From assembly GCA_022844205.1 (NCBI GenBank), contig JALHMF010000005.1, positions 62,001 through 126,000 of the forward strand: a stretch of 64,000 nucleotides of DNA, given 5' to 3'. The notes under the pieces were generated by a model. It worked only from the letters and a program-made list of their open reading frames with translations, did not search any database and was not told where the DNA came from. The translations under genes and the position numbers were made by a program. Of the stretch, positions 1 to 64,000 are shown piece after piece; position 1 is the first letter of the stretch; each line of letters begins with the position of its first letter. This DNA is from Xanthobacteraceae bacterium (lineage in GTDB: Bacteria > Pseudomonadota > Alphaproteobacteria > Rhizobiales > Xanthobacteraceae).

Positions 1-1
1 C

Positions 2-475
2 GGCACGACGGTCGCGCATCAGCTTGGCCTCGGTCTGGCCACAACGATCGATCCTTCGCAAGACCAGCAGGGCGTTCTCTTCGCGAACTTTTTCGGCATG
101 CTCGGCATCGCGCTCATCTTCGCGACCGACATGCATCACCTCATGATCGGCGCGCTCGACGAGAGCTACCGGCTGTTCAAGCCGGGCGTGGAATTGCCGA
201 CCGGCGATATCGCGGAACTTGTGCTGACCACGATCAGCGGCGCGTTCAAGGTCGGCATCCAGCTCGCGGCCCCTTTCCTCGTGTTCGGACTTCTTTTCAA
301 TGTCGGCCTCGGCGTGCTGGCGCGCCTGATGCCGCAGTTGCAGGTTTTCTTCCTCGGCCTGCCGATCTCCATCATGCTCGGCTACATCATTCTGCTGTCC
401 CTGGTCGGAGTATTGATGGCGGGATTCCTCACCTATCTCGGATCGGTGCTCGGCGAATTCACCGCGCGGTCATAA
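2..475 (+). CDS. fliR: Flagellar type III export protein FliR, C-terminal part
   Basis: This is the last 157 residues of FliR, an inner-membrane component of the flagellar export gate; the 5' part lies outside the window. Three hydrophobic stretches remain, around FANFFGMLGIALIF, QLAAPFLVFGLLFNVGLG and GYIILLSLVGVLMAGFL. The RLMPQLQVFFLGLPISI segment between the last two is characteristic of the FliR/SpaR family. The gene stops 14 bases before flhB, the usual fliR-flhB order, so the two are very likely co-transcribed. Family assignment is firm; only the truncation limits it. Confidence 0.92.
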   Translation, partial: GTTVAHQLGLGLATTIDPSQDQQGVLFANFFGMLGIALIFATDMHHLMIGALDESYRLFKPGVELPTGDIAELVLTTISGAFKVGIQLAAPFLVFGLLFNVGLGVLARLMPQLQVFFLGLPISIMLGYIILLSLVGVLMAGFLTYLGSVLGEFTARS

Positions 476-489
476 CGCAGGAGTAAACG

Positions 490-1557
490 GTGGCCGAGCA
501 GGACGATCAGGAAAAAACAGAAGATCCAACCTTAAAACGGCTGGATGACGCCGTTAAACGCGGCGACGTCGCGAAGAGCCAGGAAGTCAACACCTGGTTC
601 CTGCTGGTCGGCGGCACGCTTGCGCTGTTCGGCTTCGGCGGCATGGCGGCGCGAAATCTCTCACAGGCGTTTTCTGAAATTTTTACGTCCTCGCATGCCA
701 TCGGCGTCGATGGCCGCGGTCTGGTGAAGATCAGCGGCACGCTGATGGGGGATGTGCTGTTCGCGGTCGGACCGATCCTGCTTTTGCTGCTGCTCGTCGC
801 CGTAGGCGGCAACCTGATCCAGCATCGCTGGCTGTGGACGACCGAGCCGCTCGCGCCGAAGCTCTCCCGAATTTCTCCAGCGGCGGGTGCTAAACGCATT
901 TTCTCCAAGCACGCGCTTGTGCAATTCGCCAAGGGTCTCATCAAGCTCGGAATCATGGGCGCCGTGATCGTCGCGGTGGTGTGGCCGGAGATCGAACGGA
1001 TCGGCCTGCTGATTCAGGGCGACTTTTCCCAGATACTTCCAGTCACCTTGACGCTCACCTTGCGTCTCCTGATCGGCGTATGCGCGGTGATGGCGATTGT
1101 CGCAGCCCTCGATTGGCTCTGGACGCGGCATACATGGCTCGAACGCCAGAAAATGACCGTCCGCGAAATCCGCGAGGAATATAAAGAGAGCGAAGGCGAT
1201 CCGACCATCAAGGCGAAGCTGCGTCAGATTCGCCAGTCGCGCATGCGCAAACGCATGATGGCCGAAGTGCCGAACGCAACGGTCGTGATCATGAACCCGA
1301 CCCACTATGCGGTCGCCCTCAAATACGAAACCGGGATGGGCGCCCCGCGCTGCGTCGCCAAGGGCATGGACGCTCTCGCGCTCCGTATCCGCGACCTCGC
1401 CGAACAGCACAGGGTTCCGGTCGTGGAGAATGCGCCGCTTGCCCGTGCGCTCCACAAGAGTGTCGATATCGATGAAGACGTACCGCCGGAGCACTATAAG
1501 GCGGTGGCCGAGGTCATCGGCTACGTCATGAAGCTGCGCCGTCAGGCCCGCCACTAA
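490..1557 (+). CDS. flhB: Flagellar export switch protein FlhB
   Basis: FlhB is the inner-membrane protein of the flagellar type III secretion system that switches substrate class from rod/hook to filament. The 355 residues have the normal order: charged N-terminus with EKTEDPT near residues 8-14, four membrane segments between about 35 and 210, and a cytoplasmic domain. The autocleavage motif NPTH is at residues 269-272, followed by YAVALKYE. The start is GTG with AGGAG six bases upstream, 14 bases after fliR. Length and motifs match the family and nothing looks damaged. Confidence 0.95.
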   Translation: MAEQDDQEKTEDPTLKRLDDAVKRGDVAKSQEVNTWFLLVGGTLALFGFGGMAARNLSQAFSEIFTSSHAIGVDGRGLVKISGTLMGDVLFAVGPILLLLLLVAVGGNLIQHRWLWTTEPLAPKLSRISPAAGAKRIFSKHALVQFAKGLIKLGIMGAVIVAVVWPEIERIGLLIQGDFSQILPVTLTLTLRLLIGVCAVMAIVAALDWLWTRHTWLERQKMTVREIREEYKESEGDPTIKAKLRQIRQSRMRKRMMAEVPNATVVIMNPTHYAVALKYETGMGAPRCVAKGMDALALRIRDLAEQHRVPVVENAPLARALHKSVDIDEDVPPEHYKAVAEVIGYVMKLRRQARH

Positions 1558-1572
1558 TAAGGGTAGTCCGAA

Positions 1573-4182
1573 ATGCATGGTCCAATCGACGCAAAACTTG
1601 CGGAAGGGGGTCGTTCTCGGGCAAACCGGGTGAACACCGAAGCAGCCGGGTCGTCCGGCCGCGCCGGCCGGGCACTGACCATGACCCCGATCGAGGAACG
1701 AGGCGGCGCTCCCGTCGATCGAACGCAGGCAGGCGGCAGCGTGGGGCTCGTGCTCCTCGTGGCGCTGGCCCTCGTCGGGCTTGCGGTGTTTCTGCTTTAT
1801 ATGGGCCGCGATCGGGCCGAGCCGTTCATCATCGGCGCGCTGGCCGTGCTTTCCGTCATCGGCGTGTTCGCGCTGTTCGCCAGTGCCGCGGGCATCATCG
1901 AATTCACCGGCCGCAAGGCGCGCAACGATTACACCCGCGCGTTGTCGGACGGAGCGGGCGAGGGGATTGCACTCGTCGATTCCGCCGGCCGCGTGATCTA
2001 CGCGAACCAGTCCTATCTCGATCTTACCGGGGCTGCGAACGCCGATGAAGTGCGGCCGGTCGAGCGGCTGTTTACGAGCGACCCGGGTATCGCGGACGCG
2101 ATTTACCGGCTCGCGCAGGCGGCGCGTGAGGGGCAATCGCTCTCCGAGGAAATCCGTATCGCCGGAAAGCAGGGCGAGCAGTCGCGCTGGCTTCGTCTTC
2201 GCGTGCGACCGCTCGCAAAACAGGGACGGCTTGCCCGCATCGCGGCCTGGGGCGTGTCGGACGTATCGCGCGAACGCGACAAGCAGGAAAACATTTTCCT
2301 CGAACTTCAGCACGCCATCGATTTTCTGGATCACGCGCCGGCGGGCTTCTTCTCCGCCGAAGCGGATGGCCGCATCGTTTATCTGAACGCCACTTTGGCG
2401 AGCTGGCTCGGCTACGACCTCGCCGAGTTTGGCCCGGAAGGATTGCTCCTGAAGGAGATCGTGGACGCGCCGGCGGCCGCCCTCTTCCGCAATCTCGTTC
2501 CGGCACCGGGCGAGGCGAAAACCGAAATTCTCGACATCGATCTCCGTCACCGGGGCGGCCAGCCGGTGCCGGTGCGGCTCTATCATAAAGTGGCTTATGC
2601 GGCGGACGGCACGCGCGGCGCCTCGCGCACGCTGGTCTTGAATCTGGGGCGCGGCGACGTGACGGACGCGCTGCGCCAGGCGGAAGTGCGCTTCGCGCGC
2701 TTCTTCAATCACACGCCGGTTGCCATCGCCATGGTCGGTTCCGACGGCCGCATCGGCCAGTCCAATGCGAGCTTCGCGCGCCTGTTCGGTGCCGGCGAGC
2801 CGAACGAGCAGCGCACGATTTTCGATGTTGCCGCCGACCGCGACCGCGCGAAACTGGAAGCGCTGATCCGCGACGCGCTCACCGGCAAGGCCAGCAACGG
2901 AACGGTGGAGGCCGGGCTCAAGACCGGCGCCAACCGCCATGCGCGGTTCTATGTGACGCCGGTGGAGGACGACGAGGGGGCCGCCGCCATCGTCCACGCC
3001 ATCGAGACCACCGAACAGCGCTTGCTGGAACAGCAATTCACGCAGGCGCAGAAGATGCACGCCGTCGGCCAGCTTGCGGGCGGTGTGGCGCACGACTTCA
3101 ACAACGTGCTGACGGCGATCATCGGCTATTCCGATCTGCTGCTGTCCAATCACCGCCCGACCGATCCGTCGTTCCAGGATCTGATGCAGATCAAGCAAAA
3201 TGCAAACCGGGCGGCGGGCCTCGTGCGGCAGCTCCTTGCCTTCTCCAGACAACAAACCTTGCGGCCGCAGGTTTTGAATCTCGGCGAGGTGCTGTCCGAT
3301 CTTTCCATTGGTTTGCTCAAGCGCATCATCGGCGAAAATCTCACGCTGGAAGTCCGCCACGGCCGCGATCTGTGGCCGGTGAAGGCGGACGTGAACCAGC
3401 TCGAACAGGCGATCGTCAATCTCGTCGTGAACGCGCGCGATGCGATGCCGAACGGCGGCACGCTCGCAATCCGCACCAGCAACGTCACGAAAGACGAAGC
3501 CAGAACCTTCGATCATCTCGGCTTCGTGCCCGCCGATTACGTGCTCGTGGAAGTCGAGGACACCGGCACCGGCATTACCGAGGAAGATCGCGAAAAAATC
3601 TTCGAGCCGTTCTTCACCACGAAAGAACTCGGCAAGGGCACGGGCCTCGGCCTCTCCACGGTCTATGGCATCGTGAAGCAGACCGGCGGCTTCATCTATG
3701 CGCTCTCCGAACTCGGCAAGGGCACGACGTTCCAGCTTTTCCTGCCGCGCCATATCGCGAGCGCCGACGACGTGCCGGAAAAGAAAGTCGAGGCGGAAAC
3801 CCGCACCGACCTCACCGGCCACGGCACCGTGCTGCTCGTGGAGGACGAGGAAGCGGTCCGCGCCTTCGCGGCGCGCGCGCTCACTTCGCGCGGCTACACG
3901 GTGCTGCAGGCCGGCAGCGGCGTGGAAGCGCTGGCGCAGATCGAGGCGCATGGCGCCGATGTCGATCTGATCGTATCCGACGTCGTAATGCCGGAGATGG
4001 ACGGGCCTTCGCTCTTGCGCGAACTCAGGAAGCGGCAGTCGAAGGTCTCCGTCATTTTCGTTTCGGGTTATGCGGAGGAAGCCTTCCGCAAGAATTTGCC
4101 CGAGGGCGAGCAGTTCAAATTCCTGCCCAAGCCCTTCACGCTGAAGCAGCTCGTCGCCGCCGTGAAGGAAACGATGGGCTGA
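1573..4182 (+). CDS. cckA: Hybrid sensor histidine kinase, CckA type
   Basis: A membrane-bound hybrid kinase of 869 residues. Two hydrophobic segments near residues 57-77 and 85-103 are followed by PAS-like sensor regions, a HisKA domain with GGVAHDFNN (phospho-accepting His507), an ATPase domain with N-box [10 protein letters not shown] (Asn620) and GTGLGLST, and a C-terminal receiver domain with [13 protein letters not shown] (Asp803). This is the architecture of CckA, which phosphorylates CtrA through ChpT to control cell cycle and motility in Alphaproteobacteria. Position directly after flhB fits that identity. The start is uncertain: an in-frame ATG at 1681 (MTPIEERGG) would still keep both membrane segments. 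Confidence 0.88.
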
Positions 4183-4232
4183 GGCCTTCGTTTCAGGATC
4201 CGGATTTGGTTTTCATACAGCGGTCTTCTTTT

Positions 4233-4366
4233 CCCTCCCCGCTCCGGGGAGGGTGGCGACTCCCGCGAAAGCGGGAGGAGCCGGGTGGGGTTTTGTTTCG
4301 CGCCGCGACCCCACCCCGTTCGCCGTCACTTCGTTCGGCGAACGACCCTCCCCTGAAGGGGAGGGA
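4233..4366. repeat. Intergenic palindromic repeat, CCCTCCCC class
   Basis: Three adjacent inverted repeats occupy the 5' part of the 639-base gap after cckA: CCCTCCCC/GGGGAGGG around 4233-4253, CTCCCGC/GCGGGAG around 4260-4277, and CCCTCCCC/GGGGAGGG around 4346-4365. The same class, with a CTGCAAGG loop variant, recurs near 44069-44294 and 60514-60633. It has no coding potential and could act as a transcription stop or as paired hairpins in RNA. Confidence 0.7.
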
Positions 4367-4681
4367 TAAGAGCGATCGTTCGCGCGAGCGACCTCCGCCC
4401 CGCGTTTCAAGAGTAGGGGAGACGGAGCGCCGAAGGGCGCACGGTCTTCCGTAGGTGCCTGCTCTGCGAAAGCAGGCGTCGCCTTCCGGCGCTCCATCGC
4501 GGCGGCTTTTGGTTCTTCGGGACCATGCTTCCGGGACTAGACACGGGCAGCGCCTGAGCTGCCTTTGCGAGAGGCTTTCGCCTAACGATTCCAGTCCCCA
4601 TTCCAGCCACTGAAGGCAGCGGGTCGTCGTGCCCGCGGATGGTGACCCGAGCCTCCCGGTGACTCCGTTGCGAGCGGACTC
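4367..4681. other. GC-rich non-coding gap, no gene recognised
   Basis: No convincing gene is visible. Several short stems can be drawn, such as CCTGCTCTGCGAAAGCAGG near 4458, GGTCCCGAAG-like pairs near 4516-4535, and GAGAGGCTTTCGCC near 4570. Open frames on the minus strand are Arg/Ser/Pro-rich and have no ribosome binding site. It may be a remnant of a larger dispersed intergenic element of which the 3' end (4682-4783) is duplicated downstream. Confidence 0.4.
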
Positions 4682-4783
4682 AGCAGGCGCCGCCTCCCGC
4701 TCCACCATCACGACGCCTCGCGAAAGCGCCCCGATGAGCGGGAGTAAGGGGAGTGTAAGGGAGGTTTTTAGGGCGGGGATAAG
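4682..4783. repeat. Direct repeat A, upstream copy flanking the nitrilase gene
   Basis: This ~102-base stretch begins AGCAGGCGCCGC and ends GGATAAG, and contains the block GGAGTGTAAGGGAGGTTT. A diverged copy in the same orientation lies at 5800-5901, with the same first 12 bases, the same internal block and the same end. By eye the identity is roughly three quarters. The two copies bracket exactly one gene, the nitrilase. Confidence 0.72.
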
Positions 4784-4821
4784 TCGGCTAAGATATTGAG
4801 AACTCAGCGAATGGAGTTCCC

Positions 4822-5760
4822 ATGCCTTTCAAAGCCGCGGTCATTCAAAAGCCTCCGGTTCTGCTCGACAGGAAAAGCACCGTCGCAGCGACGGCTTCCC
4901 TGATCGGCGAAGCCGCCGCGCAAGGCGCTTCGCTGATCGTTTTTCCCGAGGCCTATGTGCCCGGCTATCCGGCCTGGATCTGGCGCCTGCGCCCGGGCGT
5001 CGATGGCGCGCTCAGCGGGGAAATCCATGCCCGGCTGCGCGAAAACTCGGTCGATCTCGCGGGCGGCGATCTCGATCCGGTGCGCGAGGCCGCGGCGAAA
5101 CACAAGGCCACCGTCGTGCTCGGGATCAACGAGCGTGACAGCGAATTCAGCGGCACGACGATTTTCAACACCGTCGTCATCATCGGCGCCGACGGAAACA
5201 TCCTGAACCGGCACCGCAAGCTGATGCCGACCAATCCCGAACGGATGGTGTGGGGAATGGGAGACGCGTCCGGCCTGCGCGTTGTCGACACGCCGGTGGG
5301 CCGGATCGGCGCGCTGATCTGCTGGGAAAACTACATGCCGCTCGCGCGCTACGCGCTCTATGCGCAGGACGTCGAAATCTACATCGCGCCGACCTGGGAC
5401 ACGGGCGAAAGCTGGCTGGCCACCATGCGGCATATCGCGAAGGAGGCCGGATGCTGGGTGATCGGCACCGCCACCGCGATGCAGGGGAGCGACCTGCCGA
5501 AGGATTTTCCGGGGCGCGACACGCTCTACAAGGACGACGAGTGGATCAATGACGGCGATGCCGTCGTCATCAAGCCGATGGGTGCCATTGCCGCCGGGCC
5601 GCTCAACCGCAAGAAGGAAATCCTCTATGCGGAGATCGACATCGAGGCCGCACGCAAGAGCCGCCGCTCGCTCGATGTGGCCGGTCACTACTCGCGGCCG
5701 GATATTTTCTCTTTCTCGGTGGACCGCAGGCCGCTGCCGCCGGTGAGGTTTCTGGATTAG
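4822..5760 (+). CDS. Nitrilase (carbon-nitrogen hydrolase family)
   Basis: A cytoplasmic nitrilase-superfamily enzyme of 312 residues, expected to hydrolyse a nitrile to the carboxylic acid and ammonia. The catalytic triad is complete: Glu43 in FPEAYVPGYP, Lys133 in HRKLMPT and Cys167 in LICWENYMPLAR. The CWENYMPL context points to true nitrilases rather than amidases. The ATG is preceded by GGAG at 4812-4815. It stands alone between diverged direct repeats and has no partner enzyme nearby, which suggests it was acquired as a single-gene cargo; the actual substrate cannot be read from sequence. Confidence 0.88.
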   Translation: MPFKAAVIQKPPVLLDRKSTVAATASLIGEAAAQGASLIVFPEAYVPGYPAWIWRLRPGVDGALSGEIHARLRENSVDLAGGDLDPVREAAAKHKATVVLGINERDSEFSGTTIFNTVVIIGADGNILNRHRKLMPTNPERMVWGMGDASGLRVVDTPVGRIGALICWENYMPLARYALYAQDVEIYIAPTWDTGESWLATMRHIAKEAGCWVIGTATAMQGSDLPKDFPGRDTLYKDDEWINDGDAVVIKPMGAIAAGPLNRKKEILYAEIDIEAARKSRRSLDVAGHYSRPDIFSFSVDRRPLPPVRFLD

Positions 5761-5799
5761 TGCCGGGGTTAGACGGCGAACGAGGCGAGGTTCGGGAAT

Positions 5800-5901
5800 A
5801 GCAGGCGCCGCTCGCTCCACTTCACGAACGCCTCATGAATGCGTCCCCCGACGAGCAGTCGTGAGCGGAGTGTAAGGGAGGTTTGGAGGGTGCGGGATAA
5901 G
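5800..5901. repeat. Direct repeat A', downstream copy flanking the nitrilase gene
   Basis: Diverged direct copy of 4682-4783, sharing AGCAGGCGCCGC, CGCTCCAC, the block GGAGTGTAAGGGAGGTTT and GGGATAAG in the same order. The similarity stops on both sides of the pair, and neither copy encodes a protein that I can recognise. Confidence 0.72.
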
Positions 5902-5988
5902 GAAAAAGTAGTCCCTGAAAATACAAGCTCCGCGGGCCGAACGCGGGGATCACTCGCGCGTTGTCTGGATGGCGATAGCGAGGACACC

Positions 5989-6258
5989 ATGACTTTCAGC
6001 GTGCAGGATTTAGTCCCCTGGGTCGGCTACGCCGCCGGTCTTTGCCTCGCCGTCGCGAACCTGCCGCAACTCCTGAAAGTGTGGCGGAGCAAATCCGCCG
6101 ACGATCTGTCGTTCCGGATGCTGGTGCTGCTCGTCGGCGGGCTTTCGCTCTGGATCCTGTTCGGGCTCCTGAAACAGGACTGGCCGATCATCGTCGGCAA
6201 CGGCATGTCGCTGGTGCTGGCGAGCACGTTGCTGGCGTTGAAGGTGAGGTACGGTTAG
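5989..6258 (+). CDS. SemiSWEET-family sugar transporter
   Basis: A 89-residue integral membrane protein with three hydrophobic helices (about 10-27, 42-61 and 67-85). The PQ motif (Pro26-Gln27, in AVANLPQLLKVWRSKSADDLS) with the conserved SADDLSF that follows is diagnostic of the SemiSWEET/PQ-loop family, whose members work as homodimers to move sugars across the inner membrane. An upstream in-frame start exists, but it adds a polar non-family extension running through the repeat, so the ATG at 5989 is chosen. Substrate is unknown. Confidence 0.85.
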   Translation: MTFSVQDLVPWVGYAAGLCLAVANLPQLLKVWRSKSADDLSFRMLVLLVGGLSLWILFGLLKQDWPIIVGNGMSLVLASTLLALKVRYG

Positions 6259-6511
6259 CTCTCGATCAGCCGGTCATATTCGGCGTGCGAGCCGATCCAG
6301 AACCAGAGGAGATCGCCGCCCGTTTCCACCGCCAATGCGCGATAGCGAAGGCCGACGCGCACGGACCAGTAGCGTCCAATCTGCTTCAGTTGCAGCGACG
6401 GATGGGGGGATTTTCTTTCAGCAGCGCGTAGTTCTTGTCGGCGAGTTCGCGCACGGATGCAGGCAATTTGCCGTAAGCCTGCCAGAAGGCGGGGCTTGCA
6501 AAATGCCTCAT
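6255..6511 (-). pseudogene. RelE/ParE-like toxin gene, frameshifted
   Basis: Read from the ATG at 6511 the protein starts MRHFASPAFWQAYGKLP, continues ELADKNYALLKENPP and then runs into a stop; the conserved second half HPSLQLKQIGRYWSVRVG through HAEYDRLIES is in another frame. The shift lies in the run of six G (plus strand) near 6412-6418; one extra base would join the halves into an 85-residue toxin of the RelE/ParE mRNA-interferase fold. The start overlaps the antitoxin stop by ATGA. Either a true inactivation or a homopolymer sequencing error explains it. It also overlaps the 3' end of the SemiSWEET gene by four bases. Confidence 0.75.
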
Positions 6512-6708
6512 AGCCCGCGGGAGCGGCCGTTCCTGTGATCGGTAAGCGCCTGCTCGGCGAGCTGGTCGAGCTTGCCGGATTTGGCATCGCGCTCGACTTT
6601 GGCGTCGAAGCGCGCGCCGTCGAATTCGTCAAACCACGCGCGGAAGCGCGCAAGCTCCTCAGGCGGCAGCTTTTCGATGGCTTTTTCAATGTCTTCGAGT
6701 TTGGTCAT
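6508..6708 (-). CDS. Antitoxin partner of the frameshifted RelE-like toxin
   Basis: A 66-residue protein starting MTKLEDIEKAIEKLPPEELARFRAWF and ending QALTDHRNGRSRGL. This short helical, charged layout with a C-terminal ALxxHxxGxxRxL tail is typical of antitoxins encoded immediately before RelE/ParE-type toxins in rhizobia. The stop overlaps the toxin start (ATGA, 6508-6511), which implies translational coupling. No DNA-binding domain is obvious. With its toxin broken, the antitoxin may be a relic. Confidence 0.72.
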   Translation of the reverse strand: MTKLEDIEKAIEKLPPEELARFRAWFDEFDGARFDAKVERDAKSGKLDQLAEQALTDHRNGRSRGL

Positions 6709-6746
6709 GGCGGCAATCTAGCACAAATGCAGGCCGCTGGCACCAA

Positions 6747-6972
6747 CCTCATCCTGAGGAGGCGCGCAGCGCCGTCTCGAAGGATGCGGCCCATGCTTCG
6801 AGACGCATCGCTGCGCGATGCTCCTCAGCATGAGGATCAGTTTTGTCATGCCCCGCGAAAGCGGGGCATCCAGTAATCCCTGAGAACAAGGTGTTTACTG
6901 GATCGTCCGCTTGCGCGGACGATGACACTACGGAATTATCTTGAAGAACGAGCCGCCCATCCTTCGAGACGC
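6747..6972. repeat. Direct repeat B, copy upstream of the second toxin-antitoxin pair
   Basis: A 226-base block aligns without gaps, at a constant offset of 834 bases, with 7581-7806. It is a mosaic of three palindromes: CCTCATCCTGAGGAGG with CGTCTCGAAGGATG, the CATGCCCCGCGAAAGCGGGGCATCCAGTAATC unit (read in parts), and ACTGGATCGTCCGC with GCGGACGATGAC. The palindromes are those of the intergenic repeats found throughout the window, but only here do two long, nearly identical copies bracket a gene pair. Confidence 0.88.
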
Positions 6973-7035
6973 GCCGCTACGCGGCGCTCCTCAGGATGAG
7001 GCATGAAGACGTGGAGGATACCGTCCAAGACTTGC

Positions 7036-7314
7036 TTACTCCGCTCGTCTCGTGTGCCGGATGCGGAGGATGCGAACTTCGTTCCGCTCGGGCAGCAGCT
7101 TGTAGAACATGCGATAGGGATAGCGTCCGATGCTGATCACGCGCACCTCTTCGAGGTCGGTTGGCCGTCCGATATGTGGATACGATGCAAGCAGAAGTGC
7201 GATTGCCTCGATGCGCCCCACGAACGCAAGGGCGGCGGCTTTATTGTCACGCGCGATATAATCGAAAATGTCGTTGAGTTGCGTCAGCGCCCGGCGGCTG
7301 TAGCCGATCTTCAC
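7036..7314 (-). CDS. parE: ParE-family toxin
   Basis: A 92-residue protein with the ParE/RelE plasmid-stabilisation signature: MKIGYSRRALTQLNDIFDYIARDN, PHIGRPT, RVISIGRYPYRMFYKLLPERNEVRILRIRHTRR. ParE toxins target DNA gyrase, RelE relatives cleave mRNA; sequence alone does not separate these roles. The start codon is GTG and overlaps the stop of the antitoxin gene (GTGA, 7311-7314), so the toxin is translated after the antitoxin. The frame is intact, unlike the toxin at 6255. The pair lies between two 226-base direct repeats. Confidence 0.85.
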   Translation of the reverse strand: MKIGYSRRALTQLNDIFDYIARDNKAAALAFVGRIEAIALLLASYPHIGRPTDLEEVRVISIGRYPYRMFYKLLPERNEVRILRIRHTRRAE

Positions 7315-7541
7315 GACCGCAGGCGTTTGAAAGCCGCCGCGGCTTCCTCGTCGCTGGCTGCTTCGCCGCGCCCGATTTCGGCGAGCGCGGATTCAAGATC
7401 GGCCCGTTCGTCCGGGGAAAGCCGGTAAACAGAAGTATCTTCCGCTTCCATCGCAAGCAGCACGCGCGCGGCGTCTTCCTGCCGTTCCTTCGGCCAGTTG
7501 CGAACGCGCTCCAGCACGGCGTCGATCTGGGCTTTGGTCAT
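7311..7541 (-). CDS. Antitoxin of the ParE-type pair
   Basis: A 76-residue acidic protein beginning MTKAQIDAVLERVRNWPKERQEDAARVLLAMEAED and ending SDEEAAAAFKRLRS. The pattern YRLSPDERADLESALAEIGRGE resembles the toxin-binding tail of antitoxins found before ParE toxins in Bradyrhizobium relatives. It overlaps the toxin start by four bases and is the first gene of the two-gene operon. I chose the ATG at 7541; an upstream extension would run into the direct repeat and read as low-quality Arg-rich sequence. Confidence 0.75.
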   Translation of the reverse strand: MTKAQIDAVLERVRNWPKERQEDAARVLLAMEAEDTSVYRLSPDERADLESALAEIGRGEAASDEEAAAAFKRLRS

Positions 7542-7580
7542 GGCGAATATTAGCACGAAAGCACGATCGGCGAAACCAAT

Positions 7581-7806
7581 CCTCATCCTGAGGAGGCGCG
7601 GAGCGCCGTCTCGAAGGATGCGGCCCATGCTTCGAGACGCATCGCTGCGCGATGCTCCTCAGCATGAGGATCAGCTTTGTCATGCCCCGCGAAGGCGGGG
7701 CATCCAGTAATCACGGAGAGCAAGGTGTTTACTGGATCGTCCGCTTGCGCGGACGATGACGCTACGGAATTATCTTGAGGAACGAGCGGCCCATCCTTCG
7801 AGACGC
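7581..7806. repeat. Direct repeat B', copy downstream of the second toxin-antitoxin pair
   Basis: Gapless match to 6747-6972 with only scattered substitutions, extending through TACGGAATTATCTTGA, which is not part of the palindromic core and therefore argues for duplication of the whole block rather than independent insertion of common repeats. After 7806 the copy is interrupted by a short AAGTCGGCTCTTGCCGACTT hairpin before the closing GCTCCTCAGGATGAGGC is reached near 7854. Confidence 0.88.
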
Positions 7807-8050
7807 CGCGCGCGTAAGTCGGCTCTTGCCGACTTGCGTAATAAGAAAGCGCGCGGCTCCTCAGGATGAGGCAGAAATAGAAATGGCCGGGACAAGCCCG
7901 GCCATGACAAATTATAAACCTCATGCTGAGGAGCGCCCGAAGGGCGCGTCTCGAAGCATGAGAATGTCGCCCATCCTTCGAGACGGCGCTTCGCGCCTCC
8001 TCAGGATGAGGCAGAGATAGGAATAGCCGGGACGAGCCAGGCCATGACGA
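7807..8050. repeat. Cluster of mosaic intergenic palindromes
   Basis: No gene is present. Four units follow each other: the AAGTCGG...CCGACTT hairpin (7815-7834), the closing half of repeat B', a GGCCGGGACAAGCCCGGCC hairpin (7884-7902), a full CTCATGCTGAGG...CCTCAGGATGAGG unit (7919-8010), and a degenerate GCCGGGACGAGCCAGGC hairpin near 8024-8041. It fills the space between the toxin-antitoxin pair and the orphan gene. Confidence 0.75.
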
Positions 8051-8055
8051 GAATT

Positions 8056-8451
8056 TCAATGTTTGTTCGTGTTAGCAAGAATGCGAGTTTGTAAGAATCG
8101 AAGGCCGTCGAGAGTGAAAGTCTTAGAACTCCAAGTATTTTCACCTCTTTCGAGGTCGTCCCACTCAGTAATCTCTCGATGGGTTCGCCCGCAGAAAGTA
8201 CGAGCAGGCGTAATAGTGAAAGAAAATTCGATTGTTCTTACTGATACAGTCTGAACGTATGAGGGTTCTTGTATTTTGTAATTTGGATACAATCCGGTGC
8301 CGCTTACGCCAATCTGTATTGAACAAGGCAAGGCTCTATAGGATACATAGCTAGCGTAGTTGCTGCTGATACCCTGCATGTATGTCTCAGGATCTGCAAG
8401 CAAGTGAATGATGTCAGTAAGTACAGCATCTGATGCGATATGCTTCGCCAT
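8056..8451 (-). CDS. Orphan protein, 131 residues, unlike its neighbours in composition
   Basis: I do not recognise this protein. It has no signal peptide, no membrane segment and no known motif; notable are an aromatic, Ser/Thr-rich middle (YVQTVSVRTIEFSFTITPARTFC) and two Cys. The gene is supported by GGGAG about eight bases before the ATG and by normal length. Its DNA is clearly richer in A+T than the surroundings and uses codons such as ATA, AGA and TTA that are rare in the window. It abuts the repeat cluster at its 3' end, so recent acquisition is likely. Confidence 0.6.
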   Translation of the reverse strand: MAKHIASDAVLTDIIHLLADPETYMQGISSNYASYVSYRALPCSIQIGVSGTGLYPNYKIQEPSYVQTVSVRTIEFSFTITPARTFCGRTHREITEWDDLERGENTWSSKTFTLDGLRFLQTRILANTNKH

Positions 8452-8536
8452 TATCGCTCTCCCTATTTAGGAAGTTTTGCATAACTTTGCGGCGGTCTCG
8501 CGACCGAATGAGATCGAAATTTCGTTGGTCGACTCG

Positions 8537-9613
8537 TTACCGATTATCCCCCACCACCGCTTCGATCACCGCCTTCGTCACCGCCACCGTCTTAGCCTTG
8601 CCGCCGAGGTCCGGCGTGTGCAGCGACTTGTCGGCGGTGACGCGTTCGATCGCGCGCATGAGGCGGGCTGATCCCGCCTTCTCGCCGAGATGATCGAGCA
8701 TCATGGTTGCGGTCCAGAAGGTGCCGAGCGGGTTGGCGATGCCTTTGCCCACGATATCGAAGGCGCTGCCGTGAATCGGCTCGAACATCGACGGATATTT
8801 CCGTTCGGGATTGAGGTTCGCCGTCGGCGCGATGCCGAGCGAGCCGCCGAGCGCGGCGGCGAGGTCGGACAGAATATCCGCATGCAGGTTGGTGGCGACA
8901 ATCGTGTCCAGCGTTTCCGGCCGCATCACCATGCGCATGGTCATGGCGTCGACCAACATTTTATCCCATTTCACATCGGAAAATTCCTTGGAGACTTCCA
9001 GCGCGATCTCGTCCCACATCACCATGGCGTGACGCTGGGCGTTGGATTTTGTCACCACGGTGAGAAATTTGCGCGGGCGGGAGCGGGCGAGTGCGAACGC
9101 AAAGCGCATGATGCGCGCAACACCCGTGCGCGTGAACATCGCCACATCGGTCGCCACTTCTTCCGGATGGCCGCGATGCGCGCGGCCGCCGACGCCGGCA
9201 TATTCGCCTTCGGAATTCTCGCGCACGATCACCCAGTCGAGATTTTTGTCGGTGGCATTTCGCAAAGGGCTTTCGATGCCCGGCAAAATTCTTATGGGCC
9301 GCACGTTCGCATATTGATCGAAGCCCTGGCAGATCGCGAGCCGCAGACCCCACAGCGTGATGTGGTCCGGCACGTCGGGGGCACCCACGGCGCCGAAAAA
9401 GATCGCGTCGCTGTGGCGGATCTGATCGTTGCCGTCCGCCGGCATCATGATGCCGTGCTTTTTGTAATAGTCCGTGCCCCAGTCATAATGCGTGAAGTCG
9501 AATTTGAAACTGCCCTCGCGCGCGGCGAGGGCGTTCAAAACTTCGACACCGGCGGCGATGACTTCGCCGCCGATGCCGTCGCCGGGAATGGCGGCGATCT
9601 TGTAGGTTTTCAT
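8537..9613 (-). CDS. Tartrate/D-malate dehydrogenase-type beta-decarboxylating dehydrogenase
   Basis: A 358-residue member of the isocitrate/isopropylmalate dehydrogenase family. GDGIGGEV near the N-terminus, VRENSEGEYAG, the catalytic VTKSNAQRHA region (Lys in TKSN) and the metal/NAD motif ATNLHADILSDLAAALGGSLGIAPTANLNP are all present. TLWGLRLAICQGFDQYANVRPIRILPGI is characteristic of the tartrate dehydrogenase/D-malate dehydrogenase (TtuC/DmlA) branch, not LeuB. Expected reaction is NAD-dependent oxidative decarboxylation of a 2-hydroxy acid. The next gene on the same strand encodes a substrate-binding protein for carboxylates, which fits uptake plus oxidation. Confidence 0.88.
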   Translation of the reverse strand: MKTYKIAAIPGDGIGGEVIAAGVEVLNALAAREGSFKFDFTHYDWGTDYYKKHGIMMPADGNDQIRHSDAIFFGAVGAPDVPDHITLWGLRLAICQGFDQYANVRPIRILPGIESPLRNATDKNLDWVIVRENSEGEYAGVGGRAHRGHPEEVATDVAMFTRTGVARIMRFAFALARSRPRKFLTVVTKSNAQRHAMVMWDEIALEVSKEFSDVKWDKMLVDAMTMRMVMRPETLDTIVATNLHADILSDLAAALGGSLGIAPTANLNPERKYPSMFEPIHGSAFDIVGKGIANPLGTFWTATMMLDHLGEKAGSARLMRAIERVTADKSLHTPDLGGKAKTVAVTKAVIEAVVGDNR

Positions 9614-9623
9614 TGCTGCCCGC

Positions 9624-10607
9624 TTAGTTGCCGACGGTGACGCCCGCCTTCTTGATGATCGGGACCCACTTGTCGACTTCGCTGGCGACGAGCTTCTGCA
9701 GGGATTCAGATGTCATCTCGGCGTCGGAGGGAAGCGACATGCCAAGGTCGAGCATCCGGCTGCGGATGGTCTCGTCCTTCATGGCGGCCCTGGCGGCCTC
9801 GTTCAGCTTGTCCACCACCGGCTTCGGCGTGCCCTTGGGCGCGAACATCGCGTTCCAGCCGGACACCTGGAAGTCCGCGAGGCCCGCTTCCTTCGAGGTC
9901 GGAATGTCCTTCATCGACGGCACGCGATCGGGTACGGCGACCACAAGGCCGCGCACCTGGCCGCCCTTGATCTGGGCCGCGACACCTACCGTTTGATCGC
10001 AGACGTAATCGAGTTCGCCGCCCATCAAGGCCACGAGCGCGGGGCCGGAGCCGCGATAGGGAACGTGGGTCGGCTTCACGCCGAGGAGGGAGTCGAGGAA
10101 GAGGCAGGTGAGATGCGAGGTGGCGCCGACGCCGCCGGTGCCGTAGTTCACCTTCTCGCCGTTCTTTTTCACGTATTCCATGAACTGCTTGAAGTCCTTG
10201 ATGTCGGACTTGGCGTTCACCACCACGAGCATTGGCGTGCCGCCGGTGTTCATGATGAACTCGAAATCCTTGCGCGGGTCGTAGGCGAGATTCGGATAGA
10301 GGCCGACCGAGGCGGCCTGCGTGCCGAGATTGCCCATCAAGAGCGTGTAGCCGTCGGCGGTCGCCTTCGCGACGCGGGTGACGCCGGTGGTGCCGCCGGC
10401 GCCGGCGATGTTTTCGACGACGATCTGCTGTCCGAGCGTCTTCGACATGTGGTTCGCCATCAGGCGGGCGACAATGTCCGTCGTGCCGCCGGCGGCGAAG
10501 GGCACGATCAGGGTGACGGTGCGATCCGGATAATTCTGGGCTTGCGAAGCTGAGATGCCGGCGATGAGTGCCGCCGAAAGCAAAATGGAACGAACCAATG
10601 GGCGCAT
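9624..10607 (-). CDS. Periplasmic solute-binding protein of the Bug/TctC family
   Basis: A 327-residue exported protein. The N-terminus MRPLVRSILLSAALIAGISASQAQ is a clear signal peptide, followed by NYPDRTVTLIVPFAAGGTTDIVARLMA, the Bug-family ligand-loop signature, and GVKPTHVPYRGSGPALVALMGG later. Bug proteins bind small carboxylates for tripartite tricarboxylate (TctABC) transporters; the membrane subunits are not in this window. The chosen ATG has GGAGG five bases upstream and gives a proper signal peptide; longer versions do not. It is transcribed before the dehydrogenase, ten bases apart. Confidence 0.9.
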   Translation of the reverse strand: MRPLVRSILLSAALIAGISASQAQNYPDRTVTLIVPFAAGGTTDIVARLMANHMSKTLGQQIVVENIAGAGGTTGVTRVAKATADGYTLLMGNLGTQAASVGLYPNLAYDPRKDFEFIMNTGGTPMLVVVNAKSDIKDFKQFMEYVKKNGEKVNYGTGGVGATSHLTCLFLDSLLGVKPTHVPYRGSGPALVALMGGELDYVCDQTVGVAAQIKGGQVRGLVVAVPDRVPSMKDIPTSKEAGLADFQVSGWNAMFAPKGTPKPVVDKLNEAARAAMKDETIRSRMLDLGMSLPSDAEMTSESLQKLVASEVDKWVPIIKKAGVTVGN

Positions 10608-10899
10608 TGAATCCTCCGTGAGGCGGTCCGGGTTTGCCCCGGATTCACGCCGGCGGGGAGCGTAGAACGCCACGCAGGCCGATACAATCAGCGCGCCGGC
10701 TGCGCCGCGCTTTCGGTATCTGTCGCCGCTGAATTCCATCCAGTACGATTTCCGCCGCTGGCGAGCCGGCGAGCAGGATGCGCGTGAGGCAGGGAAATTC
10801 CGGTGTCGATCAACGGCATGGCGACGAGCTTGCGGAATACCGGTTGAAGGTTTGCGTTAGCCTGCGTGCGGCCAGAACATCGCCAGCAATCGCGGCGGC
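10608..10899. other. Gap with no feature recognised
   Basis: This 292-base stretch holds the leader of the Bug-family gene next to 10607. Beyond that I see no gene, repeat or terminator. Confidence 0.4.
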
Positions 10900-11106
10900 T
10901 TAATCCCGGCCCATGTCTCCGCTCGCGGAACCGTTCGGCCTCATCGAGCCGGGGAGATAGTCTTCGCTCGCCTCGCGGGCTGCGGCCTTTTCCATGAATT
11001 CCGCGGCCATCTCACGAAGTTGCCGCGCGGTTTCCATGTCGTAGCAGGTGCGCGAAAGCCGGAGGCATCGCGCCGCCTGCTTCCGAAAGAATTCTGCGTC
11101 AGCCAT
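10900..11106 (-). CDS. Small conserved rhizobial protein, function unknown
   Basis: A 68-residue protein starting MADAEFFRKQAARCLRLSRTCYDMETARQLREMAAEFMEKAAA. The pattern of an N-terminal FxRxQAxRCLRLxxxCxDxxxAxxLRxMAAEFxxKA helix pair is familiar from many uncharacterised small proteins of Bradyrhizobium and relatives, often present in several copies per genome. It is predicted all-helical and soluble, with two Cys at residues 14 and 21 (seven apart). Longer starts exist, but the homologous core begins at this ATG. Confidence 0.7.
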   Translation of the reverse strand: MADAEFFRKQAARCLRLSRTCYDMETARQLREMAAEFMEKAAAREASEDYLPGSMRPNGSASGDMGRD

Positions 11107-11250
11107 TTTCCCAGTCCTGTTTGCATCGCCGATTTTTGCAGCGGGCGATTTCCTTCTCTTGTCTGTAAAATCATCCAAGGCCCGATCGGTTCCAGTAAAT
11201 TCACAGAAAGCAGCCATTCCGCGGGGACATGGTGCTTTTGAGTACGAAAA

Positions 11251-11265
11251 GAACATGTGAAGAAC
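11251..11265. promoter_or_regulatory. SOS box (LexA site), exact alphaproteobacterial consensus
   Basis: GAAC-ATGTGAA-GAAC matches GAAC-N7-GAAC, the reverse complement of GTTC-N7-GTTC, which is the LexA operator of Alphaproteobacteria. It lies 79 bases before the recA start, where LexA would cover the promoter. Confidence 0.85.
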
Positions 11266-11279
11266 ATGCTTGCGAATTA

Positions 11280-11294
11280 GAACAAAACATGTAC
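11280..11294. promoter_or_regulatory. Second, imperfect SOS-like box before recA
   Basis: GAAC-AAAACAT-GTAC differs from GAAC-N7-GAAC at one position. Its first base is 29 bases downstream of the first box's first base, so a second LexA dimer could bind on a similar face of the helix. Support is weaker than for the upstream site. Confidence 0.5.
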
Positions 11295-11343
11295 ATTGGT
11301 CCCGTTCCGTTTCGCCCCTAGGAATCAGACCGGGAGTCTTTCA

Positions 11344-12435
<1,092 letters not shown>

Positions 12436-12631
12436 CGGGCGTTCCGGGCTGTCCCCGATCCAGCCCGGTCCGTTCTCCGGCCTCTCGCGGGGCGCCTCTC
12501 GTGTCTTGCCGGATTGCCTCAGCCAACAAGGTCCGCCGCCCACACTGCCCCGGCGCGGCGGGCCTTGTCGCGTCTTTAGGCGGCGGCGCTTTCCCTCGAC
12601 ACCATGCGAGTGCGCCGCTACACAAACGCCC

Positions 12632-15301
12632 ATGAAAGCGACCAGCAGCGGCGTCAACGAAATCCGGTCCACGTTCCTGGAGTACTTCGCGAAGGCGGGG
12701 CACGAAATCCTGCCGTCCTCGCCGCTGGTGCCGCGCAACGACCCGACGCTGATGTTCACCAACGCGGGCATGGTGCAGTTCAAGAACGTCTTCACCGGCG
12801 TCGAGAAGCGGCCCTACAGCCGCGCGGTCACCTCGCAGAAATGCGTGCGCGCGGGCGGCAAGCACAACGATCTCGACAATGTCGGCTACACCGCGCGGCA
12901 TCACACCTTTTTCGAGATGCTCGGCAATTTCTCGTTCGGCGACTATTTCAAGGACCGCGCGATCGAGCTGGCGTGGAATCTCTGCACCAAGACCTTCGAT
13001 CTGCCGAAGGACAAGCTCCTCGTCACCGTCTATTACACCGACGACGAGGCGTTCTCGCTCTGGAAAAAAATCGCGGGCTTGCCCGAAAGCCGCATCATCC
13101 GCATCGCGACCTCCGACAATTTCTGGGCGATGGGCGACACCGGCCCGTGCGGCCCGTGCTCGGAAATCTTCATCGACCAGGGCGACAAGTTGCAGGGCGG
13201 CCCGCCCGGAAGCCCGGACGAGGACGGCGACCGCTTCCTGGAATTCTGGAATCTCGTCTTCATGCAGTACGAGCAGGTCACGCGCGATCAGCGCATCGAC
13301 CTGCCGCGTCCGTCGATCGACACCGGCATGGGGCTCGAGCGCATCTCCGCCATCCTGCAGGGCGTCTATTCCAATTACGACACGGACCTGTTCAAGGCGC
13401 TGATCCGCGCGAGCGAGGAAGCAACCGGCGTGAAAGCCGAAGGCGAACACCGCGCGTCGCACCGTGTGATCGCCGACCACCTGCGCGCGTCGTCGTTCCT
13501 GGTCGCCGACGGTGTGCTGCCGTCGAACGAAGGCCGCGGGTATGTGGTGAGACGCATCATGCGCCGCGCCATGCGGCACGCCGAATTGCTCGGCGCCAAG
13601 GATCCGCTGATGTACCGGCTGGTGCCCGCCTTGTTGCGCGAGATGGGACAGGCCTTTCCCGAACTCATCCGCGCCGAGGCGCTGATCAGCGAGACGCTGA
13701 AGCTCGAGGAAACGCGTTTTCGCAAGACGCTGGAACGCGGGCTGGTCATTCTGGATCAGGAATCGAAGCCGCTGAAAAAAGGCGACAGCCTGAAGGGCGA
13801 GACCGCGTTCACGCTCTATGACACGTATGGATTTCCCCTCGACCTCACGCAGGACGCGCTCAAGCCGCGCGGCATTTCCGTCGACTTGCAGGGCTTCGAA
13901 GCCGCGATGCAAAAACAGAAAGCCAAAGCGCGCGAAAGCTGGAAAGGCTCCGGCGATGCCGCGACGGAAACGATCTGGTTCGGTCTGAAGGAAAAACTCG
14001 GCGCCAGCGAATTCCTCGGCTATGAAACCGAAACCGCCGAAGGGGTGGTCTCCGCGATCGTGCGCGGCAACGCCGAAGTGGCTTCGCTGAAGGCGGGCGA
14101 TGAGGGGGCGGTCGTTCTCAACCAGACGCCGTTCTATGGCGAATCCGGCGGACAGGTCGGCGACACCGGGCTGCTCGTCGCCGACGGCATCCGTTTCCGC
14201 GTCACCGATACGCAGAAGAAGGCCGGCGATCTGTTCGTGCATTTCGGCCGGCTGGAGCAGGGCACGATTGCGCCCGGAAAAGCCTTGTCGCTGGAAGTCG
14301 ATCGCACGCGCCGCGCCGACATCCGCCGCAACCATTCGGCGACGCATCTCCTGCACGAAGCGCTGCGGCAGGTGCTCGGCGATCACGTCGCGCAAAAGGG
14401 ATCGCTCGTGGCGCCCGACCGGTTGCGGTTCGACTTCTCGCATCCGAAACCGATCAGCGCCGAAGAACTTTCCAAAATCGAGGACATGGCGAACGATTAC
14501 GTGCTGCAAAATTCCGCGGTGACGACACGACTGATGGCGCTCGATGAGGCGCGCAGTTCCGGCGCCCGCGCGCTGTTCGGGGAAAAATACGGCGACGAAG
14601 TGCGCGTGGTCGCCATGGGCGAGGGTGGCGGCAACACGCTCGGCTGGTCGGTGGAACTTTGCGGCGGCACGCATGTCGCGCGCACGGGCGAGATCGGGAT
14701 CATCGCGGGTCTCGCGGAAAGCGGTGTGGCGTCGGGCGTGCGCCGTCTGGAAGCGGTGACGGGCGCGGGCGCGCGGCGGCAATTGTCCGGCGAAAGCAAA
14801 AAGCTGCGTGATCTTGCGGATGCGCTCAAGGCGCCGGTGGGTGAACTCGACCAGCGTCTTTCCCAACTGATGGACGACCGGAAAAGACTCGAGCGCGAAT
14901 TGTCCGACGCCCGGAAAAAACTCGCGATGGGCGGCGGCGGGGCTGCGAAATCCGCCGACGATTCCGTGCAGAAAATCGGCGACGTGAAGCTCCTCGCGAA
15001 ATCCGTCGAGGGCATCGAGATGAAGGACCTGAAGAGCCTCGCCGATGAAGGCAAGAAGCAGATCGGCTCCGGTGTCGTCGCGATCATCGCCGTGGGCGAA
15101 GACGGAAAAGCCGGCATTGTGGTCGGCGTCACCGACGATCTCGTGAAGCGCTTCAACGCGGTCGATCTCGTGAAAAAAGGCTCCGAGGCGATGGGCGGCA
15201 AGGGCGGCGGCGGCCGCCCCGACATGGCGCAGGCGGGCGGACCCGATGGCGCCAAGGCCGATGCCGCGCTGAAGGCGATCGCGGCGGCCATCGCGGGCTG
15301 A
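12632..15301 (+). CDS. alaS: Alanyl-tRNA synthetase
   Basis: Class II synthetase that charges tRNA-Ala, 889 residues. Visible landmarks: N-terminal [35 protein letters not shown] (motif 1 region), [27 protein letters not shown], the editing-domain zinc motif [12 protein letters not shown] with HxxxH, and [16 protein letters not shown] with CxxxH, followed by the C-terminal Gly-rich domain. The ATG at 12632 gives the expected family N-terminus. It follows recA by 196 bases, the recA-alaS neighbour order common in Rhizobiales. Long frames on the opposite strand are shadows. Confidence 0.97.
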
Positions 15302-15308
15302 CGCCGCG

Positions 15309-15389
15309 GTCATGCCCGCGCAAGCGGGCATCCAGTAATCACTGAATCGAAGTTGTGTACTGGATCGTCCGCTTTCGCGGACGATGACA
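15309..15389. repeat. Intergenic palindromic repeat (CATGCCCGC class)
   Basis: TCATGCCCGCGCAAGCGGGCATCC in two halves, then ATCCAGTAATC and ACTGGATCGTCCGC...GCGGACGATGAC. This is the same unit as the second half of the 226-base repeats at 6747 and 7581, here in a single copy directly after alaS, where it may serve as the transcription end. Confidence 0.75.
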
Positions 15390-15565
15390 ATGCAATTGCC
15401 GGTTTTTCAAGGATCGATTCCGCTTCTTAAAGTATTGATTCAAGTACCTTCAGTGTTGATTCGGAAGGTTCACCTTCCTCAACAGATTCAACGAAAAACA
15501 GCCTGAGCGCGGACGCTCAAGCCGTTGTATCCGGGAACGAAAACGACGGACCAGCCAACTCCGTT
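15390..15565. other. AT-richer gap, no gene recognised
   Basis: Between two intergenic repeats lie 176 bases of noticeably lower GC, including direct repetition of TTGATTC (near 15434 and 15456). I find no open frame with a ribosome binding site and no RNA gene. Confidence 0.4.
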
Positions 15566-15720
15566 CTCATGCTGAGGAGCCCGCCGCAGGCGGGCGTCTC
15601 GAAGCATGGGCAGCCTCTCCCTTCGAGACGCGCTCTGCAAGTCGGCTGTTGCCGACTTGCTTATCCAATACCCGATATCGGGTAAACCCGACATCGGCGG
15701 CGCTCCTCAGGATGAGGCGG
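15566..15720. repeat. Composite intergenic repeat with nested hairpins
   Basis: A CTCATGCTGAGG...CTCCTCAGGATGAGG unit interrupted by two inserted hairpins: AAGTCGGCTGTTGCCGACTT (15639-15658), also seen inserted at 7815, and ATACCCGATATCGGGTA near 15668-15684. The nesting shows that small hairpins can insert into the larger repeat family. Confidence 0.75.
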
Positions 15721-15744
15721 TTGTTGCCGTATTTTATACCCGAA

Positions 15745-16956
15745 TTACGCCATCGCCTTCTTCAGGTTCTCGTCGATCTTGTCGAGGAACCCGGTGGTGG
15801 AAAGCCACGGCTGGTCCGCGCCGACGAGCAGCGCCAGATCCTTCGTCATGTGGCCGCTCTCGACGGTGTCCACGCAGACCTTCTCCAGCGTATGCGAGAA
15901 TTTGGCCAGCGCCGCGTTGTTGTCGAGCTTGGCGCGATGGGCGAGGCCGCGCGTCCAGGCGAAGATCGAGGCGATCGAATTGGTCGATGTCTCCTTGCCC
16001 TTCTGGTGCTCGCGGTAATGGCGCGTCACCGTGCCGTGCGCGGCTTCCGCTTCCACCGTCTTGCCGTCGGGCGTCATCAGCACCGACGTCATCAGGCCCA
16101 GCGATCCGAAGCCCTGCGCCACCGTGTCGGACTGCACGTCGCCGTCGTAGTTCTTGCAGGCCCAGACATAACCGCCGGACCATTTGAGTGCGGCCGCGAC
16201 CATGTCGTCAATCAGGCGGTGCTCGTAGGTGATTTTTTTCTTCTCGAACTCGGTTTTGAATTCGGAGTCGAAAATCTGCTGGAAAATTTCCATGAAGCGT
16301 CCGTCGTACTGCTTCAAGATCGTGTTCTTGGTCGAGAGATAAACCGAGTAGCCGCGGGCGAGGCCGTAATTCAGCGATGCGCGCGCGAAGTCGCGGATGC
16401 TGTCGTCGAGGTTATACATCGCCATCGCGACGCCGGAGCCCGGCGCCTTGAACACTTCCTTCTCGATCACCTTGCCGTCGGTGCCGGTGAACTTGATCGA
16501 GAGCGTGCCCGCGGTCGGAAACTTGAAATCGGTGGCGCGATACTGGTCGCCGTAGGCGTGGCGGCCGATGATGATCGGCTTGGTCCAGCCGGGCACGAGG
16601 CGCGGGATATTCTTGCAGATGATCGGCTCACGGAAAATCGTGCCGCCGAGAATGTTGCGGATGGTGCCGTTCGGCGAACGCCACATCTCCTTCAGACCGA
16701 ATTCCTTCACGCGGCCTTCGTCGGGCGTGATGGTCGCGCATTTCACCGCGACGCCGACTTCGCGCGTCTTGTTCGCGGCGTCGATCGTCACCTGATCGTT
16801 CGTCCGGTCGCGATACTCTACGCCGAGATCGTAATACAGCAGGTCCACATCGAGGTAGGGATGGATCAGCTTGTCCTTGATGAGCTTCCAGATGATGCGG
16901 GTCATCTCGTCGCCGTCCATTTCGACGACGGGATTGGCAACCTTGATCTTCGCCAT
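15745..16956 (-). CDS. icd: NADP-dependent isocitrate dehydrogenase
   Basis: TCA-cycle enzyme converting isocitrate to 2-oxoglutarate and CO2 with NADP. The 403-residue protein is of the dimeric eukaryote-like type usual in Alphaproteobacteria: [36 protein letters not shown]-like substrate loop ([20 protein letters not shown]), [15 protein letters not shown], and the metal/NADP motif [26 protein letters not shown] followed by [12 protein letters not shown]. Length is standard. It ends 25 bases after the composite repeat, and convergent orientation with alaS explains the repeats between them. Confidence 0.96.
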
Positions 16957-17139
16957 GCGCGCGGCCTTTCGTGAGAACGTGGGAGCAGCCGGCGGACGGC
17001 CGCGTCAATCTCTATCTGCTGAGGAAAATCCCCGGCCGCCGGTGGCGGCGTGGCTGCTATAGCAAAGGCCTGCCGGAAGACAAAGCCTGCCTCGCTGGAA
17101 ACCATTTCCGGCTGCCGGAAATGCCGCGTCCGGCTGCGG

Positions 17140-18309
17140 TCACGACAGGCGGGCCGCCAGTCTGCGCAAGCTCCGCCGGATATCCAGCCAAAGGATCAGC
17201 CCATACGCACGACTTGCGGGTTTGCCGGGGTAAGCCAGCCTGAGCAGGCGTTGCAGCGTATGCCGGTTTTCCATGCGATGAAAACGTTCGACGGCGTTAC
17301 GGACGCCGAACATCTCGACGAGGCCCGGCCAGTTGCGGGCAAAGAGTTCAGCCACAAGCGGATGGGCGAGGGCGGCGGACGCGGGCTTGTTTCCGTCGCG
17401 GATGGATAACAACGCGATATCGATCAGCCGAAGAGCGACATGGGTGCGCAGCCGTTCGGCCCGCTCGAAGCAGACCCGCGCGCGTTCGAACTGGCGCAGC
17501 GGGAGATTTGCAGGATCGCCTGCGAGCTCAGTCCCGTTTCGGCCGGGAACAAGATCGCGGGACATCGGCAGATCGATCAGCATCGAGCCGCCCAGGAAAT
17601 GACAAAGCGGCAGGAAGTGCTGTTCGACATCGAGCAAAGCGAGCGTCTCCGCATCCGCCATCGGGCGCGCGAGATCGAGCACGAAGCGCCGGTAGACCTG
17701 GGGCGGGCGCTTGACCCAGAGCATGTTCAGCAGTCCCGGCTGCGAAATGTGGACCGCTTGCATGAGGCTTTCATAGGCGGCTTCCGTAACGGAGCGCACA
17801 CGCGGAGCGACATCGGGCTCGCGCATCACGCCTGTGTTGCCCGGCGATGTGAAGCCGCCATTCACGCCCGGAACGAAACCGGAAGCTCTGGCAACGCTCA
17901 TGGCCACGCTCGAGCGTGCCCCGATTTGAGCCTGCACATGCATCGATGCAAATTCGGGGAACAGCGTCACGCTGGAGTCGAGGAAGCAGATGAATTCTCC
18001 CTTTGCATGGTCCAGTCCCAGCAATGCGTCCTGCATCGGGCTGCTTCCGGAATCCGACATCAGGGCCGTGAAGCGGGGGTCGCCCGCAAACTCATCCTGC
18101 ATGGAATTGCGAGCTGTCCGTTTAATGACGACGATGAATTCCGCGTACGGGTAATCCTGCGCGCGCAGCGAAGCGATCGTTTCCCGCAAGCCGCCGGATG
18201 GAGCGGCATCCTCGTAAAGCACGAAGGACAAAACCGGCATGCGCACCGCCGGCGGCAGGGGGCTGCCGCAAAGGCTCCCGGTTGGTTGGCCGCTCGTGCC
18301 GGTGTCCAT
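17140..18309 (-). CDS. Degenerate GT2-like glycosyltransferase paralogue (fourth gene of the operon)
   Basis: A 389-residue protein built like the other three in the operon: VLSFVLYEDAAPSGGLRETIASLRAQDYPYAEFIVVIKRT, then GEFICFLDSSVTLFPEFASMHVQAQ and HFLGGSMLIDLPMS. The alignment with the intact paralogues is clear, but the nucleotide-binding VDDGS is replaced by VIKRT and the metal-binding DSDD by DSSV (residues 111-114). It therefore probably lacks normal transferase activity and may be a scaffold, acceptor-binding or regulatory partner. It starts four bases after the preceding gene ends. No signal peptide or membrane helix is seen. Confidence 0.7.
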   Translation of the reverse strand: MDTGTSGQPTGSLCGSPLPPAVRMPVLSFVLYEDAAPSGGLRETIASLRAQDYPYAEFIVVIKRTARNSMQDEFAGDPRFTALMSDSGSSPMQDALLGLDHAKGEFICFLDSSVTLFPEFASMHVQAQIGARSSVAMSVARASGFVPGVNGGFTSPGNTGVMREPDVAPRVRSVTEAAYESLMQAVHISQPGLLNMLWVKRPPQVYRRFVLDLARPMADAETLALLDVEQHFLPLCHFLGGSMLIDLPMSRDLVPGRNGTELAGDPANLPLRQFERARVCFERAERLRTHVALRLIDIALLSIRDGNKPASAALAHPLVAELFARNWPGLVEMFGVRNAVERFHRMENRHTLQRLLRLAYPGKPASRAYGLILWLDIRRSLRRLAARLS

Positions 18310-18313
18310 GGGC

Positions 18314-20626
18314 TTACCAGCCCCGCGAACCGGACAGCGGAATCAGCGGCCGCCGCGCGATCTGCCACGCGATCCATGCGCCGGCGCGCAGAGGCGAGCG
18401 CAGCCCGGGCTGTGACGCCGCGAGACGCCAGATGTCGCGCAGCCGCATGTAGCGCGAGAGGTCCTCAAGCAGTTCACGCTCGCCGAATTCCCCGCACAGC
18501 GAACGATACTGTTCGCTCAGGGCGCCGAACACGGGCGGCGACGGGAAGTAGGCCAGCCTGTGCTCGAGCAGGACCTGAAGGATAATTTCGAGCGAGGGCC
18601 AAATCCGGCTTCGGGAAATTTCGCGATCGAGTTCGTTCCTCTTCCGGATGAAGGACGCGGCTATCTGGCATTTCATTTCCTGCCCCCGCTCGGTGAACAG
18701 GATCGAATTTTTTCCGAAACGCTGCATGCGCGGCAGGGCGCCGGACATGTTCAGAGGATGATTACGATAGAATGAAAGCGGCCAGTCGATCGTGACCGTT
18801 CCGGCCATGAGATGGCAGATTCGAAGAAAGTGATTGTCGGGCGAGTAGCCGCGGAAGATTCCATCTGGAAGTACCCGCATACCCAGATCAATGGCCGAGC
18901 GGCGAAACATATTGGAAGAACCGGGCGACCAGATCCATCCGCCCTGGCTGCGTTCGCAAAGATAAAGTCTTGCCGCAAGGCGTTCGAAGGCCGCATCGTT
19001 CATCCATTCTAGGCGCACCGCCTTCATCTGATCCCGTTGAAGCGATACCGCGGCTGCATTCTCGGAAATGCAGGGTTCGTTGCCGGCGATGAGCGCGCCG
19101 TCCGCCGAAATCAGACAACTGCTGCTGCTGGTCAGGCCGGCCGGAGAAGGAGCGGCAAGATGCGCCTGCACATGGGCGGTGGCGTATCCAGGCTGGAGAT
19201 AGTCATCGCTATCGATGAACGCCAAGAATTCGCCGCGCGTAAGCGGAATGGCGTGGAGGGCGGCCGCGAGGTGCCCGCGGTTCTCCGGCAGGTGCTCGAT
19301 GCGAAAGCGCCGGTCGTTTGCGGCATGACGCTCAATCACCGCCTGGCTGCCGTCGTCCGAGCCATCGTCGACGACGATGCATTCGAAATTCGGATAATCC
19401 TGCGCCTTGATGGAATCGATGGCGGCCCCGACGAAGCGCGCGTAGTTGCAGTTGATGAGGATGAAACTGACGAGCGGTGCCTGGGCCGGAGGAATATCCA
19501 CTCTGGCCGGTTTTGATTCAGCGTCCGATGAGGGCAGCTTCTTGCCGGCGAGTTCGCGAAAAAATTGAAATAGTTTTTGCCTGTTCGGAGCAATGGACAG
19601 CTTTTCGGGAAAGGCTTGCGTCAGCGTGCCCGCGGACAGGAGGGCGCGATCGATCATCGCTGCGGTCAGCGGCGGCTCATAGAGATGCAGCCAGCCTTCG
19701 GGCAATTGCGATTGCAGATCGCGGGCAAACGGGGTCGCGGGTGTCAGCACGGGACGGCGTGCGCTCAGCGCGTGCACGATCGAGCCTGAATGCAGATACC
19801 GGCGGAATGGCGTCACGATGAGATCGGCAGCGAGGGTGAACTGGCGGAGTTCGGCTTCCGAGAGATGGCGGACCGCAAGGGCCACGCGCTGGTCCTTTTT
19901 CGCGGTCTCACGCAATCCCAGGATGAGGCTGGGCTCGGTCTGCTTCGGAAGGCCCGCCAGCAGCAGCCGCCGGTTATTGTCCGGTGACTCCGTAAAAATC
20001 CGCGCGAGTTCGTCGCTGCCCTTGTAGCGCGCGATGAATCCGAGCGATGCGATCACCTGCTGCGATGGCTGGAAACAGAAAGTTCGCCGCGCACCCTTTC
20101 GCTCTTTCTCCGTCCCGTCGGCGCCGGGGAACAGCGGATGCCAGATATGAAGCGCTGGCTTGCCCCGGATCCCGGGGATCGCGTTGTGCACGACTTCGAG
20201 CGTCGATGGACTGAGTGTCACGATTGCATCGACGAGTTGCGCGAGTTTCCGCCGGTAATAGTGCCGCCACAGCATGCGGCGGCCGCGCGGCAACTCATGC
20301 GGTTCAAGGTCGTGAACCATCCAGACCAGTTTGGTGCCGTTGTCTTTCCACGCGCGCAGCCTGCGCAGCACGAAACGGACGTCGCTGATCGGGAAGATTC
20401 CACTGGAAAAGACAAATTCGGGCCAGTGAATCAGCAGAATATCGGCTTCGGGGTCCGGTCTCGACCTGTGCATGCTCTGGATGGCGGAAACCTCGACCGC
20501 CGAAGTGCTGGTGCCGAGCAGCAACTCGATGAACTTGTTGTTGTTGGAGAGATAAGGCCATGACGCGATGCGCAGGCGTTTCCCGCCCGCATCGGCTTCG
20601 TTGTCCAGTCTGCCGGCTGCGGTCAT
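18314..20626 (-). CDS. Bifunctional glycosyltransferase: GT-B N-terminal half fused to GT2 C-terminal half
   Basis: A 770-residue two-domain protein. Residues ~18-360 look like a GT-B glycosyltransferase (LRIASWPYLSNNNKFIELLLG, GTKLVWMVHDLEPHE, SLGFIARYKGSDELARIF, HSGSIVHALSARRPVLTP). Residues ~384-600 are a GT2/GT-A domain with VSFILINCNYARFVGAAIDS, VDDGSDDGS (419-427) and the metal motif DSDD (472-475). Both domains look catalytically complete. A C-terminal segment has SPGSSNMFRR and HLMAGTVTIDWPLSFYRN, shared with the other operon members. The start overlaps the upstream gene by ATGA. Likely acts in synthesis of a surface polysaccharide; donor sugars are unknown. Confidence 0.8.
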   Translation of the reverse strand: MTAAGRLDNEADAGGKRLRIASWPYLSNNNKFIELLLGTSTSAVEVSAIQSMHRSRPDPEADILLIHWPEFVFSSGIFPISDVRFVLRRLRAWKDNGTKLVWMVHDLEPHELPRGRRMLWRHYYRRKLAQLVDAIVTLSPSTLEVVHNAIPGIRGKPALHIWHPLFPGADGTEKERKGARRTFCFQPSQQVIASLGFIARYKGSDELARIFTESPDNNRRLLLAGLPKQTEPSLILGLRETAKKDQRVALAVRHLSEAELRQFTLAADLIVTPFRRYLHSGSIVHALSARRPVLTPATPFARDLQSQLPEGWLHLYEPPLTAAMIDRALLSAGTLTQAFPEKLSIAPNRQKLFQFFRELAGKKLPSSDAESKPARVDIPPAQAPLVSFILINCNYARFVGAAIDSIKAQDYPNFECIVVDDGSDDGSQAVIERHAANDRRFRIEHLPENRGHLAAALHAIPLTRGEFLAFIDSDDYLQPGYATAHVQAHLAAPSPAGLTSSSSCLISADGALIAGNEPCISENAAAVSLQRDQMKAVRLEWMNDAAFERLAARLYLCERSQGGWIWSPGSSNMFRRSAIDLGMRVLPDGIFRGYSPDNHFLRICHLMAGTVTIDWPLSFYRNHPLNMSGALPRMQRFGKNSILFTERGQEMKCQIAASFIRKRNELDREISRSRIWPSLEIILQVLLEHRLAYFPSPPVFGALSEQYRSLCGEFGERELLEDLSRYMRLRDIWRLAASQPGLRSPLRAGAWIAWQIARRPLIPLSGSRGW

Positions 20627-21729
20627 TTGCCGACTGTATCCAATCGATTGCGTACCGGCATCCAGAAGCGCCGCTTGAATTCCGCGCGGGCGAGATGCCA
20701 GAAGGCGGCAACGGGTATTTTGCCGAACGACCGCAGCAAAATCCGGCGGGCCGGCGCCGGTCCCGCCAGCGCGATCAATGAGCCGACTATCCGCTTGGTC
20801 CCGAAATGCGCCAGCAGCGATGGGAGTTGCGCGGCGATCAGGCGCTGGATGTCATCGCGGCGAAAGGCGGCGCGCGGAGGCGAGCCTTCCTCGCGCATCA
20901 ATGCGAGGACGGCGGGCCAGTATCGGCCGGGCACATAGCGGGTGAGGTGAGGCGCGCCGGAAAGAACCGCGGACAGTTGTGTCCGCTTTTCGAGATCGCG
21001 GTCCTTGCTCTGCGTGGAAACCGGTTCTGCGCCTGCGATTGAGATCGAACCGCCGAGAAAATGACTGAACGGCAGGAGCATCGCCTGCAGCGGAATGGAT
21101 GTTAGCGCGCCGATTCCGGCCTTGTACAGGATTGCGAGTGCCTCGCGCCGATAGAGGTTTCGCGAGGATACGGCGTTCAGCCACCGTTTTTCGGCGGGGT
21201 GAAATCTCCGCGCGCTCTCGCGCATGGCCTCGAAAGCCGTGTCCGCGATCGAATCCAGCCGCACGGCTTTCGATGCGGGAAGCAAGCCGGGCTCCTGTCC
21301 GGCTGCTTCCATATCGGGCGCGCGCTCGAAGCTGACCGCGACCGGCTCGGCGGCGGCAAGATGCAGCTGCACATGCGCGGAGATGAAATGCGGCGGTAGC
21401 GCAGTTTGCCCGTCGATGACCGCAACGAACCGGCCTTGGCACTTGTCGAGCAGTGAAAGAATGCCGCCGTCTTGTTGCGGTACGATCTTGAAACGGGTGT
21501 CGCCGGAAACCGCATCGAGGAATGATGCGGCGCGATCCGGCGGCAAACCCGCGTCAGCCAGCAAAAATTCAAGGCGCGGATAGTCTTGCGCGCGAAGGGA
21601 GTCGACCAGCGCCAAGGCCGCATGCGGGGTGTCCGGCCATTCGCAGAGCGCGGATACAAGCGGAAGGCGGATGGCGGCGGACAGCGACGAAAGCCGAACC
21701 GAGCCGATCTTCGCTGCGGCTTCATTCAT
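20623..21729 (-). CDS. Degenerate GT2-like glycosyltransferase paralogue (second gene of the operon)
   Basis: A 368-residue paralogue of the operon's GT2 proteins: LPLVSALCEWPDTPHAALALVDSLRAQDYPRLEFLLADAG, GRFVAVIDGQTALPPHFISAHVQLHLA, SRNLYRREAL and HFLGGSISIAGAEPVS. The DXD-type motif reads DGQT (106-109) and VDDGS reads ADAGL, so catalysis is doubtful. I start it at the ATG at 21729, whose ATGA overlaps the stop of the preceding gene; a GTG nine bases upstream is an alternative. Its 3' end overlaps the next gene by ATGA as well, so it is translationally coupled on both sides, which argues that it is kept as a working subunit. Confidence 0.7.
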   Translation of the reverse strand: MNEAAAKIGSVRLSSLSAAIRLPLVSALCEWPDTPHAALALVDSLRAQDYPRLEFLLADAGLPPDRAASFLDAVSGDTRFKIVPQQDGGILSLLDKCQGRFVAVIDGQTALPPHFISAHVQLHLAAAEPVAVSFERAPDMEAAGQEPGLLPASKAVRLDSIADTAFEAMRESARRFHPAEKRWLNAVSSRNLYRREALAILYKAGIGALTSIPLQAMLLPFSHFLGGSISIAGAEPVSTQSKDRDLEKRTQLSAVLSGAPHLTRYVPGRYWPAVLALMREEGSPPRAAFRRDDIQRLIAAQLPSLLAHFGTKRIVGSLIALAGPAPARRILLRSFGKIPVAAFWHLARAEFKRRFWMPVRNRLDTVGK

Positions 21730-22826
21730 GGCGTCCACCGGAACGAATGGATGGCAGCCGGAACGCGGCGCGAAAATTCCGCCGCACCGAATTCCCCCAT
21801 CAGCGAATCCCGATGCTCGCGCAGGGCGTCGCGCACGGGGGCGGCGGCCATTCTTCTGCGCGCCAGCGCCTCCGAACTTCCGAGCAGACGCTCGAGCACG
21901 AGCCAGAAGCGCTCCTCAACTTCCGCGCCCAGAAATTCATGCCGGCGACGGATAAACTGCGCCGCCTGCTGCAGGCGTTGTTCCATATAGAGCGGCAGCA
22001 CTTCCGCGCGCGAGCGGTCGAAGGCGGACATCGTGGGAAGTTCCGCCCACTGGTTTCCGCCCTGAATTCGATAGGCCGAGAGGGGCTCATGGATGAGGAG
22101 CGAGCCGGAGAGCAAATGACAGGCGCGAAAGAAAAGATTGTCGGCGGCCTGTCCAGGCACCATCCGCTCGGGTGCGAGGATCCGCGCGCGCATCAGCCCG
22201 TCACGGCGAAAGACATTCGAAGTGCCGGGCGAAAGCGGCGCTCTGCGTTCGTGGCGCTCGATCAGTATCCGCCCGGATTCCTGCGCTGGAAATACAGGAC
22301 GAAACGGAGGCGAAAGCAGCGATCCGTCGTCCGCGACTTCAACGATATCACTGTTGGAGAGTCCGGCATTTCTGTTGTTCGCAAGCCTCTCGCCTACATG
22401 CACGGAAGCGTAATACGGAAAGAGGATGTCATCGGAATCGACAAAACAGACAAACTCGCCCCTGATCTCATCCAGGGAGCTTAGCGCCGCGCCGAGCTGG
22501 CCGATATTCCGGGGAAGGTGCCGGGTGCGCATCCGTGTGTCGCGCGCGGCGTGACCGTCGATGATGTCCCGGCTGCCGTCGGTGGAGCCGTTGTCGATCG
22601 CGATGCATTCCCAGTGCGGGTAGTCCTGCGCCGAAATCGAAGCGAGGGTCTCGCCGACGAAGCGGGCGTGATTCCAGCAGATCAAAACGAAGGAAAAAAG
22701 CGGCGGATCACCGGCGGCTGGGGCACCCGGTACATTGGCTTTACTGTGGGCAGGCAGAGGCAAGCGTTGCTCTTCGGACCAAAAACGAAAAACCGCGGCG
22801 TGAATGCAGGGGCAATGGGTTTTCAT
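21726..22826 (-). CDS. GT2-family glycosyltransferase (first gene of the operon)
   Basis: A 366-residue protein with an intact GT-A fold signature: PLFSFVLICWNHARFVGETLASISAQDYPHWECIAIDNGSTDGS (IDNGSTDGS at 78-86) and GEFVCFVDSDDILFPYYASVHV with the metal-binding DSDD at 130-133. Further motifs SPGTSNVFRR and HLLSGSLLIHEPLSAYRI match the C-terminal half of the 770-residue gene. No membrane segment. The ATG at 22826 lacks a strong ribosome binding site; the N-terminal 40 residues are not family-like. It is the promoter-proximal gene and diverges from trmJ, with only 84 bases for both promoters. Confidence 0.8.
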   Translation of the reverse strand: MKTHCPCIHAAVFRFWSEEQRLPLPAHSKANVPGAPAAGDPPLFSFVLICWNHARFVGETLASISAQDYPHWECIAIDNGSTDGSRDIIDGHAARDTRMRTRHLPRNIGQLGAALSSLDEIRGEFVCFVDSDDILFPYYASVHVGERLANNRNAGLSNSDIVEVADDGSLLSPPFRPVFPAQESGRILIERHERRAPLSPGTSNVFRRDGLMRARILAPERMVPGQAADNLFFRACHLLSGSLLIHEPLSAYRIQGGNQWAELPTMSAFDRSRAEVLPLYMEQRLQQAAQFIRRRHEFLGAEVEERFWLVLERLLGSSEALARRRMAAAPVRDALREHRDSLMGEFGAAEFSRRVPAAIHSFRWTP

Positions 22827-22910
22827 ATCATGCCGTACGCGGCGAAGGTACTTGCCGCCGGTGCGGGACAAAATGCTAAAAGTCCGCGCGAACGCGGAAA
22901 AGGTACTCGT

Positions 22911-24119
22911 ATGCCAGGCGCAGGCACCGATCGCACGCAGGAATGGCCGGCGACGGGCGGACCGGTCGTGATCCTGGTCGAGCCGCAGCTCGGCGAGAAT
23001 ATCGGCGCCTGCGCGCGCGCAATGGCGAATTTCGGCCTGCGCCGGCTGCGGCTGGTGAAGCCGCGCGACGGCTGGCCCAATCCCTATGCGCAACGATCGG
23101 CGGCGGGCGCGGATGTGGTGCTCGAAGGGGCCGAATTGTTCGACACGCTGAAGGAGGCGATTGCCGACTGCACGCTTCTGCTGGCAACGACCGCGCGCGA
23201 GCACGGGCAGGTGAAGCCGGTTCTTTCGCCGGAACAGGCGGCATTTGAGATGCGGGGACCGATCGCCGCGGGCGAGACGGTCGGGCTGATCTTCGGCCGC
23301 GAGCGCAACGGGCTCGAGAACGACGAGATCGCACTTGCGGACAAGATCGTCACCTTGCCGGTAAACCCGGCCTTCTCGTCGCTCAATCTTGCGCAGGCGG
23401 TGCTGGTGCTTGCTTACGAATGGTTCAAGCTCGCGAGCGGCAGCGAACTGCCCTTTAAGATGAATCCCAAATCCGGCCCGGCGCCGAAGCAACAGTTGCA
23501 CGCTTTCTTCGAAGGACTGGAGAAGGAGCTTGAGCGGGTCGATTTTTTCCGCCCGCCGGAAAAGCGCGAGGTGATGACGATCAACCTGCGCAACCTCATT
23601 CATCGCATGTCGCCGAACCATCAGGACGTGCAAACCCTGCATGGCATCGTCCGCGCACTGGTCGAGGGCCGCAAGGGTCCGGCGGAAGGCGGCATCCTGC
23701 GTGGGGGTGAGGCGGAGTTGCTGCGCGAGCTTCTGAACAAACACGCCGCGCAGGAAGACTCGGGCACCGCACCGGGCAAGGGGCTCGCGCGGCTGTTGCG
23801 GCGGAATCCGACGCAGGCCGAGAAAATTTTATGGAAGGCGCTTTCCAATGACCGGCGCTTTGCCGGCGTGTTCAAGCGCAACGTGCCGATCGGCCCGCAG
23901 GTCGCGGATTTTCTGGCGCAACCCTTGCGGCTTCTGCTCGAAATCCTGCCGGATGACGAGCCTGCCGCCGCGAAGGATGCGCGCGCCGCCAAGCGGGCAT
24001 GGCTGGAAGCACGGAACTACCGGATGCTCGATATTCCTTCCGTGCAAGTGGAGCGGAACCTGGCAGCGCTTCTCGAACGGATCGCGCTGGAGATCGAGGA
24101 CGCCAGCGCGCCCAAGTGA
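22911..24119 (+). CDS. trmJ: tRNA/rRNA methyltransferase of the TrmJ/SpoU family with a DUF559-like C-terminal tail
   Basis: Residues 1-260 are a SPOUT methyltransferase: GPVVILVEPQLGENIGACARAMANFG, GLIFGRERNGLENDEI (126-140) and LPVNPAFSSLNLAQAV (149-164), the S-adenosylmethionine-binding knot. TrmJ 2'-O-methylates position 32 of tRNAs. Residues ~297-395 form an extra domain (RNPTQAEKILWKALSN, FKRNVPIGPQVADF, KRAWLEARNYRMLDIPSVQVERNLAALLERIA) that resembles DUF559 endonuclease-like proteins, but the usual IELDGGQH core reads LEILPDDEP, so nuclease activity is unlikely. The ATG chosen begins the family core; the fused tail is unusual for TrmJ. Confidence 0.85.
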   Translation: MPGAGTDRTQEWPATGGPVVILVEPQLGENIGACARAMANFGLRRLRLVKPRDGWPNPYAQRSAAGADVVLEGAELFDTLKEAIADCTLLLATTAREHGQVKPVLSPEQAAFEMRGPIAAGETVGLIFGRERNGLENDEIALADKIVTLPVNPAFSSLNLAQAVLVLAYEWFKLASGSELPFKMNPKSGPAPKQQLHAFFEGLEKELERVDFFRPPEKREVMTINLRNLIHRMSPNHQDVQTLHGIVRALVEGRKGPAEGGILRGGEAELLRELLNKHAAQEDSGTAPGKGLARLLRRNPTQAEKILWKALSNDRRFAGVFKRNVPIGPQVADFLAQPLRLLLEILPDDEPAAAKDARAAKRAWLEARNYRMLDIPSVQVERNLAALLERIALEIEDASAPK

Positions 24120-24341
24120 TTGAGGAATTGTTCTTCAAAGAGCGCCGAATTCCTTGCAATCGCGAAACGCTACCGGAAACTGAATTTGCTTCCTTGCATT
24201 TCGACTCCGCGAGTAACCCGCACAGGAACGGGCCGCGAACCAGGGTAGAACGAAAGCGGAGAGGGCGTTGTCGGCGCGTTCCATTCGTTGATTTGCGTTT
24301 GCCTTAACGCTTTCCTCGCGACGGGTTAGATAAGGTTCCAT
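24120..24341. other. Gap before murI, no feature recognised
   Basis: These 222 bases contain no open frame with a ribosome binding site, no intergenic repeat of the families seen elsewhere and no clear terminator. The murI promoter presumably lies here. Confidence 0.4.
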
Positions 24342-25154
24342 ATGTCCTCCGCAGCTCCGATTTCCAGCGTGCTCGTGTTCGACTCCGGCCTCGGCGGGCT
24401 CACGGTCCTGCGCGAGATCGAGAAGGCGCGGCCCGACCTGCCGCTGACCTATGTCGCCGACGATGCCGTGTTTCCGATCGGGCGGCTGGCCGACGACGTG
24501 CTCACCGCGCGGGTCGTGTCGGTGATGGAGCATTACATCGCGAAGCTCGCACCGCGCATGGCGGTGATCGCGTGCAACACCGCATCCACCCTGGTGCTGC
24601 CGGTGCTGCGCGCAAAGTTCACGATCCCGTTCGTGGGAACGGTGCCCGCGATCAAGCCGGCCTGCGCGCAATCGAAAACCAAACGCATCAGCGTGCTGGC
24701 GACACCCGGCACCGTGGCGCGCGACTATACGAAGGCGCTGATCAAGGAGTTCGCGGGCGACTGCAAGGTGACGCTGGTGGGTGCCGAAAACCTCGCCTCG
24801 CTCGCGGAGGCTTCCATGCGCGGGGCGGCGGTGGACGAGATGGCGATCGTGCGGGAGCTTTCGCGCTGCTTTGTCGATGACGGTGCCCGCACCGATACGG
24901 TGGTGCTCGCCTGCACCCATTACCCGCTTATTCTCGACCGGCTGAAGGCGTGCTCGCCCTGGCCGGTAACGTTCATCGACCCGGCCCCGGCCATCGCGCG
25001 GCGGGTGTCGGAACTTGCAGGGCCGGATGGCGACAAGTCCACCGAAACCGGCCGGGCTTATTTCACCAGCGGGCATACCCCCGGGCCGGAACTCGTGGCG
25101 GCGCTCGCGGCCTTCGGTCTGGCGCCAGTGCATGAGCCGCCCCTGAAAGTTTGA
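24342..25154 (+). CDS. murI: Glutamate racemase
   Basis: Converts L- to D-glutamate for peptidoglycan. The 270-residue protein shows [15 protein letters not shown] and both catalytic cysteines: Cys78 in IACNTAST and Cys191 in LACTHYPLI. The substrate-loop motif reads [11 protein letters not shown] where many racemases have DxxRxPYG, a variant common in Alphaproteobacteria. It stands between trmJ and rpsD in the same direction. A perfect GCGGGCC-TTTT-GGCCCGC hairpin follows 36 bases after the stop. Confidence 0.93.
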
Positions 25155-25190
25155 CAGGGCCGGGCGCAGGGCGTATCCACCCACCGTCTG

Positions 25191-25208
25191 GCGGGCCTTT
25201 TGGCCCGC
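25191..25208 (+). terminator. Hairpin after murI, possible terminator
   Basis: GCGGGCC (25191-25197) pairs perfectly with GGCCCGC (25202-25208) across a TTTT loop. The downstream sequence TGTACATTTTCC is only moderately T-rich, so it may terminate murI transcription weakly or protect the 3' end; rpsD begins 125 bases later. Confidence 0.5.
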
Positions 25209-25333
25209 TGTACATTTTCCGCACCCGCGGCGGCGAGGCTTGGTTGCAGGTTCCACCTGCGGCGCTCGGCTTCACGCCTGTCGGCCGGCAACCCCGGCAG
25301 AGGAGGGCGCGATCCAACCTGAGAGGATCAGCG

Positions 25334-25951
25334 ATGACGAAGCGCGTTCTGGCGAAGCATAAAATCGACCGCCGCATGGGCGAGAATATCTGGGGCCGCC
25401 CGAAGAGCCCCGTGGCCCGCCGCGAATACGGCCCCGGCCAGCACGGCCAGCGCCGCAAGGGCAAGCTCTCCGACTTCGGCGTGCAGCTCCGCGCCAAACA
25501 GAAATTGAAGGGCTACTACGCCAACATCACCGAAAAGCAGTTCCGCAACATCTACGCGGAAGCCAACCGCATGAAGGGCGACACCGGCGCGCATCTGATC
25601 GGCCTGCTGGAGCGCCGTCTCGATGCGATGATCTATCGCGCGAAGCTGGTGCCGACCGTGTTCGCCGCCCGCCAGGTCGTTTCGCACGGCCATGTGCAGG
25701 TGAACGGCAAGCGCGTGAACGTGGCGAGCTACCGCCTCAAGGTCGGCGAAGTGGTTTCGCTCACCGAGAAGGCGAAGGACCTCGCCATCGTGATCGAGGC
25801 GACACAGTCGCCCGAGCGCGACGTGCCGGATTACATCGAAGCGGACCACAAGAAGATGACCGCGAAGCTCGCGCGCATCCCGGTGCTGACGGACGTTCCG
25901 TTCCCGGTGCAGATGGAACCGCATCTCGTCGTCGAATATTATTCGCGCTGA
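25334..25951 (+). CDS. rpsD: 30S ribosomal protein S4
   Basis: Primary 16S rRNA-binding protein and translational regulator, 205 residues. It starts [38 protein letters not shown] and contains the S4 RNA-binding motif around [36 protein letters not shown]. The N-terminal zinc-binding cysteines of some S4 proteins are missing, as is normal for the Cys-free alphaproteobacterial form. AGAGGATC just upstream provides the ribosome binding site. It is followed by a strong terminator. Confidence 0.97.
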
Positions 25952-25986
25952 GAGCCAAGTTTCTCGAAACAGCGATCCAGAATGCG

Positions 25987-26020
25987 AAAACGGACGCGAA
26001 TCACGCGTCCGTTTTTATTT
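25987..26020 (+). terminator. Rho-independent terminator of rpsD
   Basis: AAAACGGACGCG (25987-25998) pairs with CGCGTCCGTTTT (26004-26015) across AATCA, followed by TATTTT. The 12-base-pair stem with a T-tract is a textbook terminator. Confidence 0.9.
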
Positions 26021-26209
26021 TGGGCTGCCCGGTTTTTCATCAGCCTGGTTGCACCCGGAATCCGGATTTTTCCCCAAGTCACGGAAGCAACAGCATTTTT
26101 TGCTGGTTGATAGTTTCGGCCCGGCAGTGGCGCTGGCCCCAAATCTCGATCATTTTGTCCTCGCTCCTACCAAAGTCGTAGGGGGCAACTTACTAGGGGA
26201 GAATCGCAC

Positions 26210-26443
26210 ATGGATGCAGTGAAAGGCGTGAAGAGCTTGATCGGCTCACTGACCGAAATCGGTCTGATGCTGATCGCGTTGGCGATTGTGGCGTCGCTGT
26301 TGGTCGGCGCGAACGTTCCGTTCTTTGGCGGAGTGGTGGGAAATCTGATCGCGCTCGTCAAAGACCTCGGTGCCAACGGCCTCGTGGGCCTGATCGTGCT
26401 GGGCATCATCGTGTGGCTGTTTTCGAAACGGACAGTGAGCTGA
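26210..26443 (+). CDS. Small two-helix membrane protein, first of a tandem pair
   Basis: A 77-residue protein with two hydrophobic helices (about 15-34 and 54-72) separated by a Gly/Asn/Val segment (NVPFFGGVVGNLIALVKDLGANG). AGGGGA lies some nine bases before the ATG. I do not recognise a family. The second gene downstream has the same layout: polar start, helix, a loop containing a G(N/D)xxxxVK-like stretch, helix and a short basic C-terminus. The two are likely diverged duplicates that could form a membrane oligomer. Function unknown. Confidence 0.7.
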   Translation: MDAVKGVKSLIGSLTEIGLMLIALAIVASLLVGANVPFFGGVVGNLIALVKDLGANGLVGLIVLGIIVWLFSKRTVS

Positions 26444-26534
26444 TCCGGCGAAGGCACGCTTCTTCCCGGCCGGCATCAGGCCGGGGCGATCCGTTGGGTG
26501 AGGAATGATCCTCACCCAACAGCCGGAGGCAGAC

Positions 26535-26774
26535 ATGCAGAACTATCTCGACAAATCGAAGCATTATCTCTGGGCCTTCGTCGAAATCGGCTTTCTCGTC
26601 GTGCTCGCGGCCGTCCTGGTTTTCCTGCTGATGGGTCAGGGCTCCGGCCCGTTCATCACGGGGGTCGCGGACAATGTGATGAAATTTGCCAATGGCCTGC
26701 AGCCGCAAGCACTTGTCGGCATCGCCATCGTATTGGCCCTGATCTATCTCATCAGCAATCGCGTGAAGGGATAG
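26535..26774 (+). CDS. Small two-helix membrane protein, second of a tandem pair
   Basis: A 79-residue protein starting MQNYLDKSKHYLWAFVEIGFLVVLAAVLVFLLMG, with a second helix ALVGIAIVLALIYLIS and basic end NRVKG. GGAGG at 26525-26529 fixes the ATG at 26535. FVEIGFLVVLAAVLV/ADNVMKFANGLQPQALVGI parallels LTEIGLMLIALAIVA/VGNLIALVKDLGANGLVGL of the gene before it, supporting common origin. A strong terminator follows, so the two genes probably form a dicistronic transcript. Confidence 0.7.
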   Translation: MQNYLDKSKHYLWAFVEIGFLVVLAAVLVFLLMGQGSGPFITGVADNVMKFANGLQPQALVGIAIVLALIYLISNRVKG

Positions 26775-26797
26775 ACCGAACACCGCAAGACGAGGCA

Positions 26798-26826
26798 AAG
26801 GCCGCCCGGTGGGCGGCCTTTTTTAT
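26798..26826. terminator. Rho-independent terminator after the small membrane protein pair
   Basis: AAGGCCGCCC (26798-26807), loop GGT, GGGCGGCCTT (26811-26820), then TTTTATTTT. The stem also begins with AA on the opposite side, so it may stop the convergent FAD oxidoreductase transcript too. Confidence 0.9.
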
Positions 26827-26828
26827 TT

Positions 26829-28052
26829 TCAGCCTTTGTCGGCGTCCGCCGGAAACGCAAAAATATCGGCGTCCGGGTCGCTTTCCCCGCGGATCAGGCG
26901 GCCGAGCAGTTCGCCGCCGATCTCGGCGTAGGTCATTCCGTTGCCGCCGAAGCCGAACACGGCGTAACAGCTCGGCCAGCCGGGAAGGGCTCCTATTTTC
27001 GGCAATCCGGTGTCGCTCACGCCGAAGGCCCCGGACCAGACGAATTCCGGTGTCGTGTCGAGATGCGGAAAGAATTCGGCGAGCTTGTCGCGCATTTCCT
27101 CAAGTTTTTCCGGCGTCATGCGCTTGCGCCGCTCTTCGTCGTCGAAGTCCTCATCGCCGCCGCCGAGCAGGGCGCGGCCGTCCGGTGTGGAGCGAAGATA
27201 GGAGTAGGGGTCGGACGCCTCCCAGATCAGCGCCCGTTCGGGCCACAGTTTTTTCTGCACCGTCGTGGCATAGGCCCATGTCGAAACAACCTCGTGGCCT
27301 TGCACCTCGATGTAATCCGGAATCTCGTAGCCGGAGGCGAAAACAAGATGGCGTGCACGGATGGTGAAACCGGCATCCGTCTGCGCGACGATTCCGGACG
27401 CACTTGCCTCGACCGCCGTGATGTCGGTATCGCCATATAGATGCGCGCCGCTGGAAATCGCCGCGCGATAAAGGCCCGCCGCAGCCTTTACCGGGTTGGC
27501 TTCTCCGGTATTTTCCGAAACGATCGCGGCGTCGTTCGCAAGGCCGAATCTCGTGCGCAGTTCGGCGCGGTCAATGAGATAAGAGGGCAGTTCCAGTTCC
27601 GCGCGGGCGGCGGTCTCGATTTCAAGCCCTTCCCCATTCAGCGCATTGCCGGGGAGGTACACGCCGAGCCGGTGCCTGAAATCGCATTCGATGCAAAGCG
27701 AAGCAAATTTCTGCGTCAGCGAGCGCATCGCCTGGCTGGAGCGCAGCCAGGCGCGGTTGGCAGGCTCCGATCCGATCTTCGCACGAAGCTTGATCAGCGG
27801 AACGTCGATCTCGTAGAGCAGCAACGCCGTGCTCGCATTGGTGCTGCCGTGGCCGTGCTTGCGGCGGTCGGCGACCGCGACGGTAAAATCCCGGCTCAGA
27901 TTTTCCGCAACAATCGAGCCGGTGAACCCGCCGCCTACAACAAGCACATCGACGTCGATGTCCCGCGCAAGCTTCTGCGTCGGCAGCGCATCTGCGGTTG
28001 CCGTGCTCCAGAGCGGGTTACCTGAATGGAGGTCGCGTTTCTCGGTGGTCAC
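26829..28052 (-). CDS. FAD-dependent oxidoreductase, DAO family
   Basis: A ~407-residue flavoprotein with the Rossmann motif DVLVVGGGFTGSIVAENLS near the N-terminus and the C-terminal FAD-binding SGAFGVSDTGLPKIG...VFGFGGNGMTYAEIGGELLGRLI. It belongs to the glycine oxidase/D-amino-acid oxidase-like family that oxidises amines; the substrate is not evident. I choose the GTG at 28052 (VTTEKRDLHSGNPLW), because family members usually begin with an RDLRxGxPxW-like segment. The longer ATG start at 28142 would lie inside the terminator hairpin of grxD and encode a non-conserved leader. Confidence 0.8.
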   Translation of the reverse strand: MTTEKRDLHSGNPLWSTATADALPTQKLARDIDVDVLVVGGGFTGSIVAENLSRDFTVAVADRRKHGHGSTNASTALLLYEIDVPLIKLRAKIGSEPANRAWLRSSQAMRSLTQKFASLCIECDFRHRLGVYLPGNALNGEGLEIETAARAELELPSYLIDRAELRTRFGLANDAAIVSENTGEANPVKAAAGLYRAAISSGAHLYGDTDITAVEASASGIVAQTDAGFTIRARHLVFASGYEIPDYIEVQGHEVVSTWAYATTVQKKLWPERALIWEASDPYSYLRSTPDGRALLGGGDEDFDDEERRKRMTPEKLEEMRDKLAEFFPHLDTTPEFVWSGAFGVSDTGLPKIGALPGWPSCYAVFGFGGNGMTYAEIGGELLGRLIRGESDPDADIFAFPADADKG

Positions 28053-28110
28053 GGACGATAACGGCGCGGAAGCCCGGCGGTTCCGGGACTTTTCCTCGAC
28101 ACCGGCACGC

Positions 28111-28145
28111 AATAAAAATGGCCGGGATGCGAACCCGGCCATTTT
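28111..28145 (-). terminator. Rho-independent terminator of the purC-grxD gene row
   Basis: On the minus strand AAAATGGCCGGG pairs with CCCGGCCATTTT across a seven-base loop and runs into TTATT. It begins 21 bases after the grxD stop codon. Confidence 0.85.
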
Positions 28146-28165
28146 CAGTATTGCGGAAGATCAGC

Positions 28166-28504
28166 TCAGGCGCGCGCGCTTTCCTTGCTGGCGACGCCCT
28201 TATCCTTGAACAGGGTCTGCAATTCGCCGGCCTGGAACATCTCGCGTACGATGTCGCAACCGCCGACGAACTCGCCCTTTACATAAAGCTGCGGGACGGT
28301 CGGCCAGTTGGAATACTGTTTGATGCCTTCACGAAGGTCGCCGCTGTCCAGCACGTTGAGGCCCTTATAGGGGACTCCGATGTGGTCGAGGATCTGCACG
28401 ACCTGACCGGAGAAACCGCACATCGGGAACTGCGGCGTCCCCTTCATGAAGAGCACGACGTCGTTGGACTTGATCTCGTTGTCGATGAACTGGCTGATGC
28501 TCAT
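28166..28504 (-). CDS. grxD: Monothiol glutaredoxin, Grx4/GrxD type
   Basis: A 112-residue CGFS-type glutaredoxin (CGFS at 29-32, in KGTPQFPMCGFSGQVVQIL), with WPTVPQLYVKGEFVGGCDIV for glutathione binding. Such proteins bind a bridging [2Fe-2S] cluster and work in iron-sulfur delivery and iron sensing, often as a heterodimer with a BolA protein. Exactly that partner is encoded 29 bases upstream on the same strand. It is the last gene of the row and is followed by a terminator. Confidence 0.95.
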   Translation of the reverse strand: MSISQFIDNEIKSNDVVLFMKGTPQFPMCGFSGQVVQILDHIGVPYKGLNVLDSGDLREGIKQYSNWPTVPQLYVKGEFVGGCDIVREMFQAGELQTLFKDKGVASKESARA

Positions 28505-28533
28505 GGCTCGTCCGTATCCTGTGTCCGCGGGCG

Positions 28534-28770
28534 TCAGGCGCCCGGTATCGAAGTTTGCAACGCGAGGGCATGCAGCGTACCGCCCATCCGCCCTTTCAGG
28601 GCATCATAGACCATCTTGTGCTGCTGCACGCGGCTTTTTCCGCGGAAGCTCTCGGCGATAACCGTGGCCGCATAATGGTCCCCGTCGCCGGCGAGGTCGC
28701 GGATTTCCACCTGCGCGTCGGGGATGGCTTCCTTGATCATCTGCTCGATATCGCGGGCGTCCATCGGCAT
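28534..28770 (-). CDS. BolA/IbaG-family protein
   Basis: A 78-residue BolA-fold protein: MPMDARDIEQMIKEAIPDAQVEIRDLAGDGDHYAATVIAESFRGKSRVQQHKMVYDALKGRMG. The conserved RVQQHKxVYxAL region with its His is a likely cluster ligand in the Grx-BolA complex. It sits between purL and grxD on the same strand, so the Grx-BolA pair is co-expressed, probably from the purine operon. Confidence 0.92.
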   Translation of the reverse strand: MPMDARDIEQMIKEAIPDAQVEIRDLAGDGDHYAATVIAESFRGKSRVQQHKMVYDALKGRMGGTLHALALQTSIPGA

Positions 28771-28797
28771 TGCAAGTCTCCGCCTTAAGCCTCCCGC

Positions 28798-31011
28798 TCA
28801 CCCGGCCGGGCCCGCCATATAGGCCGGAAGCCACGACTCATGAAGCGCATGCAAGGCTTGCACCAATATTGGATGCTCGCCGGGCAGCGTCAATTCCTTG
28901 CCCTTGGTTGCGCCGATCCGGGTAAGGATGATGCCCGTGGCTTTGGCCCTTGCCTCGATGGCGGCGAGGTTCGCGGGTGTAGCGGTCAGCACATAGCGGG
29001 CCTGATCCTCGCCGAACCAATAGGCGTGGGCGGGGAGGCCTGCGGGCGGGGCATCAAGCTTGGCCCCGATCCCGGAGGCCATCGCCATCTCGGCAAGTGC
29101 GACCAACAGGCCGCCGTCGGACAGATCGTGCGCGGCGGTAACAAGTTTTCCGGTGATGAGCGCGCGGACGAGATCGCCGTTCTTCTTTTCGAGTGCCAGA
29201 TCGACCGGCGGCGGCGCGCCTTCTTCTTTTCCGATCACAGTCGCCAGATAAGAGGACTGGCCGAGCCAGCCTTTCGTTTCGCCGATCAGCAGAATCGTCT
29301 CGCCTTCGGCCTTGAAAGCGAGGCTCGCGGATTTCCCCAAGTCCTCGATGATGCCGACGCCGCCGATAGTGGGGGTGGGCAGGATCGCGCGCCCTTGCGT
29401 CTCGTTGTAGAGCGAGACGTTGCCGGAGACGACCGGGAAGTCGAGCGCGCGGCAGGCCTCGCCGATGCCGCGCACGCAGCCGACAAACTGGCCCATGATT
29501 TCCGGCCGTTCGGGATTGCCGAAATTGAGGTTGTCGGTCACCGCCAGCGGACGCGCGCCGACCGCGGTGAGATTGCGCCAGGATTCCGCGACCGCCTGCT
29601 TGCCACCCTCAAAGGGGTCCGCTTCGCAATAGCGCGGAGTGACATCCGTGCACATCGCGAGCGCACGCGGGCCGTTCTCGATACGGATGACGGCGGCGTC
29701 ACCGCCGGGGCGCTGGACTGTATTATTGAGAATGAGATGGTCGTACTGCTCCCAGACCCATCTTTTTGAACAGAGGTCCGGCGAGCCGATGAGTTTTTTC
29801 AAAGCGTCGCCGATGGAGGAAGGTGCCGGCACGGAAGCGGGATCGAGGACGGGCAATTTTTTCGGCTCCGTGAACGGGCGCTTGTATTCCGGTGCTTCAT
29901 CGCCCAACTCCTTGATCGGCAGGTTCGCCATCTCGTCGCCGCCGTGCTGCACGATGAAGCGAAGCGTATCGGTGGTGTGGCCGACGACGGCGAAGTCGAG
30001 GCCCCACTTCCTGAAGATGGCTTCGGCTTCTTTTTCTTTTTCCGGTTTCAGCACCATCAGCATGCGCTCTTGCGACTCGGAGAGCATCATCTCGTAGGCG
30101 CTCATGCCTTCTTCACGCGTGGGGACTTTATTCAGATCCAGCGTGACGCCGAGATCGCCCTTGGCGCCCATTTCGACGGCGGAACAAGTAAGCCCGGCGG
30201 CACCCATGTCCTGGATCGCGATCACGCAGCCCTTGCGCATGATTTCCAGGCAAGCCTCCAGCAGAAGTTTTTCGGAGAATGGATCGCCGACTTGAACCGT
30301 GGGACGTTTCTCCTCGGAGTTCTCATCGAATTCCGCCGAGGCCATGGTGGCGCCGTGAATGCCGTCGCGGCCGGTTTTCGATCCCAGATAAACAATCGGC
30401 AGGCCGACGCCGGAGGCTTTCGCGTAGAAAATGCTGTCGGTTTTGGCGATGCCGACGGCCATCGCGTTGACGAGAATATTGCCGTCATAGCGCGAATGAA
30501 ATCCGATCGAGCCGCCGACGGTGGGCACGCCGAAGGAATTTCCATAGCCGCCGATACCGGCGACGACGCCCGCCACAAGCGAGCGGGTTTTCGGATGGCT
30601 TGGATCGCCGAAGCGCAGCGCGTTCAGGCACGCGACCGGCCGCGCGCCCATGGTGAACACGTCGCGCAGGATGCCGCCGACGCCGGTGGTGGCTCCCTGA
30701 TAGGGCTCGATGAAGGAGGGATGGTTGTGGCTTTCCATCTTGAAGACGCAAGCGAGACCTTCGCCGATGTCGATCACGCCCGCGTTTTCGCCCGGCCCCT
30801 GAATGACCCACGGGGCGCTTACAGGCAGCGTGCGCAGATGCACCTTCGAGGATTTGTACGAGCAGTGCTCGTTCCACATCGCCGATACGATGCCGAGTTC
30901 GGTGAAGCTCGGCTCGCGGCCGATCAGATTGCGGAATCGCTCGTACTCGTCCGGCTTCAAACCGTGTTGGGCGACGAGTTCGGGGGTGATTTTGGGTTCG
31001 TTTCGGATCAT
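28798..31011 (-). CDS. purL: Phosphoribosylformylglycinamidine synthase, large subunit PurL
   Basis: ATP-dependent fourth step of purine synthesis (FGAR to FGAM). At 737 residues this is the small-type PurL that needs PurQ and PurS. Visible: [26 protein letters not shown], the ATP/substrate segment [33 protein letters not shown], and [15 protein letters not shown] near the end. PurQ and PurS genes precede it on the same strand, giving the complete complex. An intergenic repeat separates it from purQ. Confidence 0.96.
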
Positions 31012-31033
31012 TCACGGGCAGCCAATTTTTTCT

Positions 31034-31135
31034 GTCATTCCGGAGGGCGCGTAGCGCCGATCCGGAATCCAGCCGGATATTCAGAACGTGCTTCTGGATT
31101 CCGGGTTCGCCGCTGCGCGGTGCTCCGGAATGACG
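31034..31135. repeat. Intergenic palindromic repeat (GTCATTCCGGA class)
   Basis: GTCATTCCGGAGGGCGCG...GATCCGGAATCCAG is followed, after a short spacer, by CTGGATTCCGGGTTCGCC...GCTCCGGAATGAC; the arms form a long imperfect hairpin between purL and purQ. Confidence 0.75.
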
Positions 31136-31144
31136 GATAAATTC

Positions 31145-31843
31145 TCACGCCGCCTCCAGCGCCGCCTTGATGCTCTCGAAAAACCCGCGGCCGTCGGTGG
31201 GACCGACGGCGGGATCGACATGATTTTCCGGGTGCGGCATCAGGCCGAGCACGTTGAGCTTTTCCGACATGATACCGGCGATGGCGTTGGTGGCGCCGTT
31301 GTAATTCCATGCGGGATCGAGTTTGCCTTCCGGCGAGACGTAGCGGAACAGCACGCGGCCTTCGCCTTCGAGGCGAGCGATGGTTTCCGCATCGGCGAGG
31401 TAATTGCCTTCGCCATGCGCGACCGGGACTTTAATGACGGCACCCGCATTGTAGCGGCGCGACCATGGCGTGTCGGAGCGCTCGATGCGCAGATAGACCT
31501 CGCGGCACATGAATTTGAGTTTCGCGTTGCGCGCGAGCACGCCGGGCAGGAGACCGCTCTCGCACAAAATCTGAAAACCGTTGCAGATGCCGAGGACAAG
31601 CCCGCCCTTGTTCGCGTGTTCGCGCACGGCGTCCATGATCGGCGCGCGGGCGGCGATGGCGCCGCAGCGGAGATAGTCGCCGTAGGAAAATCCGCCGGGC
31701 AGCACCACGAGATCGGTGCCCTTCGGCAGCGACGTATCGGCGTGCCAGACCATCTCGGACTTGCGGCCGGAGGTCAGCTCGATCGCGCGCGCAACGTCGC
31801 CTTCGCGATTGGAGCCGGGAAATACGACGACGGCGGATTTCAT
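31145..31843 (-). CDS. purQ: Phosphoribosylformylglycinamidine synthase, glutaminase subunit PurQ
   Basis: Class I glutamine amidotransferase (232 residues) that supplies ammonia to PurL. Features: MKSAVVVFPGSNREGDVARAIEL, VVLPGGFSYGDYLRCGAIAA, the nucleophile motif GLVLGICNGFQILCESGLLPG and C-terminal PHPENHVD with the His/Glu. The ATG at 31843 begins the family N-terminus; an upstream extension reads through an intergenic repeat. Confidence 0.96.
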   Translation of the reverse strand: MKSAVVVFPGSNREGDVARAIELTSGRKSEMVWHADTSLPKGTDLVVLPGGFSYGDYLRCGAIAARAPIMDAVREHANKGGLVLGICNGFQILCESGLLPGVLARNAKLKFMCREVYLRIERSDTPWSRRYNAGAVIKVPVAHGEGNYLADAETIARLEGEGRVLFRYVSPEGKLDPAWNYNGATNAIAGIMSEKLNVLGLMPHPENHVDPAVGPTDGRGFFESIKAALEAA

Positions 31844-31860
31844 TGGCGCTTTCCCGTGCC

Positions 31861-31967
31861 CGTCATCCTGAGGTGCGAGGCGCGAATGCGCCGAGCCTCG
31901 AAGGATGACGCATGCTTGGGCCCGTTCATCCTTCGAGGGCCGCTGCGCGGCCACCTCAGGATGACGG
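31861..31967. repeat. Intergenic palindromic repeat (GTCATCCTGAGG class)
   Basis: CGTCATCCTGAGGTGCGAGGCGCG...CCTCGAAGGATGACG and TTCATCCTTCGAGGGCCGC...CCACCTCAGGATGACGG form opposed arms. It lies between purS and purQ, inside the probable purine operon. Confidence 0.75.
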
Positions 31968-31985
31968 GAGCGATTGCAGGTGAAG

Positions 31986-32228
31986 TCAACCGATCACCTC
32001 GACCCGATAATTCTCAATCACGGTATTGGCGAGCAGTTTCTCGCAGGCATTCTTCAGCGCGGCTTCGGCGGCGGGCTTGTCCTTGACGGAGAGTTCCACA
32101 TCGAACACCTTGCCCTGCCGCACGCTCTCGACGCCGGCGACACCGAGCGACCTCAGCGCGCCCTCGATCGCCTTGCCCTGCGGATCGAGCACGCCGTTTT
32201 TCAGGGTGACGGTGACGCGGGCTTTCAT
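31986..32228 (-). CDS. purS: Phosphoribosylformylglycinamidine synthase subunit PurS
   Basis: An 80-residue protein, [29 protein letters not shown]...GKVFDVELSV...EKLLANTVIENYRVEVIG, a typical PurS, which bridges PurL and PurQ. Its ATG overlaps the purC stop by one base (TGATG), so it is translationally coupled to purC. Confidence 0.95.
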   Translation of the reverse strand: MKARVTVTLKNGVLDPQGKAIEGALRSLGVAGVESVRQGKVFDVELSVKDKPAAEAALKNACEKLLANTVIENYRVEVIG

Positions 32229-32995
32229 CAGCTTTTGACGAGGACCGGTCCGGTGCCTTGCAGCGGCTCGTTCTCGGTCATGATGCCGAGGCGCCTAGCG
32301 ACCTCGGTATAGGCCTCGATCAGCCCGCCGAGATCGCGGCGGAAGCGATCCTTATCCAATTTTTCGTTCGTCTTCATGTCCCAGAGACGGCAGCTGTCGG
32401 GGCTGATCTCGTCGGCCACGACGACACGCATCATGTCGTTTTCCCAGAGACGCCCGCATTCCATCTTGAAGTCCACGAGACGGATGCCGACGCCGAGGAA
32501 GAGGCCGGAGAGGAAATCGTTGACCCGGATCGCAAGCGCGATGATGTCGTCGATTTCCTGCGTGGTGGCCCAGCCGAAGGCGGTGATGTGTTCTTCCGAC
32601 ACCATCGGATCGTTGAGCTGGTCGTTCTTGTAGTAAAATTCGATGATCGAGCGCGGAAGCTGCGTGCCTTCCTCGATACCCAGACGTGTCGCGAGCGAGC
32701 CGGCGGCCACGTTGCGGACCACCACTTCCAGCGGGATGATCTCGACCTCGCGGATCAGCTGCTCGCGCATGTTGAGCCGCTTGATGAAATGGGTGGGCAC
32801 GCCGATCTCGTTCAGCTTCTGGAACATGAATTCGGAAATGCGGTTGTTCAGCACGCCCTTGCCGTCCAGCACTTCATGCTTTTTCGCATTGAAGGCGGTG
32901 GCGTCGTCCTTGAAATGCTGGATGAGGGTCGCGGGCTCCGGTCCTTCGTAGAGGATCTTGGCCTTTCCCTCGTAGATTTTGCGGCGGCGGCTCAT
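32228..32995 (-). CDS. purC: SAICAR synthetase
   Basis: Phosphoribosylaminoimidazole-succinocarboxamide synthase, 255 residues: [57 protein letters not shown], and DFKMECGR...[15 protein letters not shown], the family signatures. I choose the ATG at 32995 ([13 protein letters not shown]), the conserved start; upstream ATGs add a non-conserved leader. It is the first gene of the purC-S-Q-L-bolA-grxD row. Confidence 0.95.
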
Positions 32996-33151
32996 GGGTA
33001 TGTACCGGGGGTTCAGAAAATCCATTGCTTGCAGTGACTCCGGCGCGGCCACCCGTATTTCTTCCGGGCGGGTAGGTCTTTTCATTCAGTTCGGGTGGCC
33101 CGAAACGACCCTAGCCGAACGCCCCAGGCCTTACAATGCGATGCTTGTGGG

Positions 33152-33207
33152 CAATCCTTCGAGACGCCCGCCACCCTCGATGGAGAGGTGGCGGGCTCCT
33201 CGGGATT
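33152..33207. repeat. Short intergenic repeat with a perfect 10-base-pair stem
   Basis: ATCCTTCGAGACGCCCGCCACC...GGTGGCGGGCTCCTCGGGAT is one half-unit of the CTTCGAGACGC/CTCCTCAGGAT repeat family. GCCCGCCACC (33166-33175) pairs with GGTGGCGGGC (33187-33196). It sits in the divergent region between purC and the DUF1476 gene. Confidence 0.6.
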
Positions 33208-33301
33208 AATTCACGAATCGGCGTCACAGGTGCCTGTTGATCCGGCCGCCGCCCGCCTATATGCAAATCCCCACCATTTCATACGATTGGAGCCGACGCC
33301 G

Positions 33302-33628
33302 ATGACCACCTTCGACAAGCGCGAGGAAGGCTTCGAAAAGAAATTCGCGCACGACGAGGAACTGCGCTTCAAGGCCTATGCCCGGCGCAACAAGCTGCTT
33401 GGCCTGTGGGCGGCGGACAAGATGGGTCTCCTCGGTATCGATGCCGATGCCTATGCGAAGTCGGTGGTGCTCGCCGACTTCGAGGAAGCGGGCGAGGACG
33501 ACGTGTTCCGCAAGGTGCGTGGCGATCTCGACGCCAAGGGACTGAAGTCGATCGCCGACACCGACATCCGTGTCGCCATGAACGACCTCCTCGCCAAGGC
33601 CATCGAAGACATCAAGAGCGGCAGCTGA
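33302..33628 (+). CDS. DUF1476 protein, F1-ATPase zeta-type inhibitor
   Basis: A 108-residue helical protein starting MTTFDKREEGFEKKFAHDEELRFKAYARRNKLLGLWAADKMG. This is the DUF1476 family; the Paracoccus member is the zeta subunit that blocks ATP hydrolysis by the F1-ATPase, with the N-terminal segment as inhibitory part. The sequence AYARRNKLLGLWAAxxxG is fully preserved. It diverges from purC. The next gene starts at or inside its stop codon. The upstream extension is not conserved, so the ATG at 33302 is used. Confidence 0.9.
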   Translation: MTTFDKREEGFEKKFAHDEELRFKAYARRNKLLGLWAADKMGLLGIDADAYAKSVVLADFEEAGEDDVFRKVRGDLDAKGLKSIADTDIRVAMNDLLAKAIEDIKSGS

Positions 33629-34404
33629 GCCAGACTTCTTCCATCGCGAGCCTCGCCGCCCGCCTGAAGGCGGGGGAGACGGTTTTCAACGCGTGGATGA
33701 CGGTGGCGCATCCGGCGGTGGTGAACGAATTTGCCCGCGCCGGTTTTCAATCGGTCACAGCCGATATCCAGCACGGCTTCTGCGACTATGCCGCTCTCGT
33801 GAGTTGCGCGAATGTTGCCGCCGCGCGCGGTCTTTCCATGACAGTGCGCGTGCCGTTCGACGACTATTCGATGGCAAGCCGTGCGCTCGATGCCGGCGCA
33901 AGTGCCATCATCATGCCGATGGTGAATTCGGCGGATGACGCTTCGAGGCTCGTCAATGCCACCAAATATCCGCCGGCCGGCGAGCGGAGCTGGGGCCCGC
34001 ATACGGCGCTGCCGATTTCCGGGCTGGAGCGCGACGACTTCCTGCGGCGCGCGAACGAGTTTTCGCTCTCTTTCGCCATGATGGAAAGTGCCGATGCGCT
34101 GGAACATATCGAGCGCATCATCGCGACCCCGCACCTCGACGGCATTTTTATCGGGCCGTTCGATTTGAGCGTTTCGCTTTCACGCGGACGCGAAGCGAAC
34201 CCGTCGCATCCGGCGGTCGATGCGGCGATCGAGAAAGTGCTGCTGCTCTGCCTGAAACACCAGAAAATTCCCGCGATCTTCGCCGCATCCAGCGAACAGG
34301 CGGCCGAACACGCCAAACGCGGCTTCCAATTCATCTGTATCGGCACCGACATGAGCATGCTGCGCGGTGCTGCTGAACAGATACTAGCTCGCGCGAAAGG
34401 CTGA
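33625..34404 (+). CDS. HpcH/HpaI-family aldolase (no conventional start codon)
   Basis: A class II pyruvate aldolase-like protein of up to 259 residues. The family core is intact: LKAGETVFNAWMTVAHPAVVNEFARAGFQSVTADIQHGFCDY, MTVRVPFDDYS, IIMPMVNSADDA, KYPPAGERSWGPH, MMESADALEHIERI and GIFIGPFDLSVSL, giving the metal Glu and Asp and the substrate Arg. These enzymes cleave 2-oxo-4-hydroxy acids to pyruvate and an aldehyde. No ATG, GTG or TTG lies before the core; the first ATG (33697) would remove the first helix. The CTG at 33625, overlapping the preceding TGA, is the best candidate start. A sequencing error upstream is the alternative. Confidence 0.75.
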   Translation: MSQTSSIASLAARLKAGETVFNAWMTVAHPAVVNEFARAGFQSVTADIQHGFCDYAALVSCANVAAARGLSMTVRVPFDDYSMASRALDAGASAIIMPMVNSADDASRLVNATKYPPAGERSWGPHTALPISGLERDDFLRRANEFSLSFAMMESADALEHIERIIATPHLDGIFIGPFDLSVSLSRGREANPSHPAVDAAIEKVLLLCLKHQKIPAIFAASSEQAAEHAKRGFQFICIGTDMSMLRGAAEQILARAKG

Positions 34405-34459
34405 ACCCGGCGCCTGAACGCTCGTTCATCTAGATTGCAAAAGTTTAAAGCGAGCGTTG

Positions 34460-34484
34460 GGAACTTCCGTGATAGGCTTGCGTT
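34460..34484 (+). promoter_or_regulatory. EcfG-type general-stress promoter, exact match
   Basis: GGAAC (34460-34464), 16 bases, CGTT (34481-34484). This is the -35/-10 consensus of the alphaproteobacterial general stress sigma factor EcfG. It lies 43 bases before the ATG of the SH3/poly-Gln gene. Chance matches of this nine-base pattern are rare, and the same exact pattern precedes the other Gln-rich gene at 47651. Confidence 0.7.
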
Positions 34485-34526
34485 CTTGCGATAACCCATG
34501 CCGGGTTCACGGGAGTATTGTGCGCC

Positions 34527-35945
<1,419 letters not shown>

Positions 35946-35960
35946 TCGATGATCCAGGAA

Positions 35961-35991
35961 AAAGGGCGGTCTTCGGACCGCCCTTTTTTTA
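35961..35991 (+). terminator. Rho-independent terminator of the SH3/poly-Gln gene
   Basis: AAAGGGCGGTC (35961-35971), TTCG tetraloop, GACCGCCCTTT, followed by TTTT: an 11-base-pair stem with the extra-stable TTCG loop. It lies 18 bases before the convergent purB stop and may serve both genes. Confidence 0.92.
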
Positions 35992-36008
35992 TTGGGCCAG
36001 CTTCCAGC

Positions 36009-37310
36009 CTAGCCGAACACGCGCCTGAAGATCGTGTCGATCTGCGCGAGGTGGTGATTGATGTCGAAGCAGGCGGCGACATCGGCTTTCGACATCAGCT
36101 TCGCGACATCGGGATCGGCTTCCAGCAGCGACTTGTAGTCGGCTTTGGTTTCCCAGACCTTCATGGCGTTGCGCTGCACGACGCGATAGGCTTCCTCGCG
36201 CGCCATGCCTTTTTTGGCAAGCTGCAACAGCACGTCCTCCGAAAACACAAGCCCGCCGAGCTGGTCGAGGTTCTTCTGCATGTTCTCCGGGTAGACGAGC
36301 AGTTTGTCGATCACGCCGGCAAGGCGGTTCAGCGCGAAGTCCATTGTGATCGTGGCATCGGGGCCGATGTTGCGCTCCACGGACGAGTGCGAGATGTCGC
36401 GCTCGTGCCAGAGCGCCACGTTCTCCATCGCGGGAATGACGAAGGCGCGCACGAGGCGGGCGAGGCCGGTGAGATTTTCCGTCAGCACCGGGTTGCGCTT
36501 GTGCGGCATCGCCGACGAGCCTTTCTGCCCCGGCGAAAAAAATTCCTCGGCCTCGCGCACTTCCGTCCTTTGCAGATGCCGGATTTCGGTGGAGAGCCGT
36601 TCCACGGACGAGGCGATCACGCCCAATGTGGCGAAAAACATCGCGTGGCGGTCGCGCGGGATCACCTGGGTCGAGATCGGTTCCTCGGCGAGTCCCATCC
36701 GCTTCGCCACATGCGCCTGCACGCGCGGATCGACATGGGCGAAGGTGCCGACGGCGCCGGAGATGGCGCAGGTGGCGATTTCTTTTCTGGCTGCAACCAG
36801 ACGCTCGCGGCCGCGCGCGAATTCTGCGTAGGCCTGTGCGAGCTTCAAGCCGAACGTGGTCGGCTCGGCATGGATGCCGTGCGAGCGGCCGACGCAAACC
36901 GTATTTTTGTGCTCAAGCGCGCGCTTCTTCAGCGCGGCAAGCAGCTTGTCCAGGCCCGCGAGCAACAGATCGGCGGAGCGGGCAAGCTGCACGGCGAAGG
37001 TGGTGTCGAGCACATCCGACGACGTCATGCCGAGATGCACGAAGCGCGCCTCGGGGCCGACGATTTCGGCCAAGTGGGTCAGGAACGCGATCACGTCGTG
37101 GCGCACTTCGCGCTCGATGGCGTCGATGCGGGCGATATCGAATTTGGCGTCGCGCCCTTTTTCCCAGATTTTCCTGGCGGCTTCCCTCGGGATGACACCC
37201 AGCTCGGCCATCGCGTCGGCAGCGTGCGCCTCGATCTCGAACCAAATCCGGTAGCGCGTTTCCGGCGACCAGATCGCGACGGCTTCGGGGCGGGAATAGC
37301 GCGGAATCAT
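36009..37310 (-). CDS. purB: Adenylosuccinate lyase
   Basis: Fumarase-fold enzyme of 433 residues acting twice in purine synthesis (SAICAR to AICAR, adenylosuccinate to AMP). Landmarks: MIPRYSRPEAVAIWSPETRYRIWFEIE, HLGMTSSDVLDT, GRSHGIHAEPTTFG and the flexible signature loop GQKGSSAMPHKRNPVLTENL with the catalytic Ser. It is separate from purC-L but on the same strand. Confidence 0.96.
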   Translation of the reverse strand: MIPRYSRPEAVAIWSPETRYRIWFEIEAHAADAMAELGVIPREAARKIWEKGRDAKFDIARIDAIEREVRHDVIAFLTHLAEIVGPEARFVHLGMTSSDVLDTTFAVQLARSADLLLAGLDKLLAALKKRALEHKNTVCVGRSHGIHAEPTTFGLKLAQAYAEFARGRERLVAARKEIATCAISGAVGTFAHVDPRVQAHVAKRMGLAEEPISTQVIPRDRHAMFFATLGVIASSVERLSTEIRHLQRTEVREAEEFFSPGQKGSSAMPHKRNPVLTENLTGLARLVRAFVIPAMENVALWHERDISHSSVERNIGPDATITMDFALNRLAGVIDKLLVYPENMQKNLDQLGGLVFSEDVLLQLAKKGMAREEAYRVVQRNAMKVWETKADYKSLLEADPDVAKLMSKADVAACFDINHHLAQIDTIFRRVFG

Positions 37311-37379
37311 CGGGGCTCCTTGCGCCTTCGCGTAGCACGCGCAAATGCGCGTCTCAATGCGGCGCGTTCACTCGAAGTT

Positions 37380-37487
37380 TTACTGGAAGCCTTCCTTGGG
37401 CGGCAGCCGCTTCGTCACCGCCATGAAGCGGCGGTTTGGGCCGGCGTGGCTGTCGTCATTGTCCACGGTTTCGATCAGCACCGCCAA
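37380..37487 (-). other. Short open frame between rpe and purB, possible small protein or remnant
   Basis: On the minus strand, from a TTG at 37487 to TAA at 37380, 35 codons read LAVLIETVDNDDSHAGP...NRRFMAVTKRLPPKEGFQ. The composition looks protein-like (balanced charge, no Arg/Pro shadow bias), yet there is no ATG at the front and no ribosome binding site. It could be a real small protein with an unusual start, or the 3' remnant of a lost gene. Confidence 0.3.
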
Positions 37488-37501
37488 CGCATCGCGCGTT
37501 G

Positions 37502-38194
37502 TCAGGCCGCTTCGCCGCGCGCCATGGCGCTCGCGTCGCGGATCGCGGCGATCTTGGCGCGATAGGTGTCGGGCGCATTCCCCTTGCCGAACACGGCGTT
37601 GCCGGCGACCAGCGCGTTCGCGCCCGCCGCCGCGACGAGGGGGGCCGTTTCCGGCGTGATGCCGCCGTCGACTTCGAGATCGATCGGGCGGTCGCCGATC
37701 ATCGTCTTCAGCGCGCGGATCTTGTCCAGCACCGGTGCGATGAAGCTCTGCCCGCCGAAGCCTGGGTTCACCGTCATGGCAAGGATGAGATCGACCTTGT
37801 CCAGCACGTATTCGATGGCACTTTCCGGCGTGGACGGATTGAGCGCCACACCGGCTTTCTTGCCGAGCGCGCGGATCGCCGAGAGCGAGCGTTCCAGATG
37901 CGGGCCGGCCTCGGCATGCACGGTGATGATGTCGGCACCGGCGGCTGCGAATGCTTCCAGATACGGATCGGCGGGCGCGATCATCAGATGCACGTCGAGG
38001 ATTTTCTTCGTGACCGGCCGCAGCGCTTTCACAATCAGCGGACCGATGGTGATGTTTGGCACGAAATGGCCGTCCATCACATCGACGTGAATCCAGTCCG
38101 CACCCGCGGCTTCCACCGCGCGCACTTCGTCGCCGAGGCGCGAGAAATCGGCGGAGAGAATGGAGGGCGCGATGCGGAGCGGGCGGCTGTTCAT
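37502..38194 (-). CDS. rpe: Ribulose-phosphate 3-epimerase
   Basis: Interconverts ribulose-5-P and xylulose-5-P in the pentose phosphate and Calvin pathways. The 230-residue TIM barrel shows [58 protein letters not shown] and [28 protein letters not shown], including the metal His/Asp pairs. The ATG at 38194 matches the family start. Confidence 0.96.
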
Positions 38195-38300
38195 GGCTTC
38201 ACCTGATTTCGTCCGTCTTTTGCCACAGGAAAAATCGCCCGTCTCGCGAAATTGGCCCGCAAGTCCCATATATCTTTAACGGAAAGAAACGCGCGGAAGG

Positions 38301-39551
38301 ATGGCGGAAATGGCGAGAAGCGAAGTGCTGGTCCTGGGCGCGGGCATGGTCGGCGTCTCATGCGCCGCCCATCTGCAAAAGCGCGGGATTTCCACGACGC
38401 TGCTGGACCGGCGCGGGGCGGGCGAGGAGACGAGCCATGGCAATGCCGGGCAGATCGAATCCTCCCGGATGCTGCCGATTGCCTTTCCGCACTCCCTGCG
38501 CGAGATCGCGCGGCATGCGCTGGGGCTGGCGCCCGAAAGCAATTTCCACTGGAGCGCTATTCCCGGGCTTGTGCCTTTCCTGCTGCGCTACTGGGCGGCG
38601 TCGGGCGAGAGGCAACTCATCGCAACGGCGCGCGCGCTGCGTCCGATGCTCGCCGTTTCCCCGGAAGAGCATGAGGCGCTGGCCGCACTTGCCGGCACGC
38701 CGCAACTCATCCGGCGCAAAGGCTGGCTGAAGATTTTCCGCACCGGTGCAGGTCTTGAAGCGACCAGCGGCGACCGCGCGCTCGCCGATGAATACGGCGT
38801 GCCGTATACAATTCTGACGCGCGAAGAAGTGCTGGCGCTGGAGCCGCATCTGCGACCGGAGTTCCAGCATGGCGTGTTCTGGCCCGGCACCGGCAGTTCG
38901 CCCAATCCTGGCGCGCTGACGAAATCCTATGCGGCCTTGTTCGAGAAACTTGGCGGCGTGTTTGTGCGCGGCGACGCGCGCTCGCTGCATGAATATGAAG
39001 GCGGCTTTCGTGTCGAGACCGAAGCGGGGCCGGTGGATGCAAAGCGTGTTGTGATCGCACTCGGCCCGTGGAGCATGGATGTCGCGCGCAAGTTCGGCGT
39101 GCGGGCGCCGTTTGCCTACAAGCGCGGCTATCACATGCATTTTGCGCCGGCGGGCAACGCCACGCTGGAGCGCGCGGTGCTCGATATCGAAGGCGGCTAC
39201 ATGATCGCGCCGATGGATCGCGGAATCCGTCTCAGTACCGGCGTGGAATTTGCCGATCGCGACGCGCCGCCGACGCCCGTGCAGCTTGAACGCACGCTGC
39301 CCGATGCGAGGAAATTGTTTCCGCTCGGCGAGGCGTTGGACGCAAAACCCTGGGTCGGCTCGCGGCCGGCGATTGCGGATTCCCTGCCGGTGATCGGGCC
39401 GTCGCCGAAGAATCCCAACGTGATATGCGCGTTGGGTCACGCGCATCTTGGTTTCACGCTCGGTCCGCCAACGGGACGGCTGGTGGCGGATTTGATCGAA
39501 GGCAAGAAGCCGTTTGTGGATGCGGGGCCGTTTCGGGCGGAGAGATTTTGA
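38301..39551 (+). CDS. D-amino-acid dehydrogenase-like FAD oxidoreductase (DadA family)
   Basis: A 416-residue flavoprotein with EVLVLGAGMVGVSCAAHLQKRG (FAD-binding GxGxxG), ETSHGNAGQIESS, the DadA-type GNAG segment, and C-terminal KPWVGSRPAIADSLPVIGPSPKNPNVICALGHAHLGFTLGPPTGRLVADLI. Members oxidise D-amino acids or similar amines and pass electrons to the respiratory chain at the inner membrane. GGAAGG directly touches the ATG at 38301 but has good spacing to the ATG at 38310 (MARSEV), which may be the true start. Confidence 0.88.
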   Translation: MAEMARSEVLVLGAGMVGVSCAAHLQKRGISTTLLDRRGAGEETSHGNAGQIESSRMLPIAFPHSLREIARHALGLAPESNFHWSAIPGLVPFLLRYWAASGERQLIATARALRPMLAVSPEEHEALAALAGTPQLIRRKGWLKIFRTGAGLEATSGDRALADEYGVPYTILTREEVLALEPHLRPEFQHGVFWPGTGSSPNPGALTKSYAALFEKLGGVFVRGDARSLHEYEGGFRVETEAGPVDAKRVVIALGPWSMDVARKFGVRAPFAYKRGYHMHFAPAGNATLERAVLDIEGGYMIAPMDRGIRLSTGVEFADRDAPPTPVQLERTLPDARKLFPLGEALDAKPWVGSRPAIADSLPVIGPSPKNPNVICALGHAHLGFTLGPPTGRLVADLIEGKKPFVDAGPFRAERF

Positions 39552-39557
39552 ATTTAT

Positions 39558-39647
39558 CGTCGTCCCGGCCGAGGCCCTAGGCCGAGAGCCGGGACCGCCA
39601 TCGATAACGATCCCGGCTCTCGTGCGAGGCGCTCGGCCGGGATGACG
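39558..39647. repeat. Intergenic palindromic repeat (CGTCCCGGCCGAG class)
   Basis: CGTCGTCCCGGCCGAGG...GAGAGCCGGGACCGC is opposed by ATCCCGGCTCTC...CTCGGCCGGGATGACG. It fills the gap between the convergent dehydrogenase and P1 peptidase genes. A related unit is at 48854. Confidence 0.75.
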
Positions 39648-40628
39648 TTATTTGAACTTATCTTTATAAGCCTTCATCCCACCCGCCAACGTCATCGCCT
39701 CATAGACACCGCGCGCGACGGCGCGGGCGAGGCAGTTCGCGGCGGCGGCACCGATGCGCGCGAGATCGGCAACCGGATCGGCGAGGGCGCGCCTGCCCGT
39801 GGAAACCGCGAATACGATGTCGCCGTCGAGCGGCGTGAACACCGGATAAATCGAACGCGCAAGGCCGGTGCCCGCCATCACCGCGAGGCGTTTGCATTGC
39901 GACTTCGAGAGGATCGCGTCGGTGGCGATCACCGCAAGCGTGGTGCTCGCGCGGGCGTCGCCTTTCACGGCGGGCGTGTGTGCGTCTGCGGGAAGCGGCG
40001 AGGGGAATCCGCGCCCGCCGAATTCTTTTCCGGATTCAAAAGGTGCCGCCCAGAAATGCGGGCCATCGCCGACGGTGACTCGACCCGCTGCGTTCACGGC
40101 GACGAGTGCGCCGACCGAGTGGCCCGAAGCCGTTTGCGCGGAAGCGGAGCCAATGCCGCTCTTGATATTTTCCGTGGTGGCGCCGGTGCCTGCGCCAATG
40201 CTGCCGAGCTTGAAATCCTGCGTGGCGGATTCGGCGGCGCTGTAACCCAGCTCCCGATAGGGCGAGTAGCGGCCCCATTGTTTGTCGCCCGGTCCATTCA
40301 GATCGAACAGGATCGCGGCCGGCACGATCGGTACCAGCGCATCACGCACTTTGTAGCCGCGGCCTTGGCTTGCGAGATGCGCCATCACGCCGGACGCCGC
40401 ATCGAGGCCGAAAGCGCTGCCGCCGGAGAGCGTGATCGCGTCGATCTTCTCCACCGTCGCCACGGGATCGAGCAGGTCCGTCTCCCGCGTGCCGGGGCCG
40501 CCGCCGCGCAGGTCGCAACTCGCCGTGAACGGCTCCTCGAACACAATCGCGGTGACGCCAGAGCCAAGCTTGAGATCGGTGGCATGGCCGACGCGGATGC
40601 CGGAAAGATCGGTGATCAGATTGCGCAT
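39648..40628 (-). CDS. P1-family peptidase (DmpA/L-aminopeptidase type)
   Basis: A 326-residue member of the self-processing DmpA/P1 family: MRNLITDLSGIRVGHATD, LRGGGPGTRETDLLDP, ITLSGGSAFGLDAASGVM, GSIGAGTGATTENIKSGIGSAS and DARASTTLAVIATDAILSK. In this family the chain is cut before a Ser/Thr near the STT stretch, which then acts as N-terminal nucleophile of an aminopeptidase or amidase. Substrate cannot be deduced. No signal peptide. Confidence 0.88.
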   Translation of the reverse strand: MRNLITDLSGIRVGHATDLKLGSGVTAIVFEEPFTASCDLRGGGPGTRETDLLDPVATVEKIDAITLSGGSAFGLDAASGVMAHLASQGRGYKVRDALVPIVPAAILFDLNGPGDKQWGRYSPYRELGYSAAESATQDFKLGSIGAGTGATTENIKSGIGSASAQTASGHSVGALVAVNAAGRVTVGDGPHFWAAPFESGKEFGGRGFPSPLPADAHTPAVKGDARASTTLAVIATDAILSKSQCKRLAVMAGTGLARSIYPVFTPLDGDIVFAVSTGRRALADPVADLARIGAAAANCLARAVARGVYEAMTLAGGMKAYKDKFK

Positions 40629-40661
40629 AGTCTCAACTTAGCACGCAGATTAAATTATCGC

Positions 40662-40751
40662 GCCTCATCCTGAGGAGCCCGCCGCCCATCCTTCGAGACG
40701 GCGCTTCGCGCCTCCTCAGGATGAGGGCGGTGGGCGTCTCGAAGGATAGGC
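40662..40751. repeat. Intergenic palindromic repeat (CCTCATCCTGAGG class)
   Basis: CGCCTCATCCTGAGGAGCCCGCC, CATCCTTCGAGACGGCGCTTCGCGCC, TCCTCAGGATGAGGGCGG and GGGCGTCTCGAAGGAT are nested arms of two superposed hairpins, in the gap between divergent peptidase and ccdA genes. Confidence 0.75.
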
Positions 40752-40820
40752 GCGATCACAAGCAAGCGAGCAGGGTGATCGATACTTGCTCCTCACCGAA
40801 CAATCCCGCATCTAGCAGCC

Positions 40821-41555
40821 ATGACCGACGTAACCTGGCCGGCGGCCCTGATCGCGGGCCTCATCAGCTTCATCTCGCCCTGCGTGCTGCCGCTGGTGCC
40901 GCCGTATCTCTGTTTTCTCGCGGGCACGACCTTCGAGCAACTGACGACTCGGCAAGCGAGCCGCTCGATCGCGCGGCGCGAAGTCGTGACGGCCTTGTTG
41001 TTCGTGCTCGGCTTCACCACGGTGTTCGTGGCGCTGGGTGCCGGCGCCTCCGCCATCGGCGGCGTGGTGCGCGCCTATTCGGATGTGCTGTCGATGGTGG
41101 CGGGGGTCGCGATCATCCTGATGGGCCTGCACTTCCTCGGGCTGATGCGGATACCGCTTTTGCATTCGACGCTGCGGATGGATGTCTCACATAAACCGGT
41201 CGGCCTGTGGGGCGCTTATGTGATGGGCCTCGCCTTCGCGTTCGGATGGACGCCGTGCATCGGGCCGGTGCTGGCGGCGATCCTCGCCGTCGCCGCCTCG
41301 GAAAATACAGTGACGAAGGGCGCCTCGCTGCTTGCCGTCTATTCGCTCGGGCTTGGTATTCCGTTCGTGCTTGCGGCGTTCGCTCTCGGGTCGTTTGTAA
41401 AGGTGCTGGCGAAGATGCGCCGGCATCTCGGCTTCGTGGAAAAGATGATGGGCGGATTGCTGGTGCTCACCGGTATTGCGTTTCTCACTGGCACGATGAG
41501 CTGGTTCAGCTACTGGCTCTTGGAGAAATTTCCGGTTTTGCAAAGCTTCGGGTGA
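40821..41555 (+). CDS. ccdA: Cytochrome c biogenesis protein CcdA (DsbD-type thiol transporter)
   Basis: A 244-residue protein with six hydrophobic helices that carries reducing equivalents across the inner membrane to periplasmic thioredoxin-like proteins, for example in heme attachment. The conserved cysteines are in SFISPCVLPLVPPYLCFLAG and AFGWTPCIGPVLAAIL. No thioredoxin domain is fused. The next gene is not a c-type cytochrome factor. A strong terminator follows. Confidence 0.92.
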   Translation: MTDVTWPAALIAGLISFISPCVLPLVPPYLCFLAGTTFEQLTTRQASRSIARREVVTALLFVLGFTTVFVALGAGASAIGGVVRAYSDVLSMVAGVAIILMGLHFLGLMRIPLLHSTLRMDVSHKPVGLWGAYVMGLAFAFGWTPCIGPVLAAILAVAASENTVTKGASLLAVYSLGLGIPFVLAAFALGSFVKVLAKMRRHLGFVEKMMGGLLVLTGIAFLTGTMSWFSYWLLEKFPVLQSFG

Positions 41556-41556
41556 A

Positions 41557-41584
41557 AAAAAGCCCGCAGTAAGCGGGCTTTTCT
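41557..41584 (+). terminator. Rho-independent terminator of ccdA
   Basis: AAAAGCCCGC (41557-41566), loop AGTAA, GCGGGCTTTT, then CTCTTT. It overlaps the ccdA stop region by only a few bases. Confidence 0.88.
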
Positions 41585-41597
41585 CTTTGCGATATCC

Positions 41598-41700
41598 GTC
41601 ACCCTGAGGTGCCCGCGCGAAGCGCGGGCCTCGAAGGGGCGACGGCCCGGGCCGTTCATCCTTCGAGGCTCGCTGCGCTCGCACCTCAGGATGACGGCGC
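41598..41700. repeat. Intergenic palindromic repeat (GTCACCCTGAGG class)
   Basis: GTCACCCTGAGGTGCCCGCGCGAAGCGCGGGC...TTCATCCTTCGAGGCTCGC...GCACCTCAGGATGACGG. It has the same arms as the unit at 31861 and separates the convergent ccdA and livK genes. Confidence 0.75.
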
Positions 41701-41712
41701 GAGCGCAGAGCC

Positions 41713-42831
41713 TCAGTTCGTCGCGACCGGCAACTCGGCGTAGGAGCCGTCCTTCTTCCAGCCATACCAGACATAATCCAGCCCGGTGATGTCGCCCTTC
41801 TTGTCGTAGGAAATCGGCCCGAGCACGGTGTTCCAGGTGCCGCTCTTCATGACTTCGGCGACCTTCTTCGCATCGGTGGTGCCGGCCTTGGTGGCGGCCT
41901 GCGCCCAGATCTGGAAGGCGGCGTAACTGTAGAGCGTGTAGCCTTCCGGATCGATGTTCTTCGCCTTGAACTTGGCGACGACTTCGGCGGCCGACGGCTT
42001 GCGGCGGGGGTCCGGTCCGAAGGTCATCAGCGTGCCTTCGCCGGCGGCACCGGTGATCGACCAGAACTCGTTGGTGACGAGGCTGTCGCCGCCGACCAGC
42101 ATGGTGGCCATGCCCTGTTCGCGCATCTGGCGCAGGATCAGGCCGCCTTCAGTGTGATAGCCGCCGAGATAGGCGACGTCGATGTTCGCCGCCTTCATCT
42201 TGGAGACGAGGGCGGTGAAGTCCTTGTCGCCCTTCGTATAGGCTTCGTAGAGCGTCTCGTTCACGCCGGCCTGGTTGAGCACTTTCTTGGTTTCGTCGGC
42301 GAGGCCTTTGCCGTAGGTCGAGCGATCGTGCAGGATTGCGATGTTCTTGCCCTTGTACTGCTTGGCAAGGTAGCTGCCGGCGACGAGGCCCTGCTGGTCG
42401 TCACGGCCGCAAACGCGGAACGTGTTCCAGAGGCCGCGGTCGGTGAAGGTCGGGTTGGTGGATGCCGGCGTGATTTGCAGCACGTTGCCTTCGGCATAGG
42501 CTTCCGAGGCCGGGATCGAGGACGACGAACAGAAGTGCCCGCCGACGAAGGCGACCTTGAGGCTTGCCATTTTCTCGGCGACCTGACGCGCCTGTTTCGG
42601 ATCGCAGGCATCGTCGCCGATTTCGAGCTTGAGCTTCTTGCCGAGCACGCCGCCCGCGGCGTTGATGTCGGCGACCGCGAGTTCGGCGCCGTTCTTCAAT
42701 TGCGCGCCGAACGAGGCTTCTCCGCCGGTCATCGGTCCGGCAACGCCCACCACAATGTCATTGGATGACGGGTTGCAACCGGCAAGCGCGATCATGCCGA
42801 GCGCAAGGCCGCCGAGCAAAAAGCGATTCAT
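41713..42831 (-). CDS. livK: Branched-chain amino acid ABC transporter, substrate-binding lipoprotein
   Basis: A 372-residue periplasmic binding protein, lipid-anchored: MNRFLLGGLALGMIALAGCNPSS has the lipobox LAGC. The Leu/Ile/Val-binding fold follows (IVVGVAGPMTGGEASFGAQLKNGAELAVADINAAGGVLGKKLKLEIGDDACDPKQA). It is the last gene of the liv cluster, 124 bases after the DUF6867 gene. Ligand range in this family includes many amino acids, so 'branched-chain' is by family only. Confidence 0.92.
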   Translation of the reverse strand: MNRFLLGGLALGMIALAGCNPSSNDIVVGVAGPMTGGEASFGAQLKNGAELAVADINAAGGVLGKKLKLEIGDDACDPKQARQVAEKMASLKVAFVGGHFCSSSSIPASEAYAEGNVLQITPASTNPTFTDRGLWNTFRVCGRDDQQGLVAGSYLAKQYKGKNIAILHDRSTYGKGLADETKKVLNQAGVNETLYEAYTKGDKDFTALVSKMKAANIDVAYLGGYHTEGGLILRQMREQGMATMLVGGDSLVTNEFWSITGAAGEGTLMTFGPDPRRKPSAAEVVAKFKAKNIDPEGYTLYSYAAFQIWAQAATKAGTTDAKKVAEVMKSGTWNTVLGPISYDKKGDITGLDYVWYGWKKDGSYAELPVATN

Positions 42832-42955
42832 TGTTGTCTCTCCCTGGCAGTACGATAGGACCGCTCCGCAACCGGAGGCGGCGGATAAACGCTTATGCGG
42901 GCTATTCTGCCGCATTTTCCGCAGAAGTCACTCCGAACTTCTGCCAGTGTTTTCA

Positions 42956-43318
42956 TCAACTTGCGGGATCGCGCTTGCGCCAGGTCACGGGGCTCGTCCG
43001 CTCGTAGAGCCAGCGGTACTGCGAGACCATCCGCTTCGTCCGCGTGATGCGGAACGACAGGCTGCCTACGGCCATCAGGAACAGCATGTCGGCGAGATAG
43101 GACGGCAGCGAAAAGAGGTGTCCCTTGAACAGGGCGAAATGCGCGAAGCGGACGGCGGCACCCAGCAGCAGCATGTAGAACACGATCTGGATGTAGGGCC
43201 GCCAGCTTTCCGCGATGGCCTTGCCGGTGGCCCAGGCGGCGGCGCCGCCGAGAATGCCGGTGACGAACAGCACCTGCATCCAGGTTTCGGCGGCGTAGAG
43301 GCCGGGGACAGCAAACAT
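42956..43318 (-). CDS. DUF6867-family small membrane protein of the liv cluster
   Basis: A 120-residue protein with three hydrophobic helices (WMQVLFVTGILGGAAAWATG, YIQIVFYMLLLGAAVRFAHFALF, LADMLFLMAVGSLSFRITR) and a basic, Trp/Tyr-rich C-terminus. Such proteins accompany liv-type importers in Bradyrhizobium relatives; their role is unknown, perhaps an accessory subunit. The ATG at 43318 overlaps the livF stop by one base (TGATG); a GTG three bases upstream also exists. Confidence 0.8.
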   Translation of the reverse strand: MFAVPGLYAAETWMQVLFVTGILGGAAAWATGKAIAESWRPYIQIVFYMLLLGAAVRFAHFALFKGHLFSLPSYLADMLFLMAVGSLSFRITRTKRMVSQYRWLYERTSPVTWRKRDPAS

Positions 43319-44049
43319 CACTGGTGCCTCGTGGTGCCTTCGAGGTAAGCCTCGCGCACTTCTGGCTTGTTGAGCAACTCCGCGCCGGTTCCCTGCATGG
43401 TGATCTCGCCGTTGACGAGCACATAGCCGCGATGGGCGAGCTTGAGGGCATGATGCGCGTTCTGCTCCACGAGGAAGATGGTGAGTTTCTCCTTCTCGTT
43501 CAGTTCGCGGATCGCATTGAAAATCGATTGCACCAGGAGCGGTGCCAGACCAAGCGAAGGTTCATCCAGCAAGAGCAGGCGCGGGCGGCTCATCAGCGCG
43601 CGGGCAATCGCGAGCATTTGCTGCTCGCCGCCAGAGAGCGTGCCCCCGCGCTGATCGCGGCGCTGTTCGAGAATGGGAAACATCGCGAAGACGCGGCGGA
43701 GGTCCTGCGCGAAAAACTCGAAATCGGTGATGGCCGCTCCGAGCTGGAGATTCTCGAACACCGTCATGCGCGGAAAGATGCGGCGGCCTTCCGGCGACTG
43801 CGCGATGCGGGCGCGGGCAATCTCATGGGTCGGGATGCGCGTGATGTCGCGCCCGTCGAAGAGGATTTGCCCTTCGCGCGCCTGCGGCGTGCCGCAGATG
43901 GTCATCATCAGCGTGGACTTGCCGGCACCGTTCGCGCCGATCAGCGTCACGATCTCGCCCTCAAAGACCTCGAGATCGACGCCGCCGAGCGCCATGATGT
44001 TTCCGTAGAATGTTTTGACGCCGCGCACGGAGAGGAGGGGCGATTTCAT
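43318..44049 (-). CDS. livF: Branched-chain amino acid ABC transporter ATPase LivF
   Basis: A 243-residue ATPase: Walker A GANGAGKSTL, signature LSGGEQQML, Walker B LLLLDEPSLGLAP and the switch His in VEQNAHHAL. LivF-type sequence MKSPLLSVRGVKTFYGNIMALGGVDLEVFEGEIVTLIG. It follows livG after a 262-base repeat-rich gap and overlaps the DUF6867 gene. Confidence 0.95.
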   Translation of the reverse strand: MKSPLLSVRGVKTFYGNIMALGGVDLEVFEGEIVTLIGANGAGKSTLMMTICGTPQAREGQILFDGRDITRIPTHEIARARIAQSPEGRRIFPRMTVFENLQLGAAITDFEFFAQDLRRVFAMFPILEQRRDQRGGTLSGGEQQMLAIARALMSRPRLLLLDEPSLGLAPLLVQSIFNAIRELNEKEKLTIFLVEQNAHHALKLAHRGYVLVNGEITMQGTGAELLNKPEVREAYLEGTTRHQ

Positions 44050-44068
44050 TTGCTCGCCCTCTTTTTCC

Positions 44069-44294
44069 CTTCCCCTGCAAGGGGGAGGGTCAGGGAGGGG
44101 GTTGTTACGACATCAGAATTGACCCCCACCCGGCGCACTAAATTCCAAAGCCGGATACATCCGACTTTGGGTGCGCCGACCTCCCCCTTGCCGCGAAGCC
44201 GTTTCGCGCGTGCTGTCATTGCAGTCGTTCGGCTATATCGCGGCGACCCCCTCCCGGCCGCTGCGCGGCCGGCCTCCCCCTTGCAGGGGGAGGT
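44069..44294. repeat. Intergenic repeat cluster (CCCCTGCAAGGGGGAGG class)
   Basis: TTCCCCTGCAAGGGGGAGGG at 44069-44088 and CCCTTGCAGGGGGAGG near 44279-44294 bracket CTCCCCCTTGCCGCGAAGCCG, AAAGCCGGATACATCCGACTTT and CCGGCCGCTGCGCGGCCGG palindromes. It interrupts the liv operon between livG and livF. Confidence 0.75.
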
Positions 44295-44311
44295 TGATTT
44301 GGCAGATGCCA

Positions 44312-45139
44312 TCATCCCGCACCTCCCGCCGCCTGCATCGCTTCTTCCTCGACGCCGAGATAGGCGGCGATCACTTTCGGATCGTTGCGGATTTCTTGCG
44401 GCGTGCCTTCGGAGATTTTCTGGCCGTAGTCGAGCACGACGATGTGGTTCGAAATCTCCATCACGACATGCATGTGATGTTCGATCAGCAGAATCGACGT
44501 GCCGGTTTCGCGGCCGATGGAAATGAGCAGCCGGTTCAGGTCGTCGGCCTCGCGCGGGTTGAGGCCGGCGGCGGGTTCGTCCAAACAAAGTAGAACCGGA
44601 TCGGTGCACATCGCGCGCACGATCTCCAGCCGGCGCTGCGCGCCATACGGCAAATCGCCGGCCGGATCGTCGGCGCGGGCGAGCAGGCCGACACGGTCGA
44701 GCCAGGAACGCGCCTTGTCGATGGCGGCGCGCTCGGCGCGGGCATAGACCGGCAGTCCGACAATGCCGAAAAAAGTATAGCCCGAGGCGCGCATCAAGGT
44801 GTTGTGCTGGGCTGTCAGCAAATTCTCCAGCACGGTCATGCCCGCAAAGAGACGGATATTCTGGAACGTGCGCGCCACCCGGCCCTTATGCGCGATGCGA
44901 AAATCGAACATGCGCTCCAGCAGAAACTCTTTTCCGTCGGGATGGGTGAGGCGGATCATGCCCTCGGTCGGCTGGTAGAAGCCGGTGACGCAGTTGAAGA
45001 CCGTGGTCTTGCCGGCACCGTTCGGTCCGATGATCGCGGTAATTTCCCCGCGCCGCGCGGAGAACGAAAGATCGCTCACGGCGGTGAGCCCGCCGAAGCG
45101 CATGGTCAGGTGCTGCACGTCCAGAACGGGCGCTTTCAT
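44312..45139 (-). CDS. livG: Branched-chain amino acid ABC transporter ATPase LivG
   Basis: A 275-residue ATPase with Walker [19 protein letters not shown], signature-region [13 protein letters not shown], Walker [15 protein letters not shown] and [10 protein letters not shown]. The long insertion and the [13 protein letters not shown] segment are typical of LivG. ATGA overlap with livM (45136-45139) shows coupling. Confidence 0.95.
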
Positions 45140-46449
45140 TGCCGCGCTCCTTCGACGACGGCGGCGGGGATCGGCTTCTTTTCCTGCAGATGCACCGACG
45201 GCTCGCGATGCGAGACGAGCCCGCGCGGACGCCAGATCATAATGCCGATCATGGCAAGTCCGAATACGATCATGCGGTACTGCGCGAATTCGCGGAACAG
45301 CTCGAAGCCGCCGACCATCACGAGGGCGGCGACCGCAATGCCGAGCTGCGAGCCCATGCCGCCGAGCACGACGATGGCGAGGATCATCGCGGACTCGTGA
45401 AACACAAACGACTCCGGACTGATGAAGCCTTGCCGGGTCGCGAAGAACGAACCGGCGAAACCGGCGAACATCGCGCCCAGCGCGAAGGCGGTCAGCTTCG
45501 TATGGGTGGTGTTGATGCCGAGCGAACGGCAGGCGATCTCGTCCTCACGCAGCGCTTCCCATGCGCGGCCGATGGGCAGCCGCCGCAGGCGGATGGTGAA
45601 GTAGTTGGTGATGAGGGCGAGGGCGAGAATGAGATAGAAGAGAAAAACGACGCGATGGGATGGCGTGAAGCTCAGGCCGAAGGTCGCGGCGAAGCCGTCG
45701 GGTCCGTCGTTGAACGGAACGCCGAAAAACGATGGACGCGGGATTCCCGAAATTCCGTTCGGGCCGCCGGTGAAGCTCTGCCAGTTAATGAGGACGATGC
45801 GAATGATCTCGCCGAACGCCAGCGTGACGATGGCAAGATAATCGCCGCGAAGTCTGAGAACAGGAAAGCCGAGCAACACGCCCCAGAAGGCGGCGAGGAT
45901 GCCGGCGAGCGGCAGACAGATCCAGAACGAAAAGCCGAAATTCTGCGCGAGCAGCGCATAGGAATACGCACCGACCGCATAGAACGCGACGTAGCCGAGA
46001 TCGAGCAGGCCCGCGAGACCGACGACGATGTTCAGTCCCCAGCCGAGCATGATGTAGGTGACGACCAGGATGGAAAGATCGAGCAGGTACCGGTTGTCGA
46101 AGAAAATCACCGGAATGATGAGCGCGAATACGAGCAGGCCGATGCCCGCGTAGCGGCCGATGAATGCGATTCCCTTCGAGGCCTGCGGCGGGATGAAGCG
46201 CGCCGGGTCGGCGAGGAGATTGCTGCGGAAGAGAAGCGCGATCAGGAAGCGGCCCGCGAAAACGGTGGCGACCGCGCCGAACAGCAGTCCCGGCCGCGGA
46301 TAGAGTTGGAGCGCGCTGGTGAGGCCGCTCTGTTCGGTGCGCAGGCCGAGGACCAGCGAGAACAGTCCGAACGCGACGAAGGCGGCGAGGGCCGCGTCCT
46401 TCAGTGCGCCCGCCACGTCGAGTTTTCGTTCGGGCATCGCGGCGGCCAT
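45136..46449 (-). CDS. livM: Branched-chain amino acid ABC transporter permease LivM
   Basis: A 437-residue inner-membrane permease with about ten helices; [31 protein letters not shown] and [39 protein letters not shown] are LivM landmarks. The N-terminal ~100 residues with two extra helices are longer than minimal LivM, as is usual in Rhizobiales. Six bases separate it from livH. Confidence 0.94.
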
Positions 46450-46455
46450 CGAGGC

Positions 46456-47370
<915 letters not shown>

Positions 47371-47602
47371 GCGTCCCCCAATGCCCGCGCGCCGTCTTCG
47401 CGGCGCTGCGAACCGACAAGATTTAGCGCGGCTCGCCGCCCGCTACAAATAGTGGATTTTCGGGGTGTTTCGCGGCCTCCCGCCGCGCAAATTCTGGGCG
47501 GCGCGTGGTGCGATACGGGACAAGTTCAATTGCGCCGACGTGTAACGCGCTGTTCGGCAAGATCGCGATATTCCAGGCCACGCGCGAGAAAGTTCCCTGG
47601 CC

Positions 47603-47627
47603 GGAACGATCGTTTGATCGGAGCGTT
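47603..47627 (+). promoter_or_regulatory. EcfG-type general-stress promoter, exact match
   Basis: GGAAC (47603-47607), 16 bases, CGTT (47624-47627), as before the SH3/poly-Gln gene. The distance from CGTT to the first ATG of the Gln/Gly-rich gene is 23 bases, giving a short leader. Confidence 0.7.
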
Positions 47628-47650
47628 GAATTTTTACTGGGGGCACTTTC

Positions 47651-47833
47651 ATGGAGCGTATGATGGGTAACCAAAATCCGGACCAGAAGAACCAACAGCA
47701 GAACCAACCGGGCCAGGGCGGCCAGCAGCAGGGCGGACAAAATCGTCCGGGCCAGCAGACGCAGCAGCCGGGCCAAGGCGGTCAGGGCGGCGGACAGCAG
47801 GGTGGCCAAGGCGGCCAGCAGCAGGGCCGCTAA
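47651..47833 (+). CDS. Gln/Gly-rich miniprotein, function unknown
   Basis: Up to 60 residues, almost only Gln, Gly, Asn and Pro: NPDQKNQQQNQPGQGGQQQ and onward to GGQQGR-like end. Start choice is open: GGGGG before the ATG at 47651, or GGAG (47653-47656) before the ATGs at 47660/47663. No family is recognisable. A perfect stress-type promoter before it and a strong terminator 22 bases after the stop argue that this is a real, independently transcribed gene. The sequence is expected to be disordered and could work as a desiccation- or stress-related hydrophilin-like protein; this is inference. Confidence 0.65.
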   Translation: MERMMGNQNPDQKNQQQNQPGQGGQQQGGQNRPGQQTQQPGQGGQGGGQQGGQGGQQQGR

Positions 47834-47854
47834 CGGTTCGAGTGCCAACAATGG

Positions 47855-47885
47855 AAAGCCCCGCGCAAGCGGGGCTTTTCTTTTT
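47855..47885 (+). terminator. Rho-independent terminator of the Gln/Gly-rich gene
   Basis: AAAGCCCCGC, loop GCAA, GCGGGGCTTT (47855-47878), followed by TCTTTTT. The GCAA tetraloop makes the hairpin especially stable. Confidence 0.9.
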
Positions 47886-47931
47886 GCACTGCAAGATTGC
47901 GTCCGAGAAACGCTTGTCTATGTTCGCGGCC

Positions 47932-48843
47932 ATGTCACGCGTGAGCACGCTTCCGCTGTTCCATCTCTACGGCGATCCACCGGACGATCAGGCATTCAAT
48001 TTCGTGCATGTGGAGACGCTTTCGTCGCGCTCGCACATTCACAACTGGACCATCGCGCCGCACCGTCATCGCAACCTGTTCCAGATCTTCGTGATCGAAA
48101 ACGGGGGCGGCACGATGCATCTGGAAGCGGACTCCATGCCGGTGGAATCGCCGGCGCTAATCGTTCTGGCGCCGACGGTGGTGCACGGTTTCCGCTGGCG
48201 CGCGGAGAGCGAGGGTTTTGTGCTGTCCTTTACTGAGGATGTGGCGAGCGCGCTCGGTGAGGGCGGCGAGGTGGCGCTGGAACGGCTCTACAAGCTCGCC
48301 GAATGCACGCTTTATTCGTTCTCCAAGCCCGACGATATTTCGCGCCTCAAGCGGCTCCATCGCGAACTGCATGAAGAAATCGGGCTTGGCCGCGACAGTT
48401 TCGAAGTGGCGGCGCGGGCGTATCTCGCGCTCATCTGCATCGAGGCCGCGCGGCTGACCGAGAGCCGCCAGCGCAGCGGTGCGGTGACGCTTTCCACCGG
48501 CGACCCGACGGTTGAAGAGCTTCGCCGTCTGGTCGAAGCGAATTTTCGCCACCAGCGGCATATCGCGTTTTACGCGGGCAAGCTTTCGATGACGCCGGAT
48601 CGCTTGAACGATCATGTGAAGCGCGCGACCGGTGTCACCGCCGGACATCTTCTGCGCCAGCGCATTCTCACCGAAGCAAAGCGGCAGCTTGTGTTCACGC
48701 AGCTGACGATCGGCGAGATCGCCTACGATCTTGCCTTCGCCGATCCTTCGCACTTCGGAAGATTTTTCAAGAAGCAGACCGGGATTACGCCGCAGGCATT
48801 CCGCGAGACGTCGGTGAAAATGCGGGCGGAGGCGCGGGCTTAG
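47932..48843 (+). CDS. AraC-family transcriptional regulator (PobR-like)
   Basis: A ~303-residue regulator: an N-terminal cupin (HNWTIAPHRHRNLFQIFVIENGGGTMHLEADSMPVESPALIVLAPTVVHGF) and a C-terminal double helix-turn-helix (KLSMTPDRLNDHVKRATGVTAGHLLRQRILTEAKRQL, IGEIAYDLAFADPSHFGRFFKKQTGITPQAFRE). The cupin length and layout recall PobR, which activates 4-hydroxybenzoate use. The pca genes for the following ring-cleavage steps lie 120 bases downstream on the other strand, so control of protocatechuate or hydroxybenzoate use is plausible. Start could also be the ATG at 47920. Confidence 0.82.
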   Translation: MSRVSTLPLFHLYGDPPDDQAFNFVHVETLSSRSHIHNWTIAPHRHRNLFQIFVIENGGGTMHLEADSMPVESPALIVLAPTVVHGFRWRAESEGFVLSFTEDVASALGEGGEVALERLYKLAECTLYSFSKPDDISRLKRLHRELHEEIGLGRDSFEVAARAYLALICIEAARLTESRQRSGAVTLSTGDPTVEELRRLVEANFRHQRHIAFYAGKLSMTPDRLNDHVKRATGVTAGHLLRQRILTEAKRQLVFTQLTIGEIAYDLAFADPSHFGRFFKKQTGITPQAFRETSVKMRAEARA

Positions 48844-48853
48844 CTTTCCCACT

Positions 48854-48960
48854 CGTCATCCCGGCCGAGCGCCACTCCGGCGCGAGAGCCGGGATCGTCC
48901 GGGATTATCGAGAGCGGTCCCGGCTCGCCCTCGCTTCGCTCGGTTGGCCGGGACGACGAA
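48854..48960. repeat. Intergenic palindromic repeat (CGTCATCCCGGCCGAGC class)
   Basis: CGTCATCCCGGCCGAGCGCC...GAGAGCCGGGATCGTCC is opposed by GGTCCCGGCTCGC...TTGGCCGGGACGACG. It separates the convergent AraC regulator and pcaC and is related to the unit at 39558. Confidence 0.75.
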
Positions 48961-48964
48961 TTAT

Positions 48965-49354
48965 TTACTCCCCCTTCTCCATCGCCGCGAAGACTTCTCC
49001 CGCTTCGTTGAACGCGCTGTTCGCCGCCGGCACGCCGCAATAGATCGCGAGTTGCAAGAGAAGCTCTTTAATATCGTTCTTCGACACCTTGCCCTCGACG
49101 ATCGCCGCACGCAGATGCAGGCGATATTCCTCCCAGCTCCGCATCGCGACGCAGGAGGCGAGCACGATCAGCCGCCGCGTCTTGTCGTCGAGGCCGGGCC
49201 GCGTCCAGATTTCGCCCCACGCATAACGCGTGAGGAGATCGAGAAACTCCGCGTTGAACTCGTTCTTCTTCTTGATGGAGCGGTCGACCCAAGCGTCGCC
49301 CAGAACCTGGCGGCGGCGCTTCATGCCCGCGTCGAGGCGTTCTTTCTCATCCAT
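48965..49354 (-). CDS. pcaC: 4-carboxymuconolactone decarboxylase
   Basis: A 129-residue PcaC: MDEKERLDAGMKRRRQVLGDAWVDRSIKKKNEFNAEFLDLLTRYAWGEIWTRPGLDDKTRRLIVLASCVAM. It decarboxylates 4-carboxymuconolactone to 3-oxoadipate enol-lactone in the protocatechuate branch of the beta-ketoadipate pathway. The protein is unfused, and pcaD lies 11 bases upstream. Confidence 0.94.
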   Translation of the reverse strand: MDEKERLDAGMKRRRQVLGDAWVDRSIKKKNEFNAEFLDLLTRYAWGEIWTRPGLDDKTRRLIVLASCVAMRSWEEYRLHLRAAIVEGKVSKNDIKELLLQLAIYCGVPAANSAFNEAGEVFAAMEKGE

Positions 49355-49365
49355 GATCGCTGTCC

Positions 49366-50145
49366 TTATTTCAGGAAGGTTTCGAGCGCGCCGGTGAATT
49401 CTTCCGTGCGCTCCACGTTTGAAATATGCCCGGCGTCGAGCGTGACCAGCTTCGAGCCTTTTATTTTTGCCGCGAGGTGATCGGAGTCTTTCGGCGGCGT
49501 CGCCATGTCCTGCTTGCCGCAGACGATCAGCGTCGGCGTCCTGATGTCGCCGACACCCCAACGCTGGTCCATGTCGCGGATGGCGCCGCAGCAGCCGACA
49601 TAGCCCGTGGCATTGGTTGCGACCATCATCGCGCGCAGGCCGGCTGCGATCTTCGGCTCGCGTTCGCGGTATTCCTTCGTCAGCCAGACGCCGAGCACGG
49701 TGTCGGCGACGGCTTCGATGCCGCCCATTTTCACGTTGGCGATGCGCGTGTTCCAGTTCTGCGGGGTCTGGCTTTTGGCGGCAGTGTTGGCGAGCACAAG
49801 TTTGTTCAGCCGCTCCGGGTAAAAGCGTGCCAGCCACATCGCGGTCATGCCGCCCATGGAGAGACCGCAGAAATGCGTGCGCTCGATCTTGAGCGCATTC
49901 AGGATTGCAACCGCATCGAGGGCAAGCCGCTCGATCGTATAGACATTGGCGGGGGCGTCGGATTTTCCGTGGCCGCGCTGGTCGTAACGAACAAGGCGGA
50001 AGTTTTGGGAAAACGTCTTCACCTGCGGATCCCACATGTGAAGGTTGGTGCCGAGCGAATTGGAGAGCATCAGCGGCGGCGCGCTCGAAGGCCCCTCGAT
50101 CATCACATGCAGCTTCGCGCCGTCGCCGGCGTCGATCATCGGCAT
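49366..50145 (-). CDS. pcaD: 3-oxoadipate enol-lactonase
   Basis: An alpha/beta hydrolase of 259 residues: MPMIDAGDGAKLHVMIEG, SNSLGTNLHMWDPQV, the nucleophile elbow GLSMGG (Ser96), a charge-relay Asp in LIVCGKQDMATPP and His in DAGHISNVE. It hydrolyses 3-oxoadipate enol-lactone to 3-oxoadipate. It sits between pcaB (two bases) and pcaC on one transcript. Confidence 0.94.
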   Translation of the reverse strand: MPMIDAGDGAKLHVMIEGPSSAPPLMLSNSLGTNLHMWDPQVKTFSQNFRLVRYDQRGHGKSDAPANVYTIERLALDAVAILNALKIERTHFCGLSMGGMTAMWLARFYPERLNKLVLANTAAKSQTPQNWNTRIANVKMGGIEAVADTVLGVWLTKEYREREPKIAAGLRAMMVATNATGYVGCCGAIRDMDQRWGVGDIRTPTLIVCGKQDMATPPKDSDHLAAKIKGSKLVTLDAGHISNVERTEEFTGALETFLK

Positions 50146-50147
50146 CT

Positions 50148-51518
50148 TTATTTTTCCTGCAGGTAGCGGCGTACGGTTTTCAGCGCTTGCTCAAAAAAAT
50201 CATCCGCGCTGCCGAGATAGGCGAGGGGATCGAACAGCTTTTCGAGTTCCTTGCGCGTCATGACCTTGGCCACGCGCGCGTCCTTCTCCAGCACGTCGAT
50301 CAGATGGCGATTGTCGCGGATTGCCTTGCGGCTCGCTTCTTCCAGCAATTCATGCGCTTCGGTCTTGCCGATTTTCTCGCGCAGCGACATCTGCACGGCC
50401 TCGGCCATGATGAGGCCGTTGGTCAGTTCCAGATTCTTCCGCATCCGCTCGCGGTTCACTTCCATGCCGGTCGCGATCTCGGCGGAGCGTTCCAGCGCGC
50501 CCGAGGCGAGCAGGAACAGTTGCGGCAGCGCGATCCATTCGGCCTGCCAGCCGCCCGTCGCGCGCTCGTGCTCCTGCACCAGGCCGCTCATGACGGAGGC
50601 CACGAGGCCGGGTGCCAGATTGGCGCTCGCGAGAATCTGGAAACTCAAGGCAGGATTGCGCTTGTGCGGCATGGCGGAGGAGCCGCCGCGTCCCTTGGCG
50701 GCGGGCTCGAACACTTCGCCGACCTCGGTCTGCATTTGCAGGCAGATATCGCGGGCGAATTTTCCGGCGGTTCCGATCACGATGCCGAGCGCCGAAGCAA
50801 GATTCGCGATGCGGTCGCGTTGCGCATGCCACGGCCCATCGGGGAGGGCGAGTTTCAGTTCGGACGAAAGCCGCTTCGCGACGGTGGGACCTTTCCGGCC
50901 GAGGGCCGCGAGCGTGCCGGCAGCACCTGCGAATTGCAGCACGCTTGCATACTCAACCGCTTGTTCGAGCAGTTTCGCGGCGCGGGCGAACGCGGCGGCT
51001 TCGGTTGCAAGTTTCAAGCCGAAGGTCGTCGGCAGCGCGTGTTGCAACAAGGTTCGCGAGATCATCGGTGTCTTGCGATGGTTTTCCGCGAGCCGCACAA
51101 GTCCCTTGATGGTTTTCTGCAAATCTCCGGAAAGAAGTGCCGCCGCCTCGCGGAAGCCGAGTGAATTGGCGGTATCGATCACGTCCTGGCTGGTGCCGCC
51201 CCAATGCACGAAACGGGCAGCATCCTTGTCGCGCCTGCTCACCTGCTCGGTCAGTGCCTTCACGAACGGGATCGCGACATTGCCGGCGAGTCCCGCGGCG
51301 TTGCCCATCGCCACCGCATCATAGAGCTGCGGCTTACAGGCCGCGTCGATGGCGCTCGCCGCTTTCGACGGGATCACGCCGGCGGCGACTTCCGCGCGCG
51401 CGAGCGCATTCTCGAAAGCGAGCATCCGGCCGATGACAGCGCGGTCGGAAAACAGCGCGCGCATCTCTTTTGAAGAAAAGAGCGGGCCTAGCAGCGCGGA
51501 CATGGCGGGATCGGTCAT
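50148..51518 (-). CDS. pcaB: 3-carboxy-cis,cis-muconate cycloisomerase
   Basis: A 456-residue fumarase-superfamily enzyme that lactonises 3-carboxymuconate. Evidence: MSALLGPLFSSKEMRALFSDRAVIGRMLAFENALARAE, HWGGTSQDVIDTANSLGFREA and the catalytic loop GRGGSSAMPHKRNPALSFQ. It is the first gene of pcaB-D-C. pcaHG (dioxygenase) and pcaIJ/F are not in the window. Confidence 0.93.
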   Translation of the reverse strand: MTDPAMSALLGPLFSSKEMRALFSDRAVIGRMLAFENALARAEVAAGVIPSKAASAIDAACKPQLYDAVAMGNAAGLAGNVAIPFVKALTEQVSRRDKDAARFVHWGGTSQDVIDTANSLGFREAAALLSGDLQKTIKGLVRLAENHRKTPMISRTLLQHALPTTFGLKLATEAAAFARAAKLLEQAVEYASVLQFAGAAGTLAALGRKGPTVAKRLSSELKLALPDGPWHAQRDRIANLASALGIVIGTAGKFARDICLQMQTEVGEVFEPAAKGRGGSSAMPHKRNPALSFQILASANLAPGLVASVMSGLVQEHERATGGWQAEWIALPQLFLLASGALERSAEIATGMEVNRERMRKNLELTNGLIMAEAVQMSLREKIGKTEAHELLEEASRKAIRDNRHLIDVLEKDARVAKVMTRKELEKLFDPLAYLGSADDFFEQALKTVRRYLQEK

Positions 51519-51707
51519 GGAGAAATGGCGTCTGATTTGTCTGTTTTGTCGCAGCCATCAACCTACATCATGCGACAACAGATACAAAAGCACGCTGACC
51601 GGATAGGCTGGCCTGAAACCGGAAGCCGTAGCACCGGGCGGGGCTTGACCGTGGCGCCGGGGCCGGATTGAACTCTGCTCCTGCTGAAACCGGGACCGGT
51701 AAACCGA

Positions 51708-52202
51708 ATGCCGAAAATTACGCTGACCGTGAACGGACGCGCTGTTTCAACCGAGGTGGAGGGACGGACGCTGCTGGTGGAATTGCTGCGCGAGAACCTT
51801 CGCCTCACCGGCACGCATGTCGGCTGCGACACCAGCCAGTGCGGCTGCTGCGTGGTGCATGTGAACGGCAAAGCGGTAAAGGCCTGCACGATGCTCGCCC
51901 TGCAAGCCGAGGGCGCGCGCGTGGTGACGATCGAAGGCCTGGCACCGGACGGCGCGCCGCTGCATCCGATGCAGGAAGCGTTCCGGCAAAACCACGGGCT
52001 GCAATGCGGCTTCTGCACGCCGGGCATGATCATGACCGCGATCGACCTCGTGAACCGCGAGGGAAACGATCTCGATGACAGCACGATCCGCGAAGGGCTG
52101 GAGGGAAATCTCTGCCGCTGCACCGGCTACCAGAACATCGTGAAATCGATTGCGGCGGGCGCCCGCGCCATGAAGGGCAAGAAGCGCCCGGCGGCGGCCT
52201 GA
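51708..52202 (+). CDS. Molybdenum hydroxylase small subunit, [2Fe-2S] protein (CoxS type)
   Basis: A 164-residue protein with a plant-type cluster site ([24 protein letters not shown]) and a second cluster site ([12 protein letters not shown]...[13 protein letters not shown]), the layout of the small subunit of CO-dehydrogenase/xanthine-dehydrogenase family enzymes. It would pass electrons from the molybdenum centre to FAD. The FAD subunit starts two bases after its stop; the molybdopterin subunit usually encoded next to these two is absent. Confidence 0.92.
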
Positions 52203-52203
52203 C

Positions 52204-53010
52204 ATGTACAATTTCAATTATCACCGCCCGAAGGATCTCGCCGCCGCGGCGGCACTGTTGCAGGCCAACGAAAATGCAAAGCTGATGGCGGGCGGGCAGA
52301 CGCTGATTCCGACATTGAAGCAGCGGCTCGCTTCGCCTTCGGACTTGATCGATCTCTCGGATGTGGACGGGCTTTCCGGCATCGAGCGCAAGGGGAAACA
52401 CGTTCAGATCGGCGCGATGGTCACGCATGCGGAAGTCGCCGCATCCGCCGTGGTGAGGCGTGCGATTCCCTCGCTGGCCGAACTCGCCGAAGGCATCGGC
52501 GATCCGGCGGTGCGCCATCGCGGCACCATCGGCGGGTCGGTCGCGAACAACGATCCGGCGGCGGATTATCCGGCGGCAGTGCTGGCGCTCGGCGCTTCGA
52601 TTTTCACGAACAAGCGCGAGATTTCAGCCGACGATTTCTTCAAGGGTTTGTTCGAGACGGCACTGGAGCCGGACGAGATCGTCACCTCGGTCTGCTTTCC
52701 GGTGCCGGTAAAGGCGGCCTACATGAAATTTCCGAATCCGGCCTCGCGCTATGCGCTGGCGGGTGTGTTCGTCGCCAAGCGCGCGAAGGACGTGCGCGTC
52801 GCGGTGACGGGTGCGGGCGAAAGCGGGGTCTTCCGCGTGCCCGCGATGGAACGCGCACTCGACAAGAAATTTGCCGCGAAGTCGATCGAGAGTATAAAGG
52901 TGGGCGAGGAAGGTCTTGTTTCGGATCTGCACGCGCAGGCCGATTACCGCGCGCATCTCATCGGCGTCATGGCGCGGCGCGCGGTGGAGGCGGCCTTGAA
53001 GGCAACATGA
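52204..53010 (+). CDS. Molybdenum hydroxylase FAD subunit (CoxM type)
   Basis: A 268-residue FAD-binding subunit: MYNFNYHRPKDLAAAAALLQANENAKLMAGGQTLIPTLKQRL with the AGGQTLIP phosphate loop, and RHRGTIGGSVANNDPAADYPAAVLALGA, the second FAD motif. The stop overlaps the next gene by ATGA (53007-53010). Together with the small subunit it forms two thirds of an enzyme whose catalytic chain is not encoded here. Confidence 0.92.
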   Translation: MYNFNYHRPKDLAAAAALLQANENAKLMAGGQTLIPTLKQRLASPSDLIDLSDVDGLSGIERKGKHVQIGAMVTHAEVAASAVVRRAIPSLAELAEGIGDPAVRHRGTIGGSVANNDPAADYPAAVLALGASIFTNKREISADDFFKGLFETALEPDEIVTSVCFPVPVKAAYMKFPNPASRYALAGVFVAKRAKDVRVAVTGAGESGVFRVPAMERALDKKFAAKSIESIKVGEEGLVSDLHAQADYRAHLIGVMARRAVEAALKAT

Positions 53011-53339
53011 CCAACCCAGGCATTCGCGACGACGACGTGCTGAAGGCCGCCGAGCAATGGCGGCGGGAAGGGCGCGGGGTTGCCATCGCCACCGTCGTGC
53101 AGACCTGGGGTTCGGCGCCGCGGCCCGTCGGCAGTCATCTGGTGATCGACGACAAGCAGAATTTTCTTGGCTCGGTTTCCGGCGGCTGCATCGAAGGCGA
53201 AGTGATCGTGAATGCCGGCGAGGTGATCGAGAGCGGCAAGCCGCGGCTGCTCGAATTTGGCGTCGCCGACGAGACGGCGTGGCGCGCGGGGCTTTCCTGC
53301 GGCGGCAACATCCGCATCTATGTTCAGCGGGTGGACTGA
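53007..53339 (+). CDS. XdhC/CoxI-family protein, N-terminal domain only
   Basis: A 110-residue stand-alone XdhC-CoxI domain: KAAEQWRREGRGVAIATVVQTWGSAPRPVGSHLVIDDKQNFLGSVSGGCIEGEVI and GLSCGGNIRIYVQ. GSAPRPVG and SGGCIEG with their Cys are the hallmark. These proteins bind and sulfurate the molybdenum cofactor before insertion. Here the protein is split: the partner Rossmann domain is the next gene, 21 bases on. Confidence 0.88.
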   Translation: MTNPGIRDDDVLKAAEQWRREGRGVAIATVVQTWGSAPRPVGSHLVIDDKQNFLGSVSGGCIEGEVIVNAGEVIESGKPRLLEFGVADETAWRAGLSCGGNIRIYVQRVD

Positions 53340-53360
53340 CGGTTCCGGCGGAGACATTGC

Positions 53361-54053
53361 ATGCGTCTCGATCTCCTGGCCGACCTCAATGCCGAACGCG
53401 CCGCGCGGCGCGGCGCCGTCGTCGTCACCGACCTTGCCGACGGCTCGCAACGGATGCTGCGGGAGAACGAGGCCGCGAGCGACGCGCTTCTGAAATCGTT
53501 GAATGTCAGACTGCGTGGCAGCAAGAGCGGCGTGCATGAGCACGGCGGCAAAAAATTCTTTGTCGAATTGCATCGTCCGCCGCTTCGCATCGTGGTGACG
53601 GGGGCGGTGCATGTCAGCCAGGCGATGGCGCCGATGGCGAAGCTTCTTGGGTATGACATCGTGATCATCGACCCGCGTGACGCGTTCGCGACACCCGCCC
53701 GCTTTCCCGATGTGCAACTGATCGTGGGCTGGCCGGACAACGCGCTGCCTTCGCTCGCGCTCGATCCGTGGACGGCGTTCGCGGCGATCACGCACGATCC
53801 GAAGATCGACAATCCGGCCCTGAAGCTTGCGCTCGACGCCGGCTGTTTCTATGTCGGTGCGCTCGGCTCCAAGAAGACCCACGCGCGGCGTGTCGAAGCG
53901 CTGAAGCAGATGGGGGTCAGCGAAGCCAAAATCGCTTCGATCCATGCGCCGATCGGGCTCGATATCGGCGCGCTCAGCCCGCCGGAGATCGCGCTCGCGA
54001 TCCTCGCGGAGATCACTCTATATTTGCGCAAAGGCGAGGAGGCTTCGGCTTGA
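53361..54053 (+). CDS. XdhC-family protein, Rossmann domain
   Basis: A 230-residue protein with the XdhC C-terminal Rossmann domain: PLRIVVTGAVHVSQAMAPMAKLLGYDIVIIDPRDAFATPARFPD, AFAAITHDPKIDNPALKLAL, FYVGALGSKKTHARRVEALKQMGVSE, IHAPIGLDIGALSPPEIALAILAEI. It works with the domain encoded just upstream in molybdenum cofactor maturation. Its stop overlaps the TTG start of the next gene. Confidence 0.88.
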   Translation: MRLDLLADLNAERAARRGAVVVTDLADGSQRMLRENEAASDALLKSLNVRLRGSKSGVHEHGGKKFFVELHRPPLRIVVTGAVHVSQAMAPMAKLLGYDIVIIDPRDAFATPARFPDVQLIVGWPDNALPSLALDPWTAFAAITHDPKIDNPALKLALDAGCFYVGALGSKKTHARRVEALKQMGVSEAKIASIHAPIGLDIGALSPPEIALAILAEITLYLRKGEEASA

Positions 54054-55660
54054 AATTCGGTCCGGTGCCGTTGAACGAGGCGGAAGGAGGCATCGCCGTT
54101 CATTCGGTGCGGGCAAAAGAGTTGCTCGTGCGCAAGGGCACGCGCATCGGGCAACCTGAAATCGAGGTGCTGAAGCGCGCGGGCATCCACGAAATCGTTA
54201 TCGCGAGACTTGAGCCCGGCGATGTGAGCGAAGACGAAGCGGCGGCTTCGCTCGCGAAAAAAGTTTCAGGGCCGGGCGTGCGGATCGAGCGGGCTTTCAC
54301 CGGCCGCGCCAATCTGCATGCGAAGACCGCGGGCGTGCTTGTGATCGACCGCGAGGCCGTGGACCGGCTGAACCGGATCGACGAAGCCGTCACCTTCGCG
54401 ACGCTGCCGGAATTCCGCGCCGTGCGCGAAGGCGAGATGATCGGCACGGTGAAGATCATTCCGTTCGCGGTTCCCCGGAACGTGCACGAAGCGGCACTCG
54501 CTGCCGCGGGAAAAATGCTTCACGTCGTTCCCTATTCGATCAAGCGCGTCGGCATCGTCTCAACGCTGATGCCCGGACTGGCGCCGAAAGTGATCGAGAA
54601 GACCGTGCGGGTGACGCAAGCCAGGCTCGCTCCGTCAGCCGCGAAAGTTTCCGCTGAACTGCGTGTGCCGCACGAAACCGATGCACTAAAGGATGCAATC
54701 GGCGAAGCGATTCAGAACAAGTCCGAACTGGTGATCGTGTTCGGCGCGTCCGCGATCGCGGACCGGCGCGATGTGATCCCGGCGGCGATCGAGGCGGCGG
54801 GCGGCAAGATCGAGCATTTCGGGATGCCCGTGGATCCCGGCAATCTGATGCTGATCGGTTCGGTCGGAGGGGTGCCGGTGATCGGTGCGCCGGGATGCGC
54901 GCGCAGCCCGAAGGAAAACGGCTTCGACTGGCTGCTCACGCGCATGCTCGCGAAACTGCCGGTGACGCGCGGCGATGTCACGGCGCTCGGCGTTGGCGGC
55001 CTGCTCATGGAAATCGTCACGCGGCCACAGCCTCGTGAAATTCCCGTGGAGGAAAGCGCGCCACGCGCCGCGGCCATCATTCTTGCCGCCGGGCGCGGCA
55101 CGCGCATGGGCGGGCCGAACAAACTGCTGGAGCCCCTGCACGGCAAGGCCGTGCTGCGGCATGCGGTCGATGCGGTGCTCGGCTCATCGGCACGGCCGGT
55201 GGTCGTCGTGACCGGCCATGAGAGGGAGCGCATCGAAGTGGTGCTGGAAGGTCTGGACGTGAAATTGGTTCACAACCCGGACTATGCGGAAGGCCTTGCG
55301 GGCTCGCTGAAAGCCGGGATTTCGGCGTTGCCGGCCGAGACGGACGCTGCCGCGATCCTGCTTGGCGACATGCCGGAAGTTTCTTCCGGCCTCATCGACA
55401 AACTTGCGGGCGCGCTCGACCCCTCGCGGGGCGCGCTGATCGCAGTGCCCGTGCTCGGCGACAAGCGCGGCAATCCGGTGGTGTGGTCGCGGCGCTTCTT
55501 CGATGAACTCTCAAAGCTCGAAGGCGATACCGGCGCGCGCCACCTGATCGGGCAGCACACGGAAGCGGTGGTGGAAGTGCCGGTGAGCGACGACGCGGCG
55601 TTTCTCGATGTCGATACGCCGGAGGCACTCGCCGCGGCGCGGATGAAAAAGACCGCCTGA
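54050..55660 (+). CDS. Molybdopterin-binding / NTP-transferase fusion protein (MoeA-like plus MobA/MocA-like)
   Basis: A 536-residue two-part protein. The N-terminal ~330 residues resemble the molybdopterin-binding MoeA/MogA type (FGPVPLNEAEGGIAVHSVRAKELLVRKGTRIG, LVIVFGASAIADRRDVIPAAIEAAGG, GMPVDPGNLMLIG). The C-terminal ~190 residues are a nucleotidyltransferase (AAIILAAGRGTRMGGPNKLLEPLHG) of the MocA/MobA class, which adds CMP or GMP to the cofactor. The start is TTG at 54050 (LKFGPVP), overlapping the previous stop as TTGA; homologues I know start with MKFG. It completes the maturation set. Confidence 0.85.
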   Translation: MKFGPVPLNEAEGGIAVHSVRAKELLVRKGTRIGQPEIEVLKRAGIHEIVIARLEPGDVSEDEAAASLAKKVSGPGVRIERAFTGRANLHAKTAGVLVIDREAVDRLNRIDEAVTFATLPEFRAVREGEMIGTVKIIPFAVPRNVHEAALAAAGKMLHVVPYSIKRVGIVSTLMPGLAPKVIEKTVRVTQARLAPSAAKVSAELRVPHETDALKDAIGEAIQNKSELVIVFGASAIADRRDVIPAAIEAAGGKIEHFGMPVDPGNLMLIGSVGGVPVIGAPGCARSPKENGFDWLLTRMLAKLPVTRGDVTALGVGGLLMEIVTRPQPREIPVEESAPRAAAIILAAGRGTRMGGPNKLLEPLHGKAVLRHAVDAVLGSSARPVVVVTGHERERIEVVLEGLDVKLVHNPDYAEGLAGSLKAGISALPAETDAAAILLGDMPEVSSGLIDKLAGALDPSRGALIAVPVLGDKRGNPVVWSRRFFDELSKLEGDTGARHLIGQHTEAVVEVPVSDDAAFLDVDTPEALAAARMKKTA

Positions 55661-55669
55661 CAACGCCGT

Positions 55670-56413
55670 TCAGAACGGCGCGTAGAGCGACGTCGTGAGA
55701 TAATATCCGCTGCCTTTATCCGAATTGTCGAGAGCGCCCGCGGCGAGCGCCAAGATCTGCGCGCCGAGTGAAATGTTCATGGCCATGCCGCCGCGATATT
55801 CCCGATAGCGTTCGTTGCCGAGGATTGCCGATTCCACGCCGAGCGTGAAGCGCCCGTTCAATTCGCGGGCGATCAATGCGCGCGCGCTGTAGCTGACATA
55901 GACGCTGGAAATCGAGGCGCTCGCCGTCGCGATCCACTGTTCGGCGGGACGTGTGAAAATTTCGATGAGCGCTTTCACGCCGGCCTCGGTGCCGGTTGCG
56001 CGATTGCCGGGATCGGGCTTTGCCAGCGAATGATGCTCGACATGCGCGCCGATATAGGCGGTGACGATGGCGCGGGAGAAATCCTGCCGCCAGCCGAGCA
56101 TGAATTCGCCGCTGGTGGTTTCGCCGTCGTTGACGCCGCCGGGTACAACAGACGCGTCATAGCTGTAGCGGCCATAGCCGCCCATGATGCGCAGGCGCGG
56201 TCCGTCATGCTGAAGGAGCGCGACCGGTGCCACGACCGCGCCGATCCATGCCGAGGAAGAGTCGCGCGCGACATCGACGCCGCCGAACAGGAACATCTTG
56301 TCCCTCAGCGCCGGCGGCGTGATCGGCGCATCGTTGGCAAGGGACGGGCAGCAGGCAGTCCCCGCGGTCAAAGCAACCACGAGCGCGCCGATTTGGCGTG
56401 CTGCCGGCCCCAT
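55670..56413 (-). CDS. BcsS-like cellulose biosynthesis-associated protein
   Basis: A ~247-residue exported protein. The ATG at 56413 gives the signal peptide MGPAARQIGALVVALTAGTACCPSLA; a longer start at 56464 adds 17 residues before it. The rest alternates short beta strands with aromatic ends (LFGGVDVARDSSSAWIGAVVAPVALL, MGGYGRYSYDA, TAYIGAHVEHHSLAKPDPGNRATGTEAGVK, YYLTTSLYAPF), like the outer-membrane beta-barrel family named BcsS. No other cellulose gene is nearby, so any role in cellulose export is only by family. Confidence 0.7.
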   Translation of the reverse strand: MGPAARQIGALVVALTAGTACCPSLANDAPITPPALRDKMFLFGGVDVARDSSSAWIGAVVAPVALLQHDGPRLRIMGGYGRYSYDASVVPGGVNDGETTSGEFMLGWRQDFSRAIVTAYIGAHVEHHSLAKPDPGNRATGTEAGVKALIEIFTRPAEQWIATASASISSVYVSYSARALIARELNGRFTLGVESAILGNERYREYRGGMAMNISLGAQILALAAGALDNSDKGSGYYLTTSLYAPF

Positions 56414-56707
56414 CGTTAGCGGCCCCCGATCGACCGAAACGGGCGAAATCGTCTTCGCCCGCAATTAGGCATTGTCGGAAGGGCAGGTTGCGGGGCCGCA
56501 GTTACCCTGAATTGTACGGTTCAACGATGGATTGAGTTTCGTTGAATCTCAGTGATTTGTGGGAATTCAGCGCCGGAATGTGAGGGCAGTGGATAAGGCC
56601 TGGATGGTATTTGCTTCCGGCCGCATGGGCCGCCTGCGAAATGGGCGGGGGTACTATCGCTGCCGCGCGGGTATAATCGGAAAAAGCCGAAAGGGAGTCG
56701 CGGTCCA
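56414..56707. other. Divergent gap between the BcsS-like and MFS genes
   Basis: This 294-base region must hold the promoters of both divergent genes. Short frames here have no ribosome binding site; I see no repeat of the common families and no operator I can name. AAAGCCGAAAGGGAGTCGCGG just before the MFS gene gives it a GGGAG ribosome binding site. Confidence 0.4.
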
Positions 56708-57910
56708 ATGGACGCCAAAAGACGCCAGTTTGCCTTCATCAATGCCGCGCATTTCGTGGACCACTATGTGCTGCTGATTTTTCCGACCGTGGTGATCGGC
56801 CTCGAGACGGATCTGAAGCGCTCCTATGCGGACCTGATCCTGCTTTCGTCGGCGTGTTTCGTGGCGTTCGGCCTGTTCTCGCTGCCGTGGGGCTGGCTCG
56901 GCGATCACTGGAGCCGCCGCAAGCTGCTCGCGATTTTCTTCCTCGGTTGCTCGGGATCGCTGCTGGCCGCGGCGGCGGCGCCGAACTTGATCGTGCTGGC
57001 GGTGGCGCTGTTCGTGCTCGGCATTTTCGCCGCGATCTATCACCCGGTCGGTATCACGCTGCTTCTGTCGAACGCGAAGGACCGCGGGCGCGATCTCGCC
57101 ACCAATGGCGTGTTCGGCAATCTCGGTGTCGCCTTCGCACCGGGGGTGACGGCGGTAATCGCCTATTTCGCGGGCTGGCGGATGGCGTTCGTGATTCCGG
57201 CCGTGATCTTCGCGGGCATCGGCTTCGCCTATACGATGATGACGGAAGAGGGCGCCGACAAACCGGCCGACCGCGCGCGCGTCGCGGAAATGCCGCTCAG
57301 TTTCTACATCGCGGCTGCGATCTTCGGCACGTTCGCGCTGATCTCGTTCGCGGGCGGGCTCGTGTTCAACGTGGTGACGGTCGCGATTCCGAAGATCGTG
57401 GATGAAAAACTGGCGCAGGACATTCCGCTGGTGCTGATCGGCACCATCGCAACGGTTGTGCTGCTGTTCGGCGGTGTTGCGCAGATCGTAATGGGGCGGC
57501 TGGTGTCGAAATATCCGCCGCACTTCCTGTTCGCGGCGATCGGCGTCGTGCAGTTGGCCGGCATCGCCATCGCGACCATCGCGACCGGGCTGCCGCTCCT
57601 GATCGCGCTCGCCATCGCCATCATCGGCATTTACGGGCAGGTGACGGTGGGCGACGTGGTGATGGCGCGCTATACGGCCGACGCCTGGCGCGGGCGCATC
57701 TATTCGGTGCGTTATTTCCTCGCCTTCATCTCGAGCGGTGTCGCGATCTCACTGATCGCCCTGCTGCACGGGCAGGGCGGGTTCTATCTCGTGCTCGCGG
57801 TGACATCGCTGCTGGCGCTGGTGTTCGCGATCTGCGCTTTCACGATCGCGCTGCTGGCGAACCGGGTGGAGACGGCGGCGGCCTCGGCGCGGCCGGCGCC
57901 CGCCGAATAA
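56708..57910 (+). CDS. MFS transporter
   Basis: A 400-residue major facilitator with 12 predicted helices. MDAKRRQFAFINAAHFVDHYVLLIFPTVVIGL, the loop motif WGWLGDHWSRRKLLA between helices 2 and 3, and GIFAAIYHPVGITLL point to the group near fosmidomycin-resistance (Fsr) type exporters. Substrate unknown. It stands alone, with the TetR-controlled efflux operon 153 bases downstream in the same direction. Confidence 0.88.
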   Translation: MDAKRRQFAFINAAHFVDHYVLLIFPTVVIGLETDLKRSYADLILLSSACFVAFGLFSLPWGWLGDHWSRRKLLAIFFLGCSGSLLAAAAAPNLIVLAVALFVLGIFAAIYHPVGITLLLSNAKDRGRDLATNGVFGNLGVAFAPGVTAVIAYFAGWRMAFVIPAVIFAGIGFAYTMMTEEGADKPADRARVAEMPLSFYIAAAIFGTFALISFAGGLVFNVVTVAIPKIVDEKLAQDIPLVLIGTIATVVLLFGGVAQIVMGRLVSKYPPHFLFAAIGVVQLAGIAIATIATGLPLLIALAIAIIGIYGQVTVGDVVMARYTADAWRGRIYSVRYFLAFISSGVAISLIALLHGQGGFYLVLAVTSLLALVFAICAFTIALLANRVETAAASARPAPAE

Positions 57911-58034
57911 CTCAGCAAAAACAGACATTTGCATTGGACCGGCGGATCGCATCCGCCGGCCTCATGCGTTTTGCGCGCGACCCATGCGGACGCCGCAACA
58001 CATCGGGCTGGACCGGGTGATCCCCTCATGTTAA

Positions 58035-58052
58035 TGACTGACTAGTCAGTCA
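58035..58052. promoter_or_regulatory. TetR-family operator, perfect 18-base palindrome
   Basis: TGACTGACTAGTCAGTCA reads the same on both strands and lies 11 bases before the tetR-like start codon. TGACTNACTNAGTCA-like palindromes are typical operators of TetR-family repressors that control their own operon. Confidence 0.88.
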
Positions 58053-58063
58053 AAAGTGTAATC

Positions 58064-58786
58064 ATGGCAATCCAACAGACCAGAAAAAGCGGGCGGGGCG
58101 GGCGCGGGTTGGCCAAGCGATTGCGCGGGTCCTCGCGTGTGCCGCCAGTCCGCGAGGGTAGCAAGGCAGCATCCAAGGACGCACGCGCGGAGAAATCCGC
58201 CGCGCGCCGCGAGGCGATCCTGGCCGCGGCCCTCGATGAATTTTCCGCGCAGGGATTTGCCGCGGCCCGCCTCGACGATGTGGCGGAGCGGGCGGGTGTC
58301 GCCAAGGGCACGATCTATCTGCACTTCAAGGACAAGGAGATGCTGTTCCAGGAACTGATCCGCTCGGCGCTCAGCCCGTTCATCGCGACGGTCGAAGCCG
58401 CACCCGCCGCCAATCTTCCGTTCCGCGTGGTGGCGGAAGCGCTCGTCGGCAATTTCGTGCGGGAGGTTCTCTCCACCAAGCGCAAGCACATTATCCGGCT
58501 GATCATGTCGGAGGGCCGGCGCTTTCCGAAACTTTCCGAGTTCTATTATCGCGAAGTCGTCGCGCGCGCGCTGATGGCGATGCGGCAATTGATCAAGATC
58601 GGGATCGCGCGCGGCGAACTGAAGCACGAGGCGCTGGAGAAATTCCCGCAGCTTATTGTGGCACCGGCGCTTGTTGCCATTGTCTGGGACGATCTCTTCG
58701 ACCGCTACGAGCGGCTCGATCCCGAAGCGCTGATGCGCGCGCATTTCGAAATCCTGTTCGCGCCCTTAGAGGGGAAGGCGTCATGA
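58064..58786 (+). CDS. TetR/AcrR-family repressor of the efflux operon
   Basis: A 240-residue regulator. After a ~45-residue basic N-terminal extension (RKSGRGGRGLAKRLRGSSR) comes the TetR helix-turn-helix: AARREAILAAALDEFSAQGFAAARLDDVAERAGVAKGTIYLHFKDKEMLFQELI. The rest is a helical ligand domain of the CecR/YbiH-like kind. The perfect operator overlaps its promoter, so it is autoregulated and controls hlyD-ABC-permease. The stop overlaps the next start by ATGA. The true start may be internal. Confidence 0.9.
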   Translation: MAIQQTRKSGRGGRGLAKRLRGSSRVPPVREGSKAASKDARAEKSAARREAILAAALDEFSAQGFAAARLDDVAERAGVAKGTIYLHFKDKEMLFQELIRSALSPFIATVEAAPAANLPFRVVAEALVGNFVREVLSTKRKHIIRLIMSEGRRFPKLSEFYYREVVARALMAMRQLIKIGIARGELKHEALEKFPQLIVAPALVAIVWDDLFDRYERLDPEALMRAHFEILFAPLEGKAS

Positions 58787-59544
58787 AAAATCTTGTTCGA
58801 TTGTTCACGGCCGCGTCGCTGGCGCTTACGCTCGCCGCCTGCGGCAACGGAAACGACGGCTCCTATCAGGGTTGGGCCGAGGGCGAATTCATTTTCGTCG
58901 GACCGGACGAAAACGGCCGCATGGAAGAGTTGAAGGTCCGCGCGGGCGATACGGTGAAGACCGGAGACCTTCTGTTTACGGTCGATGCGGAGTTGCAGGA
59001 AGCGGACCTGAAAGTCGCCGAAGCGACCAATGCGATGGCGAAGCAGGCCTATGAGCGCGCGCAGGCATTGGCGAAAACCGGCTCGGGCAGCCAAAAAACT
59101 TACGATGAAGCGCAAGCGGCTCTGCGCGAAGCCGAAGCGCGCGAGCGCGCGGCAAAGACGCGGCTCGACCGGCGCAAGCTGAACAGTCCCGTGAGCGGCG
59201 CCGTGCAGCAGATCTATTATCGCCCGGGCGAGATGGTGACGGCGGGCAAGCCCGCAATTTCCATTCTGCCGCCGGGCAATCTCAAGGTCCGCTTTTTCGT
59301 GCCGCAGTCGGAGATCGCGAAAATCGCGCTCGGCGACGCGGTGAAAATTTCCTGCGACAATTGCGCGGAGAACATCACCGGCAAGGTGACGTTCATCGCG
59401 GGCTCGGCGGAATATACGCCGCCCGTCATCTACAGCCAGGAAGAACGGAACAAGCTGGTGTTCCTGATCGAGGCGCGGCCTTCAAGGCCGGAACTGCTTC
59501 GCGTCGGGCAGCCGGTTTCGGTCGAACTCCTGCCGAAGAACTGA
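58783..59544 (+). CDS. HlyD-family membrane fusion lipoprotein of an ABC efflux system
   Basis: A 253-residue periplasmic adaptor. MKNLVRLFTAASLALTLAACGN ends with the lipobox LAAC. Then a biotinyl-lipoyl-like half (RAGDTVKTGDLLFTVDAEL), an alpha-helical hairpin (KVAEATNAMAKQAYERAQALAKTGSG through ARERAAKTRLDRRKL), the second half (SPVSGAVQQIYYRPGEMV) and a beta domain. The order TetR-HlyD-ATPase-permease resembles E. coli ybiH-ybhGFSR, which exports cationic drugs. Confidence 0.9.
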   Translation: MKNLVRLFTAASLALTLAACGNGNDGSYQGWAEGEFIFVGPDENGRMEELKVRAGDTVKTGDLLFTVDAELQEADLKVAEATNAMAKQAYERAQALAKTGSGSQKTYDEAQAALREAEARERAAKTRLDRRKLNSPVSGAVQQIYYRPGEMVTAGKPAISILPPGNLKVRFFVPQSEIAKIALGDAVKISCDNCAENITGKVTFIAGSAEYTPPVIYSQEERNKLVFLIEARPSRPELLRVGQPVSVELLPKN

Positions 59545-59546
59545 TC

Positions 59547-60482
59547 ATGGTGCCCGCTTCCGACATCGTCATCGACGTTCACGGCCTGACCAAGCGCTTC
59601 GACGGGCGGGCGGTGGTGAAGAACGTCTCGATGCAGGTGAAGCGCGGGACGATCTACGGATTTCTCGGGCCGAACGGTTCCGGCAAGACGACGACGATCC
59701 GCATGCTGTGCGGATTGCTGACGCCGGACGAGGGGAGCGGCAAGACGCTCGGCTACGACATTTTGACGGAGACCGACAAGATCAAGCGTCAGGTCGGCTA
59801 CATGACGCAGAAGTTCTCGCTCTATCAGGATCTCTCCGTGCGCGAGAATCTGGAATTCGTCGCGCGACTCTACGGACTGGAAAAGCCGGAGGCCGCGGCA
59901 CAGGCGATGATCGACCGGCTCGGCCTGCACGGACGCGAGAAGCAACTGGCCGGCGAACTCTCCGGCGGCTGGAAGCAGCGCCTCGCACTCGGCGCCTGCA
60001 CACTGCCGGGACCGCAGTTGCTGCTGCTCGACGAGCCGACCGCGGGCGTCGACCCGAAGGCGCGGCGCGAATTCTGGAACGAGATTCACGCGCTCGCCGC
60101 CGAAGGACTGACGGCGCTTGTCTCCACGCATTACATGGACGAGGCCGAACGCTGCCACGAGATCGCGTACATCGCGTATGGCGAACTCCTCACGCACGGC
60201 ACGGTGCAAGAAGTAGTCGACCACGCGAACCTGACAACCTACACCGTCGGCGGAAAAAATCTCGCACCCTTGCAACACGAACTTACCGGAAAGCCGGGGA
60301 TCGACATGGTGGCGCCGTTCGGCGCTTCGCTGCACGTTTCCTCGCGCGATGCGAAGGCGCTGGAGGCGGCGATTGCGCCTTACCGCAAGCAGCCTGGATT
60401 GAAATGGGAAAAATCCGAGCCGTCGCTCGAGGACGTGTTCATCGATCTCATGACCCGCGCGAAGGATAATTTTCAGTCATGA
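59547..60482 (+). CDS. ABC transporter ATPase of the efflux system
   Basis: A 311-residue ATPase: Walker A GPNGSGKTTTIRMLCGLL, signature LSGGWKQRLALG, Walker B LLLLDEPTAGVDP, switch STHYMDEAERC. Family: CcmA/YbhF type that pairs with ABC-2 permeases. Only one nucleotide-binding domain is present, whereas E. coli YbhF has two. It starts two bases after the HlyD gene stop. Confidence 0.93.
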   Translation: MVPASDIVIDVHGLTKRFDGRAVVKNVSMQVKRGTIYGFLGPNGSGKTTTIRMLCGLLTPDEGSGKTLGYDILTETDKIKRQVGYMTQKFSLYQDLSVRENLEFVARLYGLEKPEAAAQAMIDRLGLHGREKQLAGELSGGWKQRLALGACTLPGPQLLLLDEPTAGVDPKARREFWNEIHALAAEGLTALVSTHYMDEAERCHEIAYIAYGELLTHGTVQEVVDHANLTTYTVGGKNLAPLQHELTGKPGIDMVAPFGASLHVSSRDAKALEAAIAPYRKQPGLKWEKSEPSLEDVFIDLMTRAKDNFQS

Positions 60483-60513
60483 ACCCATGCAGGCGCGGCG
60501 CCTCCTCTCTTTC

Positions 60514-60633
60514 CTCTCCCCCTGCAAGGGGGAGGGCAGCACGCTTTAGCGTCGAGCGGGTGGGGGTCATTTTACGGCTGACCTCCGCCCCGCCTCGCTT
60601 TGCTCGGCGACCCTCCCCCTTGCAGGGGGAGGG
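60514..60633. repeat. Intergenic repeat (CCCCCTGCAAGGGGGAGG class) inside the efflux operon
   Basis: CTCCCCCTGCAAGGGGGAGGG at 60516-60536 and CCCTCCCCCTTGCAGGGGGAGGG near 60611-60633, with GGTGGGGG/CCTCCGCCCC between. It separates the ATPase and permease genes and is like the clusters at 4233 and 44069. Confidence 0.75.
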
Positions 60634-60699
60634 ATGGAGTTGCGGGGTTCAGCGACCCTTTGTCTTTCCGGGTGGATGTTTGTTCGCCGGAGCGGCGCC

Positions 60700-61830
60700 A
60701 TGAAATTCTTCTCGGCCGGCTTCCTCACGCGCACTTACGCCATACTGATGAAGGAATTCATCCAGCTGCGGCGCGACCGCGTCACCTTCGCGATGATCGT
60801 GATGCTGCCAATCATGCAACTCCTCTTGTTCGGCTATGCGATCAACACCACGCCGCGCAACCTGCCGACGGCGGTGTTGCTGCAGGAATCGAGCGATGTC
60901 GGCCGTTCCATCATCGCGGCCCTCAAGAACACCCGGTATTTCACCATCACGCATCAGCTCAGTGACGAAGCCGAGTTCGACCGGGTCATCCGCTCCGGCA
61001 AGGTGCTGTTTGCCATCGAAATCCCTGCGAATTTTGAACGCTCGCTGCGCCGCGGCGATACACCGGCGCTGCTGGTCGCGGCCGACGCAACCGATCCCGT
61101 GGCCGCAGGCTCCGCGCTCAGTGCATTGGGGCGCATCGTGCAGACCGCACTCGTGCACGACTATGCGCTGCCGCAGCAGGAGCCGGCGCTGTTCGAGATC
61201 CGCAGCCATGCGCGCTACAATCCTTCAGCGAACAGCTCGCTGAACATCGTACCGGGTCTCGTCGGCGTGATCCTCACCATGACGATGCTGGTGTTCACGG
61301 CGCTTTCGGTCACGCGCGAGATCGAGCGCGGCACGATGGAAACGCTGCTGGCGATGCCGGTGAAGCCGATCGAGGTGATGCTCGGAAAGATCCTTCCTTA
61401 CGTGCTGGTCGGATTCATTCAAGCATCGCTGATTATCGCGTTTGGCTCGTTGTTGTTCGGGGTGCCGGTGATCGGCAGCCTGACGCTGCTTGCGGTCCTG
61501 TCCACATTGTTTATCGCAACCAATCTTTCGATCGGCTACACGTTTTCGACTGTGGCCCAGAACCAGCTCCAGGCCGTGCAGATGACGTTCATGTTCTTTC
61601 TGCCGAACCTGCTGCTGTCGGGATTTATGTTTCCCTTTGCAGGCATGCCGAACTGGGCGCAGACAGTGGGTGAATTCCTTCCGCTCACGCATTATCTCCG
61701 GATCGTCCGGGCGATCATGCTGAAAGGGGCCACGTTCGCAGAGCTTCAATACGATACGCTGGCGATGTTTCTGCTGATGTTGCTTGCGATGTTCGTGGCG
61801 CTGCGCCGCTTCCGCACGACACTGGACTGA
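60700..61830 (+). CDS. ABC-2 type permease of the efflux system
   Basis: A 376-residue membrane protein: N-terminal helix in KEFIQLRRDRVTFAMIVMLPIMQLLLFGYAINTTP, a large periplasmic loop, then five helices with LSVTREIERGTMETLLAMPVKPIEVMLGKILPYVLVGF, the ABC-2 signature. GGAG (60689-60692) supports the ATG at 60700. One permease gene is present, so the functional transporter would be a homodimer. Terminates the operon. Confidence 0.92.
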   Translation: MKFFSAGFLTRTYAILMKEFIQLRRDRVTFAMIVMLPIMQLLLFGYAINTTPRNLPTAVLLQESSDVGRSIIAALKNTRYFTITHQLSDEAEFDRVIRSGKVLFAIEIPANFERSLRRGDTPALLVAADATDPVAAGSALSALGRIVQTALVHDYALPQQEPALFEIRSHARYNPSANSSLNIVPGLVGVILTMTMLVFTALSVTREIERGTMETLLAMPVKPIEVMLGKILPYVLVGFIQASLIIAFGSLLFGVPVIGSLTLLAVLSTLFIATNLSIGYTFSTVAQNQLQAVQMTFMFFLPNLLLSGFMFPFAGMPNWAQTVGEFLPLTHYLRIVRAIMLKGATFAELQYDTLAMFLLMLLAMFVALRRFRTTLD

Positions 61831-62631
61831 TTACTTCAGGCGCCGGATCAATTCCATCGCTGCGGCGGGTGCGCGGACTTTTCCTTCGTGGATGAAATAG
61901 ATGAACACATCGCGCGGCTTCAAAGCGGGCTTGGTCTTTTCCACATGCGGCAGGGACGGGATGTCCTTGCCGGCGGCCCATGCTTTGGCGTGCTTTGCCC
62001 AGACGTCCAGTTCTTTTGGCGGATAGCCGGTCTTCATCTTGTCCTTGCCGCGCTGCAGCCGCGCATAGACAAAATCGCCGGTGATGTCGGCGATGTTCGC
62101 GTATTCGACGTGATCGGTGAAGACGATGGGCGTGTTGAAATCGCGCGCGAGCTCGATGAAAGCGGGTGTACAAAAACTTTCATTGCGCGGCTCGATGACG
62201 TGGCGGATTTTGCGGCCGCCGAATGTCCGCGGGAGCAATTCCAGGAATTTGCCAAAGTCCGCCTCGTCGAATTTCTTGGTTGGCGCGAACTGCCAGAGCA
62301 GGGGGCCGAGCTTGTCGCCGAGTTCGGTGATGCCGCTCTCGATGAAGCGCTTGATGGAGTCGCCGGCCTCCGCGAGCACGCGCCGGTTTACGGCGTAACG
62401 GACCCCTTTCAGCGCAAACTTGAATCCGTCGGGTGCTTCCGACGCCCACTTCCGGAATGTTTTCGCGTTCTGCGTGCGGTAGAACGTGCCGTTCACCTCT
62501 ATGGAAGTGAGTTTTCGGCTGGCGTATTCCAGCTCCTTCGCTTGCGGCAATCCTTTCGGATAAAACACGCCGCGCCACGGCTCGTAGGTCCAGCCGCCGA
62601 TGCCTGTATAGATGTTTCCGGATTTCGCCAT
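61831..62631 (-). CDS. DUF72 (YecE-like) protein
   Basis: A 266-residue TIM-barrel protein of the DUF72/YecE family: IYTGIGGWTYEPWRGVFYPKGLPQAKELEYASRKLTSIEVNGTFYRTQNAKTFRKWASEAPDGFKFALKG. Biochemical role is not established. The ATG at 62631 shares its A with the stop of the DUF488 gene (TGATG), so the pair is coupled. Confidence 0.9.
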   Translation of the reverse strand: MAKSGNIYTGIGGWTYEPWRGVFYPKGLPQAKELEYASRKLTSIEVNGTFYRTQNAKTFRKWASEAPDGFKFALKGVRYAVNRRVLAEAGDSIKRFIESGITELGDKLGPLLWQFAPTKKFDEADFGKFLELLPRTFGGRKIRHVIEPRNESFCTPAFIELARDFNTPIVFTDHVEYANIADITGDFVYARLQRGKDKMKTGYPPKELDVWAKHAKAWAAGKDIPSLPHVEKTKPALKPRDVFIYFIHEGKVRAPAAAMELIRRLK

Positions 62632-63086
62632 CACAGCAACGGATCGGCGAACAGGTTTTCGATCTTCGCACCGGTCGACTCATGCACGAGTTCGGCGATG
62701 CGCTTGCGATGGCATTCGTCGGGGTTGCGCTCGTAACAGAGCAGGCACACGCGCTTGCCCTCCTTCACAAGCGTTTGAAGTTCGGACAACTGTTCCTGGG
62801 CGGCGGCGGTCCTGATCTGCTTCTCGTAGATTTTCCATAACTTCTTGAGATCGCCCGCGCGCGCCGCCTCGCGGCCTTCGGCGGGTGTGCCGAGCTTCTG
62901 GAAATGCAGGTACTGGATACCGGCCTCGTTCAGGGAGGCCGAGAGCATCTTTTTCGAGAACCCGGCCCGGCGGGATGCGGCGACGGCGCGGGTATCCACA
63001 AGGATTTCCACGCGCTCACGCTTCAGTGATGCGATCACATCGCCAAGGGCGGATTTTTCGTAGCCAATGGTATACAGGGAAGCCAT
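62628..63086 (-). CDS. DUF488 protein
   Basis: A ~151-residue DUF488 family protein: MASLYTIGYEKSALGDVIASLKRERVEILVDTRAVAASRRAGFSKKMLSASLNEAGIQYLHFQKLGTP and the conserved Cys motif VCLLCYERNPDECHRKRIAELV. The TIGYEK and CxxCxxxxxxCHR patterns are diagnostic; function unknown. Its stop codon (TGA, about 62631-62633) overlaps the DUF72 start. DUF488 and DUF72 are often neighbours, which suggests a shared process. The longer start at 63107 is less like the family. Confidence 0.88.
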
Positions 63087-63154
63087 GCGGACCCATTTTA
63101 CCCGCAAGCCGGGTTAAAATAAAAATCCACCCTGTGCATCCATCCTTACGGGAG

Positions 63155-63214
63155 GGGTGTTTCACCCATGCGGCCCGGGGAAGTTGGGCCGCGCAGATGC
63201 CGCCTGAAAGCGGC
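63155..63214 (+). promoter_or_regulatory. Structured leader of the superoxide dismutase gene
   Basis: Three consecutive hairpins lie just before the ribosome binding site: GGGTG-TTT-CACCC (63155-63167), GCGGCCC...GGGCCGC (63170-63192) and GCCGC-CTGAAA-GCGGC (63199-63214). The GGAGG at 63223-63227 is free. It may stabilise or regulate the mRNA; no known riboswitch class is evident. Confidence 0.45.
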
Positions 63215-63234
63215 GTGTTTCGGGAGGTTTCTCA

Positions 63235-63960
63235 ATGATCAAAGTTGACCGCCGTACCCTTATGGTCGGTGCCGCCGCTGTCGGCGTCTATGCCACCGTG
63301 AAATCCACGTATGTTTCCGCACAGGCCGCCGCCGGCCCCTTCACGCTGGCGCCGCTACCTTATGCGCCGAACAAGAACGAGCCGCATATCGACACGATGA
63401 CGATGGAAATCCATCACGGCCGTCATCACGCGCTTTTCGTCAACAACCTGAACGGCGCGGCCAAGGATAACGCTGAACTTTTCAAGAAGCCGATCCAGGA
63501 ACTGATCGGCAACCTGAACAGCGTGCCGGAAAATCTCCGCACGCTCGTCCGCAACTCGGGCGGCGGCCATGCCAACCACACCATGTTCTGGCAGATCATG
63601 GGCGGCTCCGGCGGCGAGCCGAGCGGTGCGATCGCCGATGCGATCAAGTCCGATCTCGGCGGCTTCGAGAAAATGCAGGGTGACTTCAACGCGCGCGGAG
63701 TCGCCGTGTTCGGCTCCGGCTGGGTGTTCGTCGCATCCGACAAGGGCGGCAAGCTCTCGCTCGTCTCGAAGGGCGGCCAGGACAACCCGCTCATGGACGG
63801 TTTGATGCCGATCTTCGGCAACGACGTCTGGGAACACGCATACTATCTCAAGTACCAGAACCGCCGCGCGGACTACCTCAAGTCCTGGTGGAACGTCGTC
63901 GACTGGGCGAAGGTCAACGAGCGTTACGCCGCAGCCAAGTCCGGCAAGTTCACCATTTAA
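63235..63960 (+). CDS. Exported Fe/Mn superoxide dismutase
   Basis: A 241-residue SOD with an export signal. The N-terminus VDRRTLMVGAAAVGVYATVKSTYVSAQA has an Arg-Arg pair (6-7) before a hydrophobic core, as in Tat signals, so the folded metalloenzyme likely goes to the periplasm. The metal ligands are His in MEIHHGRHHALFV, His in GGGHANHTMFW, and Asp/His in GNDVWEHAYYLKYQNRR. The Gly-rich FNARGVAVFGSGWVFV region fits the Fe/Mn family; metal choice is not decided by sequence here. GGAGG seven bases upstream sets the ATG. Confidence 0.92.
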   Translation: MIKVDRRTLMVGAAAVGVYATVKSTYVSAQAAAGPFTLAPLPYAPNKNEPHIDTMTMEIHHGRHHALFVNNLNGAAKDNAELFKKPIQELIGNLNSVPENLRTLVRNSGGGHANHTMFWQIMGGSGGEPSGAIADAIKSDLGGFEKMQGDFNARGVAVFGSGWVFVASDKGGKLSLVSKGGQDNPLMDGLMPIFGNDVWEHAYYLKYQNRRADYLKSWWNVVDWAKVNERYAAAKSGKFTI

Positions 63961-64000
63961 ATTTCTTCGCCTGCATTACCAAAAACGTCATGGCCGGGCT

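Follow-up and report, generated by a model that had tools for sequence, protein, structure and literature searches.

A four-gene operon of GT2-like glycosyltransferases between trmJ and icd in which two members have degenerate active sites

Results and discussion

The window examined here, a 64,000-nucleotide stretch of DNA from a Xanthobacteraceae bacterium, carries on its minus strand an operon of four coupled genes (17140-22826) whose products are all GT2-like. The first gene, P1 (21726..22826), encodes a GT2 glycosyltransferase of 366 aa. P2 (20623..21729; 368 aa) codes for a GT2-like protein with a degenerate active site and shares ATGA overlaps with both P1 and P3, and P3 (18314..20626; 770 aa) codes for a C-terminal GT2 domain with intact motifs, preceded by an N-terminal GT-B-like half. 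Lastly, P4 (17140..18309; 389 aa), which lies 4 bp from P3, codes for a second GT2-like protein with a degenerate active site. Re-reading of the coordinates and junctions of P1-P4 bore out the frames, lengths and gene coupling given in a first-pass annotation of this DNA. A divergent spacer of 84 bp (22827..22910) separates P1 from the ATG of a trmJ-like gene on the plus strand (22911..24119), coding for a SpoU methylase with a C-terminal DUF559, and is likely to be the promoter region of the operon. Downstream, on the strand of the operon, lies icd (15745..16956, minus strand), of the isocitrate dehydrogenase family. Both neighbours are conserved anchors of the locus and bound the operon, within which no polymerase, flippase or transporter gene was found.

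The window has a GC content of about 62% and long antisense open reading frames (ORFs) are plentiful, so that open frames alone are weak evidence and homology is what counts. P1-P4 could be aligned over their full length, with 25 to 41% identity to P1, and the frames of P2 and P4 are free of the disruptions by which pseudogenes are recognised. The motif xLxPx(Y/F)xSxHV, previously described as common to all four proteins, is found overall, except that its xSxHV portion reads ATAHV in P3.

P1 and the C-terminal half of P3 carry the features of a GT2 (GT-A) enzyme, namely a match to PF00535 (73.7 and 91.2 bits respectively, for a cut-off of 23.3), the donor Asp, the DxDD motif and the base Asp. 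Specifically, P1 contains the donor motif IDNGS, VDSDD, the base motif ADN and the late loop YRIQGGN, where Q occupies a position that is H in 33/34 others, and P3 contains VDDGS and IDSDD. P4 passes the same PF00535 cut-off with 23.7 bits and P2 falls just short of it with 22.1 bits. The corresponding motifs are ADAGL and IDGQT in P2 and VIKRT and LDSSV in P4; all these readings agree with the first-pass annotation. In P2, DSDD has become DGQT, the base D has become Q and the late loop YRxHGxN is gone, with the first donor Asp kept; in P4, DSDD has become DSSV, the donor VVD has become VVI and the base D has become E. Neither protein has the metal-binding DxDD motif or the catalytic base Asp, and the leading Asp of DxDD persists in each. 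P3 had been described as a fusion of GT-B and GT2 halves: its GT2 half is intact, and its N-terminal half gave matches to Glyco_transf_4 and Glyco_trans_1_4, both below the Pfam cut-offs. In the GT2 enzyme TarS, which shares the DxDD motif with the active members and aligns across it with the active-member profile, the substitutions D91A, D93A and D94A of the D(91)xDD motif are reported to abolish activity and to leave the protein without stabilisation by the donor, and D178N, at the proposed base, to cripple the enzyme (PMC5156392).

Searches of genome sets gave matches in 6/341 genomes of the window's own family (E 1e-30), 13/397 across the order (E 1e-20) and 4/385 across the class (E 1e-30), as well as in 7/28 genomes of the family of G415 (E 1e-40), 4/103 of the family of G088 and 1/8 of the family of G191; these counts include the window genome where it belonged to the set, and several of the searches scored few first-look candidates per genome. 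One weak match came from a plasmid search. Named genomes scanned with P2 gave no match, and a second scan with alignment A3 (general patterns) gave at least L068, L072 and L073 as family members, among the 80 loci listed. The genomes searched yielded no close homologue of either P2 or P4, the operon was absent from the four same-genus genomes sampled (three of them less than 90% complete), and nothing on the array was found in the open literature, among the matches listed.

The pairing of active-looking with degenerate genes, for which the first-pass annotation suggested a search elsewhere in the order, recurs at the same chromosomal position in g110, a genus of a second family within this order. 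A degenerate paralogue, B, lies beside an active paralogue, A, in 5/14 g110 genomes, adjoining it in 5/5 genomes that have B, and a further active paralogue, C, is present in 4/5 of these. In the window and in g110 alike, it is by motif only that one gene is inactive-looking and its neighbour active-looking. As with the window operon, the g110 arrays are flanked by trmJ and icd, with trmJ on a separate contig in G430. B was found in five species at identities of 37-67% (G430 B being trimmed shorter for this comparison), and its frame is intact in 4/5. Missing and frameshifted degenerate genes, named beforehand as counter-evidence, both occur: B is absent from the array-bearing genomes G354 and G403, which keep A and C, and B of G430 is frame-broken.

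Of 79 genomes searched, 74 had an icd match, and in 69/74 icd and trmJ proved to be divergent neighbours at most 10 kb apart; the gap ranges from 144 to 5963 bp and its cargo varies, which weakens the idea that this place is special to the array. In at least some of the other 5/74 genomes icd and trmJ lie on separate contigs. The spacer between them measures only 164-595 bp in three of the four operon-free congeners. No array was detected in 40 other icd/trmJ stretches (profile E 1e-3, ORFs of at least 80 aa), one of which, from G242, contains a generic GT2 ORF; the G058 stretch covers the icd end only, icd and trmJ not being neighbours there. The arrays may share this place by common descent, or because a site that tolerates insertion was used more than once.

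Motifs were tallied over 42 aligned relatives, comprising 35 with the usual motifs and 7 degenerate ones. D3 and D4 of DxDD are kept in 35/35 relatives with the usual motifs, against 1/7 (D3) and 0/7 (D4) in the degenerate set, and structural E, H and G positions are kept in 7/7 degenerate relatives; this pattern of loss with intact structural positions argues that the degenerate motifs are not due to chance. Some catalytic residues survive in single members: G430 B keeps the base D, G431 B keeps DxD and P4 has a Glu at the base position. The first donor D survives in 4/7 degenerate proteins (P2 and three B). In the relatives read from beyond the window and g110, the donor, DxDD and base motifs are all retained (G709 and G786 were read by eye, G1143, G1145 and G1155 by pattern and by eye, and the G242 copy, L022, was left out). 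G1003, an incomplete gene of 177 residues in its stretch, was counted wherever letters exist, and G430 B, in tallies and trees alike, is an ORF running into the frame break, the last residues of which may be out of frame. Three columns are acidic across the six complete dead proteins: the E after QDYP, which is also present in 33/35 active relatives, the first acid of DxDD, and one further column. With regard to alternative catalytic Asp residues, which would speak against the first-pass reading, this third column (P2 D163, P4 E176) is acidic in 7/7 degenerate versus 11/32 active relatives (32 being the active rows with a letter there), and may leave a small opening for changed chemistry.

Structure prediction, one of the checks suggested beforehand, gave GT-A-like models for P2 (pLDDT 70.1) and P4 (pLDDT 73.5), with the GT2 enzymes TarS, TarP and RmlT among the nearest solved folds. 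The P2 model matched GT-A enzymes with Foldseek E-values of 2e-7 to 1e-5 and TM-scores below 0.5 by query length, and the P4 model gave Z-scores of 20.1 with RmlT, 20.0 with CgT and 18.8 with TarS. Both proteins are predicted to retain the GT-A fold, and loss of the catalytic residues combined with retention of the fold counts in favour of a non-catalytic role.

In trees built without the motif columns, P2 and P4 grouped with B and C (support 95/93), apart from P1 and P3. The same subfamily contains a GT2 protein of Aminobacter anthyllidis (L068), which, like g110 C and unlike P2 and P4, has intact catalytic motifs; no further family member was found within the 13 kb examined near L068. G1003 was excluded from these trees and from the tests on them, and G242, G709, G786, G1143, G1145 and G1155 from every tree. 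The four window proteins had been called paralogues, and they are homologous along their length, but a local fourfold duplication was rejected (single clade of P1-P4, AU p 0.014), as was the grouping of P4 with P1 and P3 (AU p 0.018). Grouping of P2 with P1 and P3 was not rejected (AU p 0.18), and the placement of P2 with B/C is less sure than the separation of P4 from P1 and P3. A single origin of all dead genes was obtained in the best tree (69/90) and in 70% of 200 bootstrap trees; an independent origin of the P2/P4 pair was not rejected (p 0.31) and a grouping of P2 with only B fits just as well (p 0.48). When P4 was left out, P2 joined B (support 91/96). When P2 was left out, P4 was placed, weakly (49/57), next to G191, itself a long branch, the dead label needed two changes, and a single origin was recovered in 5% of bootstrap trees. 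Overall, a dead origin shared by P2 and B is favoured by these sequence comparisons.

The suggested dN/dS check gave, for the G415/G277 pair, a value of 0.286 for B (bootstrap 0.21-0.38) and 0.31 for active C; the N-terminal cores of B (0.19) and active C are equally constrained. On this one well-measured pair, B evolves under purifying selection, like active C. These selection figures concern B, not P2 or P4, for which the searches gave no close homologue.

We propose, as a reading to which we give an even chance, that P2 and P4 serve active paralogues as non-catalytic GT2 partner subunits, by analogy with GtfB or IRX9. The operon would yield two GT2 enzymes, P1 and P3, the latter with an additional GT-B-like domain, and P2 and P4 would be non-catalytic GT2-fold proteins of the B/C subfamily, which includes the degenerate g110 genes. 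They would assemble as subunits with their active paralogues, and may hold or position the acceptor, or stabilise or tune the complex, without transferring sugar by themselves. Co-assembly is favoured by the adjacency of B and A in 5/5 genomes and by the overlap or near-touching of P2 and P4 with their active neighbours. We infer the inactivity, the hetero-oligomer, the acceptor binding and a glycan product. The similar overall reading of the first-pass annotation is partly upheld, as regards gene coupling, shared position and selection on B, and finds no support in the sense of a local four-way duplication.

An unlikely alternative in our view is that P2 and P4 are active with changed chemistry, either as metal-independent GT-A enzymes or with another donor and other catalytic residues. 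Bacterial GT6 enzymes offer a reported precedent for metal independence (PMC3961637), and the Glu at the base position of P4, the first donor Asp in P2 and three B, the acidic column of P2 D163 and P4 E176 and the constraint on the N-terminal core of B could all be accommodated. DxDD, base and late loop are however lost jointly and differently in each member, without one new conserved set appearing there. P2 and P4 might equally be genes on their way to loss that are still open by chance, with g110 B likewise often discarded; such decay would fit their branches, the longest in the all-column tree (2.22 and 2.16; not the longest once motif columns are removed), the missing or broken B of G354, G403 and G430, and the absence of the operon from four sampled congeners. 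It is made improbable by the dN/dS of the closest B pair (0.29, upper bound 0.38), which equals that of active C, by the persistence of B in five species with mostly intact frames, by the ATGA coupling kept in the window operon, and by the codon-position GC of P2 and P4, which matches that of P1 and P3. We regard as very unlikely that the degenerate proteins act without a complex, as stand-alone regulators binding sugars or NDP-sugars or as lectin-like proteins of the pathway: the predicted core fold and its constraint in B would suit such binders, but B stands beside A wherever it occurs and P2 and P4 overlap or almost touch active genes.

Conclusions

GtfA of the accessory Sec system has a GT-B fold. 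It is described as a GT4-type enzyme whose inactive partner, GtfB, is a chaperone and acceptor-binding component (PMC12809243). The window likewise pairs active glycosyltransferases with partners that are inactive by motif, but its two dead members are GT2-like and predicted to be GT-A; since their models match GT-A enzymes, the operon is, as modelled, an analogue of the GtfA-GtfB type and not a member of it. In plant wall glycan synthesis, IRX9 (and GAUT7) is reported to be required although it lacks DxD, and is proposed to act structurally in a complex with active proteins (PMC4132061). IRX9 resembles P2 and P4 as a DxD-less glycosyltransferase-family protein and proposed partner of active ones, but it is a plant GT43 protein, whereas the window members are bacterial, GT2-like and encoded in a single operon. 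TarS, for its part, is reported to be an active homotrimer, and the available text of that report mentions no dead paralogue (PMC5156392).

It is conceivable, though doubtful, that these genes represent a GT2 pseudo-glycosyltransferase lineage predating the split of the two families and kept as non-catalytic hetero-oligomer subunits between trmJ and icd, and that in the window lineage it divided into two distinct dead subunits alternating with active members. A match to PF00535 does not by default denote an enzyme, as P4 passes the Pfam cut-off without the catalytic residues. Inactive partners of active glycosyltransferases are already known in a few systems; if the proposed reading is true, a bacterial GT2 (GT-A) operon with two inactive-looking members out of four would provide a compact test of what an inactive fold contributes, be it acceptor holding, assembly or control.

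Results

The four glycosyltransferase genes that the first-pass annotation had described as a coupled unit proved to be real genes on the minus strand, encoding P1 (366 aa), P2 (368 aa), P3 (770 aa; 18314-20626) and P4 (389 aa). ATGA overlaps link P1 to P2 and P2 to P3, and a 4-bp gap separates P4 from P3. The operon is flanked by icd and by a divergent trmJ, coding for a SpoU methylase with DUF559. GC content is 62.3% in the operon and in its icd-side flank, 64.6% in the trmJ-side flank and 62.4% over the window; third-position GC in the operon (70-74%) is lower than that of icd, alaS, trmJ and murI (79-87%). Matches to the Pfam family PF00535 were strong for P1 and P3, just below the cut-off for P2 and just above it for P4. 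P3 carries in a single polypeptide a GT2 half and an N-terminal half that is GT-B-like in appearance, with Pfam matches below the cut-off; no such fusion was noticed in the other family members whose sequences were inspected.

The degenerate motifs originally noted in P2 and P4 were borne out by an alignment of 42 relatives, of which 35 carry the usual motifs and 7 are degenerate; in the latter most catalytic residues are lost and the structural ones kept. Specifically, donor D1, donor S and D1, D3 and D4 of the DxDD motif were each present in 35/35 usual-motif rows, and the base D in 34/34, the 35th row being cut short. The degenerate rows retained donor D1 in 4/7, donor S in 0/7, DxDD D1, D3 and D4 in 6/7, 1/7 and 0/7, and the base D in 1/7, while the E after QDYP, the H of HxQ, both R of YRR and the G of GGS were kept in 7/7. 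P1 showed a single late-loop departure, Q for H. In TarS, a solved GT2, D91A, D93A and D94A of the DxDD motif abolish activity, the donor gives no significant stabilisation of these mutants, and replacement of the proposed base by D178N severely lowers activity (PMC5156392). At the positions matching TarS D93, D94 and the base, P2 has Q, T and Q and P4 has S, V and E, a numbering inferred from a profile alignment over the DxDD stretch and, for the base, from motif order. Since TarS mutants at those motif positions lose activity, P2 and P4 are unlikely, judged by sequence, to work by a TarS-type mechanism.

Models of P2 and P4 were built from seven-sequence alignments and reached pLDDT values of 70.1 and 73.5, with scores below 50 at the N-termini, in an internal stretch (136-149 in P2, 144-163 in P4) and in one short later loop of each. 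Foldseek matched the P2 model to hyaluronan synthase, RmlT, TarS, TarP and CgT (E 2e-7 to 1e-5). The superposition is loose overall, the TM-scores normalised to query length ranging from 0.36 to 0.47. VIA-align of the P4 model gave Z 20.1 for RmlT, 20.0 for CgT and 18.8 for TarS. Both proteins are predicted from these models to hold a GT-A core.

Relatives were found at E 1e-15 in 7 of the 14 genomes of genus g110, which belongs to another family (f16) of the same order. Among the matches listed there were also relatives in Aminobacter and Methylocapsa, in line with Hyphomicrobiales as the probable order of the window, as supposed by the first-pass annotation. On the icd strand the g110 order is A (active; DTDD, or DADD in G354), B (degenerate), C (active; DSDD), then icd. 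B was found in five of the 14 genomes (G277, G415, G426, G430 and G431). The synteny for which the first-pass annotation proposed a search held in that A adjoins B in all five (the G430 contig carries just the end of A), and C accompanies B in four, C not being found in G426. It did not hold throughout: in G354 and G403, B is missing and A and C lie no more than 75 bp apart, and the last third of the G430 B gene contains a frame break, which may be real or an error since the G430 assembly consists of 720 pieces and has 6% contamination. One member of this GT2 family, at locus L038 (7474-9375), carries a fused methyltransferase domain (Methyltransf_24) and has a second GT2 alongside. An out-of-frame stretch before A in six loci (L034, L035, L036, L037, L039 and L059) resembles a small membrane protein gene, HdeD-like by eye, which occupies the icd-trmJ spacer in other g110 genomes.

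The related B gene is under purifying selection, as measured well in one pair, G415/G277, the closest (dS 0.70), with a Nei-Gojobori dN/dS of 0.286 (bootstrap 0.21-0.38). For residues 1-130 of B, its N-terminal core with the donor and DxDD sites, the value was 0.186 (0.10-0.30); in the same genomes C gave 0.310 (0.23-0.40) and A 0.147. Other B pairs gave 0.29-0.45, rough values owing to saturation at dS 1.04 to 1.90. For the dN/dS check proposed for the degenerate members, P2 and P4 had no relative close enough, and the values given are those of B.

In a tree on the alignment with motif columns removed, P2 and P4 grouped with B, C, an Aminobacter protein and G191 (95/93), and P1 with P3 (85/67). 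All degenerate genes formed one group in the best such tree (69/90). Without P4, P2 joined B (91/96); without P2, P4 stayed in the wider clade (92/99) beside G191, and the degenerate genes were not one group. AU tests gave p 0.18 for P2 with P1 and P3, and p 0.31 for B with C excluding the window pair; P4 with P1 and P3 (p 0.018) and a single clade of all four window proteins (p 0.014) were rejected. These values are guides, as the groups were partly picked after a tree was seen and P2 and P4 have long branches. The initial view of four paralogues is not supported in the sense of a local fourfold duplication. On our reading of the trees, the alternation probably reflects two old subfamilies joined in one operon, not fresh decay of local copies.

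The array adjoins icd, or lies one ORF away (G426), in 8 genomes including the window. It has trmJ at its other end in 7 of them, the trmJ of G430 lying on a separate contig. Across the order the icd-trmJ spacer is permissive for insertions: of 79 genomes searched, 74 had an icd match, and in 69 of these the two genes lie side by side, separated by 144 to 5963 bp, with cargo that differed where inspected (16957-22910; junction loci L177-L216). None of the four congeners sampled, one of them >90% complete, showed the operon; the spacer is short in three (164, 167 and 595 bp), and the fourth gave no icd match. The TrmJ-like SpoU methylase (22911-24119) has a C-terminal DUF559 at residues 289-392 of the stretch searched. 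This extension may be particular to the window's family, judged by open-frame length: the trmJ frame spans at least 399 aa in 29 of the 36 genomes of that family that gave a match, and 270-344 aa in 20/20 f16 genomes.

Discussion

P2, P4 and B have lost catalytic residues, the fold is predicted to remain in P2 and P4, the genes are coupled, the arrangement recurs, and the related B gene is under selection. We infer that the degenerate members no longer transfer sugar; they would instead assemble with their active paralogues and keep the acceptor in place or lend the complex stability. One further column is acidic in 7/7 degenerate rows and in 11 of the 32 active ones that have a residue at this position. 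It leaves some room for a changed chemistry of these proteins, a reading that appears unlikely. We consider it similarly improbable that the degenerate genes are being lost: the absence of B from two genomes and its frame break in a third speak for this, the selection on B where it was best measured against it. A stand-alone binding role, set beside the coupling of the genes, is more doubtful still.

For the favoured role as non-catalytic partners, we treat as analogues, not relatives, GtfB, an inactive partner to which acceptor binding is ascribed (PMC12809243), and IRX9, which has no DxD and for which a structural role is proposed (PMC4132061). Nothing on this array was found among the open-access papers listed. 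Inactive partners of glycosyltransferases are known; here the putative ones are GT2-like proteins of predicted GT-A fold, two per operon.
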